Assembly (NCBI GenBank): GCA_012719415.1
Contig: JAAYAK010000210.1
Span: forward strand, 1 to 64,000
DNA from: Syntrophorhabdus sp.
Lineage (GTDB): Bacteria; Desulfobacterota; Syntrophorhabdia; Syntrophorhabdales; Syntrophorhabdaceae
Length of the DNA: 64,000 bases
Reading direction: 5' to 3'
Positions 1-64,000 of the stretch are shown one piece after another. The notes below the pieces were generated by a model. It had not been told where the DNA came from. It did not search any database and saw only the letters and a program-made list of their open reading frames with translations. Each line of letters opens with the position of its first letter. The stretch's first letter is position 1. Made by a program: the position numbers and the translations under genes.

Positions 1-710
1 TCTTTTATTGCCACAAAATTCATCTGCCGGGCGTTGCGGGCACCCCTGCGATAGGAGACGAAATCGCCGTCGCCGCAGTAGGTGCACAATCCCGTGTCAC
101 AGATGGAATGGACGCCCTCCTCGTGGACGAGGTGCGCGTTCGCGGCCGCAAGGTCGAGGTGCAGCGAGCCGTTGACAGAGGTGAGGACGTCTCCGGGGAA
201 ACCCGCGTCGAGGAACGCGTCCGCGACCTCTTTGCCGACCTCGTAGCAACAGCCGCGGATGCAGGGACCCATGAGGGCAAGCATGCGCTGCGTCGCCGCT
301 CCCCGCTCCGTCATCATGCCGACCGCCCGGGAAGCTATCTTCCTGAGGGTACCGCGCCAGCCAGCGTGAACGATGGAGACCATGGGAAAGCCGGGATCGA
401 CGAGGATAATACAGAGGCAATCCGCGGTGTTGATCACCCCGGCGATACCCCGTTTGTACAGGAGGATCCCATCGCCCTTCACGGGTCTGTCACCGTTGCC
501 GATCACGTGGATATCGGTTCCATGCTCCTGGCTGAGCCCGACGGCGTCACCCAGGGAAAAGGCGTCGAGGAACGCCTCCGCCTGATGTCCCTTAAGCGGG
601 GACGCAGGCGAGCGCCGGGTAAAGAACCCGTGCACGATACCCGCCTTCGTCAACCCCGGGACATGGTAATACTCCCAATCGTTCCTGCTCTCGCGTACAA
701 ATTCCTTCAC
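1..710 (-). CDS. yfiH: YfiH/PgeF laccase-domain protein (multicopper polyphenol oxidase fold), 3' end cut by window edge
   Basis: Reading the minus strand from a GTG at 710 gives an open frame of 236 codons that runs off the left edge. It shows the YfiH signature: a QEHGTD motif, NTADCLC, a VHAGWRG block with the metal-binding His, and a C-terminal CTYCGDGDFVSYRR. Members of this family act as purine nucleoside phosphorylase/adenosine deaminase-like Zn enzymes, or have been linked to peptidoglycan editing (PgeF); the precise role here is inferred only from family. AGGGAAGGG upstream of the GTG supports that start; a TTG seven codons earlier lacks such a site. It follows rluD by 52 bases in the same direction, a common yfiH-rluD pairing. 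Only the last few residues should be missing. Confidence 0.88.
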   Translation of the reverse strand, partial: MKEFVRESRNDWEYYHVPGLTKAGIVHGFFTRRSPASPLKGHQAEAFLDAFSLGDAVGLSQEHGTDIHVIGNGDRPVKGDGILLYKRGIAGVINTADCLCIILVDPGFPMVSIVHAGWRGTLRKIASRAVGMMTERGAATQRMLALMGPCIRGCCYEVGKEVADAFLDAGFPGDVLTSVNGSLHLDLAAANAHLVHEEGVHSICDTGLCTYCGDGDFVSYRRGARNARQMNFVAIK

Positions 711-762
711 AGCCCCGTCCCTTCCCTGCAAAACATCGTTTATGTAGTAGTTTACGGGTTTT

Positions 763-1725
763 CTAGCGCCCTTGTCCACGATGTTTTTCGAGAAAATCGA
801 CCATGTCCGCGGGAACGGGAGCCTCGATGGTCACGGGTTTCGAGGTCACGGGATGGATGAACTCTATCCGGTACGCATGGAGAAGGGGTCGTAACGCCGA
901 CCTCTTCGCCTTTCTGCCGTATGTCTCGTCACCGGCAACGGGATAGCCGGCGTGACTCAGATGGACCCGTATCTGGTGTGTCCTGCCCGTCGCGGGATAG
1001 GCCTCGACGCAGGAAAAACCCTTGAGCCTCTCAAGGACCTTGAAGTCCGTCTTTGCCTGCCTTCCCCCGGAATGCAGCACGGCCATCTTCTTTCGCTCCA
1101 CGGGATGGCGCCCGATATTTCCCTCCACCGTCCAGGAATCGAGGCCGGGCACCCCCTCGACGACCGCCCGATACGTCTTCCGGACCTTCCTGTCTTTGAA
1201 GAGCGCCGACAGCCTCTCCTGCGTCCTCTCGTCACGAGCGACGAGAATAACTCCCGTCGTCCCCTTGTCCAGCCGATGCACGATCCCCGCTCTCATCCCC
1301 ACCACCGTCGTGGCGCCCTCCTCATTTCCCATGACCCATGACCCATCACCCATCACCCGCTTCTCGCCCAGGTATCCCAGCACCGCGTTCACCAGCGTCC
1401 CCGAGCTGTGACCGAAAGAGGGATGGACGACCATGCCCGCCGGCTTGTTTATGGCCAGGAAGTGATCGTCCTCGTAAAGGACATCGAGGGGTATCTCCTC
1501 CGGCGCCACATCAGGGACCGTCTCCCGCGGAACCTCCCCCTCTATTTGCATGTGCTCCTTCAGGCGCATCGCGGGCTTGGGCGTCCTGCCGTCCACGCGC
1601 ACGTGGCCGCCGTCGATCATCTCTTTCACCTTCGTTCGTGTCAGGGACAGCCTTTCGGAGAGAAAAACATCAAGCCGCACATCACGTGCGTCGCAGACGA
1701 TCCTGAAACTATCGGTCATTCTCAA
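763..1725 (-). CDS. rluD: RluA/RluD-family 23S rRNA pseudouridine synthase with an internal repeat-encoded insertion
   Basis: A 320-residue protein with an N-terminal S4 RNA-binding domain (about residues 15-75) and a pseudouridine synthase domain carrying GIVHRLDKGTTG, whose Asp is the catalytic nucleophile, and a TGRTHQIRVH motif. It should convert uridines of 23S rRNA to pseudouridine. Between the usual core and the catalytic motif (about residues 123-140) sits an insertion reading roughly MGDGSWVMGNEEG, encoded by four heptamer units (CCCATGA/CCCATCA on the plus strand, 1328-1355). The start overlaps the end of selA by 17 bases, indicating translational coupling. RluD is the likeliest specificity given the yfiH neighbour, but RluC-type specificity is not excluded. 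Confidence 0.9.
   Translation of the reverse strand: MRMTDSFRIVCDARDVRLDVFLSERLSLTRTKVKEMIDGGHVRVDGRTPKPAMRLKEHMQIEGEVPRETVPDVAPEEIPLDVLYEDDHFLAINKPAGMVVHPSFGHSSGTLVNAVLGYLGEKRVMGDGSWVMGNEEGATTVVGMRAGIVHRLDKGTTGVILVARDERTQERLSALFKDRKVRKTYRAVVEGVPGLDSWTVEGNIGRHPVERKKMAVLHSGGRQAKTDFKVLERLKGFSCVEAYPATGRTHQIRVHLSHAGYPVAGDETYGRKAKRSALRPLLHAYRIEFIHPVTSKPVTIEAPVPADMVDFLEKHRGQGR
1328..1358. repeat. Four-unit heptamer tandem repeat inside rluD
   Basis: Plus strand reads CCCATGA twice, CCCATCA twice, then CCC. The same period-7 architecture recurs between genes in this window (for example at 31317, 29295 and 59851), but here it lies in an open reading frame and is translated without breaking it. Confidence 0.8.
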
Positions 1726-3106
1726 AGGCAGCGGTCACAGCCGCGACGAGATCTCCCTCGTCCTCGGTGAGGACCGTTCTCACGTCGAGTATGAGCCTTT
1801 CCCTTTCGATCCGCGCGATGACGGGAAGAGGCAGGCGCCTGAGCTTCGCCTCCAGGGTCGCGATCGTCATCGTTCGGGGCTCGAGGGCGACACCGACGGA
1901 AGGGATGACCATATCGGGAAAGCTCCCGCCTCCCACCTCGGAATCGACGTCGATGGTGGAGACCCCTGCGTCGGGGCATTCCTTCCTCAACTGCGAGGCG
2001 ATCCGCCTCGCCCTCTTCGCGACGGCCCCCTTGTCTTCAAGGATCATCCTGATGGTGGGAATTCCGCCGGCCGCTGAATCGACATCGAGACAGAGAAGCA
2101 GCGTCGCCTCGAGGCCGGCAAGGGTGAACTTGTCTGGGCGCAGGGCCCTTGTCATGGGATTCTTCTTCATGGCTTCGAGGCAACCTTCCCCGCCGATCAC
2201 GATCCCCGCCTGGGGCGCTCCCAGCAGCTTGTCGCCGCTGAAGGATATGACATCGAAACCTTTCTTCAACTCGTCCGGTATCAGGGGCTCACCTGAGGCC
2301 CCGAGGCCTTCGAAGTTGTAGAAGAGTCCGCTGCCCGTGTCGTGATAGGTGGGAATATTGTACCTCTTCCCGAGCGCAACGAGCTCTTCCGACGGCACCT
2401 CGTGGGTGAAACCGCGGATGCGGTAGTTGCTCGTATGCGCCTTCATGATAAGGCCGGTGTTGTCGCAGATGGCCCGCTCAAAATCCTCGATGTAGGTCCT
2501 GTTCGTGGTCCCCACTTCCCTGAGCACGGCGCCGGACTTCTTCATCACGTCGGGTATCCTGAAGGAGCCGCCGATCTCGATGAGCTCGCCCCGGGAGATG
2601 ATCACCTCTTTGCCCTCCGCCAGGGTATTGAGGATAAGGAAGACCGCGCCGGCATTGTTGTTGACGACAAGGGCATCCTCCGCGCCGGTAAGTCTCCTCA
2701 AGACGGACCGGCAATGGTCGTACCGGCTGCCCCGCACACCCTTCTCGATATCGTACTCGAGGTTGGAATAGCCTGTCGCGACACGCATGATGGCATTCAC
2801 CGCGCGCCTCGCGAGGAGCGACCTTCCCAGGTTCGTGTGGATGATGACACCGGTGGCGTTGATGACCCTTTTCAGCCCCGGCTCGATGAGGGCAGCCGCT
2901 CTTATGCCCACGGCGGTCACGATCTCGTCTATGGAAGGCACGACGGCCGCCCGTCCTTCCCTTATGTCGAGACGCAGGGAATCGAGATGCTCGCGAAGGA
3001 CATCCTTCGCTATGGACTCGGGACAAGCGGAGACAAGGGACGCCCAGCCGGCGCTCTCAAGTATGGAATCCACCTTCGGTATCTGTCGCAGAAGATTGTT
3101 TGGCAT
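1709..3106 (-). CDS. selA: L-seryl-tRNA(Sec) selenium transferase
   Basis: SelA is a PLP enzyme that converts seryl-tRNA(Sec) to selenocysteinyl-tRNA(Sec) using selenophosphate. The 465-residue product has the family length and starts MPNNLLRQIPKVD. It carries INATGVIIHTNLGRS, the phosphate/PLP-contact segment YHDTGSG, and SFSGDKLLGAPQAG with the Schiff-base lysine. SelB, SelD and tRNA-Sec are not in this window. The gene lies between acyl-CoA synthetase and rluD on the same strand with short spacers and is probably co-transcribed with them. Its presence implies that the organism makes selenoproteins; I saw no clear in-frame UGA selenoprotein within the window. Confidence 0.96.
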   Translation of the reverse strand: MPNNLLRQIPKVDSILESAGWASLVSACPESIAKDVLREHLDSLRLDIREGRAAVVPSIDEIVTAVGIRAAALIEPGLKRVINATGVIIHTNLGRSLLARRAVNAIMRVATGYSNLEYDIEKGVRGSRYDHCRSVLRRLTGAEDALVVNNNAGAVFLILNTLAEGKEVIISRGELIEIGGSFRIPDVMKKSGAVLREVGTTNRTYIEDFERAICDNTGLIMKAHTSNYRIRGFTHEVPSEELVALGKRYNIPTYHDTGSGLFYNFEGLGASGEPLIPDELKKGFDVISFSGDKLLGAPQAGIVIGGEGCLEAMKKNPMTRALRPDKFTLAGLEATLLLCLDVDSAAGGIPTIRMILEDKGAVAKRARRIASQLRKECPDAGVSTIDVDSEVGGGSFPDMVIPSVGVALEPRTMTIATLEAKLRRLPLPVIARIERERLILDVRTVLTEDEGDLVAAVTAAFENDR

Positions 3107-3179
3107 ATCTCAGGTAGGTTGTATCACATGAAGCGATCTTTTACAAACCGTTTTGCCAGCCGGCGAACCGGAGGTCGTC

Positions 3180-5234
3180 TCAATCGGTCATTTCCACTTT
3201 GGCATCGACAATCACGCAACCTTCGCCCTCATCGTAGACGATCACCGGGTTGATGTCGAGATTGACGATGCCCGGGTTTCCCGCGAGAAGTCTCGACACC
3301 CGGACGATTACGTCCCTGAGGGCGGGTATGTCTGCCGGGTTTTTGCCACGGGCCCCTTCAAGGATCGCAGCGCCTTTCAATTCCGCGATCATCCTGCCGG
3401 CAGCCTCATCATTGACGGGCGCGACCCGAATGGACCTGTCGGCCAGGATCTCGACGTATATGCCGCCAAGTCCGCAGACGACAACGGGTCCGAACTCGTT
3501 GTCGAAGCGCCCCCCGATGATGACCTCTCGACCCGGGGGTGCCATCCTTTGGATCAGATATCGCTTTGCGTCCATCGAATTGAGGGCATTCAGGAGGTCT
3601 TCGGGGCGCATGATACCGAGCGCCACGCCTTTCGCCTCCGACTTGTGCAGGAGGCTGCCTTCACCCGCCTTCAGGGCCACAGGGTATCCCAGGCGCGCGG
3701 CGGCCGCCAGCGCTTCATCACGGCCTCGCGCGGCGGCGTGGTCCGCGATAGGCAGACCCCATTGCGAAAGCAGGGAAAAACACTCCTCGGGATCGAGGAA
3801 GCGTCTGCCGGACCCGTCACCGGCCGAAACCCCCGACGGCAGGCGCGCAAAGTCTTCCGGGAAAGCGCAGGATCCGCAGCTCTTCGCCAGATAATGCCCG
3901 TAAGACCAGGCAAGGGCCCTCATCGCCTGGTCCACATCGGTGAATACGGGAAGCTCGGCCGCCTCCTTGACGCCGAACCATTCCGCCCTGTTCGTCACGA
4001 CACAAAGGGCGACCGGCTTGTCATACAGCGGTGTGATCCGCGAGGCGAAACGGAGAAAATCCCTCACCTTGCCGCCGTCACTCTCGGAACTGTAGGTGAC
4101 AACGAAGACAACCCCGTCCACTCCGTTCTCCTGAAGGGCCATCTCGAGGATGGGGCCGTATTCGTTGAGATCGTAGACATCTCCGATGTCCAGCGGGTTC
4201 GTCGCCGCGATGACGTTGAGTTTTTTCTGCGCGATCCCTTCGTAGAAGCCATCGGAGAGGCTGGCAAACTCAAAGCCGTATCGTCTGGCCGCATCGGCGC
4301 TCAAAACACCGTGGCCGCCGGACCGCGAGATAAGGGCAAGCCTCCTGCCCTGAAGCACGGGCAGGCTGAATGCTTTGAAACAGTCCACCATCTCCTGAAA
4401 ATTGGTCACCCTGATGACACCCGCCTGCCGCATGGCCGCGTCGGCCACATCATCGTCACCGGCGAGCGCGGTGGTGTGGAATTTCGCTATCTCACCACTC
4501 GACGGGCTCCTGTTGGCCTTGAGGACCACGATGGGTTTGTCCGACGAGGCGGCAAGGCCCATGAACCGTCTGCCGTCGGAGAAATTCTCCAGGTAGAGCC
4601 CCACGACACCCGTTCCCCCGTCCCCGAGGATGTACTCGAGTATGTCGTTCTCGTTCGACATGAGTTTGTTGCCGATGCTTACAAGCTTTCGCAGACCCAC
4701 GTTCTCGACGGAGCAGAGCATGCAGGTATCGTAGAAAACACCGCCGCTCTGTGAGATGAGCGACACCGATCCTTCTTTCATGTATTCCGGGTCGATGATG
4801 AAGAAAGGCAGAACGACGCCGATCTCGAGATTGACAACCCCGAAGCAGTTGGGGCCGACGATAGTCATGCCATGCCGCTCTGCTATGGAAAGCACCTCAG
4901 CTTCCAGTGCCCGGCGGTCGCCGGAAAACTCGCTGAAGCCACCCGATTCAAGGACCACGTTACGTATCCCCTTCCTCCCGCATGCCTCCAGGGTCTGAGG
5001 GGCGTACCGGGCGGGCACGAGCACCACGGCGAGGTCGGGCGCAACCGCCACCTCATCGAGGCCCCCCATTATCCTTATCCCCGCTACCAGGCCGCTAGCC
5101 GTCCCGACGGGGTAGATGTCGCCCCGGAACCCGAAGCGGACAAGGTTCTCCACTATGACACGGGCAAGATTGGATTGTGCTTCGGAAACACCGAACACGG
5201 CGATACTTTCGGGGTAGAAGAACTTTTTCATCAT
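3180..5234 (-). CDS. ADP-forming acetyl/acyl-CoA synthetase, single-chain alpha-beta fusion
   Basis: This 684-residue cytosolic protein has the order CoA-binding Rossmann domain (PESIAVFGVSEAQSN near the N-terminus), succinyl-CoA-ligase-like domain with the phosphohistidine segment SRSGGHGVLSADA (about residues 305-320), and a C-terminal ATP-grasp domain (ALKAGEGSLLHKSEAKGVA, about residues 540-560). The family interconverts acyl-CoA, ADP and Pi with the free acid, CoA and ATP, so it can capture energy from acetyl-CoA or another acyl-CoA; substrate cannot be read from sequence. Many anaerobes use it instead of Pta/AckA. It heads the acyl-CoA synthetase-selA-rluD-yfiH series, with a promoter-like sequence at 5270-5298. 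Confidence 0.9.
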   Translation of the reverse strand: MMKKFFYPESIAVFGVSEAQSNLARVIVENLVRFGFRGDIYPVGTASGLVAGIRIMGGLDEVAVAPDLAVVLVPARYAPQTLEACGRKGIRNVVLESGGFSEFSGDRRALEAEVLSIAERHGMTIVGPNCFGVVNLEIGVVLPFFIIDPEYMKEGSVSLISQSGGVFYDTCMLCSVENVGLRKLVSIGNKLMSNENDILEYILGDGGTGVVGLYLENFSDGRRFMGLAASSDKPIVVLKANRSPSSGEIAKFHTTALAGDDDVADAAMRQAGVIRVTNFQEMVDCFKAFSLPVLQGRRLALISRSGGHGVLSADAARRYGFEFASLSDGFYEGIAQKKLNVIAATNPLDIGDVYDLNEYGPILEMALQENGVDGVVFVVTYSSESDGGKVRDFLRFASRITPLYDKPVALCVVTNRAEWFGVKEAAELPVFTDVDQAMRALAWSYGHYLAKSCGSCAFPEDFARLPSGVSAGDGSGRRFLDPEECFSLLSQWGLPIADHAAARGRDEALAAAARLGYPVALKAGEGSLLHKSEAKGVALGIMRPEDLLNALNSMDAKRYLIQRMAPPGREVIIGGRFDNEFGPVVVCGLGGIYVEILADRSIRVAPVNDEAAGRMIAELKGAAILEGARGKNPADIPALRDVIVRVSRLLAGNPGIVNLDINPVIVYDEGEGCVIVDAKVEMTD

Positions 5235-5269
5235 GAATCCTTACAGAAAGGGTGATCTCAACGCGCCTT

Positions 5270-5298
5270 AGTATAACCTGCGAGAAGGATGAATACAA
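5270..5298 (-). promoter_or_regulatory. Sigma-70-type promoter for the acyl-CoA synthetase-selA-rluD unit
   Basis: On the minus strand TTGTAT (5298-5293), a 17-base spacer and TATACT (5275-5270) match the housekeeping consensus. The predicted transcript starts about 30 bases before the start codon at 5234. Confidence 0.6.
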
Positions 5299-5319
5299 GG
5301 CCTGTCGGGGCTTGCCGTG

Positions 5320-5348
5320 TTGACAGCGAAGACCGCCCTCTGTTACCA
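5320..5348 (+). promoter_or_regulatory. Possible sigma-70 promoter for the C_GCAxxG_C_C gene
   Basis: A perfect TTGACA (5320-5325) is followed after 17 bases by a weak TTACCA (5343-5348), about 110 bases before the start at 5460. The -35 is strong and the -10 is poor, so this is tentative. The rest of 5235-5459 shows nothing else I can name. Confidence 0.4.
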
Positions 5349-5459
5349 TGGTGCAAAGACCAACCGGGTAACGCCGCCGGCCATTCCACATCGGGAACCA
5401 CGGTTGTGGATACGGCCGGATAGACCAGAACACACAGGAGCACGGAAGGGAGACATGTC

Positions 5460-5900
5460 ATGACAAGAAAGGAAAACGCCCTTGAGGCATTTGCCAGCGG
5501 GCTCAATTGCGCGCAGTCGGTCCTCCTGGCCTTCGCGGAGGAACTGGGGCTCGACCCCGAGAAGGGCTTGAAAATGGCAAGCTCCTTTGGCGGCGGCATG
5601 GGGGCGATGGGTCTTACCTGTGGCGCGGTGACGGGCGCTTTCATGGTCATCGGCCTCGACCGCGGGTACGCGTCCAACGTCGACAGGCCCGCCAAGGAGG
5701 CCATGTACGGGGCGATACAGGGGTTTGCCCGCGAGTTCACAGAGGCCCACGGCTCCATCGCCTGCCGGGAACTCCTCGGGTGCGATATCTCAAGCCTGGC
5801 GGGATATCACGAGGCCCTCGAGAAGGACCTTTTCCATACCCTGTGCCCGAAATACGTGGAAACCGCCGTCCTCGTCCTCGAGAGAACGCTGGGACGGTGA
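5460..5900 (+). CDS. C_GCAxxG_C_C family protein (putative redox protein)
   Basis: A 146-residue protein with the spaced cysteine pattern of the C_GCAxxG_C_C family: NCAQSVLLAF near residue 18, the glycine-rich GGGMGAMGLTCGAVTGAF at about residues 42-60, then IACRELLGC and a final LCPKYV. The glycine/cysteine core suggests a membrane-associated or metal/redox role, but the biochemical function of the family is not established. Length matches the family. GGAAGGGAGA upstream of ATG 5460 supports the start; an ATG five bases earlier stops at once. It is flanked by a divergent acyl-CoA synthetase and a downstream secreted protein. Confidence 0.8.
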   Translation: MTRKENALEAFASGLNCAQSVLLAFAEELGLDPEKGLKMASSFGGGMGAMGLTCGAVTGAFMVIGLDRGYASNVDRPAKEAMYGAIQGFAREFTEAHGSIACRELLGCDISSLAGYHEALEKDLFHTLCPKYVETAVLVLERTLGR

Positions 5901-5959
5901 GCATTGAATTACATTGGTATAAAAATGCTTACATTCCCGGCGAAGGGTGATATACTTAC

Positions 5960-6367
5960 ATGAGTGTTATGAGAAAGGTGGCTGCGATACTCACGATTAT
6001 TGTTTGCCTTTCCCTCGTTGCGCCAACCATTGGAGAGGCACGGCGGTATTATCACGGACCGTACAGGGGATGCTGCGGGTGTTCCGGTGACTACTGGGTG
6101 CCGGCCGCGGTCCTCGCCGGCACGGTCCTCGCCGGCGCCCTGGTGATCGGTGCCATGAACCAGAGTTCGCGACAGCCGACGCAGCCCACGGTCTCTCAAC
6201 CGGCATATCGGCCGATCGATAACCGCCAGCCTTACGCCTCCCCCGATCCTGACTTCCTTGCCCGGTACAGTAAGAAGGAGGCCTCCGGCCAGTGGACGAT
6301 CATCCCCGCCCAGAAGGTGGGAGACACCTGGGTCCCCGCCCACCGCGTATTCGTTCCCGATCCCTGA
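5960..6367 (+). CDS. Small exported protein of unknown function
   Basis: A 135-residue protein I do not recognise. The first 26 residues look like a signal peptide (MRKVAAILTIIVCLSLVAPTIGEA), followed by an aromatic/cysteine patch (RRYYHGPYRGCCGCSGDYW), an Ala/Gly-rich hydrophobic stretch (about residues 48-66) that could be a second membrane segment, a Gln/Pro-rich linker and a C-terminal region with WTIIPAQKVGDTWVPAHR. Such a layout suits a periplasmic or envelope protein. It lies 59 bases after the preceding gene on the same strand and ends in a convergent junction that holds a tandem-repeat element. Confidence 0.6.
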   Translation: MSVMRKVAAILTIIVCLSLVAPTIGEARRYYHGPYRGCCGCSGDYWVPAAVLAGTVLAGALVIGAMNQSSRQPTQPTVSQPAYRPIDNRQPYASPDPDFLARYSKKEASGQWTIIPAQKVGDTWVPAHRVFVPDP

Positions 6368-6381
6368 CAAAATGGCTGCAT

Positions 6382-6502
6382 CCGCTTGAGCCGCTCGAAC
6401 CGCTTGAACGCTAAGAGACGAAAATCACAGCACCGTGGGCATTTCAAGATCCTCGGATCTTTTCACGTTCAAGCAATTTAAACGGCTCAAGCGGTTTGAG
6501 CT
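6382..6502. repeat. Inverted pair of 9-nt tandem arms at a convergent junction
   Basis: Left arm (6382-6410) is built of units like CCGCTTGAG, CCGCTCGAA, CCGCTTGAA; the right arm (6466-6502) is an imperfect reverse complement (GTTCAAGCA, ACGGCTCAA, GCGGTTTGA). Between them is a perfect small palindrome, AAGATCC-TC-GGATCTT (6446-6461). The element fills the space between the two gene ends at 6367 and 6515 and could terminate both. Confidence 0.75.
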
Positions 6503-6514
6503 GTTTTCTCTTTC

Positions 6515-7687
6515 CTACCGTTCCATGAACTTCATATAGCATTCGCTGTATCGTATGTTGTCGAAATCCTTTTCCCTGGCGACGATGCTCCTGTTCCGCA
6601 GCCCCCCTTTCCCGTAGGCCAGATTCAGCCACTCGCACGCTTCCGACACGTTCTTCCTGAGGGATTCCACCCTTGCGAGGAGCATTATCGCGGCAAGGTG
6701 GTCCGGTTTTAACTCCACCGCTTTCCGGAGGTCGGCGGCGGAATCGTCGAGACGCTTCATCTCCCTGTACAGGGCGGCCCGGGTCACATAAAGCACCGGA
6801 CTTGCGGGACTCAGCGCTATGGCCTTTGTGAAATCCTGCTCCGCCCTGTCCGGCCGCCTGTAGAAAACATACGTTAACCCCCTCTGGGAATAGAGGATAA
6901 CCTGTGTCGGGTCGATCTTTATCGCCTTCGTGAGGTCTTCGATCGCCCTGCCGTACTTCTTCGTCGCGGCATAGATGTCCGCCCTCCCCTGGTAGGCCTG
7001 CCAGAAATTCGGGGCAACCTTTATCAGCGCTTCGTAATCGGCCAACGCCTCCTCGTAACGCTTCATCTTCTTCTGCACAAGACCCCGACCGAGAAGGCTC
7101 AAAAAGTCCCCGGGGCTCAAGTCAAGCGCCCTCGTATAGTCATCGACCGCCTTCTCGTGCTCCTTCATTGCCGCGTATGTGTTCCCGCGAAAGCATAGCG
7201 CCCTGACGTTCTTCGGGTCGAGTTCGATCGACCTCCCCAGGTCTGCCAGGGCCTCGTCGTATCTCTTTTCCACGTAGGATATCATCCCCCTGTGTGCCAG
7301 GGCGGCCGAGTTGGTCGGATCGATCTCTATCGCTTTCGACAGATCCGCACGCGCGGCCCCGTAATCCTTCTTCAGCTCATGGATCTGTCCGCGGCCGAGA
7401 TATGCCGTGTCGGTCTTCGGGTCCATGTCGATGGCGCTGTCGAAGTCGCCCATGGCCTTGCCAGCATCACCCATACCCATATACGCGAACCCCCGCCAGG
7501 CATGTTCGCCGGCCAGGGCCTCTTTCGAAAGCCTGCCGGACTCTATGCCTTTGGTGCATTCCTGCACCGCATCGCCGAACCGACCCTGCATAACAAGGTC
7601 CCGGCAGGTTCCGGAGGCGCACGCATCCAATGCGGGGAACAGGGCAACACAGACAGCGCAGAAAAACCCTATGACGGCAAACCTCAT
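6515..7687 (-). CDS. Exported TPR-repeat protein
   Basis: A 390-residue protein with an N-terminal signal peptide (MRFAVIGFFCAVCVALFPALDACA) followed by nearly continuous tetratricopeptide repeats: successive 34-residue units with the pattern DPxxxxAYxxRGxxxxxxKxYxxAxxDxxKAIEI from about residue 55 to 355. At least eight repeats are visible. TPR superhelices bind other proteins; the partner is unknown. GGAGGGTGAT before the ATG fits as ribosome binding site. It is alone on its strand, with a promoter-like TTGATA/TAAAGT pair near 7731-7758. Confidence 0.85.
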   Translation of the reverse strand: MRFAVIGFFCAVCVALFPALDACASGTCRDLVMQGRFGDAVQECTKGIESGRLSKEALAGEHAWRGFAYMGMGDAGKAMGDFDSAIDMDPKTDTAYLGRGQIHELKKDYGAARADLSKAIEIDPTNSAALAHRGMISYVEKRYDEALADLGRSIELDPKNVRALCFRGNTYAAMKEHEKAVDDYTRALDLSPGDFLSLLGRGLVQKKMKRYEEALADYEALIKVAPNFWQAYQGRADIYAATKKYGRAIEDLTKAIKIDPTQVILYSQRGLTYVFYRRPDRAEQDFTKAIALSPASPVLYVTRAALYREMKRLDDSAADLRKAVELKPDHLAAIMLLARVESLRKNVSEACEWLNLAYGKGGLRNRSIVAREKDFDNIRYSECYMKFMER

Positions 7688-7730
7688 ATCACCCTCCTGT
7701 CACGGGCATCGGTCGGGCCCGTTGTGGATA

Positions 7731-7758
7731 CTTTACACCATTGTGCCGGAATATCAAG
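7731..7758 (-). promoter_or_regulatory. Possible promoter of the TPR gene
   Basis: Minus strand TTGATA, a 16-base spacer, then TAAAGT, about 45 bases before the start codon at 7687. The coordinates may be off by one. Confidence 0.4.
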
Positions 7759-7832
7759 AAAGATGCCGCTCGCGTTCATTTGGAAGAACGCTTACCCAGG
7801 GGAGATATACCCGATCCGGCTGGAAACGAAAC

Positions 7833-7865
7833 GGCTGCCCGTGAACAATAAACTCACGGCCAGCC
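7833..7865 (-). terminator. Hairpin downstream of nuoN
   Basis: GGCTGCCCGTGA and TCACGGCCAGCC form a stem of 12 positions with one mismatch around a 9-base loop, 34 bases past the nuoN stop. There is no good U-run after it, so it may protect the 3' end or act with Rho rather than terminate by itself. The rest of 7759-7899 shows no gene. Confidence 0.45.
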
Positions 7866-7899
7866 GCGGAATATGCTGAACTACTTGCCTGTCGCCGAT

Positions 7900-9360
7900 C
7901 TAGCTGAAGATACCGACTGCCTTCTGGGCCATAAGGAGAAAAGCCTTCGGGAAGATCCCCATATGCAGAAGGGCCCATATGCAGATGAGCATGACGAGCC
8001 CATATCCCGGAGCCTTGTCGGCCGTCCCCGGCTCGCCGATGGTCTCCCTGAAGTACATGTACATCATCACCCTGAGATAGTAGTATGCCGCCACAACGCT
8101 GTTGAGGAAACCGATGATGGCCAGCCAGTAATACTGGGCCTTCACCGCTGTGCTGAAGACATAGAACTTTCCCATGAAGCCGGCCAGTGGTGGTACCCCG
8201 GCAAGGGACAGGAGAAAGATGCTCATGCACAGCGCTACGAAGGGGTGTCGGGTACCGAGGCCCGCGTAACTGTCGAGGTCGCTGCTGTTCTCGCCCTTCT
8301 TCTGCAGAACGATGACCACCGTAAAGGCGCCGATATTCATGAAGGAGTAGGCCATGAGATAGTAGAGCATGCTTGACGCAAGCGTCCTGTCGCCCGTTAT
8401 GAAAGCGACCAGTATGTATCCGGCGTGGGCGATGCTCGAATACGCCAGCATCCGCTTGATATCACGCTGGACAAGAGCGGTGATATTCCCGACACACATC
8501 GTCAGCACCGCCAGCACCCAGATAATCTCCGACCAGCCGAACTGGAAGGGAACGAAGGCGGTGAAGAAGACGCGTATCAGGGCCCCGAAGGCCGCAGCCT
8601 TCACACCCGTCGCCATGTAAGCGGTGATGGAGGTCGGAGCGCCCTGGTACACGTCGGGCGTCCACATATGAAAGGGCACCGAGGCTATCTTGAAACCGAA
8701 GCCGACGATGAGAAACCCCAGACCTATTATGAACATCGTCGCCGAAAAGGGCTGCTTCATGAGAAAGAACTTCTTGAGCTCGGCCACATCCACAAGCCCC
8801 GTGGACCCGTAGATCATTGCCATCCCGTAGAGCAGGAATGCCGTCGCGAAGGCGCCAAGGAGAAAATACTTCAGCGCCGCCTCCACGGACGACAGGTTGC
8901 CTCTCAGGAGCCCGCAGAGCACATAGATCGAAAGGGACATGACCTCGAGGCCGATGAAGATCGTGACGAAATGATGCGACGATGTCATGACCATCATGCC
9001 GAGAACCCCGAACATCAGGAGCGCGTAGTATTCCCCCGACCCTATCTCTTCCCGGTCAGCGTAGCTGAGGGAAACCACGGACACGAGGACAAGGATGGCT
9101 ATGAAGAGACCCTTGAAGAAGGTCCCGTAATTATCGATGGTATAGAGCTGGTTGAACACCTCCTGGTTCGCACCCCAGAGGTTCACCGTGAAGTACAGGG
9201 CGCAAACGGACCCGACCACGGAAAGCACACCGCATGTCTTCGAGGCGACAGGTCCCCTCGTCAGGCCGCCGACGATAAGCAACAGAAGCCCCCACCCGGC
9301 CAGCATGATCTCGGGCATTATCCATCTAAACTCACAGGCAGGTATCATTGAAGCGTCCAT
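7900..9360 (-). CDS. nuoN: NADH-quinone oxidoreductase subunit N
   Basis: A 486-residue polytopic membrane protein of the Mrp-antiporter-like family, with about 14 hydrophobic segments. It carries the conserved segments KYFLLGAFATAFLLYG and LLRVFFTAF-type transport helices, and a lysine/histidine-bearing helix around KIASVPFHMWTPDVYQG typical of NuoN/M/L. It forms one of three proton-pumping channels of Complex I in the cytoplasmic membrane. It is the last gene of the nuo operon, 12 bases after nuoM. The start is taken at 9360, but a Met five codons in is possible. Confidence 0.96.
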   Translation of the reverse strand: MDASMIPACEFRWIMPEIMLAGWGLLLLIVGGLTRGPVASKTCGVLSVVGSVCALYFTVNLWGANQEVFNQLYTIDNYGTFFKGLFIAILVLVSVVSLSYADREEIGSGEYYALLMFGVLGMMVMTSSHHFVTIFIGLEVMSLSIYVLCGLLRGNLSSVEAALKYFLLGAFATAFLLYGMAMIYGSTGLVDVAELKKFFLMKQPFSATMFIIGLGFLIVGFGFKIASVPFHMWTPDVYQGAPTSITAYMATGVKAAAFGALIRVFFTAFVPFQFGWSEIIWVLAVLTMCVGNITALVQRDIKRMLAYSSIAHAGYILVAFITGDRTLASSMLYYLMAYSFMNIGAFTVVIVLQKKGENSSDLDSYAGLGTRHPFVALCMSIFLLSLAGVPPLAGFMGKFYVFSTAVKAQYYWLAIIGFLNSVVAAYYYLRVMMYMYFRETIGEPGTADKAPGYGLVMLICIWALLHMGIFPKAFLLMAQKAVGIFS

Positions 9361-9372
9361 TAACAGGCACCC

Positions 9373-10947
9373 CTATCTTGTCATATTCGTGTTCGTCACT
9401 TCCCGGGCCATCTTCGCCGGGACCGTGTTCCCTTCGAGAACCCGCGCCTGGGCACTCTTCTGCTTCACAAAGGCCAGATATTCTGTCACTGACGTGTCCA
9501 TCTTCTTGAAGAACATCTTCGGGTACACACCCATCAGGATTATGAAGAACACCATGCACGTGAGTATGAGGATCTCGCGGCCGTCAAGGTCCTTCAGGTT
9601 CCTGTTCTCTTCCTTCGTCACCACCCCGAACATCACTCTCTGGAACATCCAGAGCATGTAGACCGCTCCCAATATGACGCCGGTGGTCGCGAGCGTACCG
9701 TAGACAACGTTATTCTTGAAAGCACCCATCAGGATCAGAAACTCGCCGACAAAACCGTTCGTTCCCGGCAATGCGACGGATGAAAGGGTGATTATCATGA
9801 AAAAGGTGGCGAATATGGGCATCACCTTCGAAAGGCCGCCGAAGTCGGCTATCATCCTCGTGTGCCTTCTCTCGTATATCATGCCGACGATAAGGAAGAG
9901 GCCGCCCGTTGATATGCCGTGGTTGAGCATCTGGTAGATACCGCCCTGAACCCCCTGCATGTTGAAGGCGAATATTCCGAGCATAACGTAGCCGAGGTGG
10001 CTTACGCTCGAGAAGGCGATCAGCCTCTTCAGGTCAGGCTGCATCATGCTGACGATGGCGCCGTAGATGATGCCGATAACCGCCAGTATCGACATGAGGG
10101 GAATCGCGTCGATCGCCGCGGCCGGGAAAAGAGGGATTGCGAACCGGATAAAACCGTAGGTCCCCATCTTCAGGAGAACCCCGGCGAGAATGACGCTGCC
10201 CGCCGTCGGCGCTTCCGTATGGGCGTCCGGCAGCCAGGTGTGCACCGGGAACATGGGAACCTTGATGGCAAAGGAAAGGGCAAAGGCCCCGAAGAGCCAG
10301 TACTGCTTCGCGATGGGAACACTTGCCTTGTAGAGCTCAAGGACGTTGAAGGTGTACACGCCGGTGCTGTTGTAGTAGAAGAAGTAGAGCGTCAGGATCG
10401 CAACGAGCATGAGGACGCTTCCCGCCATGGTGAAAAGGAAGAACTTTATGGCGGCGTATATCCTCCGCGGGCCGCCCCATACACCGATGAGGAGGTACAT
10501 GGGGATCAGCATCAGTTCCCAGAACACGTAGAAAAGCACGAGATCCAGGGCGCAGAGTGTCCCTATCATCGCCGTTTCCAGGAAGAGGAAGGTTATGTAG
10601 TACTCCTTGACCTTGTCCTCGATGGCCTTCCAGGAACAGAGCACGCATATGACCGTAAGGAATGTCGTCAGGAGGACAAGCAGAAGACTGATCCCGTCTA
10701 TGCCCAGAAAGTAGCTGATGCCCCATTCGGGAAACCAGTCCGCCTTTTCAACGAACTGCATCGTCTTCGCAGCGTCATCGAACTTCCAGAAGAGAGGGAG
10801 CGACACGGCGAGCTCTATCAGGGAGATGACAAGGGTGAAGACCTTGATGAACTGAGCATTCCTGCGATTGGCAAAAAGCAGGATCACTGCCCCGAGGAGC
10901 GGAAAGTATATGAGGAAGCTGAGTATTGGGACCGACATTACCGTCAT
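9373..10947 (-). CDS. nuoM: NADH-quinone oxidoreductase subunit M
   Basis: A roughly 524-residue antiporter-like membrane subunit with the conserved [16 protein letters not shown] (glutamate in TM5) and [14 protein letters not shown] segment, features of the proton channel of this subunit. It pumps protons in Complex I. I place the start at the ATG at 10947, which has AAGGTG upstream, rather than at a GTG two codons earlier. nuoL ends 10 bases before. The C-terminus beyond the last helix is a charged tail of about 25 residues. Confidence 0.96.
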
Positions 10948-10957
10948 GAACACACCT

Positions 10958-12943
10958 TCACAAGATTCTCGAAATAAGATAGCCGATAACGATGATCGCG
11001 CCGAATATTATCGCAAACGCATAGCCCTGAACGAATCCGCTCTGTATCTTCCGGATGAGACTGCCGATGCCCGACAGCGCCGCGGCTATCCCGTTTATGA
11101 TGCCGTCGATGATCGTCTCGTCGAAAAAGTCCTTGCAGACCTTTCCGAGTTTGAACAGTCCCTTCACGAATATGAATCCGTACAGTTCATCCACGAAATA
11201 CTTGTTGTGCACCAGCGTGAACAGGCCGTGGAACTTCTCCACGAACCTCTTCGGGATATTGGGGTTCTTCATGTAGAACAACCAGGCGATGAATATCCCC
11301 AACAGGCCGATGATGATGGCCCCGATCATGAGCTGCATCTCCGCGCTGGTTTCCGCCCCGTGGCCTTCGGCGGCCGAGGCGAACGCCGTGCTCACAATGC
11401 CGAAACCGCCTGAATGCGTTGCCGCGGCCGGGGCATGGTGACCGACGACCGGCTCAAGCCATTTCTCTATGTGGTTCGAACCCCCCAGCAGGTGGGGCAC
11501 GCCGACATAGCCTCCGATGATGCTGAGAACCGCCAGGACCATGAGCGGTATCGTCATGACCTTCGGCGATTCGTGGATATGATGCTTCACCTCTTCTGAC
11601 GCCCTGCATTCGCCGTGGAAGGTGTTAAAGAACATCCTGAACATGTAGAAGGCTGTGAGCCCAGCGGTGACCGCGCCCAGCGCCCAGAACCAGAAACTGT
11701 GGTACCTGCTGAAGGCCATCCAGAGTATCTCGTCCTTGCTGAAGAAACCCGACAGGCCCGGGACGCCGGCTATCGCCAGGCAGGCGATCAAGGTGGTCCA
11801 GTACGTGATGGGTATCTTCTTCCGCAGGCCGCCCATCTTCCTCATGTCGAGCTCCCCGCTCATCGCGTGCATCACGCTGCCCGCGGCGAGAAAGAGCAGG
11901 CCCTTGAAGAAGGCGTGGGTCATGAGGTGAAAGATGCCCGCGGCATAGGCCCCGGCACCGACGCCGACGAACATGTAGCCGAGCTGGCTCACCGTCGAGT
12001 AAGCAAGGACGCGCTTGATATCATACTGCGCGCAGCCTATGGTCGCCGCGAAGAACGCTGTCAAGAGACCCACGACGGTGACAACAAGCAGCGTCGTCGG
12101 AGCAAGGACATAGAGGAAGTTCAGCCGGGCGATCATGTAGACGCCGGCGGTAACCATCGTCGCGGCGTGGATCAGCGAGCTGACAGGCGTCGGGCCTTCC
12201 ATGGCGTCGGGAAGCCACACATACAGAGGTATCTGTGCCGACTTGCCCGTGGCACCCACGAAGAAAAGAAGGGTTATTATCGTTGCCAGGCCAGGACCGA
12301 GAAGATGGGCGTTCGCCTGGAGCTCCGAGAATTTCAGAGTCCAGACCCCGGCGGCCCCGAGGGCTCCCACGAGGGTGAACACACCGAGGAGGAAGCCGAA
12401 GTCTCCGATCCTGTTCACGATGAAAGCCTTCTTGCCGGCATTGGAGGCGGAATCCTTCTCGTACCAGAAGCCGATGAGCAGGTACGAGCAGAGTCCCACA
12501 CCCTCCCATCCGACGAACATGAGAAGGACATTGTCACCCGTCACGAGCGTGAGCATCATGAAGACAAAGAGGTTGAGATAACAGAAGAACCGCCTGAACC
12601 CCGGGTCGTCATGCATGTAACCCACCGAATATATGTGTATCAGGGACCCCACACCGGACACGACGAGGCACATGATTATCGACAGGGCGTCGATCCTGAA
12701 ACCGATCTGTGTCTTGAAATCCCCGGACACGATCCAGTCGAAAACGGTCTTCTCGAAGACCCTGCTTTCAGGCGCAAGCTGCAGGAACTGGACGAAGATG
12801 GTTGCCGACACCGCGAAGGATGCTATGACCGAAAGGCAGGCAACCCAGGCGGTCAGTGTCTTCGGGAAACGAATCCCGACAAGGCCGTTTATGAGGAACC
12901 CGATTGCCGGAAACGCCGGTATAAGCCAGATAAGGTCAGCCAT
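10958..12943 (-). CDS. nuoL: NADH-quinone oxidoreductase subunit L
   Basis: A 661-residue protein, the largest antiporter-like subunit, with a long lateral amphipathic helix expected in the C-terminal part. It shows [49 protein letters not shown] and [17 protein letters not shown], all hallmarks of NuoL. The C-terminal region ([17 protein letters not shown] and following) continues to a final membrane helix that anchors the lateral arm. A GAAGGGG site precedes ATG 12943. Length fits the family; nothing is missing. Confidence 0.97.
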
Positions 12944-12957
12944 TTAAAACCCCTTCT

Positions 12958-13269
12958 TTACCCCTTGAGCAGATTAAAATCGTCAACGTGCACCGTGCCC
13001 TTCAGCCTGAATATGAGCACGAATATGGCGAGCCCCACCGCCGCCTCCGCTGCCGCAACGGCCATGATGAAGATGACGAAGATGGTCCCGTCCAGTGAAT
13101 TGAGAAAATTCCCCGAGGTGATGAAGCTCAGGTTCACCGCGTTCAGCATGAGCTCTATGCACATGAAGATCACGATCGCGTTCCGCCGTGTAATGACACC
13201 CACCGCCCCCACGGTGAAGAGCACCGCCGAAAGCAGGTAATAGAGGGTCTGCGGTATCTCGGGCAACAT
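12958..13269 (-). CDS. nuoK: NADH-quinone oxidoreductase subunit K
   Basis: A 103-residue protein with three membrane helices and the two buried glutamates expected in NuoK ([13 protein letters not shown] and [11 protein letters not shown]). It helps conduct protons next to NuoJ and NuoA. The start is chosen at the ATG at 13269 because AGGAGGGAGAGA lies directly upstream and the product then begins [14 protein letters not shown] like other NuoK proteins; a longer reading frame to 13302 would run into nuoJ. Confidence 0.96.
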
Positions 13270-13279
13270 TCTCTCCCTC

Positions 13280-13813
13280 CTAATCCTTTCTTTTCCTCGC
13301 AAGCAGTACGGCCCCGACGATGCCTACGAGGAGAAGTATCGAGGCGATCTCGAAGGCGAAGGCATACTTGCCGTAGAGGAGCGTACCCACGGCCCTGACA
13401 TTGCCAACCTCGGCCATCTTCTGAACGCTCCAAACCCCTTTTTGTCCCGCGTCGCTATACGTGAACACCCCCGCCAGAACCTGCAGGAAAAGCATTATGG
13501 TAATGACCCCGCCTATAAGCTTGGCAAAGGAAAGCTTTCTCTTCCACTGCGCGCCCCATTCCAGGTGGATCAGCATTATGACGAAAAGGACGAGCATCAT
13601 GATCGCCCCGGCATAGACCATGACCTGGGCCACGGCGATGAACGTCGCGTTGAGCAGCACATAGAGGATCGCGACGGAGAAGAAGGTCACGATCAGCCAG
13701 AGGGCGCTGTGGATGGGGTTTTTCCTTGTCACCATCATGAGCGACGATCCCGTCGCCACAAGGGCCGCAACAACAAAGATAAACCATTTGAATCCGATAC
13801 CGATGCCGATCAT
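13280..13813 (-). CDS. nuoJ: NADH-quinone oxidoreductase subunit J
   Basis: A 177-residue membrane protein with five hydrophobic segments, including [18 protein letters not shown] and the conserved [18 protein letters not shown] helix, where the pi-bulge of NuoJ lies. It connects the quinone site to the antiporter chain. Its ATG overlaps the nuoI stop by four bases (ATGA), so translation is coupled. Confidence 0.95.
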
Positions 13814-14229
13814 TTTCTATCCTCATACATGGCAAGGAGTTTCTTCATGTCCAGTACAAAATCCTCTTTCCGGTAATGCGCCTGTTCGTAGTCTTTGCCG
13901 AGATTGATGGCGTTCACCGGGCAGGCGTCCTGGCAGAAGCCGCAGTAGATGCATCGCCACGGATCGATCTCGTATCGTATCGGATAGCGTTTGCCATCGA
14001 ATCTCTCGCCTATCTCCAGCGTGATGCACTGGTTGGGGCAGACCTTGACGCAGAGGCCGCAGGCGACACAGGCCGTTTCCCCGGCCTCGTTCTTCTTGAA
14101 GTAGTGTATACCACGCCATCTTTCGGGGACTTCGTGTTTCTTCTCCGGATACTGATAGGTTATGGGCTTTGTGAAGACCCGCGTGAACGTCAGCCTGAGA
14201 CCTTTGAGAAGGGGCAGTATCTGTTTCAT
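13810..14229 (-). CDS. nuoI: NADH-quinone oxidoreductase subunit I (2x[4Fe-4S] ferredoxin)
   Basis: A 139-residue peripheral subunit with two classical CxxCxxCxxxCP motifs: CVACGLCVKVCP (about residues 61-72) and CIYCGFCQDACP (about residues 100-111), which hold clusters N6a and N6b and pass electrons from NuoG to NuoB. The ATG at 14229 overlaps the nuoH stop by one base (TGATG); the product then begins MKQILPLLKGLRLTF as in other NuoI. A longer upstream frame over nuoH is not real. Confidence 0.96.
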   Translation of the reverse strand: MKQILPLLKGLRLTFTRVFTKPITYQYPEKKHEVPERWRGIHYFKKNEAGETACVACGLCVKVCPNQCITLEIGERFDGKRYPIRYEIDPWRCIYCGFCQDACPVNAINLGKDYEQAHYRKEDFVLDMKKLLAMYEDRK

Positions 14230-15221
14230 CACAGCACCCCCATTGCCACGAGGGCCGCGGTAACGACAACGTTGGCCAGGGTGAGGGGCAGGAGAACCTT
14301 CCATCCGAACTGCATGATGTGGTCGTATCTCAACCTGGGGTATGTCCCCCTCTCCCAGATGAAGAAGAAGATGACACAGAAGACCTTTATCAGGAACCAG
14401 ATCGGACCGGGCAGCCAGGGCCCCATCCATCCGCCAAGGAACAGGGTGGTAACGATGGCGGCCACGGTGAACATGTGGGCGTACTCGGCGATCATGAACG
14501 TCGCGAACTTCATACTGCTGTACTCGATGTTGAAACCGCATGCCAGCTCGCTCTCCGACTCGGGCATATCGAAAGGCGTCCTGTTTATCTCCGCGAGTCC
14601 GGCCACGAGGTAGAAAAGGAAGCCTGCCGGGTACTTGATCACGAACCACATCCCTTCCTGCGCCGTAACGATGTCACGGAGATTGAGGGACCCGGCGAGG
14701 ATGATGGTACCGATGACCGCAAGGCCCAGAGCCACTTCGTAGCTGATCATCTGCGCCGCGGCACGCAGGGCCCCAAGCACACCGTACTTGTTCCCCGATG
14801 CCCACCCGCCGAGAACGACGCCGTATTCACCCAGGGTCGCGAGAGCGAGGAGATACAGAAGGCCCGTATCCAGGTCAGCCACGACCAGCTTGATCTGCCT
14901 GCCCAGGAAGGTCACGGTGTCTCCGAAAGGGATGACCGCGAACATGGAGAGAGCCGCGAAGAGGGATATTCCCGGTGCAAGCACGTAAAGGGTCTTGTCC
15001 GCCTCATCGGGTATGATATCTTCCTTGAAGAAGGACTTGACGCCGTCCGCGATCGGCTGAAGAAGACCGAAAGGCCCCACCCTGTTGGGACCGGGCCTGA
15101 CCTGCAGACGGCCGAGGAGCTTTCGCTCGAGGAGAGTGGTGTAGGCCACGCACCCCATGAGGACGAGCACCACGACGATGTTCTTGACCACCATTTCAAT
15201 CAAAGTATAGAGCGATTCCAT
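14229..15221 (-). CDS. nuoH: NADH-quinone oxidoreductase subunit H
   Basis: A 330-residue membrane subunit with eight predicted helices and the conserved quinone-chamber loops: LERKLLGRLQVRPGPNRVGP, FFKEDIIPDEADK, and INRTPFDMPESESELACGFN with its acidic cluster. It forms the quinone entry tunnel with NuoB and NuoD. Length is normal and the stop overlaps the start of nuoI. It follows nuoG by three bases. Confidence 0.97.
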   Translation of the reverse strand: MESLYTLIEMVVKNIVVVLVLMGCVAYTTLLERKLLGRLQVRPGPNRVGPFGLLQPIADGVKSFFKEDIIPDEADKTLYVLAPGISLFAALSMFAVIPFGDTVTFLGRQIKLVVADLDTGLLYLLALATLGEYGVVLGGWASGNKYGVLGALRAAAQMISYEVALGLAVIGTIILAGSLNLRDIVTAQEGMWFVIKYPAGFLFYLVAGLAEINRTPFDMPESESELACGFNIEYSSMKFATFMIAEYAHMFTVAAIVTTLFLGGWMGPWLPGPIWFLIKVFCVIFFFIWERGTYPRLRYDHIMQFGWKVLLPLTLANVVVTAALVAMGVL

Positions 15222-15224
15222 GCC

Positions 15225-17630
15225 TTAACCTTTTTTCACCGTCACTGCGATGTGTTTGCCGTATTCGTCGGCAAGTTTCAATATGTCCTGCCTGTTCTTC
15301 AGCATCCTGTATTCAAGCACGCCCTTGCCAAGGCCTTCTTTGACCGTGACAGGCTGCTGCAGTGTCCCGTGGTCCGATTCGACGATGACCTGACCACCGT
15401 CGGCTATGCCCAGTGCCGCGGCGTCTTCCGGTGATATGAAGAGCCTGTCTCCGGCAACCGCGGGATTCTGGAGGTATACCATCTTCGAGTAGACACCCTG
15501 TCCCGCCAGATGATGATGGAAGAAGACATTCCTCAGGACAAGGGTAAAGGGCCGCGCCGGCTTGTCCGCTTCGGCCCTGACCGCTGACGCGAGGCGCGCC
15601 TGACCGTTCGTGGGCCTGACCATCGCCCTGCCGCTGTCGTCCGCCACGAGGACCTCCTTCCCGAACAGGACCGTGGATGCCTCCTGTTCGTCCCTGTACA
15701 GACCGCCGCCCAGCCGGTCGAGGAGGAGTCTCAGGAAGTCGAATCCAGGTGACGATCCGCCTTCAGCACGCGCCACCTTGCGCATGAAACCGTCTTCCGC
15801 GACATAGCTGCCGTCCTTCTCAGCAAAGCTGCCGGAGGGGACGACAACATGCGCGTGCGCGGAGGCGCCCGTCGGGAACATGTCGCAAACCGCCACAAAC
15901 GTCTTGTTCTTCAATGACTCTTCCACTCTCTTTCCGCCGAGGTAGTGGAAGGGATCGTCCTCATAGATAAAGAGGCCCTCCGCCTCACCCAGAACATCCC
16001 CGGAAGAGACGGCATCGGGCAGAACCGAAAGGACACCGACGGCGTTGGACTGGAGCGCGGTGGGCATCACGACCCCCGCCTTCTGAACACCCTTCACGAG
16101 GCAGAGGTTGAGGAGTGCTTCCATACTCTCCGTCCTGTCGCTCACACCCGTTCCGAATATGACGGCCACGCGGGAGGCCGCGGCGAAAAGAGCATAGAAC
16201 TTGTCCACGCTCTTCTCGTCGGCCCCGGTCCGTACTGCATCCCCTTTACCTCCACCGGCACTACCCGGGAAACCTTCCAGACTCCCCGCCTCAGGGTCGT
16301 TCTTTTTGTCCGCGATCAGCTGCGACGCGACGGCGTTGAAAAACAATGCGTCGGAGCCCGGGGTGACCTTCACCCACACGTCACAGGCTCTCGTCAGTGC
16401 CGTGGGGGAAGGATCGACGACCGCTACCTTCGCACCCTTCATCTTGACCGCCTCCCGTACCTTATTGGCAAGGAGATGGTTGTTGCCGAGAAGATCGGCA
16501 CCGGCAACGACCACAAGATCACAGCCATTGATCGCATCGTATTCGTAAGGATAGGGAATTCCCATGCGGCGCAGCGCTTCGAGCACCCTGCCCGTATGGT
16601 AGTACCCGGCGGTCCCGAACCGGGTCTTCGAGAACGTGCCCGCGATCTGTGAGATCATGTAGGCTTCCTCGTTGGTCGCCCGGGGGGACACGATGAAACC
16701 GATCGTCCTACCCTCCTTGTCGAGCTTCGCGAGGGCGGCCGCGGTTGCCTCGACTGCCTCGACAAGGGTGGCTTCTGATACCGCCGCGCCCTGTCTGACG
16801 GTCGGCGTCGCAAGCCGTGCCTCGTTGTTGGCGAAGTCGTACCCGAAGCGTCCCATCACACAGAGGGAACCCTTGTTGGGAAGACGCTCCGGACGGGTCA
16901 CGACCTTCGTCACGAACCTGTCCTCGAACACGTCGAGATCTAGGGAGCAGCCGAAACCGCAGTGAGGACAGGTCGTCGTCTGCCGCTTCGTCTGCCACTT
17001 CCTGCTCTTCAGGGGGCTTTCCTGTTCGGTGAGGGCTCCGACAGGACATACGGAGAGACACTCGCCGCAGGATATACAGTCCTCGGGCGTCTTCGGGGCC
17101 ATGGCCGCTTCTATGCCGCTCCCCGTCAGTTCCAGGACCCTGCGACCGGAGATCTCCCGGCACGCATGGACGCAACGCAGACAGAGCACGCATCTGTCCT
17201 CGGAATACCTGATCAGCGCCGTGGCGTAAGGTTTCGCTTTCTTGGGCTCCCGCCCGGCGGTAAGGTCGACGGATTCGATCTTGTGTTCGAAAACGAGGTC
17301 CTGCAGACGGCATTCCCCGCCGGAGTCACAGATGGGACAGTCAAGGGGGTGATTGATGAGAAGGAACTTGAGGTATTCCTGACGCATGGCGAAGAGTTTT
17401 TCCGACCGGGTCGTGACCGATATGCCCTCCACGGCGGCCGTGGTGCACGATGTCATCGGCTTTTCGTACCCCTCGATCTCAACTATGCAGAGCCTGCAGG
17501 AACCAATGGGGAGAAGGTTCTCGTGGTAGCACAGAGTGGGGATGTAGATGCCGTTCTCCCGTGCAGCTTCGAGTATCGTCTTGCCTTTCTCGGTCTTTAT
17601 CTCTTTGCCGTCTATCTTGAGTGTTATCAT
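15225..17630 (-). CDS. nuoG: NuoG-type subunit with formate-dehydrogenase-like body
   Basis: An approximately 801-residue iron-sulfur subunit. In order: an N-terminal [2Fe-2S] ferredoxin domain (cysteines near residues 33, 44, 47 and 61), a His/Cys [4Fe-4S] segment (HPLDCPICDSGGECRLQD), two 4Fe-4S motifs (CVLCLRCVHACR and CISCGECLSVCP), then a molybdopterin-oxidoreductase-like body opening with CPHCGFGC and LCVMGRFGYDF. The last two blocks look closer to formate dehydrogenase alpha subunits than to E. coli NuoG. Where a formate dehydrogenase has Cys or Sec, this protein has a GYYHTGR segment, so it probably carries electrons rather than oxidising formate. The start ATG 17630 has GGGAACGGGA before it. 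Confidence 0.9.
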   Translation of the reverse strand: MITLKIDGKEIKTEKGKTILEAARENGIYIPTLCYHENLLPIGSCRLCIVEIEGYEKPMTSCTTAAVEGISVTTRSEKLFAMRQEYLKFLLINHPLDCPICDSGGECRLQDLVFEHKIESVDLTAGREPKKAKPYATALIRYSEDRCVLCLRCVHACREISGRRVLELTGSGIEAAMAPKTPEDCISCGECLSVCPVGALTEQESPLKSRKWQTKRQTTTCPHCGFGCSLDLDVFEDRFVTKVVTRPERLPNKGSLCVMGRFGYDFANNEARLATPTVRQGAAVSEATLVEAVEATAAALAKLDKEGRTIGFIVSPRATNEEAYMISQIAGTFSKTRFGTAGYYHTGRVLEALRRMGIPYPYEYDAINGCDLVVVAGADLLGNNHLLANKVREAVKMKGAKVAVVDPSPTALTRACDVWVKVTPGSDALFFNAVASQLIADKKNDPEAGSLEGFPGSAGGGKGDAVRTGADEKSVDKFYALFAAASRVAVIFGTGVSDRTESMEALLNLCLVKGVQKAGVVMPTALQSNAVGVLSVLPDAVSSGDVLGEAEGLFIYEDDPFHYLGGKRVEESLKNKTFVAVCDMFPTGASAHAHVVVPSGSFAEKDGSYVAEDGFMRKVARAEGGSSPGFDFLRLLLDRLGGGLYRDEQEASTVLFGKEVLVADDSGRAMVRPTNGQARLASAVRAEADKPARPFTLVLRNVFFHHHLAGQGVYSKMVYLQNPAVAGDRLFISPEDAAALGIADGGQVIVESDHGTLQQPVTVKEGLGKGVLEYRMLKNRQDILKLADEYGKHIAVTVKKG

Positions 17631-17643
17631 TCCCGTTCCCTTC

Positions 17644-19593
17644 TCAACCAACCGCAATCATGCCTATCCTGTAACAGCGAAGACACCGTGAAGCCTCCGC
17701 GATCGCCTCATCGGTCCGGAAACCCTCTTCCACCTCGTCGAAGGTCCACTTCCTGACCTCGGGAGCCATCGGCCGCAGAAGATGTCTCGCACTGTCACCC
17801 AGAAGACCGACGTTCTCGTTCTTGTCGTAGACCTTGACATCGCCGAAGAACTTCACGAACTTCTCGCTCATGCGGGCCTTCGGTTTCTCGCCCTTCAAAT
17901 ACTCATCGATCTTCCAGGCGGCGCGCTTGCCGTTGCCGCAGGCGCGGACAAGGACGTCGGGGCCCGTTTCGCAGTCGCCGGCGGAGAACACGCCCGGCAC
18001 GTTCGTCTCGAAGGTCTCCTGGTCGACCCCGAAGGTGTTCCATTTCGTTATGGTAAAGTCCTCCCTCTTTTCCAGGAAGGAGAAGTCGACGGCCTGACCG
18101 ATCGCCGGTATGAGTATGTCCGTATCGATCACGAACTCGGAGCCCGGGACAGGGACCGGCCTTCTGCGCCCACTCGCGTCGGGTTCTCCCAGTTCCATGC
18201 GGATGCATTCGACGCCGACGACCTTGCCGTCCCTTTCAAGGATCCGTGTGGGGTTGCACAGGTAGTGGAACTCGACGCCCTCTTCCTCCGCTTCGTGGAT
18301 CTCCACCGGGTCCGCGGGCATCTCTTTCTTCGTACGCCTGTACACCAGGTGAACGTCCGGTTTGCCGACGCGGAAGGATGACCTCACACAGTCCATGGCC
18401 ACGTTGCCGCCGCCGACGACGACGACCTTCTTTCCCTCGGGATACGGGTCTTCCCCGTTGTTGATGTCGAGAAGATACTTCACGCCGGGGATGAAGCCGC
18501 GATACCCCATGTCCTCGCCCTTAACCCCCATGGGTGAAGAGCTGTGAGCACCGACACCGATGAAGACGGCATCGAAATCCTTCCGAATCTGGTCGATGGT
18601 TATGTCCTTGCCCAGGGTCACACCGTACCGCATGGTCACGCCGAAGGACTCCACAAAGGCGCCCTCGCTGCCGAGAATGACCCTCGGCAGACGATAATCG
18701 GGGATGCCCACCGCCGCCATGCCGCCCGGTTCCCCGAGCTTCTCGAAGACCGTCACGGGGTAACCCATCTGCGCGAGGTAGTAGGCGCAGGAAAGCCCGG
18801 CAGGACCGGCGCCGATGACGGCGACCTTCTTGTTCTTGTCTATCTTCGCTTCAACGTTGCGCTTCACGTTCTTTTCCAGCTCAAAGTCCGCCGCGAACCG
18901 CTTAAGGCTCTTAATGGAGATCGCCTCGTCGATGTTCGCGCGCCTGCAGTTGGACTCGCAGGGCCGGACACAGACCCTTCCCAGCGTCCCCGCAAGGCAG
19001 GTGTTCTCCCGTATCGTCACGAGGGATTCGGTGAACCGCCCTTCGCTTATCGCCTCCACGTACCTCGGGATATCGAGCTGGGTGGGGCAGACGCTCATGC
19101 AGGGGGCCGTGACGGACACCTTGTAGTCGCCCGCCTTCGCCTTGCGCCCTTCGGTTATCGACCGCTCGAACTCGGGGCCGAAGAACGAAAGGGCCTGAAG
19201 AAGGGGCACGAAACCCGTCTGGCCGATCTGGCACTTGGAGCCGTCCTTTATTCCGGCGGCGATGGCGGGGATCCTCTCAAGGTCCTCTTTCTTCCCCTGG
19301 CCATCGGCGATGCCCCTCAAAATGTCCAGAATGACCTTGCTGCCTATCCTGCAGGGCACGCACCGTCCGCAGGATTCTTTCTGGACCGCCTCGACGTACC
19401 TGACGGACATGTCGACGATATCCACGCTCTCATCACAGAGGATGATACCGTCCCATCCCATGAAGGCCTTGACGGGAAGACCCTTCTCGAACTCTCCGGG
19501 GAGCTTTACCTTGGGGGCTTCGAAAGACTCGCGGGCCTTACCCCTGTTGTCTATTATCTCACCCTGCCAGGAACTGAAGATCACGTCTGCCAT
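17644..19593 (-). CDS. Fusion of the NuoF Fe-S C-terminus to a GltD/NfnB-like NAD(P)H-FAD oxidoreductase
   Basis: A roughly 649-residue protein placed exactly where nuoE-nuoF normally lie. Residues about 40-130 match only the C-terminal part of NuoF, with SCGRCVPCRIG and SKCQIGQT supplying the N3-type [4Fe-4S] cysteines; the FMN/NADH-binding domain of NuoF is absent. From about residue 160 it becomes a GltD-like module: N-terminal cysteine-rich domain (CMSVCP, CLAGTLGRVCVRPCE), FAD dinucleotide fold (VAVIGAGPAGLSCAYYLA), second nucleotide fold (VVVVGGGNVAMDC) and a C-terminal GDCETGP. NAD(P)H would be oxidised on FAD and electrons passed to NuoG. AAAGGTTGACT precedes ATG 19593. Confidence 0.88.
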   Translation of the reverse strand: MADVIFSSWQGEIIDNRGKARESFEAPKVKLPGEFEKGLPVKAFMGWDGIILCDESVDIVDMSVRYVEAVQKESCGRCVPCRIGSKVILDILRGIADGQGKKEDLERIPAIAAGIKDGSKCQIGQTGFVPLLQALSFFGPEFERSITEGRKAKAGDYKVSVTAPCMSVCPTQLDIPRYVEAISEGRFTESLVTIRENTCLAGTLGRVCVRPCESNCRRANIDEAISIKSLKRFAADFELEKNVKRNVEAKIDKNKKVAVIGAGPAGLSCAYYLAQMGYPVTVFEKLGEPGGMAAVGIPDYRLPRVILGSEGAFVESFGVTMRYGVTLGKDITIDQIRKDFDAVFIGVGAHSSSPMGVKGEDMGYRGFIPGVKYLLDINNGEDPYPEGKKVVVVGGGNVAMDCVRSSFRVGKPDVHLVYRRTKKEMPADPVEIHEAEEEGVEFHYLCNPTRILERDGKVVGVECIRMELGEPDASGRRRPVPVPGSEFVIDTDILIPAIGQAVDFSFLEKREDFTITKWNTFGVDQETFETNVPGVFSAGDCETGPDVLVRACGNGKRAAWKIDEYLKGEKPKARMSEKFVKFFGDVKVYDKNENVGLLGDSARHLLRPMAPEVRKWTFDEVEEGFRTDEAIAEASRCLRCYRIGMIAVG

Positions 19594-19602
19594 AGTCAAC
19601 CT

Positions 19603-20775
19603 TTATTTGTCTATTTCACCGAGAACTATGTCGATGCTTCCTATCGCGGCGACCACGTCGGCCACCAGCGATCCCTCGATCATCTTCGACACGGAACCGA
19701 GGTTGAGGAACGAGGGCGGACGGATCCTCACCCTGTAAGGCTTTTCCGAGCCGTCGCTGACGATGTAGAACCCGAGTTCGCCTTTTGAAGACTCTATCGA
19801 CGCATATGCCTCACCCTTCGGCGGTTTGATGCCGTCGGCCATGATCTTGAAATGGCGGATGAGGGCGGCCATGTCCTTCGACACATCAGTCTTTTCCGGC
19901 GGCACGTATTCCGGCGCATCGGCCTTGATCGGCCCATCCGGGAGCTTCTGGATGGCCTGATCGACGATCCTCACGGACTGTCTCATCTCCTTGAGACGGA
20001 CGAGGTACCGGTCATAGATATCGCCTGCCGTGCCGAGGGGTATCTCAAAGTCGAAATCCTCATAGCTCGTATAGGGATACGCTTTGCGGACATCGTAATT
20101 GACCCCCGACGCGCGAAGCACGGGACCCGTCACACCGTACCCTATTGCATCCTCGGCACTCAAGGGACAGACGTCTTTCAGTCGCCTCTTCCATATGACG
20201 TTCTCCGTGAGCAGTGTTTCGTACTCGTCGATCCTGCGGGGGAGATCGTCGATAAAGGCCTTCGCCTCCTTCAGGAACCCTTCCGGAAGCTCTTCCCTGA
20301 GCCCGCCGAAGCGTATGTAGTCGGGCATGAGCCTCGCGCCCGAGACCTTCTCCAGGACCTTGAGGCATGATTCCCTTTCCCGGAAGCCGTAGAAGAGAAC
20401 CGTCATGGCACCCATGTCAAGGGCGTGCGTCGATACCCACAGAAGATGGGCGGCGATGCGCTGCAGTTCGCTCAGCATCACGCGAATGTACTGGGCCCGT
20501 TTCGGTATCTCTATGCCGAGCAGTTTCTCCACGGCAAGGCAGTAGGCCAGGTTGTTGGACATGCCGCTCGTGTAGTCGAGCCTGTCCGTGAGGGGCTGGC
20601 CCTGCCAGTAGGTCCTGTTCTCGAAGATCTTCTCAATACCGCGATGGAGATACCCGATGTCAGGGGTGCTTGACACGATGGTCTCGCCGTCAAGCTCGAG
20701 CACGACCCTCAGAACCCCGTGTGTGGCGGGATGCTGCGGCCCCATGTTGATCGTCATGTACTTGCTTTCAGCCAT
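19603..20775 (-). CDS. nuoD: NADH-quinone oxidoreductase subunit D (49 kDa)
   Basis: A 390-residue peripheral subunit with the N-terminal MGPQHPATHGVLR block and DIGYLHRGIEK, the quinone-binding His of HPATHG, and RIRPPSFLNL near the C-terminus, as expected for a hydrogenase-large-subunit homologue that has lost Ni ligands. It forms the quinone pocket with NuoB. The start directly abuts the nuoC stop (TAA ATG). Separate nuoC and nuoD genes, not a fused nuoCD, are found here. Confidence 0.97.
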   Translation of the reverse strand: MAESKYMTINMGPQHPATHGVLRVVLELDGETIVSSTPDIGYLHRGIEKIFENRTYWQGQPLTDRLDYTSGMSNNLAYCLAVEKLLGIEIPKRAQYIRVMLSELQRIAAHLLWVSTHALDMGAMTVLFYGFRERESCLKVLEKVSGARLMPDYIRFGGLREELPEGFLKEAKAFIDDLPRRIDEYETLLTENVIWKRRLKDVCPLSAEDAIGYGVTGPVLRASGVNYDVRKAYPYTSYEDFDFEIPLGTAGDIYDRYLVRLKEMRQSVRIVDQAIQKLPDGPIKADAPEYVPPEKTDVSKDMAALIRHFKIMADGIKPPKGEAYASIESSKGELGFYIVSDGSEKPYRVRIRPPSFLNLGSVSKMIEGSLVADVVAAIGSIDIVLGEIDK

Positions 20776-21267
20776 TTATGCCTTCTCCAGATCCACCACG
20801 AAGGGCTTGTCGAAATCCTTGCCTTCGAGGGGAAACTCCTTGCGCAGGGGATAGCCCTCGAAATCGTCGGGGTTGTATATCCTGCGCAGATCGGGATGGT
20901 TCGCGAAAGGCAGGCCGAACATGTCGTAGATCTCCCTTTCCAGGAAATTGGCCGCCTGCCACAGGTCGCTGGCCGTTTCGATGCCCTCGTCGCCCGTTCT
21001 CGTCTTCACCACTATCCTCGCGTTGTTCTTCGTCGAGCGAAGGATGTAGACAACCTCGAAGCGCGGCTCTTCCCCTGCGTAGTCCACCGCAAAAAGATCG
21101 ACGAGCATGTCGAAGAGGAGATCACGGTCGTACCTGAGATGGTCAAGGGCCTCGTGAATGCTGTCCCTGTCGACCATCGCGCTCGGTTCGCCGGGGGGCG
21201 TCGGCACGATCTTCACGCCTGCCACCTTATCGGAGAGTATTTTCAGAAACTCGCTGTTATCGCTCAT
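20776..21267 (-). CDS. nuoC: NADH-quinone oxidoreductase subunit C (30 kDa)
   Basis: A 163-residue peripheral subunit with the family signature [20 protein letters not shown] followed by [20 protein letters not shown]. It contacts NuoD and supports assembly of the connecting module. The ATG at 21267 overlaps the nuoB stop by four bases; a longer frame up to 21486 overlaps nuoB and has no homology. Confidence 0.95.
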
Positions 21268-21758
21268 GCGCTCTTCCCGGGCAATGATATCAGAGGTCTG
21301 TCCTTGATGGACTCTTTCTGGATCTTCTTCTGAAGCTCTATGATGCCCTTCAGGAGGGCTTCCGGCCGGGGAGGACATCCGGGGATGTACACGTCCACGG
21401 GGATTATCTGGTCCACACCCTGTACGACACTGTAGGATTTGAAGATGCCGCCCGACGACGCGCAGGCCCCGTACGCGATGACCCACTTGGGATTCGGCAT
21501 CTGTTCATAGATCCTGCGTACCACGGGGGCCATCTTCTTCGTCAGCGTTCCGGCCACTATCATGAGGTCCGACTGTCTCGGCGAGGGACGGAAGACCTCG
21601 GCGCCGAACCGGGCGATATCGTACTCCGCGGAGCTTGCCACCATCATCTCGAGGGCACAGCAGGCAAGGCCGAATGTGACAGGGAAGAGAGAATTCTTCC
21701 TGGACCAGTTGATGGCCCAGTCAAGCGTCGTTACAAGTACGTTCTTTTCTATTCCCAT
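21264..21758 (-). CDS. nuoB: NADH-quinone oxidoreductase subunit B
   Basis: A 164-residue subunit carrying cluster N2. It contains [11 protein letters not shown] with the unusual tandem cysteines, the third ligand in GACASSGG, and the last in [10 protein letters not shown]. It passes electrons to quinone at the NuoD/NuoH interface. It overlaps nuoA by 10 bases. Confidence 0.97.
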
Positions 21759-22102
21759 TCCAATGCACCTTTTTTCCAGATGTAGATGTACCCGATGAAG
21801 AGTATGAAAACGAAGACCAGCATCTCAATGAATCCGAAGAGCCCGAGGCGACGGGAGATGACTGCCCAGGGATAGAGAAAGATTATTTCGATGTCGAAGA
21901 CGAGAAAGAGCATGGCCACGATGTAGTACCGGATGGTCATTATCCGGCGCGTCGGGCCGCTCGTCGTCATGCCGCATTCATAGGGGGCAAGTTTTGTTCT
22001 GCTTTTCGTTCTGTGCCCGAGAACATGTGAAGCTCCGATTATCACCGCCGCGATGATCCCGGCAAGGCACATCATGACAAAGATCGCTACGTACTCGAGC
22101 AT
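21749..22102 (-). CDS. nuoA: NADH-quinone oxidoreductase subunit A
   Basis: A 117-residue membrane protein with three helices and the loop [16 protein letters not shown], whose ECG motif is diagnostic of NuoA. It is the first gene of the nuo operon, with an AGAGGA ribosome site and an 80-90-base leader from the promoter at 22195-22223. Confidence 0.96.
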
Positions 22103-22173
22103 GTCTCAGATCCTCTTCGAAGTATGATGCAAAAAAACTTAAAGGTGGAAAATGAAACTGTACGACCCCTTTG

Positions 22174-22213
22174 TTCACAATTTCACAATGGCAAACTTTA
22201 CCCAATTGTGAAA
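22174..22213. promoter_or_regulatory. Repeated TTCACAA/TTGTGAA operator candidate over the nuo promoter
   Basis: Plus strand: TTCACAA (22174-22180) directly followed by TTTCACAAT (22181-22189), then ATTGTGAAA (22205-22213). Two copies lie just downstream of the expected start and one sits between -35 and -10. A repressor bound here would block the operon. The half-site matches those of the NADH-sensing repressor Rex, but the orientation is not the usual TTGTGAA-N4-TTCACAA, so the regulator is unknown. Confidence 0.5.
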
Positions 22214-22223
22214 GATTTGTCAA
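22195..22223 (-). promoter_or_regulatory. nuo operon promoter
   Basis: On the minus strand a perfect TTGACA (22223-22218), 17-base spacer and TAAAGT (22200-22195). Expected transcription start is near 22188, about 86 bases before nuoA. The spacer contains TTTCACAAT, half of the repeat described in the next entry. Confidence 0.75.
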
Positions 22224-22339
22224 TCATAAAATACCCCGTTATTCGCTTTTTCTCTGCCTGTCGAAGGGCTGCGAAAACAGGGGCTTATTGCTGTAGAACG
22301 TCCATGATATCAATTTGTTACAGATAGACCTCTCGAGGC

Positions 22340-23371
22340 TCACCGGATGTCGATGTAATCGTAACCTTTCATTTTCTTTATGAAGGTCTCCTTCTTTTCC
22401 GCGGGAACGTTGATCCGGTAAACGCCCCTGGGAAGGCTGTATCTTCTCAGATGAAGGTTATTGATCCTGAAGGTCCGGTAGGGAACGTCCATCGCCTTTG
22501 CCAGGATATAGGAGTGAAATTCCCGGGTCGCCTCGATGGTCACCTCCGAAAGGACAACGGGCCGGTAAAGGTCCTTGTCGTCTATCTTTATCCCGTAGCG
22601 CTCGCGGTTCGAAACGATCTCCTTCAGCGCAAGGACCCTGAAGACATATCGCTCCGTCTCTTCCGGCAGGTACATGTCGAAGAAATCCCTTGTTGCCTGA
22701 TTTTCGATGACCTCACGGACGCGACCTGGGCCCGCGTTGTAGGCGGACATAGCGAGAAACCAGTCGTTGAACTCGGCATTGAGCTTCTTGAGGTGGGTAA
22801 GGGCCGAGCGCGTCGCCTTCTTCACGTTGAAGCGCTCGTCGATATGGTCGTTGACCAGGAGGCCCTCGCGTTTACCCGTTTCCTTTATGAACTGCCACAT
22901 CCCGGCCGCGTTCGCCCGGGAGACGGCCCTGGGGTTGAGGTAACTCTCCGTCACGGCAAGATAGACGAGATCGGGAGGTACGCCCATCCGCTGGATCTCC
23001 TCGCTGATCATGGGAAGGTACTTGTAATAGCGCTTGATGACGACCGTCAGCAGCCCCTTGTTCTCCAGGAGCTGGAACAGCTCGCGCTCAAACCGTTCCC
23101 GAACGTCTCCCCTGTATATGGGAACCTTCTTGCCGCAAAGCGTCAGGTTGTCCGGCAGGGCGTCGAGATTGAAAATGTCGGCCTGTCTCTCAAGTCTCAT
23201 AACGTCCTTTTCGAGATCGCCGACCCGTTTCTCCATCGGGGAGTTCGTCTTCTTCGGCAGGCCCTGGGCGGAAAGCACCGGTACGGCGAAAAGGCAAGCG
23301 ACGGAAAAAAGGCAGACGAGGACGGAGGGGAGGGTGGCTGGATAACGTGTCTCTCTTCCGGTCTGCCCCAT
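22340..23371 (-). CDS. Exported lytic transglycosylase (MltD/SLT family)
   Basis: About 343 residues: a signal peptide ending near LSAQG, a coiled region, a goose-type SLT domain with the catalytic Glu in TESYLNPRAVSRANAAGMWQF, and the GLLVNDHIDERFNV and AMSAYNAGPGRV motifs. It cleaves peptidoglycan strands in the periplasm with formation of 1,6-anhydromuramyl ends. There is no LysM motif I can make out in the C-terminal 90 residues, although MltD proteins often have one. The ATG at 23371 has AGAGAGGGATC upstream; a GTG at 23392 overlapping the previous gene is the alternative. Confidence 0.88.
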   Translation of the reverse strand: MGQTGRETRYPATLPSVLVCLFSVACLFAVPVLSAQGLPKKTNSPMEKRVGDLEKDVMRLERQADIFNLDALPDNLTLCGKKVPIYRGDVRERFERELFQLLENKGLLTVVIKRYYKYLPMISEEIQRMGVPPDLVYLAVTESYLNPRAVSRANAAGMWQFIKETGKREGLLVNDHIDERFNVKKATRSALTHLKKLNAEFNDWFLAMSAYNAGPGRVREVIENQATRDFFDMYLPEETERYVFRVLALKEIVSNRERYGIKIDDKDLYRPVVLSEVTIEATREFHSYILAKAMDVPYRTFRINNLHLRRYSLPRGVYRINVPAEKKETFIKKMKGYDYIDIR

Positions 23372-23388
23372 GATCCCTCTCTTCGGTA

Positions 23389-23613
23389 TCACGACTCCTC
23401 CCTCACCATCTTCTTAAGGATGGAGACCCTGTTGACCATACGCTCGATGACACGCTTCATCTCCACCTGCACGGCGGCGAGATTGTCGTATTTCTTCCTG
23501 TAGACGGCCTCGATCTCAGTCTTCCAGTGATCGACGATCTCGATCTCCTTCCTGTTCATCTCGATGTCGAATCTCTTCCGGAGCTCGCGCATCATCTTCT
23601 CATTGATCTCCAT
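23389..23613 (-). CDS. Small predicted coiled-coil protein
   Basis: A 74-residue, strongly charged protein I do not recognise (MEINEKMMRELRKRFDIEM...). It has heptad-spaced hydrophobics throughout and no membrane segment or cysteine. It overlaps the end of the dedA gene by 14 bases and ends next to the transglycosylase, so it is probably translated as part of that operon. Functional role unknown. Confidence 0.6.
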   Translation of the reverse strand: MEINEKMMRELRKRFDIEMNRKEIEIVDHWKTEIEAVYRKKYDNLAAVQVEMKRVIERMVNRVSILKKMVREES

Positions 23614-24175
23614 AGGTCTCCCTCTCCTTCTTGTTCACGACATACCGGTATATGAGGATGAACAACACAACGAGACCGAGGACCACCGGCACTATTATGG
23701 TTTCATACTTCTTGATGTCATCGAGAAAGACAAAAACGACACTGCCGAAGAGATACCCCACAAGGCCCACGAGAATGCTCCAGCAGACGGAGTTGAGGAT
23801 GCTGAACAGAAGGAACCTGCCTATCCTCATGTTCGTGCAGCCGAGGAGGATGAGGACCACGGCCCTTATGCCCACGAGGAACCGGATGATGAATATGATG
23901 AAATTCCCGTAGTGCTTGATGATCCTGTTGGCAAGGGGCACCTTGTTCCTGATGAAATCGAAGCGGTCTACGATGCTCCTTCCGAAACACCTTCCTATGG
24001 AGAAGAACGTGCAGTCTCCCGCCAGGGTCCCCGCGAAGGCATAGAACATGACCATGAGAATGTTCATGTATCCCAGCCGGGAAAAGATGCCGCCGAGAAG
24101 CACCGTCGTCTCTCCTTCAAGGAAGGTACCGACGAATATGCCTATGTAACCGTATTTTGCGATATACGCTTCCAT
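23600..24175 (-). CDS. DedA-family membrane protein
   Basis: A 191-residue protein with four to five hydrophobic segments and the DedA/VTT features: FLEGETTVLLGG with the conserved acidic residue in the first re-entrant helix, GDCTFFSIGRCFG, and FIIRFLVGIRAVVLILLG with the conserved arginine. DedA proteins are associated with lipid-carrier (undecaprenyl phosphate) recycling and proton-dependent membrane homeostasis. It has its own promoter at 24259-24287. Confidence 0.85.
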   Translation of the reverse strand: MEAYIAKYGYIGIFVGTFLEGETTVLLGGIFSRLGYMNILMVMFYAFAGTLAGDCTFFSIGRCFGRSIVDRFDFIRNKVPLANRIIKHYGNFIIFIIRFLVGIRAVVLILLGCTNMRIGRFLLFSILNSVCWSILVGLVGYLFGSVVFVFLDDIKKYETIIVPVVLGLVVLFILIYRYVVNKKERETYGDQ

Positions 24176-24258
24176 GCCGTGAAGCGGTCAGCTCCCGCGA
24201 ATGGTCCTCTGCGAGGCCTCCTCCCGGCGGGTGCGCCCTGTCCTCCTTGTGGTCCTTC

Positions 24259-24287
24259 ATTTTATATAGATGTCATGCAATGGTCAA
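24259..24287 (-). promoter_or_regulatory. Sigma-70 promoter upstream of dedA
   Basis: Minus strand TTGACC, 17 bases, TAAAAT, placed about 84 bases before the dedA start. Nothing else is evident in 24176-24345. Confidence 0.6.
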
Positions 24288-24345
24288 CACAACATTTCGC
24301 GTGTCTTTCCGCAAAACGGCCAGGATCGCACCCTGACGCAGGGGC

Positions 24346-25056
24346 TCAGGAATCCCTGGCCCTCTGTTTTTCGACCATCTTTACAAGGATTATGCCGATC
24401 TCGTAGAAAATGTACATCGGTCCCGCAAGGAGGGAGAGGTTGTACACATCGGGGGTGGGAGTGATGAGAGCGGAGGCGACGACGATGCCCAGCAAGGCGT
24501 ACCGCCGTGTACGCACGAGCATCCTCGCCTTGACGATCCCGAGCTTTCCCAGGGCGAGAAGGATCAGGGGAACTTCGAACGTGGTGCCGAAGGCGAAGAC
24601 CATCGCCGTGGAAAAGAGGAGGTATCGCTCCACGGAGATCATGGCCTTGAGGGCCTCGCCCTCATAACCGGTGACAAGGAACTTGACCCCTGAGGGCAGC
24701 ACGATCGTGAGACAGAAGAAGCTGCCCCCGTAAAAAAGGACTATCGCCGCGAAGACCAGGAGGTAACCATAGACACGCTTGATCCTGTAAAGGTCCTTCA
24801 TCTCGTGCCAGGCAAGAAATATGATAACGGGAAGGGCAAAGAAGATGCCGGCGTAGAGAGCAAGCTGCACCGTGGCGAGAAAAACCTCCTGAATGGTGAG
24901 GTAATAGACCTTGATCCCCGTCGCCTTCACGAGAAGGAGGAGCATCTGCTTCGAATAGATGAAGCTGACGATCCCGGCGATGGCGATGAAGGCCAGCGAC
25001 TTGAGAAATACTTTCCTTACCCCTGTCAGCGCGCCTATGATCTTTTCCCGTTCCAT
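24346..25056 (-). CDS. tatC: Sec-independent protein translocase TatC
   Basis: A 236-residue protein with six predicted membrane helices. It has an F-x-P/P-x-P arrangement in LPVIIFLAWHEMKDL, a conserved TFEVPLILLALGKLGIV segment (Glu and Pro of TatC) and ALITPTPDVYNLSLLAGPMYIFYEIGI near the end. TatC recognises the twin-arginine signal of folded redox proteins. The sequence is fairly divergent and tatA/tatB are not adjacent. The start overlaps the end of the DUF502 gene by 22 bases. Confidence 0.88.
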   Translation of the reverse strand: MEREKIIGALTGVRKVFLKSLAFIAIAGIVSFIYSKQMLLLLVKATGIKVYYLTIQEVFLATVQLALYAGIFFALPVIIFLAWHEMKDLYRIKRVYGYLLVFAAIVLFYGGSFFCLTIVLPSGVKFLVTGYEGEALKAMISVERYLLFSTAMVFAFGTTFEVPLILLALGKLGIVKARMLVRTRRYALLGIVVASALITPTPDVYNLSLLAGPMYIFYEIGIILVKMVEKQRARDS

Positions 25057-25652
25057 ATGGATCCGCTCCGGGACGTACCCAGCGAGATAATGTACTTCAA
25101 CGCGTCATCCGTTGCCATGTCGAGAAAGAGGAGCTCCTCCTCCCTCGCCATGATGATGTACCCCGATGTGGGGTTCGGCGTGGTGGGCACGAAAACGGCG
25201 CAATGCCTGATTCCCCTTATCTCCACCCTGTTCGTGACGAGTCCGATGGCGTACCTCCCCTGAAAAGGGAATTCGATAAGGACGACCTCCTTGAAGGACC
25301 TTATCTTGTCCGACGAGAAGGCCTCCATCATGTCCTTGACCGAGCCGTAGATGCTCTTCACGATGGGGATCCTCTTCACCAGCCTTTCTCCACGGGAGAA
25401 AAGGGTCTTTCCAAAGTAGTTGGAAACGAGAAGACCCGTCAGGTACGTGATGACGACAAAGATGATGCAGGCCATGCCCGTCACATACACCTCGCGCTGG
25501 AATACCTGGAAGAAGATATTCCTCAGGGCGGGGCCGATGAAGCCCTCGATGAAAGATACGACGAGATAGACGATATAGGCGGTGACGATGAGGGGAATAA
25601 GAACGAGAAGCCCGGTAATGAACTTCTTTTTCAGGTGCCTTGCCACGCTCAT
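25035..25652 (-). CDS. DUF502 family membrane protein
   Basis: A 205-residue protein with two hydrophobic helices near the N-terminus (about residues 12-32 and 53-75), then the DUF502 signature RIPIVKSIYGSVKDMMEAF and a VFVPTTPNPTSGYIIM block. Function of the family is not known; members are often near envelope or fermentation genes. It probably leads a two-gene unit with tatC. Confidence 0.82.
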   Translation of the reverse strand: MSVARHLKKKFITGLLVLIPLIVTAYIVYLVVSFIEGFIGPALRNIFFQVFQREVYVTGMACIIFVVITYLTGLLVSNYFGKTLFSRGERLVKRIPIVKSIYGSVKDMMEAFSSDKIRSFKEVVLIEFPFQGRYAIGLVTNRVEIRGIRHCAVFVPTTPNPTSGYIIMAREEELLFLDMATDDALKYIISLGTSRSGSIWNGKRS

Positions 25653-25698
25653 GGTGTCGACATACTATCGTCGGAAAGGAGGAAAGTCAATTAAAAGA

Positions 25699-25743
25699 CC
25701 GTTTGGACCGCGTGAGCCGTTTGGACCGCGTGAGCCGTTTCAA
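25699..25743. repeat. Five 9-nt tandem units between two co-directional genes
   Basis: CCGTTTGGA, CCGCGTGAG, CCGTTTGGA, CCGCGTGAG, CCGTTTCAA in an unbroken row. Only a single arm is present; no inverted partner was found nearby. It is the same 9-nt family as at 6382, 32917, 44065 and 55556. Confidence 0.85.
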
Positions 25744-25775
25744 GACAAAGAAAAAGGCAATACTTTACCTTAACT

Positions 25776-27743
25776 TTATATGCCGGGTTCCCTGGCCTCC
25801 AGGAACTCTTTCAATGCCTCGGCGGAGGTGAGGGGCTCGAAGCAGGTGGTGGCGATGCAGGGGATGATGACGTTTTCGCCGGGGTCGCCCCAGGTGACGC
25901 AGGTGCAAGGGTGATGGGCGAAGAGGGAGGCTTCGGCAAGTCCCGACCCTGCCCCGGCGCGGACCTCAAGCTTGACCATCCGGTAGAAGGCCTCCAGGGC
26001 GCAAAAATAATAGGCCCCATGGATCGCCATGGGGGAAGCCTCGGACGAGAAGGCCTCGAGGGCCGACCTCGCGTGATCGCGGTACCTGTCGTCACCTGAT
26101 ATCGCCGCGAGCTTGAGGAGCACAAGGATCGCAACCGCGTTCGCCGATGGTCTTGGTATGTCCTCGATGCCCTTGAGGCGGACCCCTATCACCTCCTCCT
26201 CGGTGTCGAAGAAGCCCGCGTCCCTGCCGTCCCGGAAACGTTCAATGCATCGGTCCATGAAAGCCTTTGCGTCGTCGAGATATTTCCTTTCACCCGTCGC
26301 CTCGTACGCGGCAATAAGAGCGTCGCAGAAGTACGCGTAGTCCTCGAGGAAGGCGTTCACGCCCTCGGAATGATAGAGCACCCCGTCCAGCACGTTCACG
26401 TCCCGGATCCTCTCAAGCGCCAGAAGCGCACGGTCGAGAACCGTTCTGTCGCCGAATGTCCTGTAGGCTTTACAGTAGGCCGATATCATCATGCCGTTGA
26501 GAGAGGTGTACAGGGCGGTATCGACAAAGGGTCTTTGCCTCTTCTCCCGCTCGGCGAGCAGCTTCTGTTTTCCTCTCTCTATGATCTCCGCCGTCGTCAT
26601 GACAGTGAGACCCGTTTCGCCGGCGATGTCGTCGACGGTCCTGCGGACGGAGAGCACCACCTTCCGCGGGTCGTGGTGCACCGCGTTGCGGGCATCGAAA
26701 AGATGCGGGAACAGCACCCGGCACTCTTCATCGCCGAGTGTCCGCCTGAGGTCCTCCTCGGTCCACGTGAAGTATCCCCCTTCATCGTCAGGCGTCACGT
26801 CGGCGTCCATGCTTGCGTAGAAGCCGCCCCGGGGGTCCGAGAGCTCCTTATCGACAAAGGCGATGATGCCCCGGGCCGTTTCCTTGAGGTATGGGTCACC
26901 GAAGAGCCTGAAGGCGTCGCAATAGTTCCTGAGAAGCCAGGCATTGTCGTCGGTCATCTTCTCGAAATGAGGCACAGCCCAACCGCTGTCCGTCGAATAA
27001 CGGTGAAAACCGCCGCCTATCTGGTCGTGAAAACCGCCTTCCGCCATGGCCGAAAGCGTCTTCTTCAGCATGAGGGCGAGGCCTTCGTCACCGGAGAAAA
27101 AAAACCTGCCCAGCAGGAATTCAATCGCACCGGGCATGGCGAATTTCGGGGCGCTTCCGAAGCCTCCGTTGGCCTTGTCGAAGGCAGCTAGCATCCGTTC
27201 CGCCGCCTCATCGACAAGCGCGAGCGAGAGAGGCCCCGCCGCTTTCCTCTCTCTCCTGATGGCGTCGAAGAGGATCCCTCCCTGCTCCTCGATCTCGTCC
27301 CTCTTCTCCTTGTAGTAACGGCTGATCGCGAGGAGAACCGTCCCGAAGGCGGGCATTCCGTAACGCTCGGTGGGCGGGAAGTAGGTCCCCCCGAAAAAAG
27401 GTTTCTTGTCGGGGGTCAGAAAAACGCTGAGAGGCCATCCTCCGCCCTGTCCCATGGCGGCCACCGCCTGCTGGTAACGGCGGTCGACGTCTGGCCGCTC
27501 GTCGCGATCGAGCTTGATGGCGATGTAGTGTTCGTTAAGGATCGCCGCCACAGTGTCATCTTCGAAGCTCTCCTTCGCCATGACGTGGCACCAGTGACAC
27601 CAGATGGCCCCGGAGCTCAGAAAGACGGGTTTGTCTTCCCTCGCCGCCCTGTCAAAAGCCTCCTGCGACCAGGGGTGCCAGTCGATCCTCTGATGCGCTG
27701 CATGCCTGAGATACGCCGACCTTTCACGGGCAAGTCTGTTCAT
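25776..27743 (-). CDS. Thioredoxin-fold DUF255 protein (YyaL/SPATA20-like)
   Basis: About 655 residues. The N-terminal thioredoxin-like domain carries WCHWCHVM (CxxC) and FLSSGAIW, followed by GGWPLSVFLTP and FFGGTYFPP, which identify the DUF255 family. The remainder is an alpha-helical (six-hairpin) barrel with WTEEDLRRTLGDEE and SLNGMMISAYCKAY. Biochemical role is not established in bacteria. The start is set at MNRLAR (27743), which conforms to family starts; a frame extending to 27779 would include 12 more residues with no support. Confidence 0.88.
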   Translation of the reverse strand: MNRLARERSAYLRHAAHQRIDWHPWSQEAFDRAAREDKPVFLSSGAIWCHWCHVMAKESFEDDTVAAILNEHYIAIKLDRDERPDVDRRYQQAVAAMGQGGGWPLSVFLTPDKKPFFGGTYFPPTERYGMPAFGTVLLAISRYYKEKRDEIEEQGGILFDAIRRERKAAGPLSLALVDEAAERMLAAFDKANGGFGSAPKFAMPGAIEFLLGRFFFSGDEGLALMLKKTLSAMAEGGFHDQIGGGFHRYSTDSGWAVPHFEKMTDDNAWLLRNYCDAFRLFGDPYLKETARGIIAFVDKELSDPRGGFYASMDADVTPDDEGGYFTWTEEDLRRTLGDEECRVLFPHLFDARNAVHHDPRKVVLSVRRTVDDIAGETGLTVMTTAEIIERGKQKLLAEREKRQRPFVDTALYTSLNGMMISAYCKAYRTFGDRTVLDRALLALERIRDVNVLDGVLYHSEGVNAFLEDYAYFCDALIAAYEATGERKYLDDAKAFMDRCIERFRDGRDAGFFDTEEEVIGVRLKGIEDIPRPSANAVAILVLLKLAAISGDDRYRDHARSALEAFSSEASPMAIHGAYYFCALEAFYRMVKLEVRAGAGSGLAEASLFAHHPCTCVTWGDPGENVIIPCIATTCFEPLTSAEALKEFLEAREPGI

Positions 27744-27838
27744 GTGTCCTCCATCAACCAGGAGCCGCGGATGCGTCATCGAATATGAGCACGAAAGGAC
27801 GCAATGTCAATGACGAAGCGCCGGGCGTCATTGTTCCC

Positions 27839-27867
27839 TTGCCACCCGTTCTCGATCAGGGCATAAT
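27839..27867 (+). promoter_or_regulatory. Promoter of the exported hydrolase gene
   Basis: TTGCCA (27839-27844), a 17-base spacer and CATAAT (27862-27867). The transcript would begin near 27874, which favours the start codon at 27902 over in-frame starts at 27785 or 27866. Confidence 0.55.
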
Positions 27868-27901
27868 GGACAGGAGAAACAACACGACAGGGAGTGTGAT
27901 C

Positions 27902-29203
27902 ATGGGACAGGGCAAAGATCTTCGGGTGTGTTTCGCGCTTGCCTTTGCGGCGCTCATATTTGTTTCCGTGAGAGGTGAGGCCATGGACCTTATCTTCAAG
28001 GACACGCAGTATTCCTTCCAGACCTTGAGGGCGATAGCCGCGACGGCCGGCGGGGCCGCCGATATCGGTGAATGCCTCAAGACAGCGTACCGCATCACGG
28101 AAGGAGATGATGAAAGCTGGTACCGCGAGTGGCGTGCCACAGCCGATGAGCGCAGGAAGGCCGCCGACGGTTTCGCGGCACAGGGCAGGGAGATGAGCGC
28201 TCATCAGGAATACCTGAAGGCGGCCAATTATTACAGGACGGCCGAGTTCTTTCTCCACAGGAACCCCGAAGACCCCCGCATACTTGCCACCTGGCGCGAA
28301 GGACGCGAGAGCTTTATCAGGGCGGCACGGCTTTCCCGAGCGCCGATAGTCCCCGTGGAGATCCCTTTCGAGGGCACGACCCTTCCCGCGTATCGCTGTC
28401 TCGTGGATGACCGGAAGGTGAAGCGGCCGCTTCTCATCATCCAGACAGGTTTCGACGGAACCGCGGAGGAGCTCTATTATACCGTGGCCGTCTTCGCCCT
28501 CGCGAGAGGATACAACTGCCTGCTGTTCGAGGGGCCGGGTCAGGGACGCGTCATCCGTGAACAGAAGATACCATTCCGCCCGAACTGGGAGACCGTGATC
28601 ACACCTGTCGTTGATTTCGCCCTGGGACAGGAGGAAACGGACCCCCGGCGCATCGCGATAATGGGGATCAGCTTCGGGGGGTATTTCGTGCCGCGGGCCA
28701 TGGCCTTCGAGAAAAGGATCCCCTTCTGCATAGTGAACGGCGGCGTCTACGACTTTCACAAGACTGCCCGCCTCACCCCCGAGCTGGAGAAGATGCTCGA
28801 CTCGGCGGAGGGCTCCGGGGCCATCGACAGGGAGGTTTACGAGAGGATGGAAAAGAGTCCTTCCCTCCGATGGGCGGTCGGCAACGGCATGTTCACCTTC
28901 CACGCGAAGACGCCGTCGGAGTGGTTCAGGATGACACGGGCCTACACGCTTGAAGGGGTGACGGACAGGATCACCTGCACGATGCTCGTCGTCGACTCCG
29001 AGGATGACAGGGACATGCCGGGCCAGTCACGAATGCTGTACAACGCGCTCAGGTCTCCCCGGGATTACATGCTCTTCACCAGGGAAGAAGGGGCGGAGGA
29101 ACACTGCCAGGTGGGCGCCTCCCGTATATCGAACGCGCGCATCCTCGACTGGCTGGACAACGCAATGAAAGCAAAACCGATGATGGAGGGAAGCGGGAAA
29201 TGA
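27902..29203 (+). CDS. Exported alpha/beta hydrolase (FrsA/esterase-like)
   Basis: A 433-residue protein with a signal peptide (MGQGKDLRVCFALAFAALIFVSVRGEA). A helical N-terminal region (about residues 40-150) precedes an alpha/beta-hydrolase core with the nucleophile elbow GISFGG (Ser about residue 259), a central acid near MLVVDSEDD and a catalytic His in EEHCQVGA. This helical-plus-core plan resembles 2,6-dihydropseudooxynicotine hydrolase and FrsA families. Substrate cannot be inferred. AGGGAGTGTGATC lies before the ATG. The gene is divergent from the DUF255 gene and ends in a convergent junction. Confidence 0.78.
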   Translation: MGQGKDLRVCFALAFAALIFVSVRGEAMDLIFKDTQYSFQTLRAIAATAGGAADIGECLKTAYRITEGDDESWYREWRATADERRKAADGFAAQGREMSAHQEYLKAANYYRTAEFFLHRNPEDPRILATWREGRESFIRAARLSRAPIVPVEIPFEGTTLPAYRCLVDDRKVKRPLLIIQTGFDGTAEELYYTVAVFALARGYNCLLFEGPGQGRVIREQKIPFRPNWETVITPVVDFALGQEETDPRRIAIMGISFGGYFVPRAMAFEKRIPFCIVNGGVYDFHKTARLTPELEKMLDSAEGSGAIDREVYERMEKSPSLRWAVGNGMFTFHAKTPSEWFRMTRAYTLEGVTDRITCTMLVVDSEDDRDMPGQSRMLYNALRSPRDYMLFTREEGAEEHCQVGASRISNARILDWLDNAMKAKPMMEGSGK

Positions 29204-29294
29204 AGGCTCAATGAACAACTGCACCGTATCCTGCCGGATGGGAGCTTTGACGCTTTTCGTTCGACTGTCGATCTTCGGCCAATTCGCTCTTGTC

Positions 29295-29322
29295 TGGTTA
29301 TTGGGATTTGATCATTGGTTAT
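29295..29322. repeat. Four-unit heptamer array over the ahbD stop codon
   Basis: TGGTTAT, TGGGATT, TGATCAT, TGGTTAT in a row. The TGA stop of ahbD (29312-29314 on the minus strand) is inside this array, so the C-terminal residues KNNQ are repeat-encoded. Only one arm is visible here. The remaining 29204-29294 holds nothing else recognisable. Confidence 0.8.
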
Positions 29323-30331
29323 TCTTTTCCCTGTACGAACACAGCGGCTCTTCCTGGAGGTAATCTCCCGTCTCCTCGTAGGCGCGGGCGCGGCAGCCGC
29401 CGCAGATGCGGACATAGCGGCAGGTCGAGCATTTTCCACGATATAACGTGAGATCGCGCAGGCGCCGGAACACCTCGGAGCCCTCCCAGACAGTCCTCAC
29501 ACCGTCCCTTCGCACATCGCCCGAATCGATCTCAAGGTAACCGCAGGGCTGGGCGATGCCTCGGTGAGAGATGAACATGAAGCTCTTCCCGGCAAGGCAC
29601 CCCGCGCTTTTCGGCGTCTCCCCATCTTCCTTCACGATGCGGTAATAGTGCGGGGCGCAGGTCACCTTCATCTCCAGTTCGCCCCTCTTTTCAATTGCCC
29701 GAAGCCGGTGGAGCACCTCCTCATAGGCCTCGGCGGAGAGCTCCTTTCCCTTGAGACCCGTTCCCCTGCCGACAGGCACGAGGAGAAAAACGTGCCAGGC
29801 GACAGCCCCGAGGGACCTGACCAACGCATAGATATCGTCGAGGTCATCGACATTGAGCCTCGTTACCGTGGTATTTATCTGGAAAGGCAGACCCGTCAGC
29901 TTGAGCATCCCTGCCGCCCCGGTCACGGCCCGGAAGGACCCGTCGACACCACGAAACTTGTCGTGACCGGTTTCGTCCCTTGCGTCGATGCTGAGGCTCA
30001 CCCTCTTTATACCCGAGGCCTCGAGCCTTTTCGCCGCCCCTTCGTCGACAAGGGTACCGTTCACGGCGATGACCATTCTCAATCCCCTGTCATTGCCATA
30101 TTCGATGATGTCGAAGATATCGGGCCTCATCAGCGGTTCCCCGCCGGTCAGGATGACCGTCGGCTCCGAGAAGGACAGGATACCATCGATAATGGCCCTG
30201 CATTCTTCCGTCGAGAGCTCGCCCTCGTAAGGGCCCGATGCCGCTGACGCGCGGCAGTGCATGCAGGAAAGGTTGCAGTTGCGGGTCAGCTCCCAGGCGA
30301 CCATCCTCAAAGGGTATGTTCTTTCGCCCAT
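29312..30331 (-). CDS. ahbD: Radical SAM/SPASM heme synthase AhbD-like
   Basis: A 339-residue protein with the radical-SAM motif CNLSCMHC (about residues 19-26), ILTGGEPLMRPD, and a C-terminal SPASM-like cysteine cluster: CGYLEI, CSTCRYVRICGGC. AhbD performs the last step of the siroheme-dependent heme route, oxidative decarboxylation of Fe-coproporphyrin III to heme b. Assignment rests on the family resemblance and on co-localisation with hemB and ahbC. It overlaps hemB by 25 bases; an alternative start lies nine codons in, just after the hemB stop. A related NirJ or other SPASM maturase is possible but less likely. Confidence 0.8.
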   Translation of the reverse strand: MGERTYPLRMVAWELTRNCNLSCMHCRASAASGPYEGELSTEECRAIIDGILSFSEPTVILTGGEPLMRPDIFDIIEYGNDRGLRMVIAVNGTLVDEGAAKRLEASGIKRVSLSIDARDETGHDKFRGVDGSFRAVTGAAGMLKLTGLPFQINTTVTRLNVDDLDDIYALVRSLGAVAWHVFLLVPVGRGTGLKGKELSAEAYEEVLHRLRAIEKRGELEMKVTCAPHYYRIVKEDGETPKSAGCLAGKSFMFISHRGIAQPCGYLEIDSGDVRRDGVRTVWEGSEVFRRLRDLTLYRGKCSTCRYVRICGGCRARAYEETGDYLQEEPLCSYREKNNQ

Positions 30332-31293
30332 GTACCGATCTCTTTCGCAAAGTAGGTAATGATGATGTCCGCGCCGGCGCGCCGGATGCTTGTCGTGGAT
30401 TCGATGACCGCCCGCTTCAGATCGAAGGATCCCTTCGCGGCCGCGAACCTGATCATTGAATACTCGCCGCTCACGCTGTACGCCGCGAGAGGTATGTTGA
30501 ACCTTTCTCTCGCCTGGCTCAAGACGTCGAGGTAAAAGAGCGCCGGCTTCACCATGATTATGTCCGCCCCCTCCTCGATATCGAGAGCGATCTCCCGCAT
30601 GGCCTCGCGGCTGTTGGGCGGGTCCATCTGGTAGGACCTGCGGTCACCGAACTGTGGGGCCGATTCGGCCGCCTCCCGGAAGGGGCCGTAGAGACAGGAC
30701 GCATACTTCGCGGCGTAGCTCATGACGGGCACATTGTAGTCTCCGTGAAGGTCGAGCATCTCCCTGATGGCCCGCACCCTGCCGTCCATCATGTCCGAGG
30801 GCGCAACAATGTCGGCGCCGGCCATGACGTGGCTGAGCGCGCTCTTTGCGAGGAGCTTCAGGGTCTCGTCGTTGTCGACGTAGCCGTCCTTCACGATACC
30901 ACAGTGGCCGTGGCTCGTGTACTCGCACATGCAGACGTCGGTGATGATGAGAATGTCGTCGCCGAAGCGGCCCTTGATGGCCCGCACCGCCTGTTGGACG
31001 ATACCGTTCCTGTCGTAAGCGCCGCTCCCCGTTTCATCCTTCTTCTCCGGTATGCCGAAGACGAGGACGGCAGGCACACCGGCATCAAGGGTCTTCTCCA
31101 CCTCGCTGAGGACACCGTCGACGGAGAACTGGCTGATCCCGGGCATGGCATCGATGGGAACCTCTCGTTCACTCATCTCCTTCACGAACACGGGGTAGAC
31201 GAGGCAGTCGCCTGAGAGCGTGGTTTCACGGACCATGCTCCTCAGTTTCTCGTTCTTTCTCATTCTCCTCGGCCGATACGTCGGATAACGCAT
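30307..31293 (-). CDS. hemB: Delta-aminolevulinic acid dehydratase (porphobilinogen synthase)
   Basis: A 328-residue protein condensing two 5-aminolevulinates to porphobilinogen. It contains the Zn-site cysteine pattern DVCMCEYTSHGHC, the active-site Lys segments SYAAKYAS and IIMVKPALFYLD, and the conserved RPRRMRKNEKLRSMV N-terminus. Length is normal. It sits between ahbC and ahbD in one run of minus-strand genes. Confidence 0.97.
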   Translation of the reverse strand: MRYPTYRPRRMRKNEKLRSMVRETTLSGDCLVYPVFVKEMSEREVPIDAMPGISQFSVDGVLSEVEKTLDAGVPAVLVFGIPEKKDETGSGAYDRNGIVQQAVRAIKGRFGDDILIITDVCMCEYTSHGHCGIVKDGYVDNDETLKLLAKSALSHVMAGADIVAPSDMMDGRVRAIREMLDLHGDYNVPVMSYAAKYASCLYGPFREAAESAPQFGDRRSYQMDPPNSREAMREIALDIEEGADIIMVKPALFYLDVLSQARERFNIPLAAYSVSGEYSMIRFAAAKGSFDLKRAVIESTTSIRRAGADIIITYFAKEIGTWAKEHTL

Positions 31294-31312
31294 GACACCT
31301 CCTTAACAGATA

Positions 31313-31536
31313 ATCACCAATGACCAAATTCCAATAACCAGGGAAAGAAAAGCCACCAAGGGACCAGACACCAATAACCACGAACTGATAATGACAAATT
31401 TACCAGATTCCGATTTACCAGACAACAGTCGCGTCAATGGTCGACCGGCCTGACGGTGATCTGCGTCTTGCCTGGTCATTGATTATTGGTCAATTGGTTA
31501 TTGTCTGGTTACTGGAATGTGATCATTGATCATTAT
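31313..31536. repeat. Large heptamer element with facing arms between hemB and ahbC
   Basis: Left part (31313-31435) has clear heptads CCAATGA, CCAAATT, CCAATAA, CCAGGGA (31317-31344) and further CCAATAACC-like units. The right part (31471-31536) is the reverse complement type: TGGTCAT, TGATTAT, TGGTCAA, TGGTTAT. The TAA stop of ahbC (31533-31535) lies in the right arm. This accounts for the whole 239-base spacer. Confidence 0.85.
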
Positions 31537-32717
31537 CGTTTTATTTCTTCATCCGTCAGGTAGCACTGCGGGTCTTCGGACCAGAGGTTGCCCGTTGCCG
31601 CCTCCGCGCGGACGCGGAAGTTGCCGGCACAGACATCGAGCCATCTGCATGTCGCACAGCGGCCGCCCACGTACTTCTTCTTTTCCTTGAGCTTTGCCAT
31701 GACCGGGTCCGTGAGATCCGTCCAGATAGCGCTGAAAGGCCGCTCACGAACGTTGCCGAAACTGTAGTGCCTCCAGAACTGGTCTGCGTGTACATTCCCC
31801 TTTTCGTCGACGCAGGCAATACCGAGGCCCGAAGAGTTCCCCTCGTTCATCCTGAGCAGCTCCAGCACCTCAGCCGCCCGGACCGGGTCCTCCTTAAGAA
31901 GCCTCAGGTAGACGTAAGGGCCATCTGCGTGATTGTCGACGGTGAGGACCTCCGGCGATCCCCCCTTATCGAAGAGCGCCTTCGTCCTGTCCATGATGAG
32001 GTCAACAACGCGGCGCGTCTCATCGTGGCGAAGGTCCTCTTCCATGAGCTTCGATCCTCGCCCGGCATAGACAAGATGGTAGAAGCAAACGCGCTGTATG
32101 CTCTCTTCCTCTATGAGGTCGAAGATCTTCGGGACCTCGTCGATATTCCTCTTATTTATGGTGAACCTGAGGCCCACCTTTATACCCGCGTCCCTCGCGT
32201 TCCTGATCCCGTCCATGGCACGCGCGAAGGCCCCCTCGACACCACGGAAAGCATCGTTTATCTCGCTCATGCCATCGAGGCTGACACCGATGTAGGACAG
32301 CGAGCACCGGGCGAACACCCGCGCCTTTTCCTTCGTGATGAGGGTACCGTTCGTCGATATGACGGCCCTGACGCCCTTTTTCACCGCGTGGTCGATAAGC
32401 TCCGGAAGGTCCTCCCTCAACACCGGCTCCCCTCCGGAGAAGAGGATGACGGGCACACGGAAACGAGCCAGGTCATCGATGAGCGCTTTGCCCTCCTGTG
32501 TCGACAACTCGTCTCCCCTGTAATCTTCGCCCTCGGCGAAGGCATAACAGTGAACGCACCTGAGATTGCAGCGCTTCGTCGTGTTCCAGACCACGACGGG
32601 CCTCTTGTCCTTTGAGAACTGCAGAAGGTGCGAGGGCAGAAGCGACGAATCCCTGCCGTACCTCAGGGGGTCGGAGGCCTCCACGGCCCCGCAGTAGAGT
32701 TTGGATATGCCGATCAT
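31533..32717 (-). CDS. ahbC: 12,18-didecarboxysiroheme deacetylase (radical SAM)
   Basis: About 394 residues starting MIGISKLYCG, with VVWNTTKRCNLRCVHCY (radical SAM CxxxCxxC), FSGGEPVLREDLPELI and C-terminal SPASM cysteines (CATCRWLDVCAGN). The LLPSHLLQFSKDKRPVVVWN block preceding the motif is distinctive for AhbC, which removes two acetate groups from didecarboxysiroheme to give Fe-coproporphyrin III. The start at 32717 is chosen because AAGGGCACC precedes it; a GTG 18 codons upstream is weaker. Boundary may be off by one base. Confidence 0.88.
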   Translation of the reverse strand: MIGISKLYCGAVEASDPLRYGRDSSLLPSHLLQFSKDKRPVVVWNTTKRCNLRCVHCYAFAEGEDYRGDELSTQEGKALIDDLARFRVPVILFSGGEPVLREDLPELIDHAVKKGVRAVISTNGTLITKEKARVFARCSLSYIGVSLDGMSEINDAFRGVEGAFARAMDGIRNARDAGIKVGLRFTINKRNIDEVPKIFDLIEEESIQRVCFYHLVYAGRGSKLMEEDLRHDETRRVVDLIMDRTKALFDKGGSPEVLTVDNHADGPYVYLRLLKEDPVRAAEVLELLRMNEGNSSGLGIACVDEKGNVHADQFWRHYSFGNVRERPFSAIWTDLTDPVMAKLKEKKKYVGGRCATCRWLDVCAGNFRVRAEAATGNLWSEDPQCYLTDEEIKR

Positions 32718-32789
32718 GGTGCCCTTATTGTGAGCCGAAACGTGAAAAAAGTCAACGCCCTTGTCCCGCACGACAAAGAGCCCAACTTA

Positions 32790-32818
32790 TTGAAAAGCGG
32801 CTTTTTCTGTGATATGCT
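32790..32818 (+). promoter_or_regulatory. Promoter of tRNA-Pro
   Basis: TTGAAA (32790-32795), 17 bases, TATGCT (32813-32818); the tRNA begins 11 bases later. Confidence 0.7.
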
Positions 32819-32828
32819 GGTGGCTGAT

Positions 32829-32907
32829 CGGGGCGTGGCGCAGTATGGTTCAGCGCGCTTGCCTTGGGCGCAAGAGGCCGCTGGTTCAAATCCAGTCGCC
32901 CCGACCA
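32829..32907 (+). tRNA. tRNA-Pro (anticodon TGG), CCA encoded
   Basis: Acceptor arms CGGGGCG (32829-32835) and CGCCCCG (32897-32903) pair fully, followed by A and an encoded CCA. The anticodon stem CTTGC/GCAAG encloses CTTGGGC, giving TGG at 32865-32867. The T-arm reads GGTTCAAATCC. The 5' C1 of the acceptor matches bacterial tRNA-Pro. Confidence 0.96.
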
Positions 32908-32916
32908 GAAAACTGG

Positions 32917-33046
32917 CTTGAACCGCTTGAACCGCTTGAACCGCTTGAACGTCCGAGGCGAATGGAAGCTTCTCACGCGGTATTCGTTTATATCCCGCGA
33001 TTCTTTCCTTTTTCTTACCCTCAAACGCTCAAGCGGTTCAAGCCGC
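32917..33046. repeat. 9-nt tandem element with facing arms
   Basis: Left arm is four perfect units, CTTGAACCG three times then CTTGAACGT (32917-32952). The right arm (33020-33046) is the inverse: CTCAAACGC, TCAAGCGGT, TCAAGCCGC. It ends four bases before the nitroreductase stop and separates it from the convergent tRNA-Pro. Confidence 0.88.
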
Positions 33047-33049
33047 CTC

Positions 33050-33703
33050 TTAGTCTATCCACCTCACGAAGCTCTCCAGCTCCTCCCGGGGGGAGGTGAA
33101 CTCGTTGATGGGGCTTGCCGGGTCGGCGTAGCCGAGGGCGGCGCCGATCACCACGTCCTTGTTGTCGGGAATGTTCAGTATCTCCTTGATATCATCCTCG
33201 TAGGCATTGATGAGGCCGATGGGACACGTGGACAGGCCGAAGCTGTGCGCGACAAGGAGAAAATAACCGAGAACAATGCCGATATCTACGAGACGGGCCT
33301 CGGAAAAGGCGTTGTCAAGGCAAAAGATGACCGCCGACGGGGCACCGTAGAAGTTGCAGCTTCCCTCGTTCACGAAACGGTTGAAATCCTGCCCCATTTT
33401 CTCAAGGTAGGGATTCATCAATATGAAAGACTCGGCTCCCCTCTTATGGAACTCGGCTGAAAGGGGCTTTACGTTCCCGGGGCTGCAGGAGATCTGTTTC
33501 TCACGATACAGCTTGACGAGCCTTCGGCTGAGCCTCGCCTTCTCTTCACCCATAACGACGACAAACTCCCAGGGTTGAAGGTTGATGGCCGACGGGGCAT
33601 GGATGGCAAGCCGCAGTATCTCCTCTATCTGCTCTTTCGAGACTTCATCGGGCTTGAACGCGCGAACACTCTTTCTCACCTTGATGGCTTCGATCAGATC
33701 CAT
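33050..33703 (-). CDS. Nitroreductase-family FMN oxidoreductase
   Basis: A 217-residue protein with the FMN-contact N-terminus AIKVRKSVRAFKPDEV, the APSAINLQPWEFVVV block and a C-terminal VVIGAALGYADPASP. The family uses NAD(P)H and FMN to reduce nitro groups, quinones or flavins; the natural substrate here is not deducible. AAAGGAGGACCTACCCC precedes ATG 33703, a very strong site, so upstream in-frame extensions are not used. It lies 35 bases after the B3/4 gene at the tail of the atp cluster. Confidence 0.85.
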   Translation of the reverse strand: MDLIEAIKVRKSVRAFKPDEVSKEQIEEILRLAIHAPSAINLQPWEFVVVMGEEKARLSRRLVKLYREKQISCSPGNVKPLSAEFHKRGAESFILMNPYLEKMGQDFNRFVNEGSCNFYGAPSAVIFCLDNAFSEARLVDIGIVLGYFLLVAHSFGLSTCPIGLINAYEDDIKEILNIPDNKDVVIGAALGYADPASPINEFTSPREELESFVRWID

Positions 33704-33738
33704 GGGGTAGGTCCTCCTTTCTTTGAATGCTAGAGACC

Positions 33739-34437
33739 TCAGACCGTGAACTCGGTCTGTTTCACCGACGACGAGACTATCGCACGATGAACGATCCTCC
33801 CATATTCGTTGACGAGGATGTTGTCGACAAGATCCCTGGCTGCCCTTTCGCAGAGCCAATCGGGAAGGCCTGACATTGCATGGATCAAAAGGCACGCCCT
33901 GGTGGTCTCGCTCTCGATCCTGTCCTTGTTCGACCTCTTCCAGAGCCACCGCCGCGTGAGTGCATCACTGTCATCCTTCACGATCACCTCGCCCTTTTCC
34001 ACAGTCTCCTGCTCGCCCATATCCATGGGGATGAAGGTTTCCGTGCCGCTGGCGAAGGTAAGACTGATATTGCCGTCCACCCCGCTCACGGCGTGCCCGC
34101 TGATGGGAGCAAGGTACTTGAGGGCGACCGAGTTGTAGAGGTCGACCAGGGGATTGAAGCGTGGGAACGGTCCCCCTTTGAGGGCCCGCCTGAGAAGGGA
34201 TTCTATGAAACTCGGATACTTCGTCGGGGCCATGCCCATTTTCTTGAAGGCTTCCCGCCAGGCCTTTATGTTCGGATGGTCCTGCGGACGTTCAAAAGAA
34301 AAATGGACTCTCAGATCGTCAACGACTTCCTCGAGTCCATCTTCGCCGTACCTTATATTGTCAATCTCACAAACAACCACACCGACCTGCAACGCAGGAA
34401 AAAGGCTGAATAGCCTCTCGTCGATGGTGAAGACCAT
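33739..34437 (-). CDS. B3/B4 domain protein
   Basis: A 232-residue protein with the B3/B4 fold found in the beta chain of phenylalanyl-tRNA synthetase: KKMGMAPTKYPSFIESLLRRA and LVDLYNSVALKYLAPISGHAV, then DALTRRWLWKRSNKDRIE. Stand-alone members of this family are widespread but have no firm function; tRNA editing has been suggested. Its ATG overlaps the atpC stop by one base (TAATG), suggesting translation from the atp messenger. Confidence 0.8.
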   Translation of the reverse strand: MVFTIDERLFSLFPALQVGVVVCEIDNIRYGEDGLEEVVDDLRVHFSFERPQDHPNIKAWREAFKKMGMAPTKYPSFIESLLRRALKGGPFPRFNPLVDLYNSVALKYLAPISGHAVSGVDGNISLTFASGTETFIPMDMGEQETVEKGEVIVKDDSDALTRRWLWKRSNKDRIESETTRACLLIHAMSGLPDWLCERAARDLVDNILVNEYGRIVHRAIVSSSVKQTEFTV

Positions 34438-34838
34438 TATATTTTCTTGGACGCCACGCCTATACGGGCGATAGCCCGAAGCAGTGCCATTTCCATCAGC
34501 CGGTATTCCGTATGATCATAAGCCATCGTCTTAAGCATGGTCTCAGCACGTTCCATTGCTTTCTTTGCCCGCTCAACATCTATCTCCTTCGCGGACTCCG
34601 CAGTATCAACAAGCAATGTAACCTTGTCGTCGACCACCTCGGCGAACCCACCGCTCGATGCTATATAGGTGGTCTCCGAACCCTTCTTGTACCGGATCTC
34701 TCCTATACGAAGGGTGGTGAGGAACTGGGTGTGGCCCGGCATGATACCGAACTCACCCTCGGCTCCCGTGGCCTCCACCACGTCGACTTCATCCTTGACA
34801 ACCGTTCTCTCAGGGGTAATTATCTCAAGGTTGAGCAT
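34437..34838 (-). CDS. atpC: ATP synthase F1 subunit epsilon
   Basis: A 133-residue protein, N-terminal beta-sandwich (LEIITPERTVVKDEVDVVEA, GEFGIMPGHTQFLTTL) and a C-terminal helical hairpin (VERAKKAMERAETML). It couples rotation to the central stalk and inhibits ATP hydrolysis. Nine bases after atpD. Confidence 0.95.
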   Translation of the reverse strand: MLNLEIITPERTVVKDEVDVVEATGAEGEFGIMPGHTQFLTTLRIGEIRYKKGSETTYIASSGGFAEVVDDKVTLLVDTAESAKEIDVERAKKAMERAETMLKTMAYDHTEYRLMEMALLRAIARIGVASKKI

Positions 34839-34847
34839 AATGTTCTC

Positions 34848-36269
<1,422 letters not shown>

Positions 36270-36286
36270 CTATCTTCCTCCTTAGA

Positions 36287-37147
36287 TTATGTTCCTCGCA
36301 AGGCTTCAGCGCCGCCAACGATATCCAGCATTTCGTTGGTTATACCTTCCTGTCTTCTCTTATTGTAGACAAGGGTGAGATACCGCACCATCTCACCGCA
36401 GTTGTTCGTCGCGTTCTCCATCGCGCTCATCCGGGCCGCGTGCTCCGACGTCTGGGATTCGACGAGGGCATAGTATATCTTCGTGCTTATGTAGCGGGGG
36501 ATGAGGGACCCGACGATCTCCATGCGGTCGGGCTCACATATGTAATCGATATACTCGACATCCTCGGGCGTCTTGATGGGGATGAACTCCTCGAAGACGA
36601 TCTCCTGTTTCACCGGGGACGCAAAATAGGTATAGGAGAGATACACCTTGTCGAACTCTCCCGTCAGGTAAAGTTCTATGATCTCCTCGGCGACGGCGTC
36701 CACAAGCTCCTGGTCGACCTTCTTGATGTCAGCCCAGCTCTTCACGACATCCATCTTTCTCTTCGCGAGATAATCCCGGATCTTCCGGCCAAAAACGTAG
36801 ATGCCCACCCTTTCATAAGCGTCGCGGTTCTGTCTCGAGAAGTTCTCCGCCGTCAAGGCCACGTTCGTATTGAACCCGCCGCACAGACCCCGGTCGGAAC
36901 CGATGGAGACAATGAGGACCTTTTTGATCTCTTCCCTTGTGGCGAGAAGGGGGTGCGCATCGGCAGGCATGTTCTTGACGACACGTCCCGTGAGCTCCTC
37001 CATCTTCACCGCGTAGTCTTTGATCTTCTCGAGGTCCGTCTGGGCACGCCTCAGTTTCGAGGCGGAAACCATTTTCATCGTCCTCGTGATGGTCTGGGTG
37101 CTGTTGACACTTCCTATCTTTCTCTTTATATCTCTTAGCGTCGCCAC
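36287..37147 (-). CDS. atpG: ATP synthase F1 subunit gamma
   Basis: A 286-residue central-stalk subunit with ATLRDIKRKIGSVNSTQTITRTMKMVSASKLRRA at the N-terminus, SDRGLCGGFN, and a C-terminal helix SAMENATNNCGEMVRYL. Length and layout are normal. Eighteen bases separate it from atpD. Confidence 0.97.
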   Translation of the reverse strand: MATLRDIKRKIGSVNSTQTITRTMKMVSASKLRRAQTDLEKIKDYAVKMEELTGRVVKNMPADAHPLLATREEIKKVLIVSIGSDRGLCGGFNTNVALTAENFSRQNRDAYERVGIYVFGRKIRDYLAKRKMDVVKSWADIKKVDQELVDAVAEEIIELYLTGEFDKVYLSYTYFASPVKQEIVFEEFIPIKTPEDVEYIDYICEPDRMEIVGSLIPRYISTKIYYALVESQTSEHAARMSAMENATNNCGEMVRYLTLVYNKRRQEGITNEMLDIVGGAEALRGT

Positions 37148-37159
37148 TGAAAGCTCCCT

Positions 37160-38673
<1,514 letters not shown>

Positions 38674-38674
<1 letters not shown>

Positions 38675-39216
38675 TACTCCTTCAGTATATTTTCCTGCAA
38701 CGTGTGCAGTTGTCTTCTCACGCTTCCATCTATTATCGTTCCCTTGATGGCGACCTTGACCCCGCCGATGAGGCTCTTGTCCTCCCGCACCGTCAGCAGG
38801 ACCTCTTTCCCGAGTCTCGTCCCGAGCTCCTTCTCTATCCTGCCCTTCGCGGCATCATCCATGGGAAACGCCGTCCAGAGGGTGCCCTTGACCTTGCCTT
38901 CCTTTTCGTCGACGAGCTCGTTGTAGACATCCCGGATCAGCGAGAGGTACCCCATCCTGTTCTTCTCGAGGAGCATGGTGAACATGCTCGCGAGCGGAGA
39001 GGAGACCTGAAGGGACTTGAGGACGTCGCTCAAGACCTCGCGGCGCTTTTCCACCTCAACGAGGGGCAGCACAATGGCCCTTTTCAGGCGCTCCTCCTTG
39101 TCGAAAACACCGAGGATGCCTTCTATCTCGGACTGGTATTCCTTGTATTTCCCGTTCTTTTCTCCTACGTTGAACAGACCTTTGGCATATCTCTTGGCAA
39201 TGGATTGGCTTATCAA
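38674..39216 (-). CDS. atpH: ATP synthase F1 subunit delta
   Basis: A 180-residue peripheral-stalk subunit; N-terminal helical bundle ([18 protein letters not shown]) and C-terminal [22 protein letters not shown], diagnostic of delta/OSCP. It links the b-type stalk to alpha subunits. It overlaps atpF by four bases. Confidence 0.95.
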
Positions 39217-39707
39217 TTCATGCTCCTCAGTTTTACGATGAAATCTTCCACCAGACTGTCGTGGTCGGACTGGGTGATCTTTTCGGTGATGAGCTTCTCC
39301 GCCTGTTCCACGGTGAGACGGGAGATCTCTTCCTTGATCCTCCGGGCCACCTCTTTGTTTTCCTGCTCTGCCGTCAGGCGGGCCTGTTCCCGTATTCTTG
39401 CCGCGAAGCCGACGGCCTCGTCGATGATCTTCTTCTTTTCCGCCTCCGCTTCCTGCATCGTCTGTTTCCGGAAGGCCTCCATCTCCCCCTCGAGCCTGTC
39501 CATCTTCTCCTGGTACCTGGCCCGCAGGGCCTGGGCCTCGCTCAAGGTCTTCTGCGTCTCCTCGAGCTGCGCCTTCACCGTCTGGTGACGCTTCCTGAGG
39601 AAGCCTTTCAGGGGTTTACCGACAAAATAGATGAGTAAACCGACGAGAACAAAAAAATTGAAGAATTTGAATATTAAACTCCAGACCGACTCGCCACCCG
39701 GTGCCAT
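39213..39707 (-). CDS. atpF: ATP synthase Fo subunit b
   Basis: A 164-residue peripheral-stalk subunit with one N-terminal membrane helix (LIFKFFNFFVLVGLLIYFVG) followed by a long charged helix typical of b. It overlaps both neighbours by one to four bases. With the next gene it forms a b/b' heterodimer. Confidence 0.92.
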   Translation of the reverse strand: MAPGGESVWSLIFKFFNFFVLVGLLIYFVGKPLKGFLRKRHQTVKAQLEETQKTLSEAQALRARYQEKMDRLEGEMEAFRKQTMQEAEAEKKKIIDEAVGFAARIREQARLTAEQENKEVARRIKEEISRLTVEQAEKLITEKITQSDHDSLVEDFIVKLRSMN

Positions 39708-40132
39708 CAGATACTCCTTTTCAAGATCTTCTGCGCCGCTTCCATCGAAAGCTTGCCGACATCGCCCTTAAGCGCGTCATAGACCTTCCTGCCTTCCATC
39801 TCTATCTCGCTCTTGATCTTCGCAAGCTCTTCGGAAAGTTCGCTCCTCGCCTGCTCGACCACATGTACGGCTTCCTTGTTGGCCTCCGAGATGACCGCAT
39901 CCCTGCTGCCGATGATGGGTTTTCTCTTCTCCACGAAGGCGGATTCGTAGTTCCTCTCCAGGTCTATCGTGTCCTGCTTTGCCTGCTCGACACCGTCCGT
40001 CAATCCCTTGATGGCGCTCTGGCGCTTTTCCAGGGCCTTGAGGACCGGCTTGAAAAGGATGAAATTCAGGATAAAAAGAAGGATCAGGAAGTGAACAAAC
40101 TGGTACAAAATAGTCGCATCGAAGTTAATCAT
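39707..40132 (-). CDS. ATP synthase Fo subunit b' (second b-type subunit)
   Basis: A 141-residue protein with an N-terminal membrane helix (ILYQFVHFLILLFILNFILF) and a long heptad-rich helix (FKPVLKALEKRQSAIKGL). Tandem b and b' genes are known in photosynthetic bacteria and many Desulfobacterota. It is the promoter-proximal gene of this cluster. Subunits a and c (atpB, atpE) are not in the window. Confidence 0.88.
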   Translation of the reverse strand: MINFDATILYQFVHFLILLFILNFILFKPVLKALEKRQSAIKGLTDGVEQAKQDTIDLERNYESAFVEKRKPIIGSRDAVISEANKEAVHVVEQARSELSEELAKIKSEIEMEGRKVYDALKGDVGKLSMEAAQKILKRSI

Positions 40133-40174
40133 AGGGAACTTCCTAATTAGATTGGCGTTTAACTATCCGTAGGG

Positions 40175-40203
40175 TTTTAACACAATTCCCGTGGGCATTT
40201 CAA
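40175..40203 (-). promoter_or_regulatory. Promoter of the atp cluster
   Basis: Minus strand TTGAAA (40203-40198), 17-base spacer, TTAAAA (40180-40175), about 43 bases before the b' start. It means the ATP synthase genes can be transcribed apart from rsmG-parA-parB. Confidence 0.55.
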
Positions 40204-40269
40204 TTATTTTTGTTACATATTTTCAATAAATGTTGCCTCCGGGGTCCCAGCCCTGATAGGGGCGTGAAT

Positions 40270-41076
40270 TCAACCGGTTATCAATTCGGAGAGGCGCTCC
40301 AGGTCTTCCCGGGAGTAAAACTCGATGATGATCTTACCCCGGTTCCTCCTCATCGTGATGTTCACCTTCGTCTGCAGCGCCTTGACCAGGGTCTCCTCCA
40401 GGAATGCCACTGCCGGTTCCTTCGAAGACACCGTCTTCCGTGCCTGCCTTTCCAGTTCCCGGACGGAGGTCCCCTCGCGAAGGACCTTCTCCACGAACCT
40501 CTTCTGCTCCCTTTCATTGCCGAGAGACAGGATGACCCGCCCGTGGCCCTGCGTGAGCTTGCCCTCCGCCATGAGCTCCTTCACCCACTCGGGCAGTTTC
40601 AAGAGGCGCAGGCAGTTCGTCACGGAACTGCGGTCGACCCCCATTCTCTTCGCGATCTCCTCATGGGTGTACGCGAACTCTTCCACAAACCGCTCGTACA
40701 CCGCAGCCACCTCCAGGGGGCCCAGGTCCTCTCTCTGGAGATTCTCCATGAGGGCTATCTCCAGTGCTTCCCTGTCGTCGACATCCCGGACCATGGCCGG
40801 GACCTCCCTCAAACCCGCCAGAATGGCCGCCCGGTAGCGCCTTTCCCCGGCGATGATCTCGTAGACGTTTTCCTTTCTCTTCAGGATGATAGGCTGGAGA
40901 AGCCCCTTTTCACTGATGGACGCCGCCAGCTCGTCGATGCCTCTCTCATCCATCCGGATGCGCGGCTGGGCAGGGTTCGGCACGATCTGGTCGATCGCGA
41001 TGAGCCTGGTCGTCCCTTTCTCCTCTATGTCCTTGAGTATGGCGGAGAGTCCTCTTCCCAGGGGGTCTTTCTTCAC
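40270..41076 (-). CDS. parB: Chromosome-partitioning protein ParB (Spo0J)
   Basis: A 268-residue DNA-binding CTP switch protein. It shows DQIVPNPAQPRI, GLLQPIILKR, EIIAGERRYRAA, ALMENLQREDLGPLEVA and the helix-turn-helix RMGVDRSSVTNCLRLLKL. It would load at parS and spread. Its ATG overlaps the parA stop by four bases. No full-length parS match was found in the window. Confidence 0.96.
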   Translation of the reverse strand: MKKDPLGRGLSAILKDIEEKGTTRLIAIDQIVPNPAQPRIRMDERGIDELAASISEKGLLQPIILKRKENVYEIIAGERRYRAAILAGLREVPAMVRDVDDREALEIALMENLQREDLGPLEVAAVYERFVEEFAYTHEEIAKRMGVDRSSVTNCLRLLKLPEWVKELMAEGKLTQGHGRVILSLGNEREQKRFVEKVLREGTSVRELERQARKTVSSKEPAVAFLEETLVKALQTKVNITMRRNRGKIIIEFYSREDLERLSELITG

Positions 41077-41837
41077 GCCTCGCTCCTCTTTTCAAGAATT
41101 TCCGACGCCAGCCGGAGATAGCTCTCGGCACCCCGCGAACTTATATCATAAAGGAGCGCCGGTTTTCCATGGCTCGGTGATTCGCTGAGCTTCACGTTAC
41201 GGGGGATGACGGTCTGGAAAACGGTGTCGTTGAAGCACTTCGTGACCTCTTCCCACACCCTGAATGAAAGGTTGTTCCTCCTGTCGAACATGGTGAGGAG
41301 TATGCCCAGGACCTCGAGCCCGGGGTTGAGCTTTCTCTGAATGATGGAGATGGTCCTGAGGAGCATGGCGAGACCCTCGAGGGCGAAGTACTCGCATTGC
41401 AGGGGTATGATGACACGGTCCGAGGCGGCGAGCGAATTTATGGTGAGAAGCCCCAGTGACGGCGGACAGTCGATGAATATATAGGAATAGGTGTCACCCA
41501 GCTCCCCGATGGCCTTCTTCAGGGCGTACTCCCGCTCGCTCGTGTCAAGGAGCTCGATCTCGGCGCCTATGAGGTCGGGATGGGCGGAAATGATATCCAG
41601 GTAGGGAACCGCGGTGGGCCGGATCACGTCGGCCATCGCCTTCTCGCCGATGAGGACATTGTAAATGTGGCCGGACACGTTGTTGTAAGGGATACCGAAG
41701 CCGGACGTGGTGTTGCACTGGGAATCCATGTCGATGATGAGGGTCCTCCGTTCGGATACCGCGATGGACGCCGAGAGGTTAACTGCGGTTGTCGTCTTGC
41801 CGACCCCGCCCTTCTGGTTCGCGATGGAGATCACCAT
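41073..41837 (-). CDS. parA: Chromosome-partitioning ATPase ParA (Soj)
   Basis: A 254-residue deviant Walker ATPase: IANQKGGVGKTTTAVNL at residues 5-21, LIIDMDSQCNTTSGFG, and IFIDCPPSLGLLTINSL. It drives origin segregation with ParB. The start is placed at MVISIANQ (41837); eight further codons upstream are open but lack similarity. Confidence 0.96.
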   Translation of the reverse strand: MVISIANQKGGVGKTTTAVNLSASIAVSERRTLIIDMDSQCNTTSGFGIPYNNVSGHIYNVLIGEKAMADVIRPTAVPYLDIISAHPDLIGAEIELLDTSEREYALKKAIGELGDTYSYIFIDCPPSLGLLTINSLAASDRVIIPLQCEYFALEGLAMLLRTISIIQRKLNPGLEVLGILLTMFDRRNNLSFRVWEEVTKCFNDTVFQTVIPRNVKLSESPSHGKPALLYDISSRGAESYLRLASEILEKRSEA

Positions 41838-41870
41838 GACAGTTTCATTACCATACCACATTACCGGGCA

Positions 41871-42488
41871 CTAGGAAATTCTTTTATATATGAGAAGCCG
41901 GTAGTCCCTGGCAACTCCCGGCAAGGAATAGCCGAGGTCCTTCTCGAGCACGTGGCCCGGGAAGGTCCCATCCTCCCGTCTCCTCCCCTTGAGTACGAAA
42001 GTCAGCCCTCCCGTCACGAGATGCCTGTCCGACGCCGCGAGGACGGCCAGGGTGGTCCCATAGGCCTTCGCGACGAGACAGTCGGCGTCAAGGGGATCGA
42101 TCGCCTCTATTCGTCCCTCCACGGGACGGAGGTTGGTGAGCTTAAGGGTACGGCGGACGTGACGCTGGAACTGGATCTTCCTCAAGCTCTTGTCGACGGA
42201 CAGGACCTCAAGGGATCCGTTGAGAATGGCCAGCGGAACGGCAAGGATACCCGAGCCCGAACCGACGTCGACAAGGCGGCGCCGGTCCATGACGAAGGCA
42301 TGGAGAAAGAGGGCATCTGCCAGGAGCTCCCGGCAGACACGTTCTATATCCTTGAGGCCCACGAGGTTCATCCTGCGTCCCCAGCGGTCGAGTTCCTCCA
42401 TGTAGCGCACCAGAGACGCCGATCTTGCCTCGCCGGCGGAGATGGCGAAATGCTCCAATGCCTCGGCTATCAGTCCTTTCAGGTCCAC
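41871..42488 (-). CDS. rsmG: 16S rRNA (guanine527-N7)-methyltransferase RsmG
   Basis: A 205-residue SAM-dependent methyltransferase with LVDVGSGSGILAVPLAI (SAM loop) and MRRTLKLTNLR/ELDRWGRRMNLVG segments characteristic of GidB. It starts with GTG at 42488, only 46 bases from the divergent BamD-LptA gene. The order rsmG-parA-parB is a widely conserved, often origin-linked neighbourhood. Confidence 0.93.
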   Translation of the reverse strand: MDLKGLIAEALEHFAISAGEARSASLVRYMEELDRWGRRMNLVGLKDIERVCRELLADALFLHAFVMDRRRLVDVGSGSGILAVPLAILNGSLEVLSVDKSLRKIQFQRHVRRTLKLTNLRPVEGRIEAIDPLDADCLVAKAYGTTLAVLAASDRHLVTGGLTFVLKGRRREDGTFPGHVLEKDLGYSLPGVARDYRLLIYKRIS

Positions 42489-42519
42489 GCTTTAAAGAAT
42501 AGCATAATTCTTTTTCTTC

Positions 42520-42528
42520 TGTTATACT
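42520..42528 (+). promoter_or_regulatory. Extended -10 element for the BamD-LptA gene; leaderless transcript possible
   Basis: TGTTATACT (TG, one base, TATACT at 42523-42528) is followed six bases later by the ATG at 42535. A start at about +7 would put the transcript 5' end on the start codon, and there is no Shine-Dalgarno in between. Confidence 0.5.
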
Positions 42529-42534
42529 GAGCCC

Positions 42535-44061
42535 ATGCGAAAATTCATCTTTGTTTTCATTGCCCTTTTCGTGCTCGTCTCGTGTTCCTCAAAGGCCCCG
42601 AAGAAGGCCGAGAACCCCGTCGACCTCTACGTTGCCGGCGTGAACCTCATGAACACGAAGAAGTATGACAAGGCCGTGGAGAAGTTCAAGGCCATCCGCG
42701 AACAGTACCCCTTCGACCCCATGGCCCTCGTTGCCGCCGTCAAGCTCGGCGACGCCTATTTCCTGAAGAAGGATTACGTTCTGGCCGCCGGCACCTACGA
42801 GGACTATTTCAAGGCGCACCCGGACGAAGAGAACATTCCCTACGTCCTCTTCCGTCTCGGTGAATCCTACGAGAAACTGTCACCCAGCATCGACCGCGAC
42901 CAGGCGAACACGGTGAAGGGCATCGAAAGGATAACCTTCCTGAGGAACCGGTACCCCACGAGTTCCTACGCAAAGGAGTCCGAACCGAGACTGAAACGGT
43001 TCATACAGAAGCTGGCCGACCGGGAACTCTACGTGGGTGAATTCTACGTCCGAACGGCCCAGTACAACGCGTGCGTCATGAGACTCGAGGACATGCTGAA
43101 AAGATATCCCGAGTCAAAGAACATGGACAAGGCCCTTTTCTACCTTGTCACCGCCCATCGGGAACTGGGCAACCAGGACAAGAGCGACGAGTACCTCGAA
43201 CGGCTGCGCAGGGAGTATCCGAAAAGTATCTATTCGCGCTCCACTATAAGGCAGCGCAAAACCCTCAAGATGGTGCGCGAAGAGGAGAAGAAAGCGACTT
43301 CACCCGGTACCGCCGCCGCAACGGCGCCCCGGGCGGCCGCCCCCGGTCCTGCCAGGGTGTCCCCGTGGACAACGGGCGTACCCGTGGCGAGCGCGACAAC
43401 CTCCACTGCCCCTGCCGCCGAAGCGACCGCGGAAACACCACAATACAAGGAAAGGAAGAAAAAGGAGATAGATCTCAGGCCCCCCGAGCCTGTGTCCGGC
43501 GCTCCTATATCCCCTGAGCCGGTAAAGGTGGCCGCCGTTGAGACGGCACGACCGGCCGACGCCCCTGCTGCCGCCACTTCCGAAACAAAGCAAGAAGGCG
43601 GAAAGCTCCCGGAGGACGCGTCGAAAGAGAAAGGCACGGACAAGGCGCTGGGCTTTCTTGACCGGAAGAAGCCTATAGATATCGTCTCCGATACGATGGA
43701 AGGCTTCGACAAGGAGAAGTACGTCTTCTTCAAGGGCAGCGTCGTGGCCAAGCAGGACGACCTTTATATCTATTCCGATACCATGGAGGCCTTCATGAGT
43801 GCCGACACCAACGAAATAGATAAGGCGAACGCGAAAGGCAACGTCAGGATCATCAAACAGAACAGGACGGCAACGTGCAAAGAGGCCTTCTTCGATAATC
43901 TTAAAGGTGAGATCATTCTCAAGGGGAACGCCGTCGTGACCTCAGGAAAGGACAAGGTCGAAGGTGATGTCGTCACATACTACGTGAACGAAGACCGCGC
44001 CGTGGTCACCGCGGAGAAGAGCAAGAAAGCCAAAGTGACCATATACCCCCAGAAGAACTAG
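42535..44061 (+). CDS. BamD-like TPR lipoprotein fused to an LptA/OstA domain
   Basis: A 508-residue protein. Residues 1-17 form a lipoprotein signal ending LVSC (lipobox). Residues about 25-245 are BamD/YfiO-type TPR repeats (YDKAVEKFKAIREQYPFDP, LDPxxxxA units, FLRNRYPTSSYAKESEPRL, MLKRYPESKNMDKALFYL). Residues about 250-370 are an Ala/Pro/Thr-rich linker. Residues about 375-508 match the LptA/OstA beta-taco fold: PIDIVSDTMEGFDKEKYVFF, FKGSVVAKQDDLYIYSDTME, KGNVRIIKQNRTATCKEA, LKGNAVVTSGKDKVEGD. BamD folds outer-membrane proteins, LptA bridges LPS across the periplasm; both halves in one lipoprotein is unusual. Confidence 0.85.
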   Translation: MRKFIFVFIALFVLVSCSSKAPKKAENPVDLYVAGVNLMNTKKYDKAVEKFKAIREQYPFDPMALVAAVKLGDAYFLKKDYVLAAGTYEDYFKAHPDEENIPYVLFRLGESYEKLSPSIDRDQANTVKGIERITFLRNRYPTSSYAKESEPRLKRFIQKLADRELYVGEFYVRTAQYNACVMRLEDMLKRYPESKNMDKALFYLVTAHRELGNQDKSDEYLERLRREYPKSIYSRSTIRQRKTLKMVREEEKKATSPGTAAATAPRAAAPGPARVSPWTTGVPVASATTSTAPAAEATAETPQYKERKKKEIDLRPPEPVSGAPISPEPVKVAAVETARPADAPAAATSETKQEGGKLPEDASKEKGTDKALGFLDRKKPIDIVSDTMEGFDKEKYVFFKGSVVAKQDDLYIYSDTMEAFMSADTNEIDKANAKGNVRIIKQNRTATCKEAFFDNLKGEIILKGNAVVTSGKDKVEGDVVTYYVNEDRAVVTAEKSKKAKVTIYPQKN

Positions 44062-44064
44062 GGA

Positions 44065-44091
44065 CCGTTCAAACGGCTCAAGCTGTTCTTT
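44065..44091. repeat. Three 9-nt units over the thioesterase stop codon
   Basis: CCGTTCAAA, CGGCTCAAG, CTGTTCTTT. The minus-strand TGA stop of the hotdog thioesterase (44078-44080) is inside the second unit. Together with the gene end at 44061 the spacer is only 16 bases, so the element is also the sequence between the two genes. Confidence 0.7.
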
Positions 44092-44509
44092 CCGGCAGGA
44101 AGGGTATGGGGTCGGATTTGCGGTAGACGAGGGCCTGGCATACCGCTATGGTGTCGTTACCGTCCTTTACCGTTATGTAATATGAAGCCGTCCTGTTCGT
44201 CTTGTGTGTTTCCTTCGACTCCGCGAGAAGGAGCGATCCTTTCCTGGGTGGTTTCATATAGGTTATGTTCATGTTGAGGGCAACAGCCACCCTGTCGTGG
44301 CTGTTCGACGAGATCTCGAAGGCCTCGTCGATGAGTCCGAAGATGGCCCCGCCATGGGCGTTGCCGTATATATTGTCCATGCTCTCCGTGTAAAACATCT
44401 CGCACAGAGCATATCCTTCGCTGACATCCCTGAGGTGTATATCAAGAAGACGCGCGAAGGGCTCCCTTCCAACCTGATCGAAATAGGCACCCCTCTTTCT
44501 GTCCTCCAT
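44078..44509 (-). CDS. PaaI-family hotdog thioesterase
   Basis: A 143-residue single hotdog domain with VGREPFARLLDIHLRDVSEGYA, the catalytic segment NIYGNAHGGAIFGLIDEAFEI and NINITYMKPPRKGSL. Such enzymes hydrolyse aryl- or acyl-CoA thioesters in the cytosol. It is three bases after trxA and ends in repeat-derived sequence. Confidence 0.88.
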   Translation of the reverse strand: MEDRKRGAYFDQVGREPFARLLDIHLRDVSEGYALCEMFYTESMDNIYGNAHGGAIFGLIDEAFEISSNSHDRVAVALNMNITYMKPPRKGSLLLAESKETHKTNRTASYYITVKDGNDTIAVCQALVYRKSDPIPFLPERTA

Positions 44510-44512
44510 CTC

Positions 44513-44836
44513 TCACAACACCTTCTTCAAGGCGTTGTCAACGTTGCCCCTGGGCTGCGCACCGACGATGCGTTCCGATTCGGCCCCGTTCTTGAAGATG
44601 ATCAGCGTGGGGATGCCCCGGACCCCGTATTGCGCCGGTGTCTGAGGGTTCTCGTCAACATTGAGCTTGAGGACCTTCACCCTGCCCTCATACTCACCGG
44701 CAAGGGCATCGATCACGGGACCCATCACCTGGCACGGTCCGCACCAGGTCGCCCAGAAATCCACGAGAACAGGGATGTTTGATTCGAGAACCTCGGTCTT
44801 GAACTCTCCGTCCGTTACCGCTCTTGCGTTGCTCAT
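44513..44836 (-). CDS. trxA: Thioredoxin
   Basis: A 107-residue thioredoxin with [15 protein letters not shown] (CGPC active site), PTLIIFKNG with the cis-proline, and normal length. The AAGGAGGAAGGC before ATG 44836 fixes the start; an open extension to 44923 is not needed. Confidence 0.96.
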
Positions 44837-44929
44837 GCCTTCCTCCTTGTTCGTTGTCCGCCGCAGGACCCCCTGGCGGGCAATGCTTCTATAATAGTTA
44901 AGCCCTTCACCGGTCGTTGTCAACCATGC

Positions 44930-45535
44930 TCAGTCATCGAGGCACTCCTTCCATTCCTCCTCGGAGATGCGCCGTATCCTGCCGCCGTCGTTCATGTCCC
45001 GCACAAGGCCCGCTTCCAGGTATGCCTCATCGGTGTACCCCCTTTCCTCCCAGTAGCCGGACACGTAATGGTCCATAAGGGTGACGCGGATGACGCTCTT
45101 CGCCGACTTATATCCCCAGAGGTAGGGCACGAAGGCCCTCACGGGTCCCCCGTAATCCTCCTCGAGACACTCCCCGTCAAATTCGTAGGCGAGGAGGGTC
45201 TTGCTCCTGACGGCCGTTTCCACTGGTATGGACGTGTCGTAGATCCTCTTTATCGACCAGAACCGCACAAAGGTAACGGAGGGATGGGCCTTCACGGTGT
45301 TCATGATGTCAAGGACCCTGACCCCTCCCCAGTTGCCCCGTACGGTGAAGCGCGTCACGCTCGTCAGGCGCGCATCGACGACCGTCTTCGGCATCTCCCT
45401 GAGGTCGGCCCACGTGAACGCCCGCGGCGCGTCACAAAGCCCCGTCACCTCTATCTCCCAGCCTTCCCTGTCAAGGACCCCGGGGTGCCCCTCCGCCCAG
45501 AAGATGGGCGTGTTCAATTCTCTCAACCGGCTCAT
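44930..45535 (-). CDS. Sulfite-oxidase-like molybdopterin protein lacking the usual metal cysteine
   Basis: A 201-residue protein of the sulfite oxidase/YedY-like fold: WEIEVTGLCDAPRAFTWADL, EMPKTVVDARLTSVTRFTV, NWGGVRVLDIM, and YGGPVRAFVPYLWGYKSAKSV. In this group the stretch before VTRW/VTRF normally carries the Mo-coordinating Cys (CVTR). Here the codon is AGC, giving SVTR. No signal peptide is visible. Either it does not bind molybdenum, or Ser or another residue serves. AGGAGGTCGCG precedes ATG 45535. Confidence 0.78.
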   Translation of the reverse strand: MSRLRELNTPIFWAEGHPGVLDREGWEIEVTGLCDAPRAFTWADLREMPKTVVDARLTSVTRFTVRGNWGGVRVLDIMNTVKAHPSVTFVRFWSIKRIYDTSIPVETAVRSKTLLAYEFDGECLEEDYGGPVRAFVPYLWGYKSAKSVIRVTLMDHYVSGYWEERGYTDEAYLEAGLVRDMNDGGRIRRISEEEWKECLDD

Positions 45536-45622
45536 CGCGACCTCCTGCCCTAAAGAGTAATGATAGCCGAATTCCGCGAGTCCGGGAATAGAAAAAGCCA
45601 CCCGGGAGCAAAGCTCTCTAAT

Positions 45623-45728
45623 GTCTTATAGGTCCTAAGCGTCCTATAGGTCCTATGGGTCTTACAAAAAGAACTTATAGGACCAATAGGACATATACGA
45701 CTTATAGGACACTTAGGACCTATAAGAC
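45623..45728. repeat. 9-nt tandem element with a perfect 17-bp outer inverted repeat
   Basis: Left arm begins GTCTTATAGGTCCTAAG (45623-45639) and runs as GTCCTAAGC, GTCCTATAG, GTCCTATGG. Right arm has TAGGACCAA, TAGGACATA, TAGGACACT and ends CTTAGGACCTATAAGAC (45712-45728), the exact inverse of the left outer 17 bases. It lies between divergent genes, unlike most of the others. Nothing else is in 45536-45802 beyond the promoter-like TATACT at 45788. Confidence 0.9.
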
Positions 45729-45802
45729 ACATGAAGGACTCGGCGGCCCCCTTTTCTCTTCCTGTTCCTTTTTGTCCACGATTGTTCTATACTTTCGCCA
45801 CC

Positions 45803-46975
45803 ATGGTCAAGCTTACGGTAAGAAAGGAGCGCAGCGGGCCCGTCAGGGGGTTTCATCCCTGGGTGTTCTCGAAGGCCCTCGCGTCGATACCGGAAGGCCT
45901 CGCGTCAGGTGAGCCCGTGGAGCTCCATGACGACTCCGGCGCCTTCCTGGCATCCGGCTACTTCAACTCCTACGGACAGATATCGGTGAGGCTCTGGGGA
46001 CACGAGAAGGATGAATCCGTCGGGACGGCTTTTTTCACCCGCAGGATGGAAAGGGCGGGCGATATCCGCCGCCGCTACGTGGAGCGCCCCGGCACGAACG
46101 CATACCGCGTGGTCAACGGTGAAAGCGATCTCCTTCCGGGACTCATCGTGGACAGGTACGGTGAATACCTCGTTGTCCAATTCCACACCCGGGGCATGGA
46201 GCGGTGGAAGGCCGAGGTCGTGGAGTCCCTCGTGACGGTGTTCGGACCGAGGGGTATCTGGGAGCGCTCCGACGTCTCCGTGAGGAGCATCGAGAACCTC
46301 GGGACCGTTCGGGGACTTCTCCACGGCTGCGTCCCCGACACCATAGAGATCCTGGAGAACGGGCTCAGATTCCTCGTCGACGTCAAGGAAGGACAGAAGA
46401 CGGGGTTCTTTCTCGACCAGCGCGATAAACGCAGCGCCTTCACGAAATACGCGGAGGACAGGGATGTCCTCAACTGCTTCTCCTACACGGGAGGTTTCAC
46501 GGTCTACGCCATGGCCGGGGGAGCCCGCCGCGTCGTCAGCGTCGACTCTTCGCGGCGCGCCCTCGACCTCGCGAAGGAGAACATCGCCCTCAACGGATTC
46601 GATACGTCACGGTGCGAATTCGTCTGTGACGACGCGAAGAGGTACCTCAGGGAACCGGCCTCGCGTTTCGAGACCATCGTGCTTGATCCACCGGCATTCA
46701 TAAAGGACCGCAGGAAGAGGCAGGAGGGCCTCGCAGGTTACCGGGCGATCAACGAGACGGCCTTAAAGAATCTCTTGCCCGGAGGTATCCTCGTCACATG
46801 CTCCTGTTCCGCCCACCTGTCCCTGGGCGATTTCCGCTTCCTTCTGTCCGAGGTGGGGGCGAAGGCAGGAAGACCGCTCATCTTCCTTGAAGCCCACACC
46901 CACGGCATAGACCATCCCCAGCTCGTACCGTTCACGGAGGGGGAGTATCTGAAATGTTTCATCCTGAGGGGATGA
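45803..46975 (+). CDS. rlmI: RlmI-type 23S rRNA (cytosine-C5) methyltransferase
   Basis: A 390-residue protein: N-terminal PUA-like domain (VKLTVRKERSGPVRGFHPWVFSKAL), then a central EEHEE-type region and a class I methyltransferase with VLNCFSYTGGFTVYA (SAM loop), VVSVDSSRRALDLAKEN, and IVLDPPAFIKDRR plus VTCSCSAHL with the catalytic cysteines. RlmI/RlmK/L-type proteins methylate m5C in 23S rRNA. The start ATG 45803 has no Shine-Dalgarno and a TATACT about ten bases upstream. Confidence 0.9.
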   Translation: MVKLTVRKERSGPVRGFHPWVFSKALASIPEGLASGEPVELHDDSGAFLASGYFNSYGQISVRLWGHEKDESVGTAFFTRRMERAGDIRRRYVERPGTNAYRVVNGESDLLPGLIVDRYGEYLVVQFHTRGMERWKAEVVESLVTVFGPRGIWERSDVSVRSIENLGTVRGLLHGCVPDTIEILENGLRFLVDVKEGQKTGFFLDQRDKRSAFTKYAEDRDVLNCFSYTGGFTVYAMAGGARRVVSVDSSRRALDLAKENIALNGFDTSRCEFVCDDAKRYLREPASRFETIVLDPPAFIKDRRKRQEGLAGYRAINETALKNLLPGGILVTCSCSAHLSLGDFRFLLSEVGAKAGRPLIFLEAHTHGIDHPQLVPFTEGEYLKCFILRG

Positions 46976-46990
46976 AACATTTCCCGTTTT
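46951..46990 (+). terminator. Intrinsic terminator spanning the end of rlmI
   Basis: GAAATGTTTCATCC (46951-46964) and GGATGAAACATTTC (46970-46983) form a perfect 14-bp stem with a 5-base loop and are followed by CCGTTTT. The rlmI TGA stop lies inside the right arm. Confidence 0.8.
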
Positions 46991-47079
46991 AAGTGATCAA
47001 GTTTTAAGTGTTAAGCCAAGGGCGAAAACAGAAAGGGTTCCATCTTTTACTTAAAACTTAAAACCTGAAACTTAACACC
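46989..47079. repeat. Heptamer-based element with facing arms between rlmI and hisF
   Basis: Left arm: TTTTAAGTGATCAAG, TTTTAAGTGTTAAG (46986-47014). Right arm: ACTTAAA, ACTTAAA, ACCTGAA, ACTTAAC (47049-47076), four consecutive heptamers. It ends just before the hisF stop. Confidence 0.82.
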
Positions 47080-47084
47080 GTCTT

Positions 47085-47849
47085 CTACAAATTCACCGCC
47101 ACTCCCTTTCCCTTCAGGTACTCCTTCACCTGGCGGACCGTGAAGGTGCGGAAGTGGAAGACCGATGCGGCGAGCAGAATGTCCGCTCCGCCCCGCACAA
47201 CACCCTCGTAGAAGTGCTCGAGAGTTCCCGCTCCGCCCGAGGCAATGACGGGCAGGGTCACCGCGTCCGATATGGCCTTCGTGAACTCGAGGTCATACCC
47301 TTTCAGGGTACCGTCGCCGTCCATGCTCGTCGGCAGGATCGTGCCCGCGCCCAGTTCCTGGCAGCGCTTCGCCCATTCCACCGCGTCCTTGCCGACGGGG
47401 GTCGTTCCACCCGCCACGACAAGCTCGAAACCCGAGGGCATCGCCGCGTTGCGCCTGGCATCGACAGCGATGACGATCTTCCCGCCTCCGAACCTGTCGG
47501 CGGCCTCCTTCACGAGGTTCGGGTCCTTCACGGCGGCGCTGTTCATGGACACCTTGTCAGCCCCGGCAGCAAGCACGAGTTCGATGTCCTGCGTTGTATT
47601 GATCCCGCCGCCCACAGTGAGGGGAATGGTGATCACAGACGACACCTCCCTCACCCATTCGAGCCGGGTCTTGCGGTTCTCGACGGTGGCCGCGATGTCG
47701 AGCATCGCGAGCTCGTCGGCACCCTCCTTCTGGTAATACGCCGCGTTCTCGACAGGGTCCCCGGCATCCTTGAGGTCAACAAAGTGGACACCCTTCACGA
47801 CCCGGCCGTTCTTCATGTCGAGACAGGGCATGATCTTCACGGTATTCAT
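47085..47849 (-). CDS. hisF: Imidazole glycerol phosphate synthase cyclase subunit
   Basis: A 254-residue TIM barrel with MPCLDMKNGRVVKGVHF, VGGGINTTQDIELVLAAGADKVSMN, and GTILPTSMDGDGTLKGYDLEF, including the two catalytic aspartates. It makes IGP and AICAR in histidine synthesis, with HisH supplying ammonia. No other his gene is adjacent. ATG 47849 has AGGAGCGCGCC upstream. Confidence 0.96.
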   Translation of the reverse strand: MNTVKIMPCLDMKNGRVVKGVHFVDLKDAGDPVENAAYYQKEGADELAMLDIAATVENRKTRLEWVREVSSVITIPLTVGGGINTTQDIELVLAAGADKVSMNSAAVKDPNLVKEAADRFGGGKIVIAVDARRNAAMPSGFELVVAGGTTPVGKDAVEWAKRCQELGAGTILPTSMDGDGTLKGYDLEFTKAISDAVTLPVIASGGAGTLEHFYEGVVRGGADILLAASVFHFRTFTVRQVKEYLKGKGVAVNL

Positions 47850-47993
47850 TGGCGCGCTCCTCATCTTTTGGCTTTCCGGCCGGGCTTTCCGGCCCTCTGT
47901 GTTCGATAATACATATTCGCTTTTTTCGTCCCCTGTCAAGGACCCTTCTTCGGCAGGGACAGGAAACACCTTGCGAGCCCCTGAAAATTCTTG

Positions 47994-48020
47994 TAAAGTT
48001 TACTGACGGGCAACCGATAA
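47994..48020 (+). promoter_or_regulatory. Sigma-28 (FliA) promoter of the chemoreceptor gene
   Basis: TAAAGTTT (47994-48001), 11-base spacer, ACCGATAA (48013-48020): 15 of 16 positions match the FliA consensus TAAAGTTT-N11-GCCGATAA. It lies about 88 bases before the chemoreceptor start. Confidence 0.85.
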
Positions 48021-48107
48021 TATCATTAAAGGCATAATCCACATCTTGCGTCGATCAGAAGGCCTTGGCACACGTGCGATAAGAAAAGAACCGGGAGGTG
48101 CGTTCAC

Positions 48108-49754
48108 GTGAAAATCGCAAAACTGAGGAACCTTGGCATTTTCTACAAGATCATGGGCATTTCCGCCGTCGCCATCGTCGTCATCATCCTCTGGAACATC
48201 CTCTACCTTCTTCCTCAAATGGAGCGGATCATGCTGAAGGAGAAGCAGAACGCGGTCAAGGATGTCGTCGACGTGGCGTACAGCATGCTCAACGATTATG
48301 ACAAGAGAGTAAAGATCAACGATATTGAGCTCGGCATGGCGCAGATGGCGGCCATAAAGTCGATCCAGCAGCTTCGCTATCGAGGCGAGAATTACTTCTG
48401 GATAAATGACACACAGCCGAAGATGATCGTGAACCCCGTCATGATAGACCTGGAAGGGCAGGACGTGTCGGGTTTTGAGGACCCCAGGACAAAAAAGAAG
48501 ATCTTCGTCGAGATGACCGCCGTGGCAAAGCAGAAGCAGGCGGGCTTTTATGAGTATAACTGGAAGAAGGCGGGGGCGACGTCCTTTTCCACGAAGCAAT
48601 CCTACATAAAGTATTTCGAACCCTGGGGATGGGTGATAGGTTCGGGCATGTATCTCGACGACGTGAATCGGGAGATCACGAAATTCCGCTGGATCATCAT
48701 CGGCACCACCATTATCCTCGCCCTTCTTGTGTTCGGGCTGAGCTATCTTATCGCCAGCAGCATACGCAGGAACCTCAACAAGGCGGTTGACGCCAGCAAG
48801 TCACTGTCGGAAGGCGATCTCAGCATCGACGTCAGCACCGATGGTTCGGACGAAACGGGACAGCTCCTGCAATCGATGGAGAACATGATAAGCTCCTTCA
48901 ACACGATGATCGGAAGCATCAAGTCCTCCGTCGACAACCTCGACACGTCGGTGGAAACCATAAAGAGCCTCGCGGACAAAACATCGGAGGGAACGCGGAC
49001 ACAGGCCGACCAGGCGAACCAGATATCGGTCTCGGCCGAGGAAATGAGCCAGACCATCGTTGATGTCGCAAACAATGCCAGCGGCGTCAAGGACGCCTCG
49101 ACGAACGCGATGGAAGCCGCAATAACGGGGAAGAAGGTCACTCAGGAAGCCGTCGCCGAGGTCAACAAGGTCCAGCATTCTTCCACCGAGCTGGCAAACA
49201 CCATCCAGAAGCTCAACCAGCGCGTCAGCGAGGTGGCAAAGATCATAACCATCATAGACGACATAGCCGACCAGACGAACCTCCTGGCGCTCAACGCCGC
49301 CATAGAGGCGGCGCGCGCGGGAGAGCACGGACGGGGTTTTGCCGTCGTCGCCGACGAGGTGAAAAAGCTTGCCGAAAAAACGATGAACGCGACAAAGGAG
49401 ATCACGAACCATCTGACCACGGTACAAAAGGAATCGGAGGAAACGACGAGGTCGATGGAGATCACATCGGCCGAGGTCGAGAGGGTGACGCGGTTCATGC
49501 GGGAGGTCGAAGAGTCGCTGGGCAACATCGTCTCTTCATCCGAGCAGGTGCGTGACCAGATCCTGCAGATCGCCACCGCCGTCGAGCAGCAGTCGGCAAG
49601 CTCCGAGGAGATAGCGAGGAATATCACCTCCACGTCCGGCATCGCCAAGGAGATCGAGGCGGTATCTGGTCAGGTGATGTTCGAGGTGAACAAACTCGTC
49701 GAGATAACACAACTGCTCGGAAACGCTGCGGCCCAGTTCAAAACGAAAGCCTGA
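48108..49754 (+). CDS. Methyl-accepting chemotaxis protein with a single-Cache (sCache_2) sensor
   Basis: A 548-residue transmembrane receptor. TM1 at about residues 10-32, periplasmic sCache_2 domain ([18 protein letters not shown], then [20 protein letters not shown] and [17 protein letters not shown]), TM2 at about 193-215 ([20 protein letters not shown]), HAMP, and a signalling domain with the conserved hairpin tip [41 protein letters not shown]. The ligand is unknown. GTG start with GGGAGGTG upstream. The FliA-type promoter ties it to flagellar regulation. Confidence 0.94.
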
Positions 49755-49808
49755 AAGGCGGCTTCGAGGGGGTAACAGGGTAACGGGGTGAGCCGCTGGA
49801 GGGGATAC

Positions 49809-49845
49809 GGGCATACGGGCTTCTTTCCGTGTGCCCCTTCTTTTG
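49809..49845 (+). terminator. Terminator after the chemoreceptor gene, preceded by 8-nt tandem units
   Basis: GGGCATACGG pairs with CCGTGTGCCC (nine of ten, one G-U) around an 8-base loop and is followed by CTTCTTTT. Upstream (49771-49808) are 8-nt repeats, GGGTAACA/GGGTAACG/GGGTGAGC and GGGGATAC/GGGCATAC. Confidence 0.7.
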
Positions 49846-49847
49846 CC

Positions 49848-50381
49848 TTACAAAAGCCCTTCCTTCCATTTTTCTATCTGCCGCCTCAAAGCCCGTCGGA
49901 TATCCGCGGACGCCTCCTTCCATATCGGCCACGCCTCGACATTGGGCTCCACGCTGTTTCCCCGGATACCTGATGCGGCAAGGTCTTCGGTTATGCGGGA
50001 ACCGATGGAACTGCGTATCCTTTCGAGTTCCCCGAGGCACTCCCGTTGAATGGCCAGCAAGTCTCTGCGGGCCTTCTCGTCGACCATGAAACAGATGAAC
50101 GAGAACAGGGGAGCCATGCCGGCAACATCGTCCCCGGCTTCAAACTCATCGGTAAGGATGTCGAGGGCCATCTTTCGCTTCTGGATGCTGTCACATTCAA
50201 GCGCGTCAAGCTGGGCTTTTGTCTCGTCATCACCGGAAAGGCCCTCACGGTAACGCCGGTAGATCGTCATCATCCCGGCGGCAAGTTCTTTGAGGGCGAG
50301 AGACCGCTTTTCCCTGTCGTCCATGACAAGGTCCTTCGTCTTCTCCATGGCCAATTCAATGGCGCTCTTTATCTCCGCCAT
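49848..50381 (-). CDS. Hypothetical protein, largely helical
   Basis: A 177-residue soluble protein I do not recognise; no signal peptide, no cysteine motif, many charged residues, predicted mostly alpha-helical (MAEIKSAIELAMEKTKDLVM...). The ATG at 50381 has GGGAGGGTGATC upstream, and the gene shares bases with the cupin stop. It is downstream of the cupin and gamma-carbonic-anhydrase genes in the same direction. Confidence 0.65.
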   Translation of the reverse strand: MAEIKSAIELAMEKTKDLVMDDREKRSLALKELAAGMMTIYRRYREGLSGDDETKAQLDALECDSIQKRKMALDILTDEFEAGDDVAGMAPLFSFICFMVDEKARRDLLAIQRECLGELERIRSSIGSRITEDLAASGIRGNSVEPNVEAWPIWKEASADIRRALRRQIEKWKEGLL

Positions 50382-50383
50382 GA

Positions 50384-50785
50384 TCACCCTCCCAGGTCTA
50401 TCCTCGAGGCATCGGTGCCATCATAGTATTGGGGGCTGTACTCGACGACAAGGGAATCCTCGATACCTTCGAACCGGTGGCCGACACGGGTCCCGACACG
50501 GACCTTCATGCCCTTTTCAAGGAGGCAGGTCTCTTTCCCGCCGCCGTCAAGGTCGGCAAAGACGGCCTTGATAGTACCCCGAACGACATAAAAGACCTCT
50601 TCTTTGCGCTCGTGATAATGGCCGCCGCGAAACTGTCCCCTGCGCAGCTCGAAAAAAGCCAGGTGACCGATGTCTTCCCGCCAGGATATCTGCACGAACT
50701 CGCCCTTCTCGTCGACCCAGCGCTTCGCTCCGGTGAGTTCCTTATCTTCGGGGAGGTACTCGATGATCACCCTGTCCATCGTCAC
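50384..50785 (-). CDS. Single-domain cupin protein
   Basis: A 133-residue beta-barrel with the cupin motif GGHYHERKEEVFYVVRG (first His pair and Glu) and VGHRFEGIEDSLVVEY. Metal binding is likely; a sugar-epimerase-like or regulatory role is possible but not deducible. Overlaps the next-upstream gene stop by four bases. Confidence 0.78.
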   Translation of the reverse strand: MTMDRVIIEYLPEDKELTGAKRWVDEKGEFVQISWREDIGHLAFFELRRGQFRGGHYHERKEEVFYVVRGTIKAVFADLDGGGKETCLLEKGMKVRVGTRVGHRFEGIEDSLVVEYSPQYYDGTDASRIDLGG

Positions 50786-51324
50786 GCCCCGCCCGGCTGG
50801 TCCCGCAGCGGTCTCATCCCTTTTTCGAGATATTTCTTTGCTAGGTCGATATAGAGCTGCTTTCCCCTGTCCCAGAATTCCATGTCTTTCGGGGCGATCT
50901 TCCTGATCACGCGCATGGGGTTCCCGCCGACGACGACGCCCGCCGCCACCATCTGCCGCATCCTGATGACGGTCCCCTCGGCAACGATGGTGCCCTCGCC
51001 GATCTCGCTCTCTATGCTGACGACCGCTCCCATGCCGATAACGGCCGAATCACCTATCTTCGCGGCGTGTATGACGGCTCCGTGGCCGATGGTCACCCTC
51101 TCTCCGATGCGGCAGTACCTGCCGGGGGGCGCGTGGACCACGACCCCCTCTTCCACTGCCGTTCCGCTTCCCACCACGATGGAGCCATAGTCACCCCGGA
51201 GAATGGCCCCATGGCCTATGTAGCAGTTGTCACCTATCATAACATCGCCTATCACATGGGCGATGTCGCTCACATAGCTGTCCTTGCCGACCGTCGGCCT
51301 TCGTCCGTCGTATTCGTAGAGCAT
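50782..51324 (-). CDS. Gamma-carbonic-anhydrase-like hexapeptide protein
   Basis: A 180-residue left-handed beta-helix of hexapeptide repeats (IGDVMIGDNCYIGHGAILRGDYGSIV...), with His residues in VVVHAPPG and IGHGAVIHAA placed as in Zn-binding gamma-CAs. The tail helix WDRGKQLYIDLAKKYLEKG is typical. Activity is not certain, since many relatives lack it. Confidence 0.85.
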   Translation of the reverse strand: MLYEYDGRRPTVGKDSYVSDIAHVIGDVMIGDNCYIGHGAILRGDYGSIVVGSGTAVEEGVVVHAPPGRYCRIGERVTIGHGAVIHAAKIGDSAVIGMGAVVSIESEIGEGTIVAEGTVIRMRQMVAAGVVVGGNPMRVIRKIAPKDMEFWDRGKQLYIDLAKKYLEKGMRPLRDQPGGA

Positions 51325-51357
51325 GTCCTGTCCTGCCTTCCCTCCATCCCAAAAAGC

Positions 51358-52188
51358 TCACGTGCCGTCGGGTGTCTTCTTTTCAGGTTCGCCTGCCTTC
51401 TTGTCCGGTGTATCCCCTTTCTGCTGCGTAGCGTCCTTCTGCTTGTCCGATGGTCTCGCCTTCTCGTCGTCCACCTTGAGCGCGGCCTCAATCGCGGGGA
51501 AATTCGCGCCGATCACGAGGTCCTTGCCGTTGATGATGAACATCGGGGTGCCGTTCACCCCGATCTGGCCCCCTATCTGCTTGTGGGCATTGAGCAGGTC
51601 CGTTGCCTCCTGCTTCTTGCACACCGTGTACTTCTGCGTGTCCAGCCTGCCTTTCATCGCCTCCTCGTAGGCCTTTGCCCTGTCGGAGGAGCAGAAGACG
51701 TACCTGATCTTGTTCTCGGCATCCCTGTGGGAAGGCAAGGGGAAGAAGAAAACGTACCGCGTCAGGTCCTTTCTGGATTCAAGGTATGACGCTGCACGGC
51801 GGCAGTAAGGGCAATCGGGATCGGTGAACTCTATGACCGTCTGCTTCCCGTTTCCTATCCTTATCGCCTTGTCGAGGGGGATCTTCCTGACGTTGGCCAC
51901 GAGCATCTCCGACTTCCTGTCTTCCGTCAGGTTCCTGCCCCTCCCGTCGATGATCTCGCCGACGAAGAGGAGTCCCTTTTCCTCGAAGAAATAGATGATG
52001 TCCCCGCCCTTTGAAACCTCATAGAGACCCTTGACGGGTGTCGGGCGCATGGAATCGAAGGGTATCTGCGGATAGGCCTTCTTGAATGCCTCTTCGTAAG
52101 CTTCGGCACACAGGCCGGCCGTCACGAAAAGCAGGGAAAGGCCGATCCCGATCATTGCCATACACGGAAAAAAATGTTTCTTTCTCAC
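51358..52188 (-). CDS. Exported DsbC-like thiol-disulfide isomerase
   Basis: A 276-residue protein with a signal peptide (MRKKHFFPCMAMIGIGLSLLFVTAGLCAEA), an N-terminal dimerisation-like domain, and a thioredoxin fold with DPDCPYCRRAASYL (CPYC). GTPMFIINGKDLVIGAN contains the cis-proline. The last 35 residues are a Lys/Pro-rich tail (KARPSDKQKDATQQK...), unusual for DsbC. The start is GTG at 52188 with GGAGGAACC. Confidence 0.85.
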   Translation of the reverse strand: MRKKHFFPCMAMIGIGLSLLFVTAGLCAEAYEEAFKKAYPQIPFDSMRPTPVKGLYEVSKGGDIIYFFEEKGLLFVGEIIDGRGRNLTEDRKSEMLVANVRKIPLDKAIRIGNGKQTVIEFTDPDCPYCRRAASYLESRKDLTRYVFFFPLPSHRDAENKIRYVFCSSDRAKAYEEAMKGRLDTQKYTVCKKQEATDLLNAHKQIGGQIGVNGTPMFIINGKDLVIGANFPAIEAALKVDDEKARPSDKQKDATQQKGDTPDKKAGEPEKKTPDGT

Positions 52189-52282
52189 GGTTCCTCCAAG
52201 CGGAATTGATCGTCAAATATACCATCCGCGATGGGCAATTTCCATGAATAATTCGCCCGGCGCCCATGGGGCATGACGGGTC

Positions 52283-52933
52283 CTATCGGTCACCCTCCAG
52301 CAACCCCACCACTCCCCGTATATCATCGAAGATGTGGTCGGCCCCGGCATTAACGAACTGCGCGCGGGATGTCCTGCCGGTGAGCACCCCCGCCGTAAGG
52401 GTCCCGAAGGCCCTGCCCGCTTCTATGTCCGTCGGATGGTCGCCAACAAGGACGGCCTCCCCGGGCGGGATCTGAAGGACCTCGAGGGCCAGGCGCACGT
52501 GCTCGGGGTTGGGTTTCACGTAGCGCGTGTCATCGCGGGTCACAACCGTGTCGACATGGCCGGCGAGATCGGGGAACACGGTCTCGATCACCTCGATGCA
52601 GGTCCGTGTGATTATTCCGACCTTCACCCCTTTCGACCTCAATCGAAGAAGTGTGCCTTTTGCGTATGGATAAAGAGACTTGCCCCGTGCGGCCTCCACT
52701 TCGAGAAGACGCAGTTCCTGAAAGGCTCTCTGCCGGAACCGGGGACCTTCTTCGGCGAGGGCGTCCGCGACGGCATGGATCATCTCGAGGATGTACTGGT
52801 CCGCCTGAGAAGCAAGGACGGACTCATCGACGTACTCCCTGGCCGTCTCCTCCACCTTCGCCCTGAGAAGGGAAAAATCAAGGGTAAGAGGGGTCAGCGT
52901 GCCGTCGAAATCGAATATCGCCGCGCGCATCAT
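52283..52933 (-). CDS. HAD-superfamily phosphatase, phosphoglycolate phosphatase-like
   Basis: A 216-residue protein with FDFDGTLTPLTLDF (nucleophile Asp), IITRTCIEVIE (motif II) and VLVGDHPTDIEAGR (motif IV). A helical cap at residues about 20-85 puts it in class C1. Phosphoglycolate or a similar small phosphate is a likely substrate; this is family inference. Confidence 0.85.
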   Translation of the reverse strand: MMRAAIFDFDGTLTPLTLDFSLLRAKVEETAREYVDESVLASQADQYILEMIHAVADALAEEGPRFRQRAFQELRLLEVEAARGKSLYPYAKGTLLRLRSKGVKVGIITRTCIEVIETVFPDLAGHVDTVVTRDDTRYVKPNPEHVRLALEVLQIPPGEAVLVGDHPTDIEAGRAFGTLTAGVLTGRTSRAQFVNAGADHIFDDIRGVVGLLEGDR

Positions 52934-52983
52934 GGATCAGGAGACCCGCCTGTTCCGGGGGACAGTGATGCAACCTTCATCTG

Positions 52984-54126
52984 CTAGAGGTCTTTGAGAC
53001 AGTCCGTCGCGGCGGCAACACCCTTCCCCACTGTGAAGGCGTAGCCAAGGTCCCTGAGTGCGAACTCGATGGCCGCGACGGCCGTTATGACATCGTACTT
53101 GTCGGCGTAGCCAAGGGTCGCCAGGCGGAATATCCGCCCCTTCAACCGGTCCTGTCCGCCGGCGCCGGTGACACCGTACTTCTTCCAGAGGGTCTTGTAT
53201 ATCGCCTGGCCGTCGATGCCTTCCGGTGCGCAGATGGCGGTCACCGCCGGAGAGGGATTCTTCGAGAATATCTCGAGACCGATCGCGCGAGCTCCTTCCC
53301 GGGTCGCCCTGGCGAGCATTTCGCTCCTGCGGTACACATTCTCCAGGCCTTCTTCCGTGAGGATCCTCAAGGACTCTCTCAGACCCACGATCAGTGAGAT
53401 GGCGGGAGTGAAGTTTGTCTGGTTCTTTTTCAGGTTGTCCCGTTCCTTCGCCCAGTTAAAGTAGAACCTCGGCATCCGGGAGGTCTTGTTGAACTCCCAG
53501 GCCTTGTCGCTGACCCCGGCGAAGGCCAGTCCAGGCGGGAGCATAAGGGCCTTCTGGGAACCGCCGATCAGGACGTCGATACCCCACTCATCCATGGGCA
53601 GGGGGAAAACCCCCACACCGGTTATCCCGTCGACGACCATGAGCGTGCCCGGGCACTTCCTGACGATCGCGGCAACCTCCCTGACGGGAAACATGGTCCC
53701 CGTGGATGTCTCCGTGGCCTGCATGTAGACCGCCTTCGCATCGGGGTTCTCCTTGAGGGCCTTTTCCACTGCTCCCGGCTCGAGGACGTCCCCCCAGGGG
53801 AGATCGATGTTCACGCATTCCACGCCGTAAGCGCCGCAGATCTCCGTCCAGCGTTCCCCAAACTTGCCGCTGCGGACCACAACGGCCTTGTCTCCCGGCG
53901 AAAGCATATTCGTCACGGCGCCTTCCATCGCACCCGTACCCGATGAACAGAAGATGAGCACCTCGTTCCTGGTGCCGAAGAGGTGCCTCAGGTTCTCCCT
54001 GACCTCATCCACCACCACTTCGAACATGGGGTTTCGGTGGTGGACCATCGGCTCCGCCATCTTCAGGAGCACCTCCGGGGGGATCTGCGTCGGGCCCGGA
54101 GCGAGCAAGTACCGTTTAAGCATCAT
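52984..54126 (-). CDS. Class V aminotransferase (serine-pyruvate/alanine-glyoxylate type)
   Basis: A 380-residue PLP enzyme with LLAPGPTQIPPEVLLKMAEPMVHHR, VDGITGVGVFPLPMD and the lysine segment IGGSQKALMLPPGLAF. The subgroup includes serine:glyoxylate, serine:pyruvate and soluble hydrogenase 42-kDa subunit homologues. Substrate uncertain. AAGGAGATTG precedes the start codon at 54126. Confidence 0.9.
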   Translation of the reverse strand: MMLKRYLLAPGPTQIPPEVLLKMAEPMVHHRNPMFEVVVDEVRENLRHLFGTRNEVLIFCSSGTGAMEGAVTNMLSPGDKAVVVRSGKFGERWTEICGAYGVECVNIDLPWGDVLEPGAVEKALKENPDAKAVYMQATETSTGTMFPVREVAAIVRKCPGTLMVVDGITGVGVFPLPMDEWGIDVLIGGSQKALMLPPGLAFAGVSDKAWEFNKTSRMPRFYFNWAKERDNLKKNQTNFTPAISLIVGLRESLRILTEEGLENVYRRSEMLARATREGARAIGLEIFSKNPSPAVTAICAPEGIDGQAIYKTLWKKYGVTGAGGQDRLKGRIFRLATLGYADKYDVITAVAAIEFALRDLGYAFTVGKGVAAATDCLKDL

Positions 54127-54270
54127 CAATCTCCTTAATTTTAATGCTAGTTTCTAACAAATTCGTCTCGAAACCGTCAAGCAAAATGATATTACAAAAG
54201 GTCGACCGTTTATGCTATATTTCACCTATACGATCCGTCCCGCCGTCACGGGGAACAACAGGAGGTAACG

Positions 54271-54666
54271 ATGACCCAGGGTCCGTACAGCGATACAGTG
54301 ATGGACCATTTCGAGCATCCCAGGAACATGGGCGAGATAGAGAGGGCCGACGGCATGGCGCAGGTGGGCAACCCCACATGCGGTGACGTGACGAAGATCT
54401 TTCTCAAGATAGAGAACGACCGCATTGTCGATGTCAAGTTCAAGACCTTCGGCTGCGCGGCCGCGATCGCGTCGAGCAGCATGACGACGGAGCTCATCAA
54501 GGGAAAGACGATCGATGAGGCGCTCGCGATCACGAACGAGATCGTCGCGCGGGAGCTTGGCGGGCTTCCCGAGGCCAAGCTGCACTGTTCGGTCATGGCG
54601 GAAGAGGCCCTCAGGGCCGCCATCGAAGACTACAGAAAGAAACAGGGGAAACAGGGCGATCCATGA
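54271..54666 (+). CDS. IscU/NifU-like Fe-S cluster scaffold
   Basis: A 131-residue scaffold with the three ligand cysteines in GNPTCGD, FKTFGCAAAIASSS and KLHCSVMAEEA, and the start YSDTVMDHFEHPRNMGEI. It assembles Fe-S clusters for transfer. No cysteine desulfurase is beside it; the class V enzyme at 52984 is divergent. AGGAGGTAACG before the ATG. It overlaps yjbQ by four bases. Confidence 0.94.
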   Translation: MTQGPYSDTVMDHFEHPRNMGEIERADGMAQVGNPTCGDVTKIFLKIENDRIVDVKFKTFGCAAAIASSSMTTELIKGKTIDEALAITNEIVARELGGLPEAKLHCSVMAEEALRAAIEDYRKKQGKQGDP

Positions 54667-55046
54667 CGGAATTCCATGTCAGAACATCGAAGAGGATCGA
54701 GGCCCTGAACATAACCGACCAGGTCGTGAACGCGGCCAGGGGAAAAACCGGAAGGGTCCTTCACGTCTATACTCCCCACACAACGTGCGCCGTTACGATA
54801 AATGAGGATGCCGATCCCGATGTCATGCGCGACGTTATCGAGGCACTGGACAGGATGGCACCCGCCGCGCATCCCTACCGGCACAGGGAAGGAAACTCCG
54901 ATGCCCACATCAAGGCCGTTCTCGTTGGGGCATCGGTGAGCATTCCGCTTTCCGGGGAGATGCCCGCCCTGGGGACGTGGCAGGGGATCTTTCTCATGGA
55001 ATTCGATGGACCGCGGGAGCGGAGGGTCCAGGTCACGGTGGCTTGA
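54663..55046 (+). CDS. yjbQ: YjbQ/UPF0047 family protein
   Basis: A 127-residue protein with VYTPHTTCAVTINEDADPDV, AHPYRHREGNSDAHIKAVL, and GTWQGIFLMEFDGPRERRV. The family has weak thiamine-phosphate synthase activity in some cases, physiological role unclear. It overlaps the scaffold gene, so the two are translated together. Confidence 0.9.
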   Translation: MTEFHVRTSKRIEALNITDQVVNAARGKTGRVLHVYTPHTTCAVTINEDADPDVMRDVIEALDRMAPAAHPYRHREGNSDAHIKAVLVGASVSIPLSGEMPALGTWQGIFLMEFDGPRERRVQVTVA

Positions 55047-55077
55047 GAAGGCACGGCGATCGCCGGAAGAACGATAG

Positions 55078-55554
55078 ATGGAGAAAACAATGACAAGACT
55101 GAGAACGATGTGCGCGATAACACTGTGTCTCGTCCTCTTCGGGGCCCTGGCAACGGGGGCCTTCGCGAAGAATGAAAAGGTCTCGACACCCAAGGAGTAC
55201 GGGGCATACATCAAGACAAGCAAAGGGCTCGTCAGGCTCTTGCCCAACATCGTCTTCGATGAGAATGGGGTCATTTTCGTGGAGTCCAACAATCCCGCCC
55301 ATTTCTTCCTCAAGGATTTCCAGTATTTCGTCCTCTATGGCAAGTACGAGATGAGCGTGCTCACCGTGAACCCCATGGGGTTCTATCAACCGTCGGCGCT
55401 CGGCAAACCGCGTTTCGCCTTCGGCAAGGACATCGAGATCGACGTCAGGCCCCAGGGCAAGGACATGTACATCATCAAACCGAAGGGACTGCTCGGCAGG
55501 GGATACTACAGCATCTGGATCAACGATACGGCATGGGATTTCATGCTGGATTAA
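55078..55554 (+). CDS. Exported protein of unknown function
   Basis: A 158-residue protein with a signal peptide (MTRLRTMCAITLCLVLFGALATGAFA). The mature part looks beta-rich: TPKEYGAYIKTSKGLVRLLPN, FVESNNPAHFFLKDFQYFVLY, and GYYSIWINDTAWDF at the end. No domain recognised. The ATG at 55078 or the Met five codons on are both possible. It is 31 bases after yjbQ. Confidence 0.7.
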   Translation: MEKTMTRLRTMCAITLCLVLFGALATGAFAKNEKVSTPKEYGAYIKTSKGLVRLLPNIVFDENGVIFVESNNPAHFFLKDFQYFVLYGKYEMSVLTVNPMGFYQPSALGKPRFAFGKDIEIDVRPQGKDMYIIKPKGLLGRGYYSIWINDTAWDFMLD

Positions 55555-55638
55555 AACCGGCTTGAATGGCTTGAACCGCCTGAGCCGCTTGACAGCCTGT
55601 TGACAAGGTCATTTCTGAAGGTGGTTCGTGCTCGTTCG

Positions 55639-55664
55639 TCATTCCGGCGAAGGCCGGAATGACG
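55639..55664. repeat. GTCATTCCGGC palindromic element
   Basis: GTCATTCCGGC, four bases, GCCGGAATGAC: a perfect 11-bp inverted repeat. Similar palindromes are widespread in many bacterial genomes as short dispersed repeats. Confidence 0.85.
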
Positions 55665-55699
55665 TCGAAAATGAGTTCAGCTGTTGAGCGTTTAGAGAC

Positions 55700-55746
55700 A
55701 AAAAAAGACCCCTGTGGTGCTCGGTCACACAGGGGTCATTCTTTTT
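55700..55746. terminator. Bidirectional intrinsic terminator
   Basis: GACCCCTGTG (55707-55716) pairs perfectly with CACAGGGGTC (55728-55737). On the minus strand seven T follow (55706-55700), ending the tRNA-Gly/tRNA-Cys transcript; on the plus strand ATTCTTTTT follows, ending the transcript of the exported protein. Confidence 0.88.
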
Positions 55747-55795
55747 CCAGCGTTCAAGCGGCTTAAGCCATTCAAGCGGTTCAAGCCGGTTTTTT

Positions 55796-55870
55796 TGGAG
55801 GCGGCATCCGGATTTGAACCGGAGAATAACGGTTTTGCAGACCGTCGCCTTACCACTTGGCTATGCCGCC
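55796..55870 (-). tRNA. tRNA-Cys (anticodon GCA), CCA encoded
   Basis: Acceptor GGCGGCA/TGCCGCC with U73, then encoded CCA. The anticodon loop CTGCAAA gives GCA; the T-arm GGTTCAAATCC is standard. It is the second tRNA of the minus-strand pair. Confidence 0.95.
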
Positions 55871-55920
55871 ATTGAACTCAAGGACCAGGCGAGCCGCGTC
55901 GGCAACTCGTGAGGCGTATG

Positions 55921-55992
55921 CGGTTTTTTGGAGCGGGCGTCTTCACCCGCTTCGGTTTTTTGGAGCGGGCGTCTTCACCCGCTTCGGTTTTT

Positions 55993-56001
<9 letters not shown>
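55921..56001 (-). repeat. Tandem 32-nt repeat derived from the tRNA-Gly 3' end
   Basis: Two complete units (55921-55952, 55953-55984) and a 17-base partial third (55985-56001) of the sequence CGGTTTTTTGGAGCGGG + CGTCTTCACCCGCTT. The partial unit is the 3' end of tRNA-Gly itself (CCCGCTCCA on the minus strand). Each full unit also contains a short hairpin (AGCGGG/CCCGCT). Confidence 0.9.
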
Positions 56002-56067
<66 letters not shown>

Positions 56068-56079
56068 GCGTGTTGTTTC

Positions 56080-56108
56080 TTATAATACAAACCCCTCCCC
56101 GATGTCAA
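56080..56108 (-). promoter_or_regulatory. Strong promoter of the tRNA-Gly/tRNA-Cys unit
   Basis: Minus strand: perfect TTGACA (56108-56103), 17-base spacer and TTATAA (56085-56080), twelve bases before the tRNA. Confidence 0.82.
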
Positions 56109-56286
56109 GACGGAAAAGGTGGGGGGTATCCCCAGGGCACAACGCAAAAAAACCGGAGGAGACCCGGATAATCTCCCCCGGCATCCAGCAGGCAAGCCAG
56201 CTACCCTGCATCTTCATTCACAGTCGAAGGGCTTTCCTCCCCCCCTGTCGCCCCGGCCCCTTTCAGCGGGCCTTTTCCACTTGTTC

Positions 56287-56315
56287 GACAGGTGTATGAT
56301 ATGATGTCTCCTGTC
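56287..56315. promoter_or_regulatory. GACAGG/CCTGTC inverted repeat before the CRP/FNR gene
   Basis: GACAGG (56287-56292) and CCTGTC (56310-56315) are separated by 17 bases, 14 bases before the start at 56329. Could be an autoregulatory operator. The rest of 56109-56286 shows no gene I can support. Confidence 0.3.
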
Positions 56316-56328
56316 ATTTTTCTGTAAA

Positions 56329-57078
56329 ATGGGCTACATTCGTGCTAGTTTTTATGGGATGAAGACAAGGAAAGCCCAAGACGAAGCATCCCTGCCCTAT
56401 TTTTCCGATTCACCGTATGTCACCGACAATGTCGGCAAGTTCACGGATGAACTGGATACCCTCCTCGCCATCGGGCGCCTCAAACACTACAACCCCGGGC
56501 AGATCATATACCTGCAGGGTGAGGAGAGCACGAACTTCTACTTCGTCAGGGAGGGCAAGGTAAGGGTCAGCATCTTCAAGGAGAATGGTTCGGAGAAGAT
56601 ACTCGCGATACAGGAGGACAACACCTTCTTCGGGGAAAGTGCCGCCTTCGACCGTTACCCCTATTTCGCCACGGCCACGGCCATGGAGGAATCGAGCATC
56701 TACGCCTTCGATATCGAAGAGACCGAAGCCCTTCTCAGGGTACACCCCGAGGTCTCGCTCCTTATCATCACCTCCATCATCAGGAAGCTCAGGCTTCTCG
56801 GTCTGCAGGTGGAGGGCCTTTCATTTCTCGACGCTCAGAAGCGGGTGGCCAGCATTCTCCTGAAGCTCATGCACGAGGTCGGCGAGCCCACGGCCAACGG
56901 CATCCTGATAAAGAAGCGGATCACCCACGAAGACCTCGCCAACATCACGGGGCTCTCAAGGGTAACGGTAACGAATGTCCTCAATTACCTGGACAGACTG
57001 AAACTCATCACGAAAGGACGCCTGAAGTACACGATCATCGATCGCGCCAGGCTCGAGTCCTTTGTTCGGTCGAAATGA
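56329..57078 (+). CDS. CRP/FNR-family transcriptional regulator
   Basis: A 249-residue protein with an N-terminal cyclic-nucleotide-binding-type beta-barrel (YNPGQIIYLQGEESTNFYFV, NGSEKILAIQEDNTFFGES), a long helix and a winged helix with ITHEDLANITGLSRVTVTNV. There are no N-terminal Fe-S cysteines as in FNR, so it probably senses a small ligand. The stop overlaps the DctP start by four bases (ATGA), so it is translated with the TRAP genes, which it probably controls. Start could be ten codons later. Confidence 0.85.
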   Translation: MGYIRASFYGMKTRKAQDEASLPYFSDSPYVTDNVGKFTDELDTLLAIGRLKHYNPGQIIYLQGEESTNFYFVREGKVRVSIFKENGSEKILAIQEDNTFFGESAAFDRYPYFATATAMEESSIYAFDIEETEALLRVHPEVSLLIITSIIRKLRLLGLQVEGLSFLDAQKRVASILLKLMHEVGEPTANGILIKKRITHEDLANITGLSRVTVTNVLNYLDRLKLITKGRLKYTIIDRARLESFVRSK

Positions 57079-58058
57079 ACAGGGTGCCTCTCATATTTCG
57101 GGGTGTGCTATGCTCGCTTGCCCTGACGGCCGCCTGTCTCCTTCCTCCCGTGCCGGCGCACTGTACACGCCTGAAAACCGTCACCTTTGCAGCGACGAAC
57201 ACGGTGTGGGTCAGACAGTTCCAGCTCTTCACCGACGCGGTACATCGCGACAGCAGGGGAGAGACCCGTTTTCAGTTCGTGGGGGGGCCTGAGGCGATCC
57301 CGCCCTTTGAACAGATCGAGGCGATAAAGAAGGGCGTTGTGGACATCACCCTTCTACCCGCGGCCTATTTCGTGGCCCAGATGCCCGAAGCCGATGCCAT
57401 GAAGCTTTCTCCCCATTCTCCCATGGAAGAACGAAAAAGAGGGATCTTCGCGTTCTACAGGGAACTGATGGAAAAACGTCTCGACGTCATCTATCTCGGG
57501 AAGATAACGGGGGGGATCAGGTATCATCTCTACCTGAGGAAACCTTTGAAAGGACCCGACCTCAGAGGTCTCAAGATCAGGGTAACCCCGATCTATGAGC
57601 CCTTCGTCAGGGCCCTTGGCGGGGTTGGGGTAACGACGGCCCCCGGGGAGGTTTACGTCGCTCTCGAAAGGGCCATTGTGGACGGTTTCGGCTGGCCGTC
57701 CATCGGTGTTCACGAGATGGGGTGGGAAGAGGTGGTCCGCTATGTTATCGACCCCGGCTTTTACCAGACCGACGTCTGCGTGCTCATGAACGGGAAGACA
57801 TGGAATGGTCTTTCCGCCAGCGAAAAGAAGCTCATCGCCGGAGCCGTCGAGAAAGCGGAGCGGGAATCCTGTGACCTTTCCAGGAAACTGGCCCGCCAGG
57901 AAAGGCAGCTTCTGCTTTCCCGGGGGATACAGGTAATCGAGCTCAAGGACGGGGAAAGAGAACTCTACCTCGACACGGCCTACCGGGCAGGCTGGGAAAA
58001 GGTCATCGCAAAGAGTCCCGTCATCGGGGGACATCTCAAAAAGCTGATGGGGCGGTGA
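57075..58058 (+). CDS. TRAP transporter solute-binding protein (DctP family)
   Basis: A 327-residue periplasmic protein with a signal peptide (MNRVPLIFRGVLCSLALTAACLLPPVPAHC) and the family signature: RGLKIRVTPIYEPFVRALGG followed by PGEVYVALERAIVDGFGWPS; the Arg of the first is the carboxylate-binding residue. Substrate is most likely a carboxylate but its identity is not deducible. Confidence 0.88.
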   Translation: MNRVPLIFRGVLCSLALTAACLLPPVPAHCTRLKTVTFAATNTVWVRQFQLFTDAVHRDSRGETRFQFVGGPEAIPPFEQIEAIKKGVVDITLLPAAYFVAQMPEADAMKLSPHSPMEERKRGIFAFYRELMEKRLDVIYLGKITGGIRYHLYLRKPLKGPDLRGLKIRVTPIYEPFVRALGGVGVTTAPGEVYVALERAIVDGFGWPSIGVHEMGWEEVVRYVIDPGFYQTDVCVLMNGKTWNGLSASEKKLIAGAVEKAERESCDLSRKLARQERQLLLSRGIQVIELKDGERELYLDTAYRAGWEKVIAKSPVIGGHLKKLMGR

Positions 58059-58059
58059 T

Positions 58060-58536
58060 ATGAGGCGTTTCCTTTCCGGGACCCTCAATGCCACGGCCGT
58101 ATTCTCAGCCGCCTGCATCGCGTTCATTGCCCTTTCTATATCCTGCGAGGTCATAGCCAGGTATTTCCTGCACCGGCCCCTGCGGTGGACCGTAGAAATC
58201 TCGGAATACCTGCAGATCTACTTCGCTTTTCTCAGCGCCGCCTGGGTCCTGAGAAAAAAGGGGCACGTCAATCTGGATATCGTGGTGGGCCGACTCGGCC
58301 CCCGGAGCAGGAGGGCCCTCAGGGTCGCGACGGACATACTTGGCACCCTTGTGGCGGCAACGTTGTCCCTCTTCGCGGCAATCGTCGCATGGGAACAGTT
58401 CCTTCTCGGGACGCCCGTGATCAAGTCGCTGGAAGTGCCGAAGTGGATCGTCATTGCACCCATATCCGTCGGCATGTTCCTTGTCGCGGTCGAATCCTTC
58501 GTCGGGCTCGTCCACGACCTGCGAGGCAAAGACTGA
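58060..58536 (+). CDS. TRAP transporter small permease (DctQ family)
   Basis: A 158-residue membrane protein with four helices, including LDIVVGRLGPRSRRALRV and EYLQIYFAFLSAAWVLRKKGHV. It bridges the binding protein and the large permease. One-base spacing from dctP. Confidence 0.85.
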   Translation: MRRFLSGTLNATAVFSAACIAFIALSISCEVIARYFLHRPLRWTVEISEYLQIYFAFLSAAWVLRKKGHVNLDIVVGRLGPRSRRALRVATDILGTLVAATLSLFAAIVAWEQFLLGTPVIKSLEVPKWIVIAPISVGMFLVAVESFVGLVHDLRGKD

Positions 58537-58537
58537 C

Positions 58538-59842
58538 GTGGAATGGTGGGCCATACTCCTCATTCTCTTCGGCGGCTTCATCGGCCTTCTGCTGACGGGT
58601 CTCCCCGTCGCCTTCGCCTTCTTTCTCATCAATATCGCCGGTGCCTGTTTCTTCATGGGGGGGACGGAGGGCGTCAAGCAACTCATCCTTAACATGTACA
58701 GTTCCCTCGCCAACTTCACCCTTACCCCCATACCCCTTTTTATCTTCATGGGAGAGGTGCTTTTCAGGTGCGGCATCGCGCGCGACGTTCTCAATACATT
58801 TGACAAATTTTTCGGCAGGATCCCCGGCAGACTCGGCATACTGGCCGTCGCCGCTTCCACGTTCTTCTCCGGTCTCACGGGTTCCGCCATCAGCAACACG
58901 GCCCTTCTGGGCTCGTCACTCATGCCGGAGATGCGCCAGAGGGGCTATGGCAAGCCGCTCATGATCGGCCCCATAATCGGAACGGGGGGGCTTGCCATGA
59001 TGATCCCGCCAAGCGCGCTTGCCGTCGTGCTCGGTTCCGTGGCCCAGATATCCATATCGGGAATACTGATAGGGGGCATATTCCCGGGACTCATCATGGC
59101 ATTTCTCTACGCGGCCTATATCATAGGCAGGACATTTCTCCAACCTTCCATAGCGCCGGATTACGAGGTCCCAAGATCGGACCCCGTGAGCATCGTGAAG
59201 GAAATCCTCCTGTACGTCATGCCCCTGACGAGCGTCATCGCCCTCGTTCTGGGCCCCATATACATGGGGATCGCCACGCCCACCGAGGCCGCCTCCCTGG
59301 GTTGCGTGGGGGCCCTGACGCTTTCCGTTGCATACAGGAAGCTGACCTTCTCCATACTCTCTGAAACCCTGGCAGCGACACTGAGAACAAGCTCCATGAT
59401 CTTCCTCATAATAGCCGGTTCCGTGGGGTACAGCCAGATCATCTCTTTCAGCGGTGCCGGAGCGGGCCTCATCTCCGCCGTCGTCTCCCTCAACCTGCCC
59501 GACGCCCTTCTCATCACGATCATGCTGTCCATGCTGCTCCTCCTCGGCTGTTTCATGGACCAGATAGCGATGATGATGGTAACGGTCCCACTCTTCATAC
59601 CCATCGTCTACCAGGCGAACATCGATCCCCTCTGGTTCGGGATCATGATGCTCATCGCCCTCGATATCGGTTTCACCTCTCCGCCCTTCGGTCTTCTGCT
59701 TTTCGTGATGAAAGGGATAACTTCGGACGATGTCAGCATGATGGACATTTACAGCGCGGCCATTCCCTTCATCGCCTGCAATCTCTTCACCCTCGCCCTC
59801 ATCCTCGCTTTTCCCCAGATAGTGATGGTCTTTTTGAAATAG
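58538..59842 (+). CDS. TRAP transporter large permease (DctM family)
   Basis: A 434-residue protein with about 11 or 12 membrane helices; FFSGLTGSAISNTALLGSSLMPEM, GTGGLAMMIPPSALAV, and GIATPTEAASLGCVGAL are conserved DctM blocks. Symport driven by Na+ or H+. It starts with GTG at 58538, one base after the dctQ stop. Confidence 0.92.
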   Translation: MEWWAILLILFGGFIGLLLTGLPVAFAFFLINIAGACFFMGGTEGVKQLILNMYSSLANFTLTPIPLFIFMGEVLFRCGIARDVLNTFDKFFGRIPGRLGILAVAASTFFSGLTGSAISNTALLGSSLMPEMRQRGYGKPLMIGPIIGTGGLAMMIPPSALAVVLGSVAQISISGILIGGIFPGLIMAFLYAAYIIGRTFLQPSIAPDYEVPRSDPVSIVKEILLYVMPLTSVIALVLGPIYMGIATPTEAASLGCVGALTLSVAYRKLTFSILSETLAATLRTSSMIFLIIAGSVGYSQIISFSGAGAGLISAVVSLNLPDALLITIMLSMLLLLGCFMDQIAMMMVTVPLFIPIVYQANIDPLWFGIMMLIALDIGFTSPPFGLLLFVMKGITSDDVSMMDIYSAAIPFIACNLFTLALILAFPQIVMVFLK

Positions 59843-59850
59843 GGAGAGAA

Positions 59851-59998
59851 GAATAACCAAACCTCCATTCACCAAAGAATGACCAATAGCCACAATGACA
59901 CAGGCGGTCCGTTCTGCCCTGACCTTTGTTCAATTGGTTATTGGTGAATTGGTCATTATCTTTTTCATCGGTCATTGGGATTTGGTCATTGGTCATTT
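59851..59998. repeat. Heptamer element with facing arms between dctM and gpgP
   Basis: Left arm (59851-59905) has AATAACC/CCAAAGAATGACC-type units; right arm (59929-59998) reads TTGGTTA, TTGGTGA, ATTGGTC, ATTGGGA, TTTGGTCA, TTGGTCA. It covers the convergent junction between 59842 and 60089. Confidence 0.85.
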
Positions 59999-60088
59999 TT
60001 GTTTCCCTGGATCGCTCCGGAGGGTCAGCATGACCGTTGCCGCGGGCCTATTCCGGACAGATGCGGGTCATTCCTTCTCTCGATCTGC

Positions 60089-60916
60089 TTATCGGTCAAC
60101 CTCTTCCAGAAGCCTCATCACCGCCTGGTTCCATCCCTCCGGTCCTTCTCCTCTGGCCCGTTCGAAACCCTCCGCCGCGAGGACGTTGTCGTAGCCGCCG
60201 CCGTGTCTTTCGACAATGACCGGATGGTCGACAGACCGGAGCATCGGCAGGTCGTTGGGGCTGTCCCCCAGGGCCATCGTCATGACCTCACCATATTCTC
60301 CGCGGAACATCCCGGTGAGGATGGAAACAGCCTTTCCCTTGTCGCTTTCACCCAGGATATGATAGAAGGATCCCCGCGTGACCCTGAAGCCCTTCCTTTC
60401 TATGGAGGCTGTCAGTTTTTCCGCCGTCACCGGTCCACCGCCAAGGAGAAAAGGCTCGTCGAATTCCCGCTTTCCCGCCATGACCGCCTCGTCAAGGGGC
60501 AAACCCGTTGCGGCGGCGACCTCTTCGGCGGTCATGTCCCCGAAACCGCGGACGTCGAATCCTTCCTCGCGGAGCTCCCCGAGGGCCCTGCGCAGGTCCC
60601 GGTACCTCGCGCCGAGGCGAAGGACGAGGTACGGCCCCTCATTGTCCTGTTCGGGCGTGACCGGGGATACCATGTCCGCCCGGAAATACCCGCGGGGCAC
60701 AAAGACCGCGCCTCCGTTCTCGGAGATGAAAGGGTCGCCATTGTCCAGCTTTGCGCGGTAGTGCCCTATCTCGGCCCGCGTCTTGCTGGAACAGATCACC
60801 ACGGGGATATTCCGCACCCTGAGCATTTCGAGCGCGGGCAGGGCCGCGTCGAAGGAATAGGTCCGCGCGTGGAGGAGGGTTCCGTCAAGGTCCGTGAAAA
60901 CCACTATCCTTTTCAC
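60089..60916 (-). CDS. Mannosyl/glucosyl-3-phosphoglycerate phosphatase (HAD family)
   Basis: About 275 residues: VVFTDLDGTLLHARTYSF (nucleophile), VICSSKTRAEI, ISENGGAVFVPRG, and MALGDSPNDLPMLR (motif IV), the arrangement of MPGP-family phosphatases. It would dephosphorylate glucosyl- or mannosyl-3-phosphoglycerate to the compatible solute. The start is set at a GTG (60916) immediately before the DxD motif; an upstream ATG at 61018 would add 34 residues with little similarity. Confidence 0.78.
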   Translation of the reverse strand: MKRIVVFTDLDGTLLHARTYSFDAALPALEMLRVRNIPVVICSSKTRAEIGHYRAKLDNGDPFISENGGAVFVPRGYFRADMVSPVTPEQDNEGPYLVLRLGARYRDLRRALGELREEGFDVRGFGDMTAEEVAAATGLPLDEAVMAGKREFDEPFLLGGGPVTAEKLTASIERKGFRVTRGSFYHILGESDKGKAVSILTGMFRGEYGEVMTMALGDSPNDLPMLRSVDHPVIVERHGGGYDNVLAAEGFERARGEGPEGWNQAVMRLLEEVDR

Positions 60917-61046
60917 CGGTTCACCATTTTTCCGGCATCGCAGCCTGAGGGCGTCCGGCACACGGAAACCTGCAGTCTTTCTTTGTAACGTGATATCATA
61001 ATTATGATATGCTACCATAAGGTAGTTTCAAAATAGTGTAAAATAG

Positions 61047-61076
61047 TTGACAGATTTTAGTCTGCTTCTCGGATAG
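61047..61076 (+). promoter_or_regulatory. Possible promoter of the solute-synthase gene
   Basis: Perfect TTGACA (61047-61052) with a poor -10 (GGATAG or GATAGA) 17-19 bases on. The gene begins at 61106. Confidence 0.4.
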
Positions 61077-61105
61077 AGTGCTAGACTACATTCCAGGAGG
61101 TGAGC

Positions 61106-62314
61106 ATGGCTGATTTTTACCAGACAGGCGTAGTCCCCACACTGCACAGACTCGGAAAGGACAATCTGGAGGAGATAGAATCACGGCTCACGCGATACGC
61201 GCAGGACAGGCCGATCGCGCTCGTCCTCCCCTCGCTCTACAGTGAACTCGCCGGCGCAGCTCTTTCCCGGATCGTTGAAGAACTGAAACAGGTGCGGTAT
61301 GTCAAGGAAATCGTCGTGACCCTGGGTCCCGCATCGGAGAGCGAGTTCCAGAACGCCCGGCGTTTCTTCTCCGCCCTCCCCCAGAAAGTGTGCGTCATAT
61401 GGAACAACGGCAGGAGAATGAAGAAACTGTACCGGGCGATCGAGGGGGAAGACCTCCCCACCGGCCTCGAGGGCAAGGGCCGTTCCGTGTGGATGGCCTA
61501 CGGGTACGTTCTGGCGCGGAGGGAATTCAACGCCATCGCCCTCCACGATTGCGACATCCTCACCTATTCGCGCGACATGCTCGCGAGGCTCTGCTACCCG
61601 GTCACGAACCCCAGCCTCGATTATGATTTCTGCAAGGGCTTTTACACCAGGGTCACGGACAAGATGCACGGCAGGGTTACCCGGCTCCTCGTGACACCCC
61701 TCATACGGGCCCTTGTCAAGATCATCGGATTTCACCCCCTCCTTGTCTTCTTCGACAGTTTCCGCTATATCCTGGCCGGCGAGTTCTCCATGGATGTGAA
61801 CCTCGCCCGCATCAACAAGATCCCCGGCGACTGGGGCCTTGAGGTGGGAACGCTGGCCGAGGTCTACAAGAACACCTCCATTAACCGCGTCTGCCAGGTC
61901 GATATCGCCGAGAACTACGAACACAAGCACCAGGAGCTTTCCCCCGAAGATGCCTCGAAAGGCCTCAACAAGATGTGTGTGGACATCTGCAAGTCCATAT
62001 TTCGGACACTCGCCTCGGAGGGGATAGTCTTTTCCGACGGCTTCTTCAAAACCCTCTTCGCCACATACGCCCGTACCGCGCAGGACCACCTGAAGCGGTA
62101 CGAGGATGACGCCTCCATCAACGGCCTGCGTTTCGACCGTCACGAAGAGAGCCTCTCGGTAGAGACCTTCACCAAGGGCATCAAGACGGCCGCTGAGGTG
62201 ATCACGAAAGACCCCTTAGGCGTTCCGCTCATCTCGAGCTGGGACAGGGTGACGGCGGCGTTGCCCGACATACTCGACAGGATACGGGAGTCGGTAGATG
62301 AGGATAACAGGTAG
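61106..62314 (+). CDS. Glucosyl-3-phosphoglycerate synthase-like glycosyltransferase (GT81)
   Basis: A 402-residue GT-A fold transferase with VLPSLYSELAGAALSRIVEEL, IALHDCDILTYSRDM (metal/nucleotide D-x-D), FCKGFYTRVTDKMHGRVTRL and FDSFRYILAGEFSMD. This matches GpgS of thermophilic bacteria, which makes glucosyl-3-phosphoglycerate from NDP-glucose and 3-phosphoglycerate. The divergent HAD gene would be its phosphatase partner. AGGAGGTGAGC precedes ATG 61106. Confidence 0.8.
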   Translation: MADFYQTGVVPTLHRLGKDNLEEIESRLTRYAQDRPIALVLPSLYSELAGAALSRIVEELKQVRYVKEIVVTLGPASESEFQNARRFFSALPQKVCVIWNNGRRMKKLYRAIEGEDLPTGLEGKGRSVWMAYGYVLARREFNAIALHDCDILTYSRDMLARLCYPVTNPSLDYDFCKGFYTRVTDKMHGRVTRLLVTPLIRALVKIIGFHPLLVFFDSFRYILAGEFSMDVNLARINKIPGDWGLEVGTLAEVYKNTSINRVCQVDIAENYEHKHQELSPEDASKGLNKMCVDICKSIFRTLASEGIVFSDGFFKTLFATYARTAQDHLKRYEDDASINGLRFDRHEESLSVETFTKGIKTAAEVITKDPLGVPLISSWDRVTAALPDILDRIRESVDEDNR

Positions 62315-62359
62315 CGAAGAACACGCGGCCGGCCCTTATGAAGGCCGGCGGGAGGAAAG

Positions 62360-62620
62360 ATGCGCTTTCTCATACTGATCGCCTGCATTGTCATCGTTGT
62401 GGCCGTTTTCTCCAGCCAGAACTCACAGCCCGTCTCCCTCTCCTTCTTCGCCTGGACCTTTCAGGCATCGCTGGCCATCGTGGTCTTTCTCTCGGTCATA
62501 TGCGGCCTGATTGTTGGTGTCCTGGCATCCTTCCTCCTGCGCAGGACAAAGAAACGGAAGACGGTGACCGGGAAAGAACCGGGAACGATTCCCGGGTCTC
62601 CGGGCACGACAGGGTCATGA
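62360..62620 (+). CDS. LapA-domain (DUF1049) small membrane protein
   Basis: An 86-residue protein with two membrane helices: MRFLILIACIVIVVAVFSSQNSQPVSLSFF and ASLAIVVFLSVICGLIVGVL, then FLLRRTKKRK. This is the LapA pattern linked to envelope/LPS assembly. Its place in a glycosyltransferase cluster is not explained. GGGAGGAAAG before the ATG. Confidence 0.8.
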   Translation: MRFLILIACIVIVVAVFSSQNSQPVSLSFFAWTFQASLAIVVFLSVICGLIVGVLASFLLRRTKKRKTVTGKEPGTIPGSPGTTGS

Positions 62621-62675
62621 TCCCGGGTCTCCGGGACGGTTTTGAAGGACCGTCCGCACAGGTGAGGTAAAGCCT

Positions 62676-63362
62676 ATGGCAGAACACGAAGAACTGGAAC
62701 GTCCTTTCGACTTCAGGCAGTGCGTGAGCATCATAAGGTCGACGGGGGAAAAAGCGGGAGACCTGAAGGAATTGCGGGAGATAATCGCCAGGGTTAGCGA
62801 TGATTCCATATTCCATCACACCTACCAGTATTTCCTGAAGGAGCACATCCTGGAGTACACGAACGACTTCGCGCAATGGGCCGGAGAAAGCCTGGAGGAG
62901 AGGGCGCTGGCCGAGCAGCTGTCGAACATCGACCCCTATTCCTTCGAGTCCATCGCGGACCTTCGCGGGTCCCTCACCGGGGTGATCGATTCCTACCTCG
63001 AAAGGTTCCCGGAACCGCGCTACGCCCTTCCGGGAGACGAGTTCTTCTTCAACGAGACGGTCACCTTCGTCTTTCCTGTCGGGGTCTACGCGAAGAACCT
63101 GGCGGAGTTCTTTCTTGCCATGAGATTCGTGGACAGCGGCTGTATCTACTACCATTTTTACGAGGCACGTATGCGCATCCCCGGCGGTACGGACGACTTC
63201 TCCCGCTGGGTCGATGAGGCCCTCGGCAAGAGGGAACTGGCGGAAAGGATCCGGGCCATCGACCCCTTCATGCACAGCACGGAGGAGATACGAACGCATA
63301 TCTCCGATATCATCATGGAAGAAGTGAGCCGGGACATGGAAAAGGTGGAGGTGCATCCGTGA
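62676..63362 (+). CDS. DUF5752-like protein
   Basis: A 228-residue soluble protein (FDFRQCVSIIRSTGEKAGDL, IFHHTYQYFLKEHILEYTND, FVFPVGVYAKNLAEFF). It has two related helical halves and matches what I recall of the DUF5752 family, which often accompanies trehalose/glucosylglycerate glycosyltransferases. Function unknown. The stop overlaps the following start. Confidence 0.65.
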   Translation: MAEHEELERPFDFRQCVSIIRSTGEKAGDLKELREIIARVSDDSIFHHTYQYFLKEHILEYTNDFAQWAGESLEERALAEQLSNIDPYSFESIADLRGSLTGVIDSYLERFPEPRYALPGDEFFFNETVTFVFPVGVYAKNLAEFFLAMRFVDSGCIYYHFYEARMRIPGGTDDFSRWVDEALGKRELAERIRAIDPFMHSTEEIRTHISDIIMEEVSRDMEKVEVHP

Positions 63363-64000
63363 TAGAATCCTACACCGGTATCGCGCCAAGGGGCGATCTC
63401 CTGCTTCTTCGGAAGCTGGCGGACAATCTCGCGGGAAAGACCTTTCTCCATGTCAACTCCACCCGTGAGGGAGGAGGGGTAGCGGAGATCCTCCAGAGAA
63501 TGATCCCCATCATGTCAAGTCTCGGGATCAACGCCCGCTGGGAAATCATAACGGGCGACGAAAGATTCTTCGACACGACGAAGAAGGTGCACAACGCCCT
63601 TCAGGGATACACGGAATTCATCGATGACCGGATGTGGGAACACCATCTCGAGATCAACGAAAAGAACGCCGCCGGTATGGACCTCGATGCCGACGCGGTT
63701 CTGATACACGACCCTCAGCCTATTCCCCTTGTCACCTTCCGGAAGGAAGGCGTCTGGATCTGGCGATGCCACATAGATGTCTCCAATCCCCAGAGGGATG
63801 TGTTCAACAGGATAGGGAGTTACGCCACGAGGTTCGATGCGGCGATCTATTCAGTCGCCCGTTTCGCGGGCGCCCTCGGCATCAACGAGTTCATCATACC
63901 TCCGTCGATCGATCCCCTGTCCGAGAAGAACAGGCAACTCAGCGATGAAGAGATCAACGATACGGCGCAGAGGCTCGGCATCCCCCGGGACCGGCCTGTC
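63359..64000 (+). CDS. GT4-type glycosyltransferase (trehalose synthase-like), cut by window edge
   Basis: Starts with GTG at 63359 (GTGA overlap with the preceding stop) and stays open to the right edge: 214 codons. It shows FLHVNSTREGGGVAEILQRM, NARWEIITGDERFF, VLIHDPQPIPLV and FIIPPSIDPLSEKNR, the N-terminal layout of GT4 trehalose glycosyltransferring synthases (TreT) and related enzymes. The C-terminal sugar-nucleotide domain is outside the window. Product could be trehalose or a second glucosylation of glucosylglycerate. Confidence 0.75.
   Translation, partial: MIESYTGIAPRGDLLLLRKLADNLAGKTFLHVNSTREGGGVAEILQRMIPIMSSLGINARWEIITGDERFFDTTKKVHNALQGYTEFIDDRMWEHHLEINEKNAAGMDLDADAVLIHDPQPIPLVTFRKEGVWIWRCHIDVSNPQRDVFNRIGSYATRFDAAIYSVARFAGALGINEFIIPPSIDPLSEKNRQLSDEEINDTAQRLGIPRDRPV

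Follow-up and report, generated by a model that had tools for sequence, protein, structure and literature searches.

The NuoEFG electron-input module of a complex I lineage represented in Syntrophorhabdus sp. (contig JAAYAK010000210.1) has probably been replaced by an NADP-dependent formate dehydrogenase, made up of an SfrB-type FdhB and an FdhA, the latter of which, in this clade, would act as an iron-sulfur wire only. With the input module so replaced and the formate site worn out here, complex I is probably fed by NADPH. The function that best suits the enzyme encoded in the window (the whole stretch of 64,000 nucleotides that was analysed) would be that of a proton-pumping, non-bifurcating NADPH:menaquinone oxidoreductase, whose assembly, NADPH use and direction of electron flow we infer; gene order, domains, cofactor ligands, ancestry, selenocysteine signals and the decay of the molybdenum domain are shown by the sequences themselves.

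First, a single intact gene occupies the position of nuoEF. On the minus strand, as are all window genes described here, an uninterrupted reading frame at 17644-19599 encodes 651 residues from a TTG, or 649 residues (17644-19593) from the likelier ATG at 19593; this fdhB/sfrB-like gene starts 3 nt after nuoD (19603-20775) and overlaps the gene called nuoG. As the initial annotation had claimed, its product joins the N3-type [4Fe-4S] tail of NuoF to a GltD-like FAD/NADPH domain, and Pfam divides it into NADH_4Fe-4S (PF10589; residues 64-146, 19162-19410), Fer4_20 (164-244, 18868-19110) and Pyr_redox_2 (257-555, 17935-18831), with no NuoF NADH/FMN domain found in the protein by the same search. 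The N3-domain cysteines (C75, C78, C81 and C121 in the 649-residue numbering) are invariant in 35/35 nuo-linked relatives; the Fer4_20 part carries C165, C169, C208, C212 and C216 together with the proximal-cluster lysine K231 (LKRF), and the FAD and NAD(P)H domain bears a conserved GxGxxA and YRR motif. The structure predicted from a 15-row alignment reached a mean pLDDT of 81.8, and a fold search returned a match confined to the GltD part, which lies nearest to the StnC/NfnABC structures and is homologous to NfnB. Because the same one-piece protein recurs at 86-95% identity in nine other Syntrophorhabdus genomes, with a contig-cut piece in one more, the fusion is no artefact of frameshift or assembly, nor are its halves separate genes. 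Purifying selection acts on both halves, at dN/dS values of 0.075-0.10 for the NuoF tail and 0.03-0.054 for the GltD part, which together with the intact frame also rules out a pseudogene.

Around this gene, the membrane arm and Q module are complete, in order and in one operon, comprising nuoA (21749-22102), nuoB (21264-21758), nuoC (20776-21267) and nuoD upstream, and nuoH (14229-15221), nuoI (13810-14229), nuoJ (13280-13813), nuoK (12958-13269), nuoL (10958-12943), nuoM (9373-10953) and nuoN (7900-9360) downstream. Searches of this contig found neither NuoE nor any NuoF tail besides the fusion, which bears out the reported absence of NuoE and of the NADH/FMN domain from the operon. The accompanying statement that no further Nuo subunit is missing is correct for NuoA-D and NuoH-N and fails for nuoG, whose gene is not a canonical one. 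Compared with the 14-subunit Nuo/NDH-1 enzyme, then, the window shares NuoA-D, NuoH-N and the N3 domain of NuoF but lacks NuoE and the NADH/FMN domain, and has in place of NuoG a protein that derives from FdhA and bears one additional Fe-S cluster motif.

Second, that neighbour (15225-17657; 810 aa) is a decayed formate dehydrogenase with selenocysteine-keeping relatives, a feature that the initial annotation had missed. It keeps an FDH-type double [4Fe-4S] ferredoxin segment (17046-17192) with all eight cysteines (C156-C204), whereas canonical NuoG of relatives has only four of them. Its best solved match is the formate dehydrogenase alpha subunit of Rhodobacter capsulatus FdsABG (PDB 6tg9; 264 bits, versus 198 bits for the best NuoG); unlike the window pair, FdsABG is soluble, uses NAD and includes NuoE/NuoF-like FdsG/FdsB. 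In a tree, the window protein falls among FdhA proteins and at a great distance from the canonical NuoG that belongs to a second, normal complex I in some relatives. At the molybdenum site, the selenocysteine or cysteine followed by histidine that was found in 14 nuo-linked relatives was not found in the window protein, which reads GTAGYYHTG (16590-16616) where relatives have TNNVDHCARL-Sec-H. The FdhA of the window clade has thus lost its formate site, and with it formate catalysis, and has kept its Fe-S wire.

The relatives show what the intact form looks like. In 14 of the nuo operons that hold the fusion, the nuoG slot consists of two open reading frames, in one frame, around a TGA that lies within TNNVDHCARL-U-HSSTVAGLA, a motif that marks the active site in selenocysteine formate dehydrogenases; the shared frame rules out a split of nuoG into two subunits (345 + 540 aa). 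The name nuoG is a misnomer in such operons, and ordinary gene calling wrongly cuts the selenocysteine-bearing forms in two. At two loci (L066, L244), the selenocysteine FdhA gene is placed before nuoA. Of five loci searched with the Rfam model SECIS_3, four (L067, L249, L254, L262) matched exactly on the TGA at E values of 1e-12 to 3e-7, with scores of 45-61 bits that lie slightly under the Rfam gathering cut-off of 63; the fifth, L066, had no hit at an E threshold of 0.001. SelB scored above its cut-off in 14 of the 15 genomes tested, the exception (G055) being one with a decayed site. Besides the GTAGYYHTG of the window clade, the decayed motifs include RLTHSPT, RLGSAPT and GRFCLEP, and one genome with RLCLSST (G112) is nested among the selenocysteine forms. 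Mean identity in the Fe-S N-terminus is much the same in selenocysteine forms (0.56) and in decayed nuo-linked forms (0.58), and that of the molybdenum domain falls from 0.65 to 0.37; therefore, the wire has been selected without the formate site, a pattern that is expected of a complex I subunit and odd for a free formate dehydrogenase. The tree contains two changes between the active and decayed states, whose direction it does not give by itself.

Third, the fusion belongs to a family that was already known. An N3 tail fused to GltD, at a length of ~650-715 aa and with an adjacent SfrA/FdhA partner (here the gene called nuoG), is the architecture of soluble enzymes, namely SfrB of Geobacter SfrAB and FdhB (SfrB2) of Moorella thermoacetica. 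A Moorella thermoacetica protein is 44.6% identical to the fusion over its full length, has the same three Pfam domains and is followed by an SfrA-like gene; it fits the published description of the beta subunit of the NADPH-dependent formate dehydrogenase of that organism (SfrB2, 76 kDa; PMC13040438). The evidence fits an origin in which an existing FdhB/SfrB was captured along with the FdhA that it pairs with, and the earlier view of a rebuilt NuoF is best given up. The homologous architecture upholds the proposed entry of electrons by a GltD-type FAD site and, with the conserved GxGxxA and YRR motif, makes NADPH the likely donor, in line with the NADPH preference suggested at the outset. 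What distinguishes the window pair is its place, since SfrAB and the Moorella enzyme are described as soluble and are not encoded in a nuo operon, whereas the window pair takes up the NuoEFG position within one that is otherwise complete.

Given the homology of the GltD domain to NfnB, one might imagine that its FAD bifurcates as in NfnB, so that electrons from NADPH would reach quinone and ferredoxin alike in a coupled reaction. We consider this highly improbable. The FAD-proximal cluster can be ligated by K170 in StnC, and the corresponding residue is a glutamate in bifurcating NfnB (PMC10482914); this position is a lysine in 83/83 aligned relatives, long and short, with no NfnB-type glutamate, and the Fe-S ligands are all kept. 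A lysine ligand as in non-bifurcating StnC rather than the glutamate of NfnAB leads one to expect simple, non-bifurcating oxidation of NADPH, and the ferredoxin coupling raised in the initial annotation is disfavoured on the same ground (PMC10482914). Furthermore, the window enzyme lacks the NuoE/NuoF FMN module on which StnAB relies. The StnABC/NfnABC transhydrogenases resemble the window enzyme in having a GltD domain whose proximal cluster is of the Lys type and which connects to a NuoG-like chain and to an FdhF domain that is inactive; they differ in that Stn has NuoE/NuoF-like FMN subunits that bifurcate, GltD fused to NuoG, and no membrane arm.

Fourth, the arrangement is widespread. The fusion is encoded, at E <= 1e-170, in 90 of 395 genomes sampled from all over the phylum, and inspection of the surroundings of ~60 loci placed it inside a nuo operon in 36 genomes of 19 families, in the order D-[FdhB]-[FdhA]-H with small variants; in this count, loci cut by a contig end (L059 and L256 among them) were placed manually, and L075 is the named copy of G002. 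Carriers known by name include Desulfacinum infernum, Moorella and the MAG Syntrophobacterales Delta_02. Two genomes (G038, G042) have a nuo operon without nuoG and encode elsewhere an FdhA that contains selenocysteine and falls in the same clade. No nuo genes were found beside FdhB in the genomes of two families (f41, f75). Both of these observations count against the proposed replacement. In the NuoD tree, nearly all FdhBA-linked NuoD proteins form one group (support 92), apart from canonical NuoD. In four genomes (G009, G028, G021, G037; loci L235, L236, L237, L238), the fusion type is accompanied by a canonical complex I that includes NuoF and NuoG. In another (G051, L276), the second complex I is headless; its locus contains two NuoM-like genes, and a GltD-like gene precedes nuoA. 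Our search of the literature, which was confined to openly licensed work, found no report of FdhBA in the NuoEFG slot.

Operon membership alone does not prove that FdhB and FdhA dock onto complex I. The pair could instead be a soluble SfrAB-like NADPH dehydrogenase (an NADP-formate dehydrogenase in the selenocysteine relatives) whose genes simply share a transcript with those of an 11-subunit, headless complex I fed by ferredoxin or another donor. FdhBA/SfrAB pairs without nuo genes do occur in the same phylum, and complex I of the headless kind is widespread among anaerobes, with an unknown donor in Desulfurivibrio (PMC12142623). In Desulfitobacterium, a separate FDH operon misannotated as nuoEFG has been argued not to be part of its complex I (PMC11238625). 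The headless enzyme further shares with the window separate nuoC and nuoD genes and the nuoABCD...HIJKLMN core; however, the window has the FdhBA pair inserted between nuoD and nuoH, and it is in exactly this slot that the pair is found over 19 families. That FdhB carries the N3 domain of NuoF and FdhA a NuoG-type N-terminus, and that the molybdenum domain of nuo-linked FdhA has decayed and the Fe-S wire has not, likewise argue against mere co-transcription, which we regard as unlikely and which leaves incorporation into complex I as the preferred reading. Some SfrAB-like pairs outside nuo operons also have a decayed FdhA (L265, L266, L272), and NADPH dehydrogenases derived from formate dehydrogenase thus seem to exist outside complex I too.

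Another possibility is that the true input module acts in trans and that the fusion is an accessory. The genome itself (99% complete) has a single nuoD, which rules out a second complex I with normal nuoEF; the absence of nuoE and nuoF from this contig does not extend to the rest of the genome, in which NuoE/NuoF-like proteins, complete ones included, are encoded on three other contigs (C68, C38, C314). One of these (C314, L050:2776-6851) bears a NuoE-NuoF-NuoG-like set with an adjoining GltD-like gene, possibly a bifurcating enzyme of the Bfu/NfnABC type, and this set or a hydrogenase diaphorase would be the candidate input. Yet the three NuoE/NuoF-like sets on C68 adjoin group A6 [FeFe] hydrogenases, the canonical operons of relatives (L235-L238) each retain a NuoF gene in the interval from nuoD to nuoG, and in a 100% complete genome (G101) the nuo-linked fusion is the sole NuoF-tail protein. 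Such a complex I thus exists in a genome without any other NuoF-tail protein, and we attach very little probability to an input in trans. Two of the other contigs encode proteins of 1017-1112 aa in which a complete NuoF (NADH/FMN) is joined to a full GltD (FAD/NADPH) (L049:11337-14390 on C68; L051:9420-12758 on C38); the one beside a group A6 [FeFe] hydrogenase on C68 is possibly an enzyme that links both nicotinamide pools to H2.

If FdhB and FdhA do form the input module, NADPH would reduce the FAD of the GltD domain, which would release single electrons through two [4Fe-4S] clusters; since the proximal one has the StnC-type lysine, no bifurcation would occur on this path. From there, electrons would pass to the NuoF-type N3 cluster and along the FdhA/NuoG chain, comprising a [2Fe-2S] cluster, a His-ligated [4Fe-4S] cluster and the dicluster, and then through NuoI and NuoB to menaquinone, with protons pumped by a normal membrane arm. 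Flow in vivo may take either direction; in reverse, the enzyme would make NADPH at the expense of the proton motive force. In relatives with an intact selenocysteine FdhA, formate would be a second donor that enters through FdhA.

Finally, the donor of NuoEFG-less complex I has been stated as unknown in the organisms studied (PMC12142623, PMC11238625), redox partners have been sought (PMC11238625), and an unknown oxidoreductase has been suggested to feed it (PMC12142623). For much of one phylum, the FdhBA head would answer in concrete terms the question of what feeds complex I without NuoEF, and it predicts proton pumping driven by NADPH and, in relatives, also by formate. We give roughly even odds to the broader proposal that a widespread branch of complex I has for its input head an entire selenocysteine formate dehydrogenase of the NADP-dependent kind, becoming a proton-pumping hub between formate, NADPH and menaquinone, and that the decay of its formate site, as in the window, repeats in living lineages the origin from a formate dehydrogenase that has been proposed for NuoG. 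With intact and decayed forms both at hand, this transition would be open to direct study.
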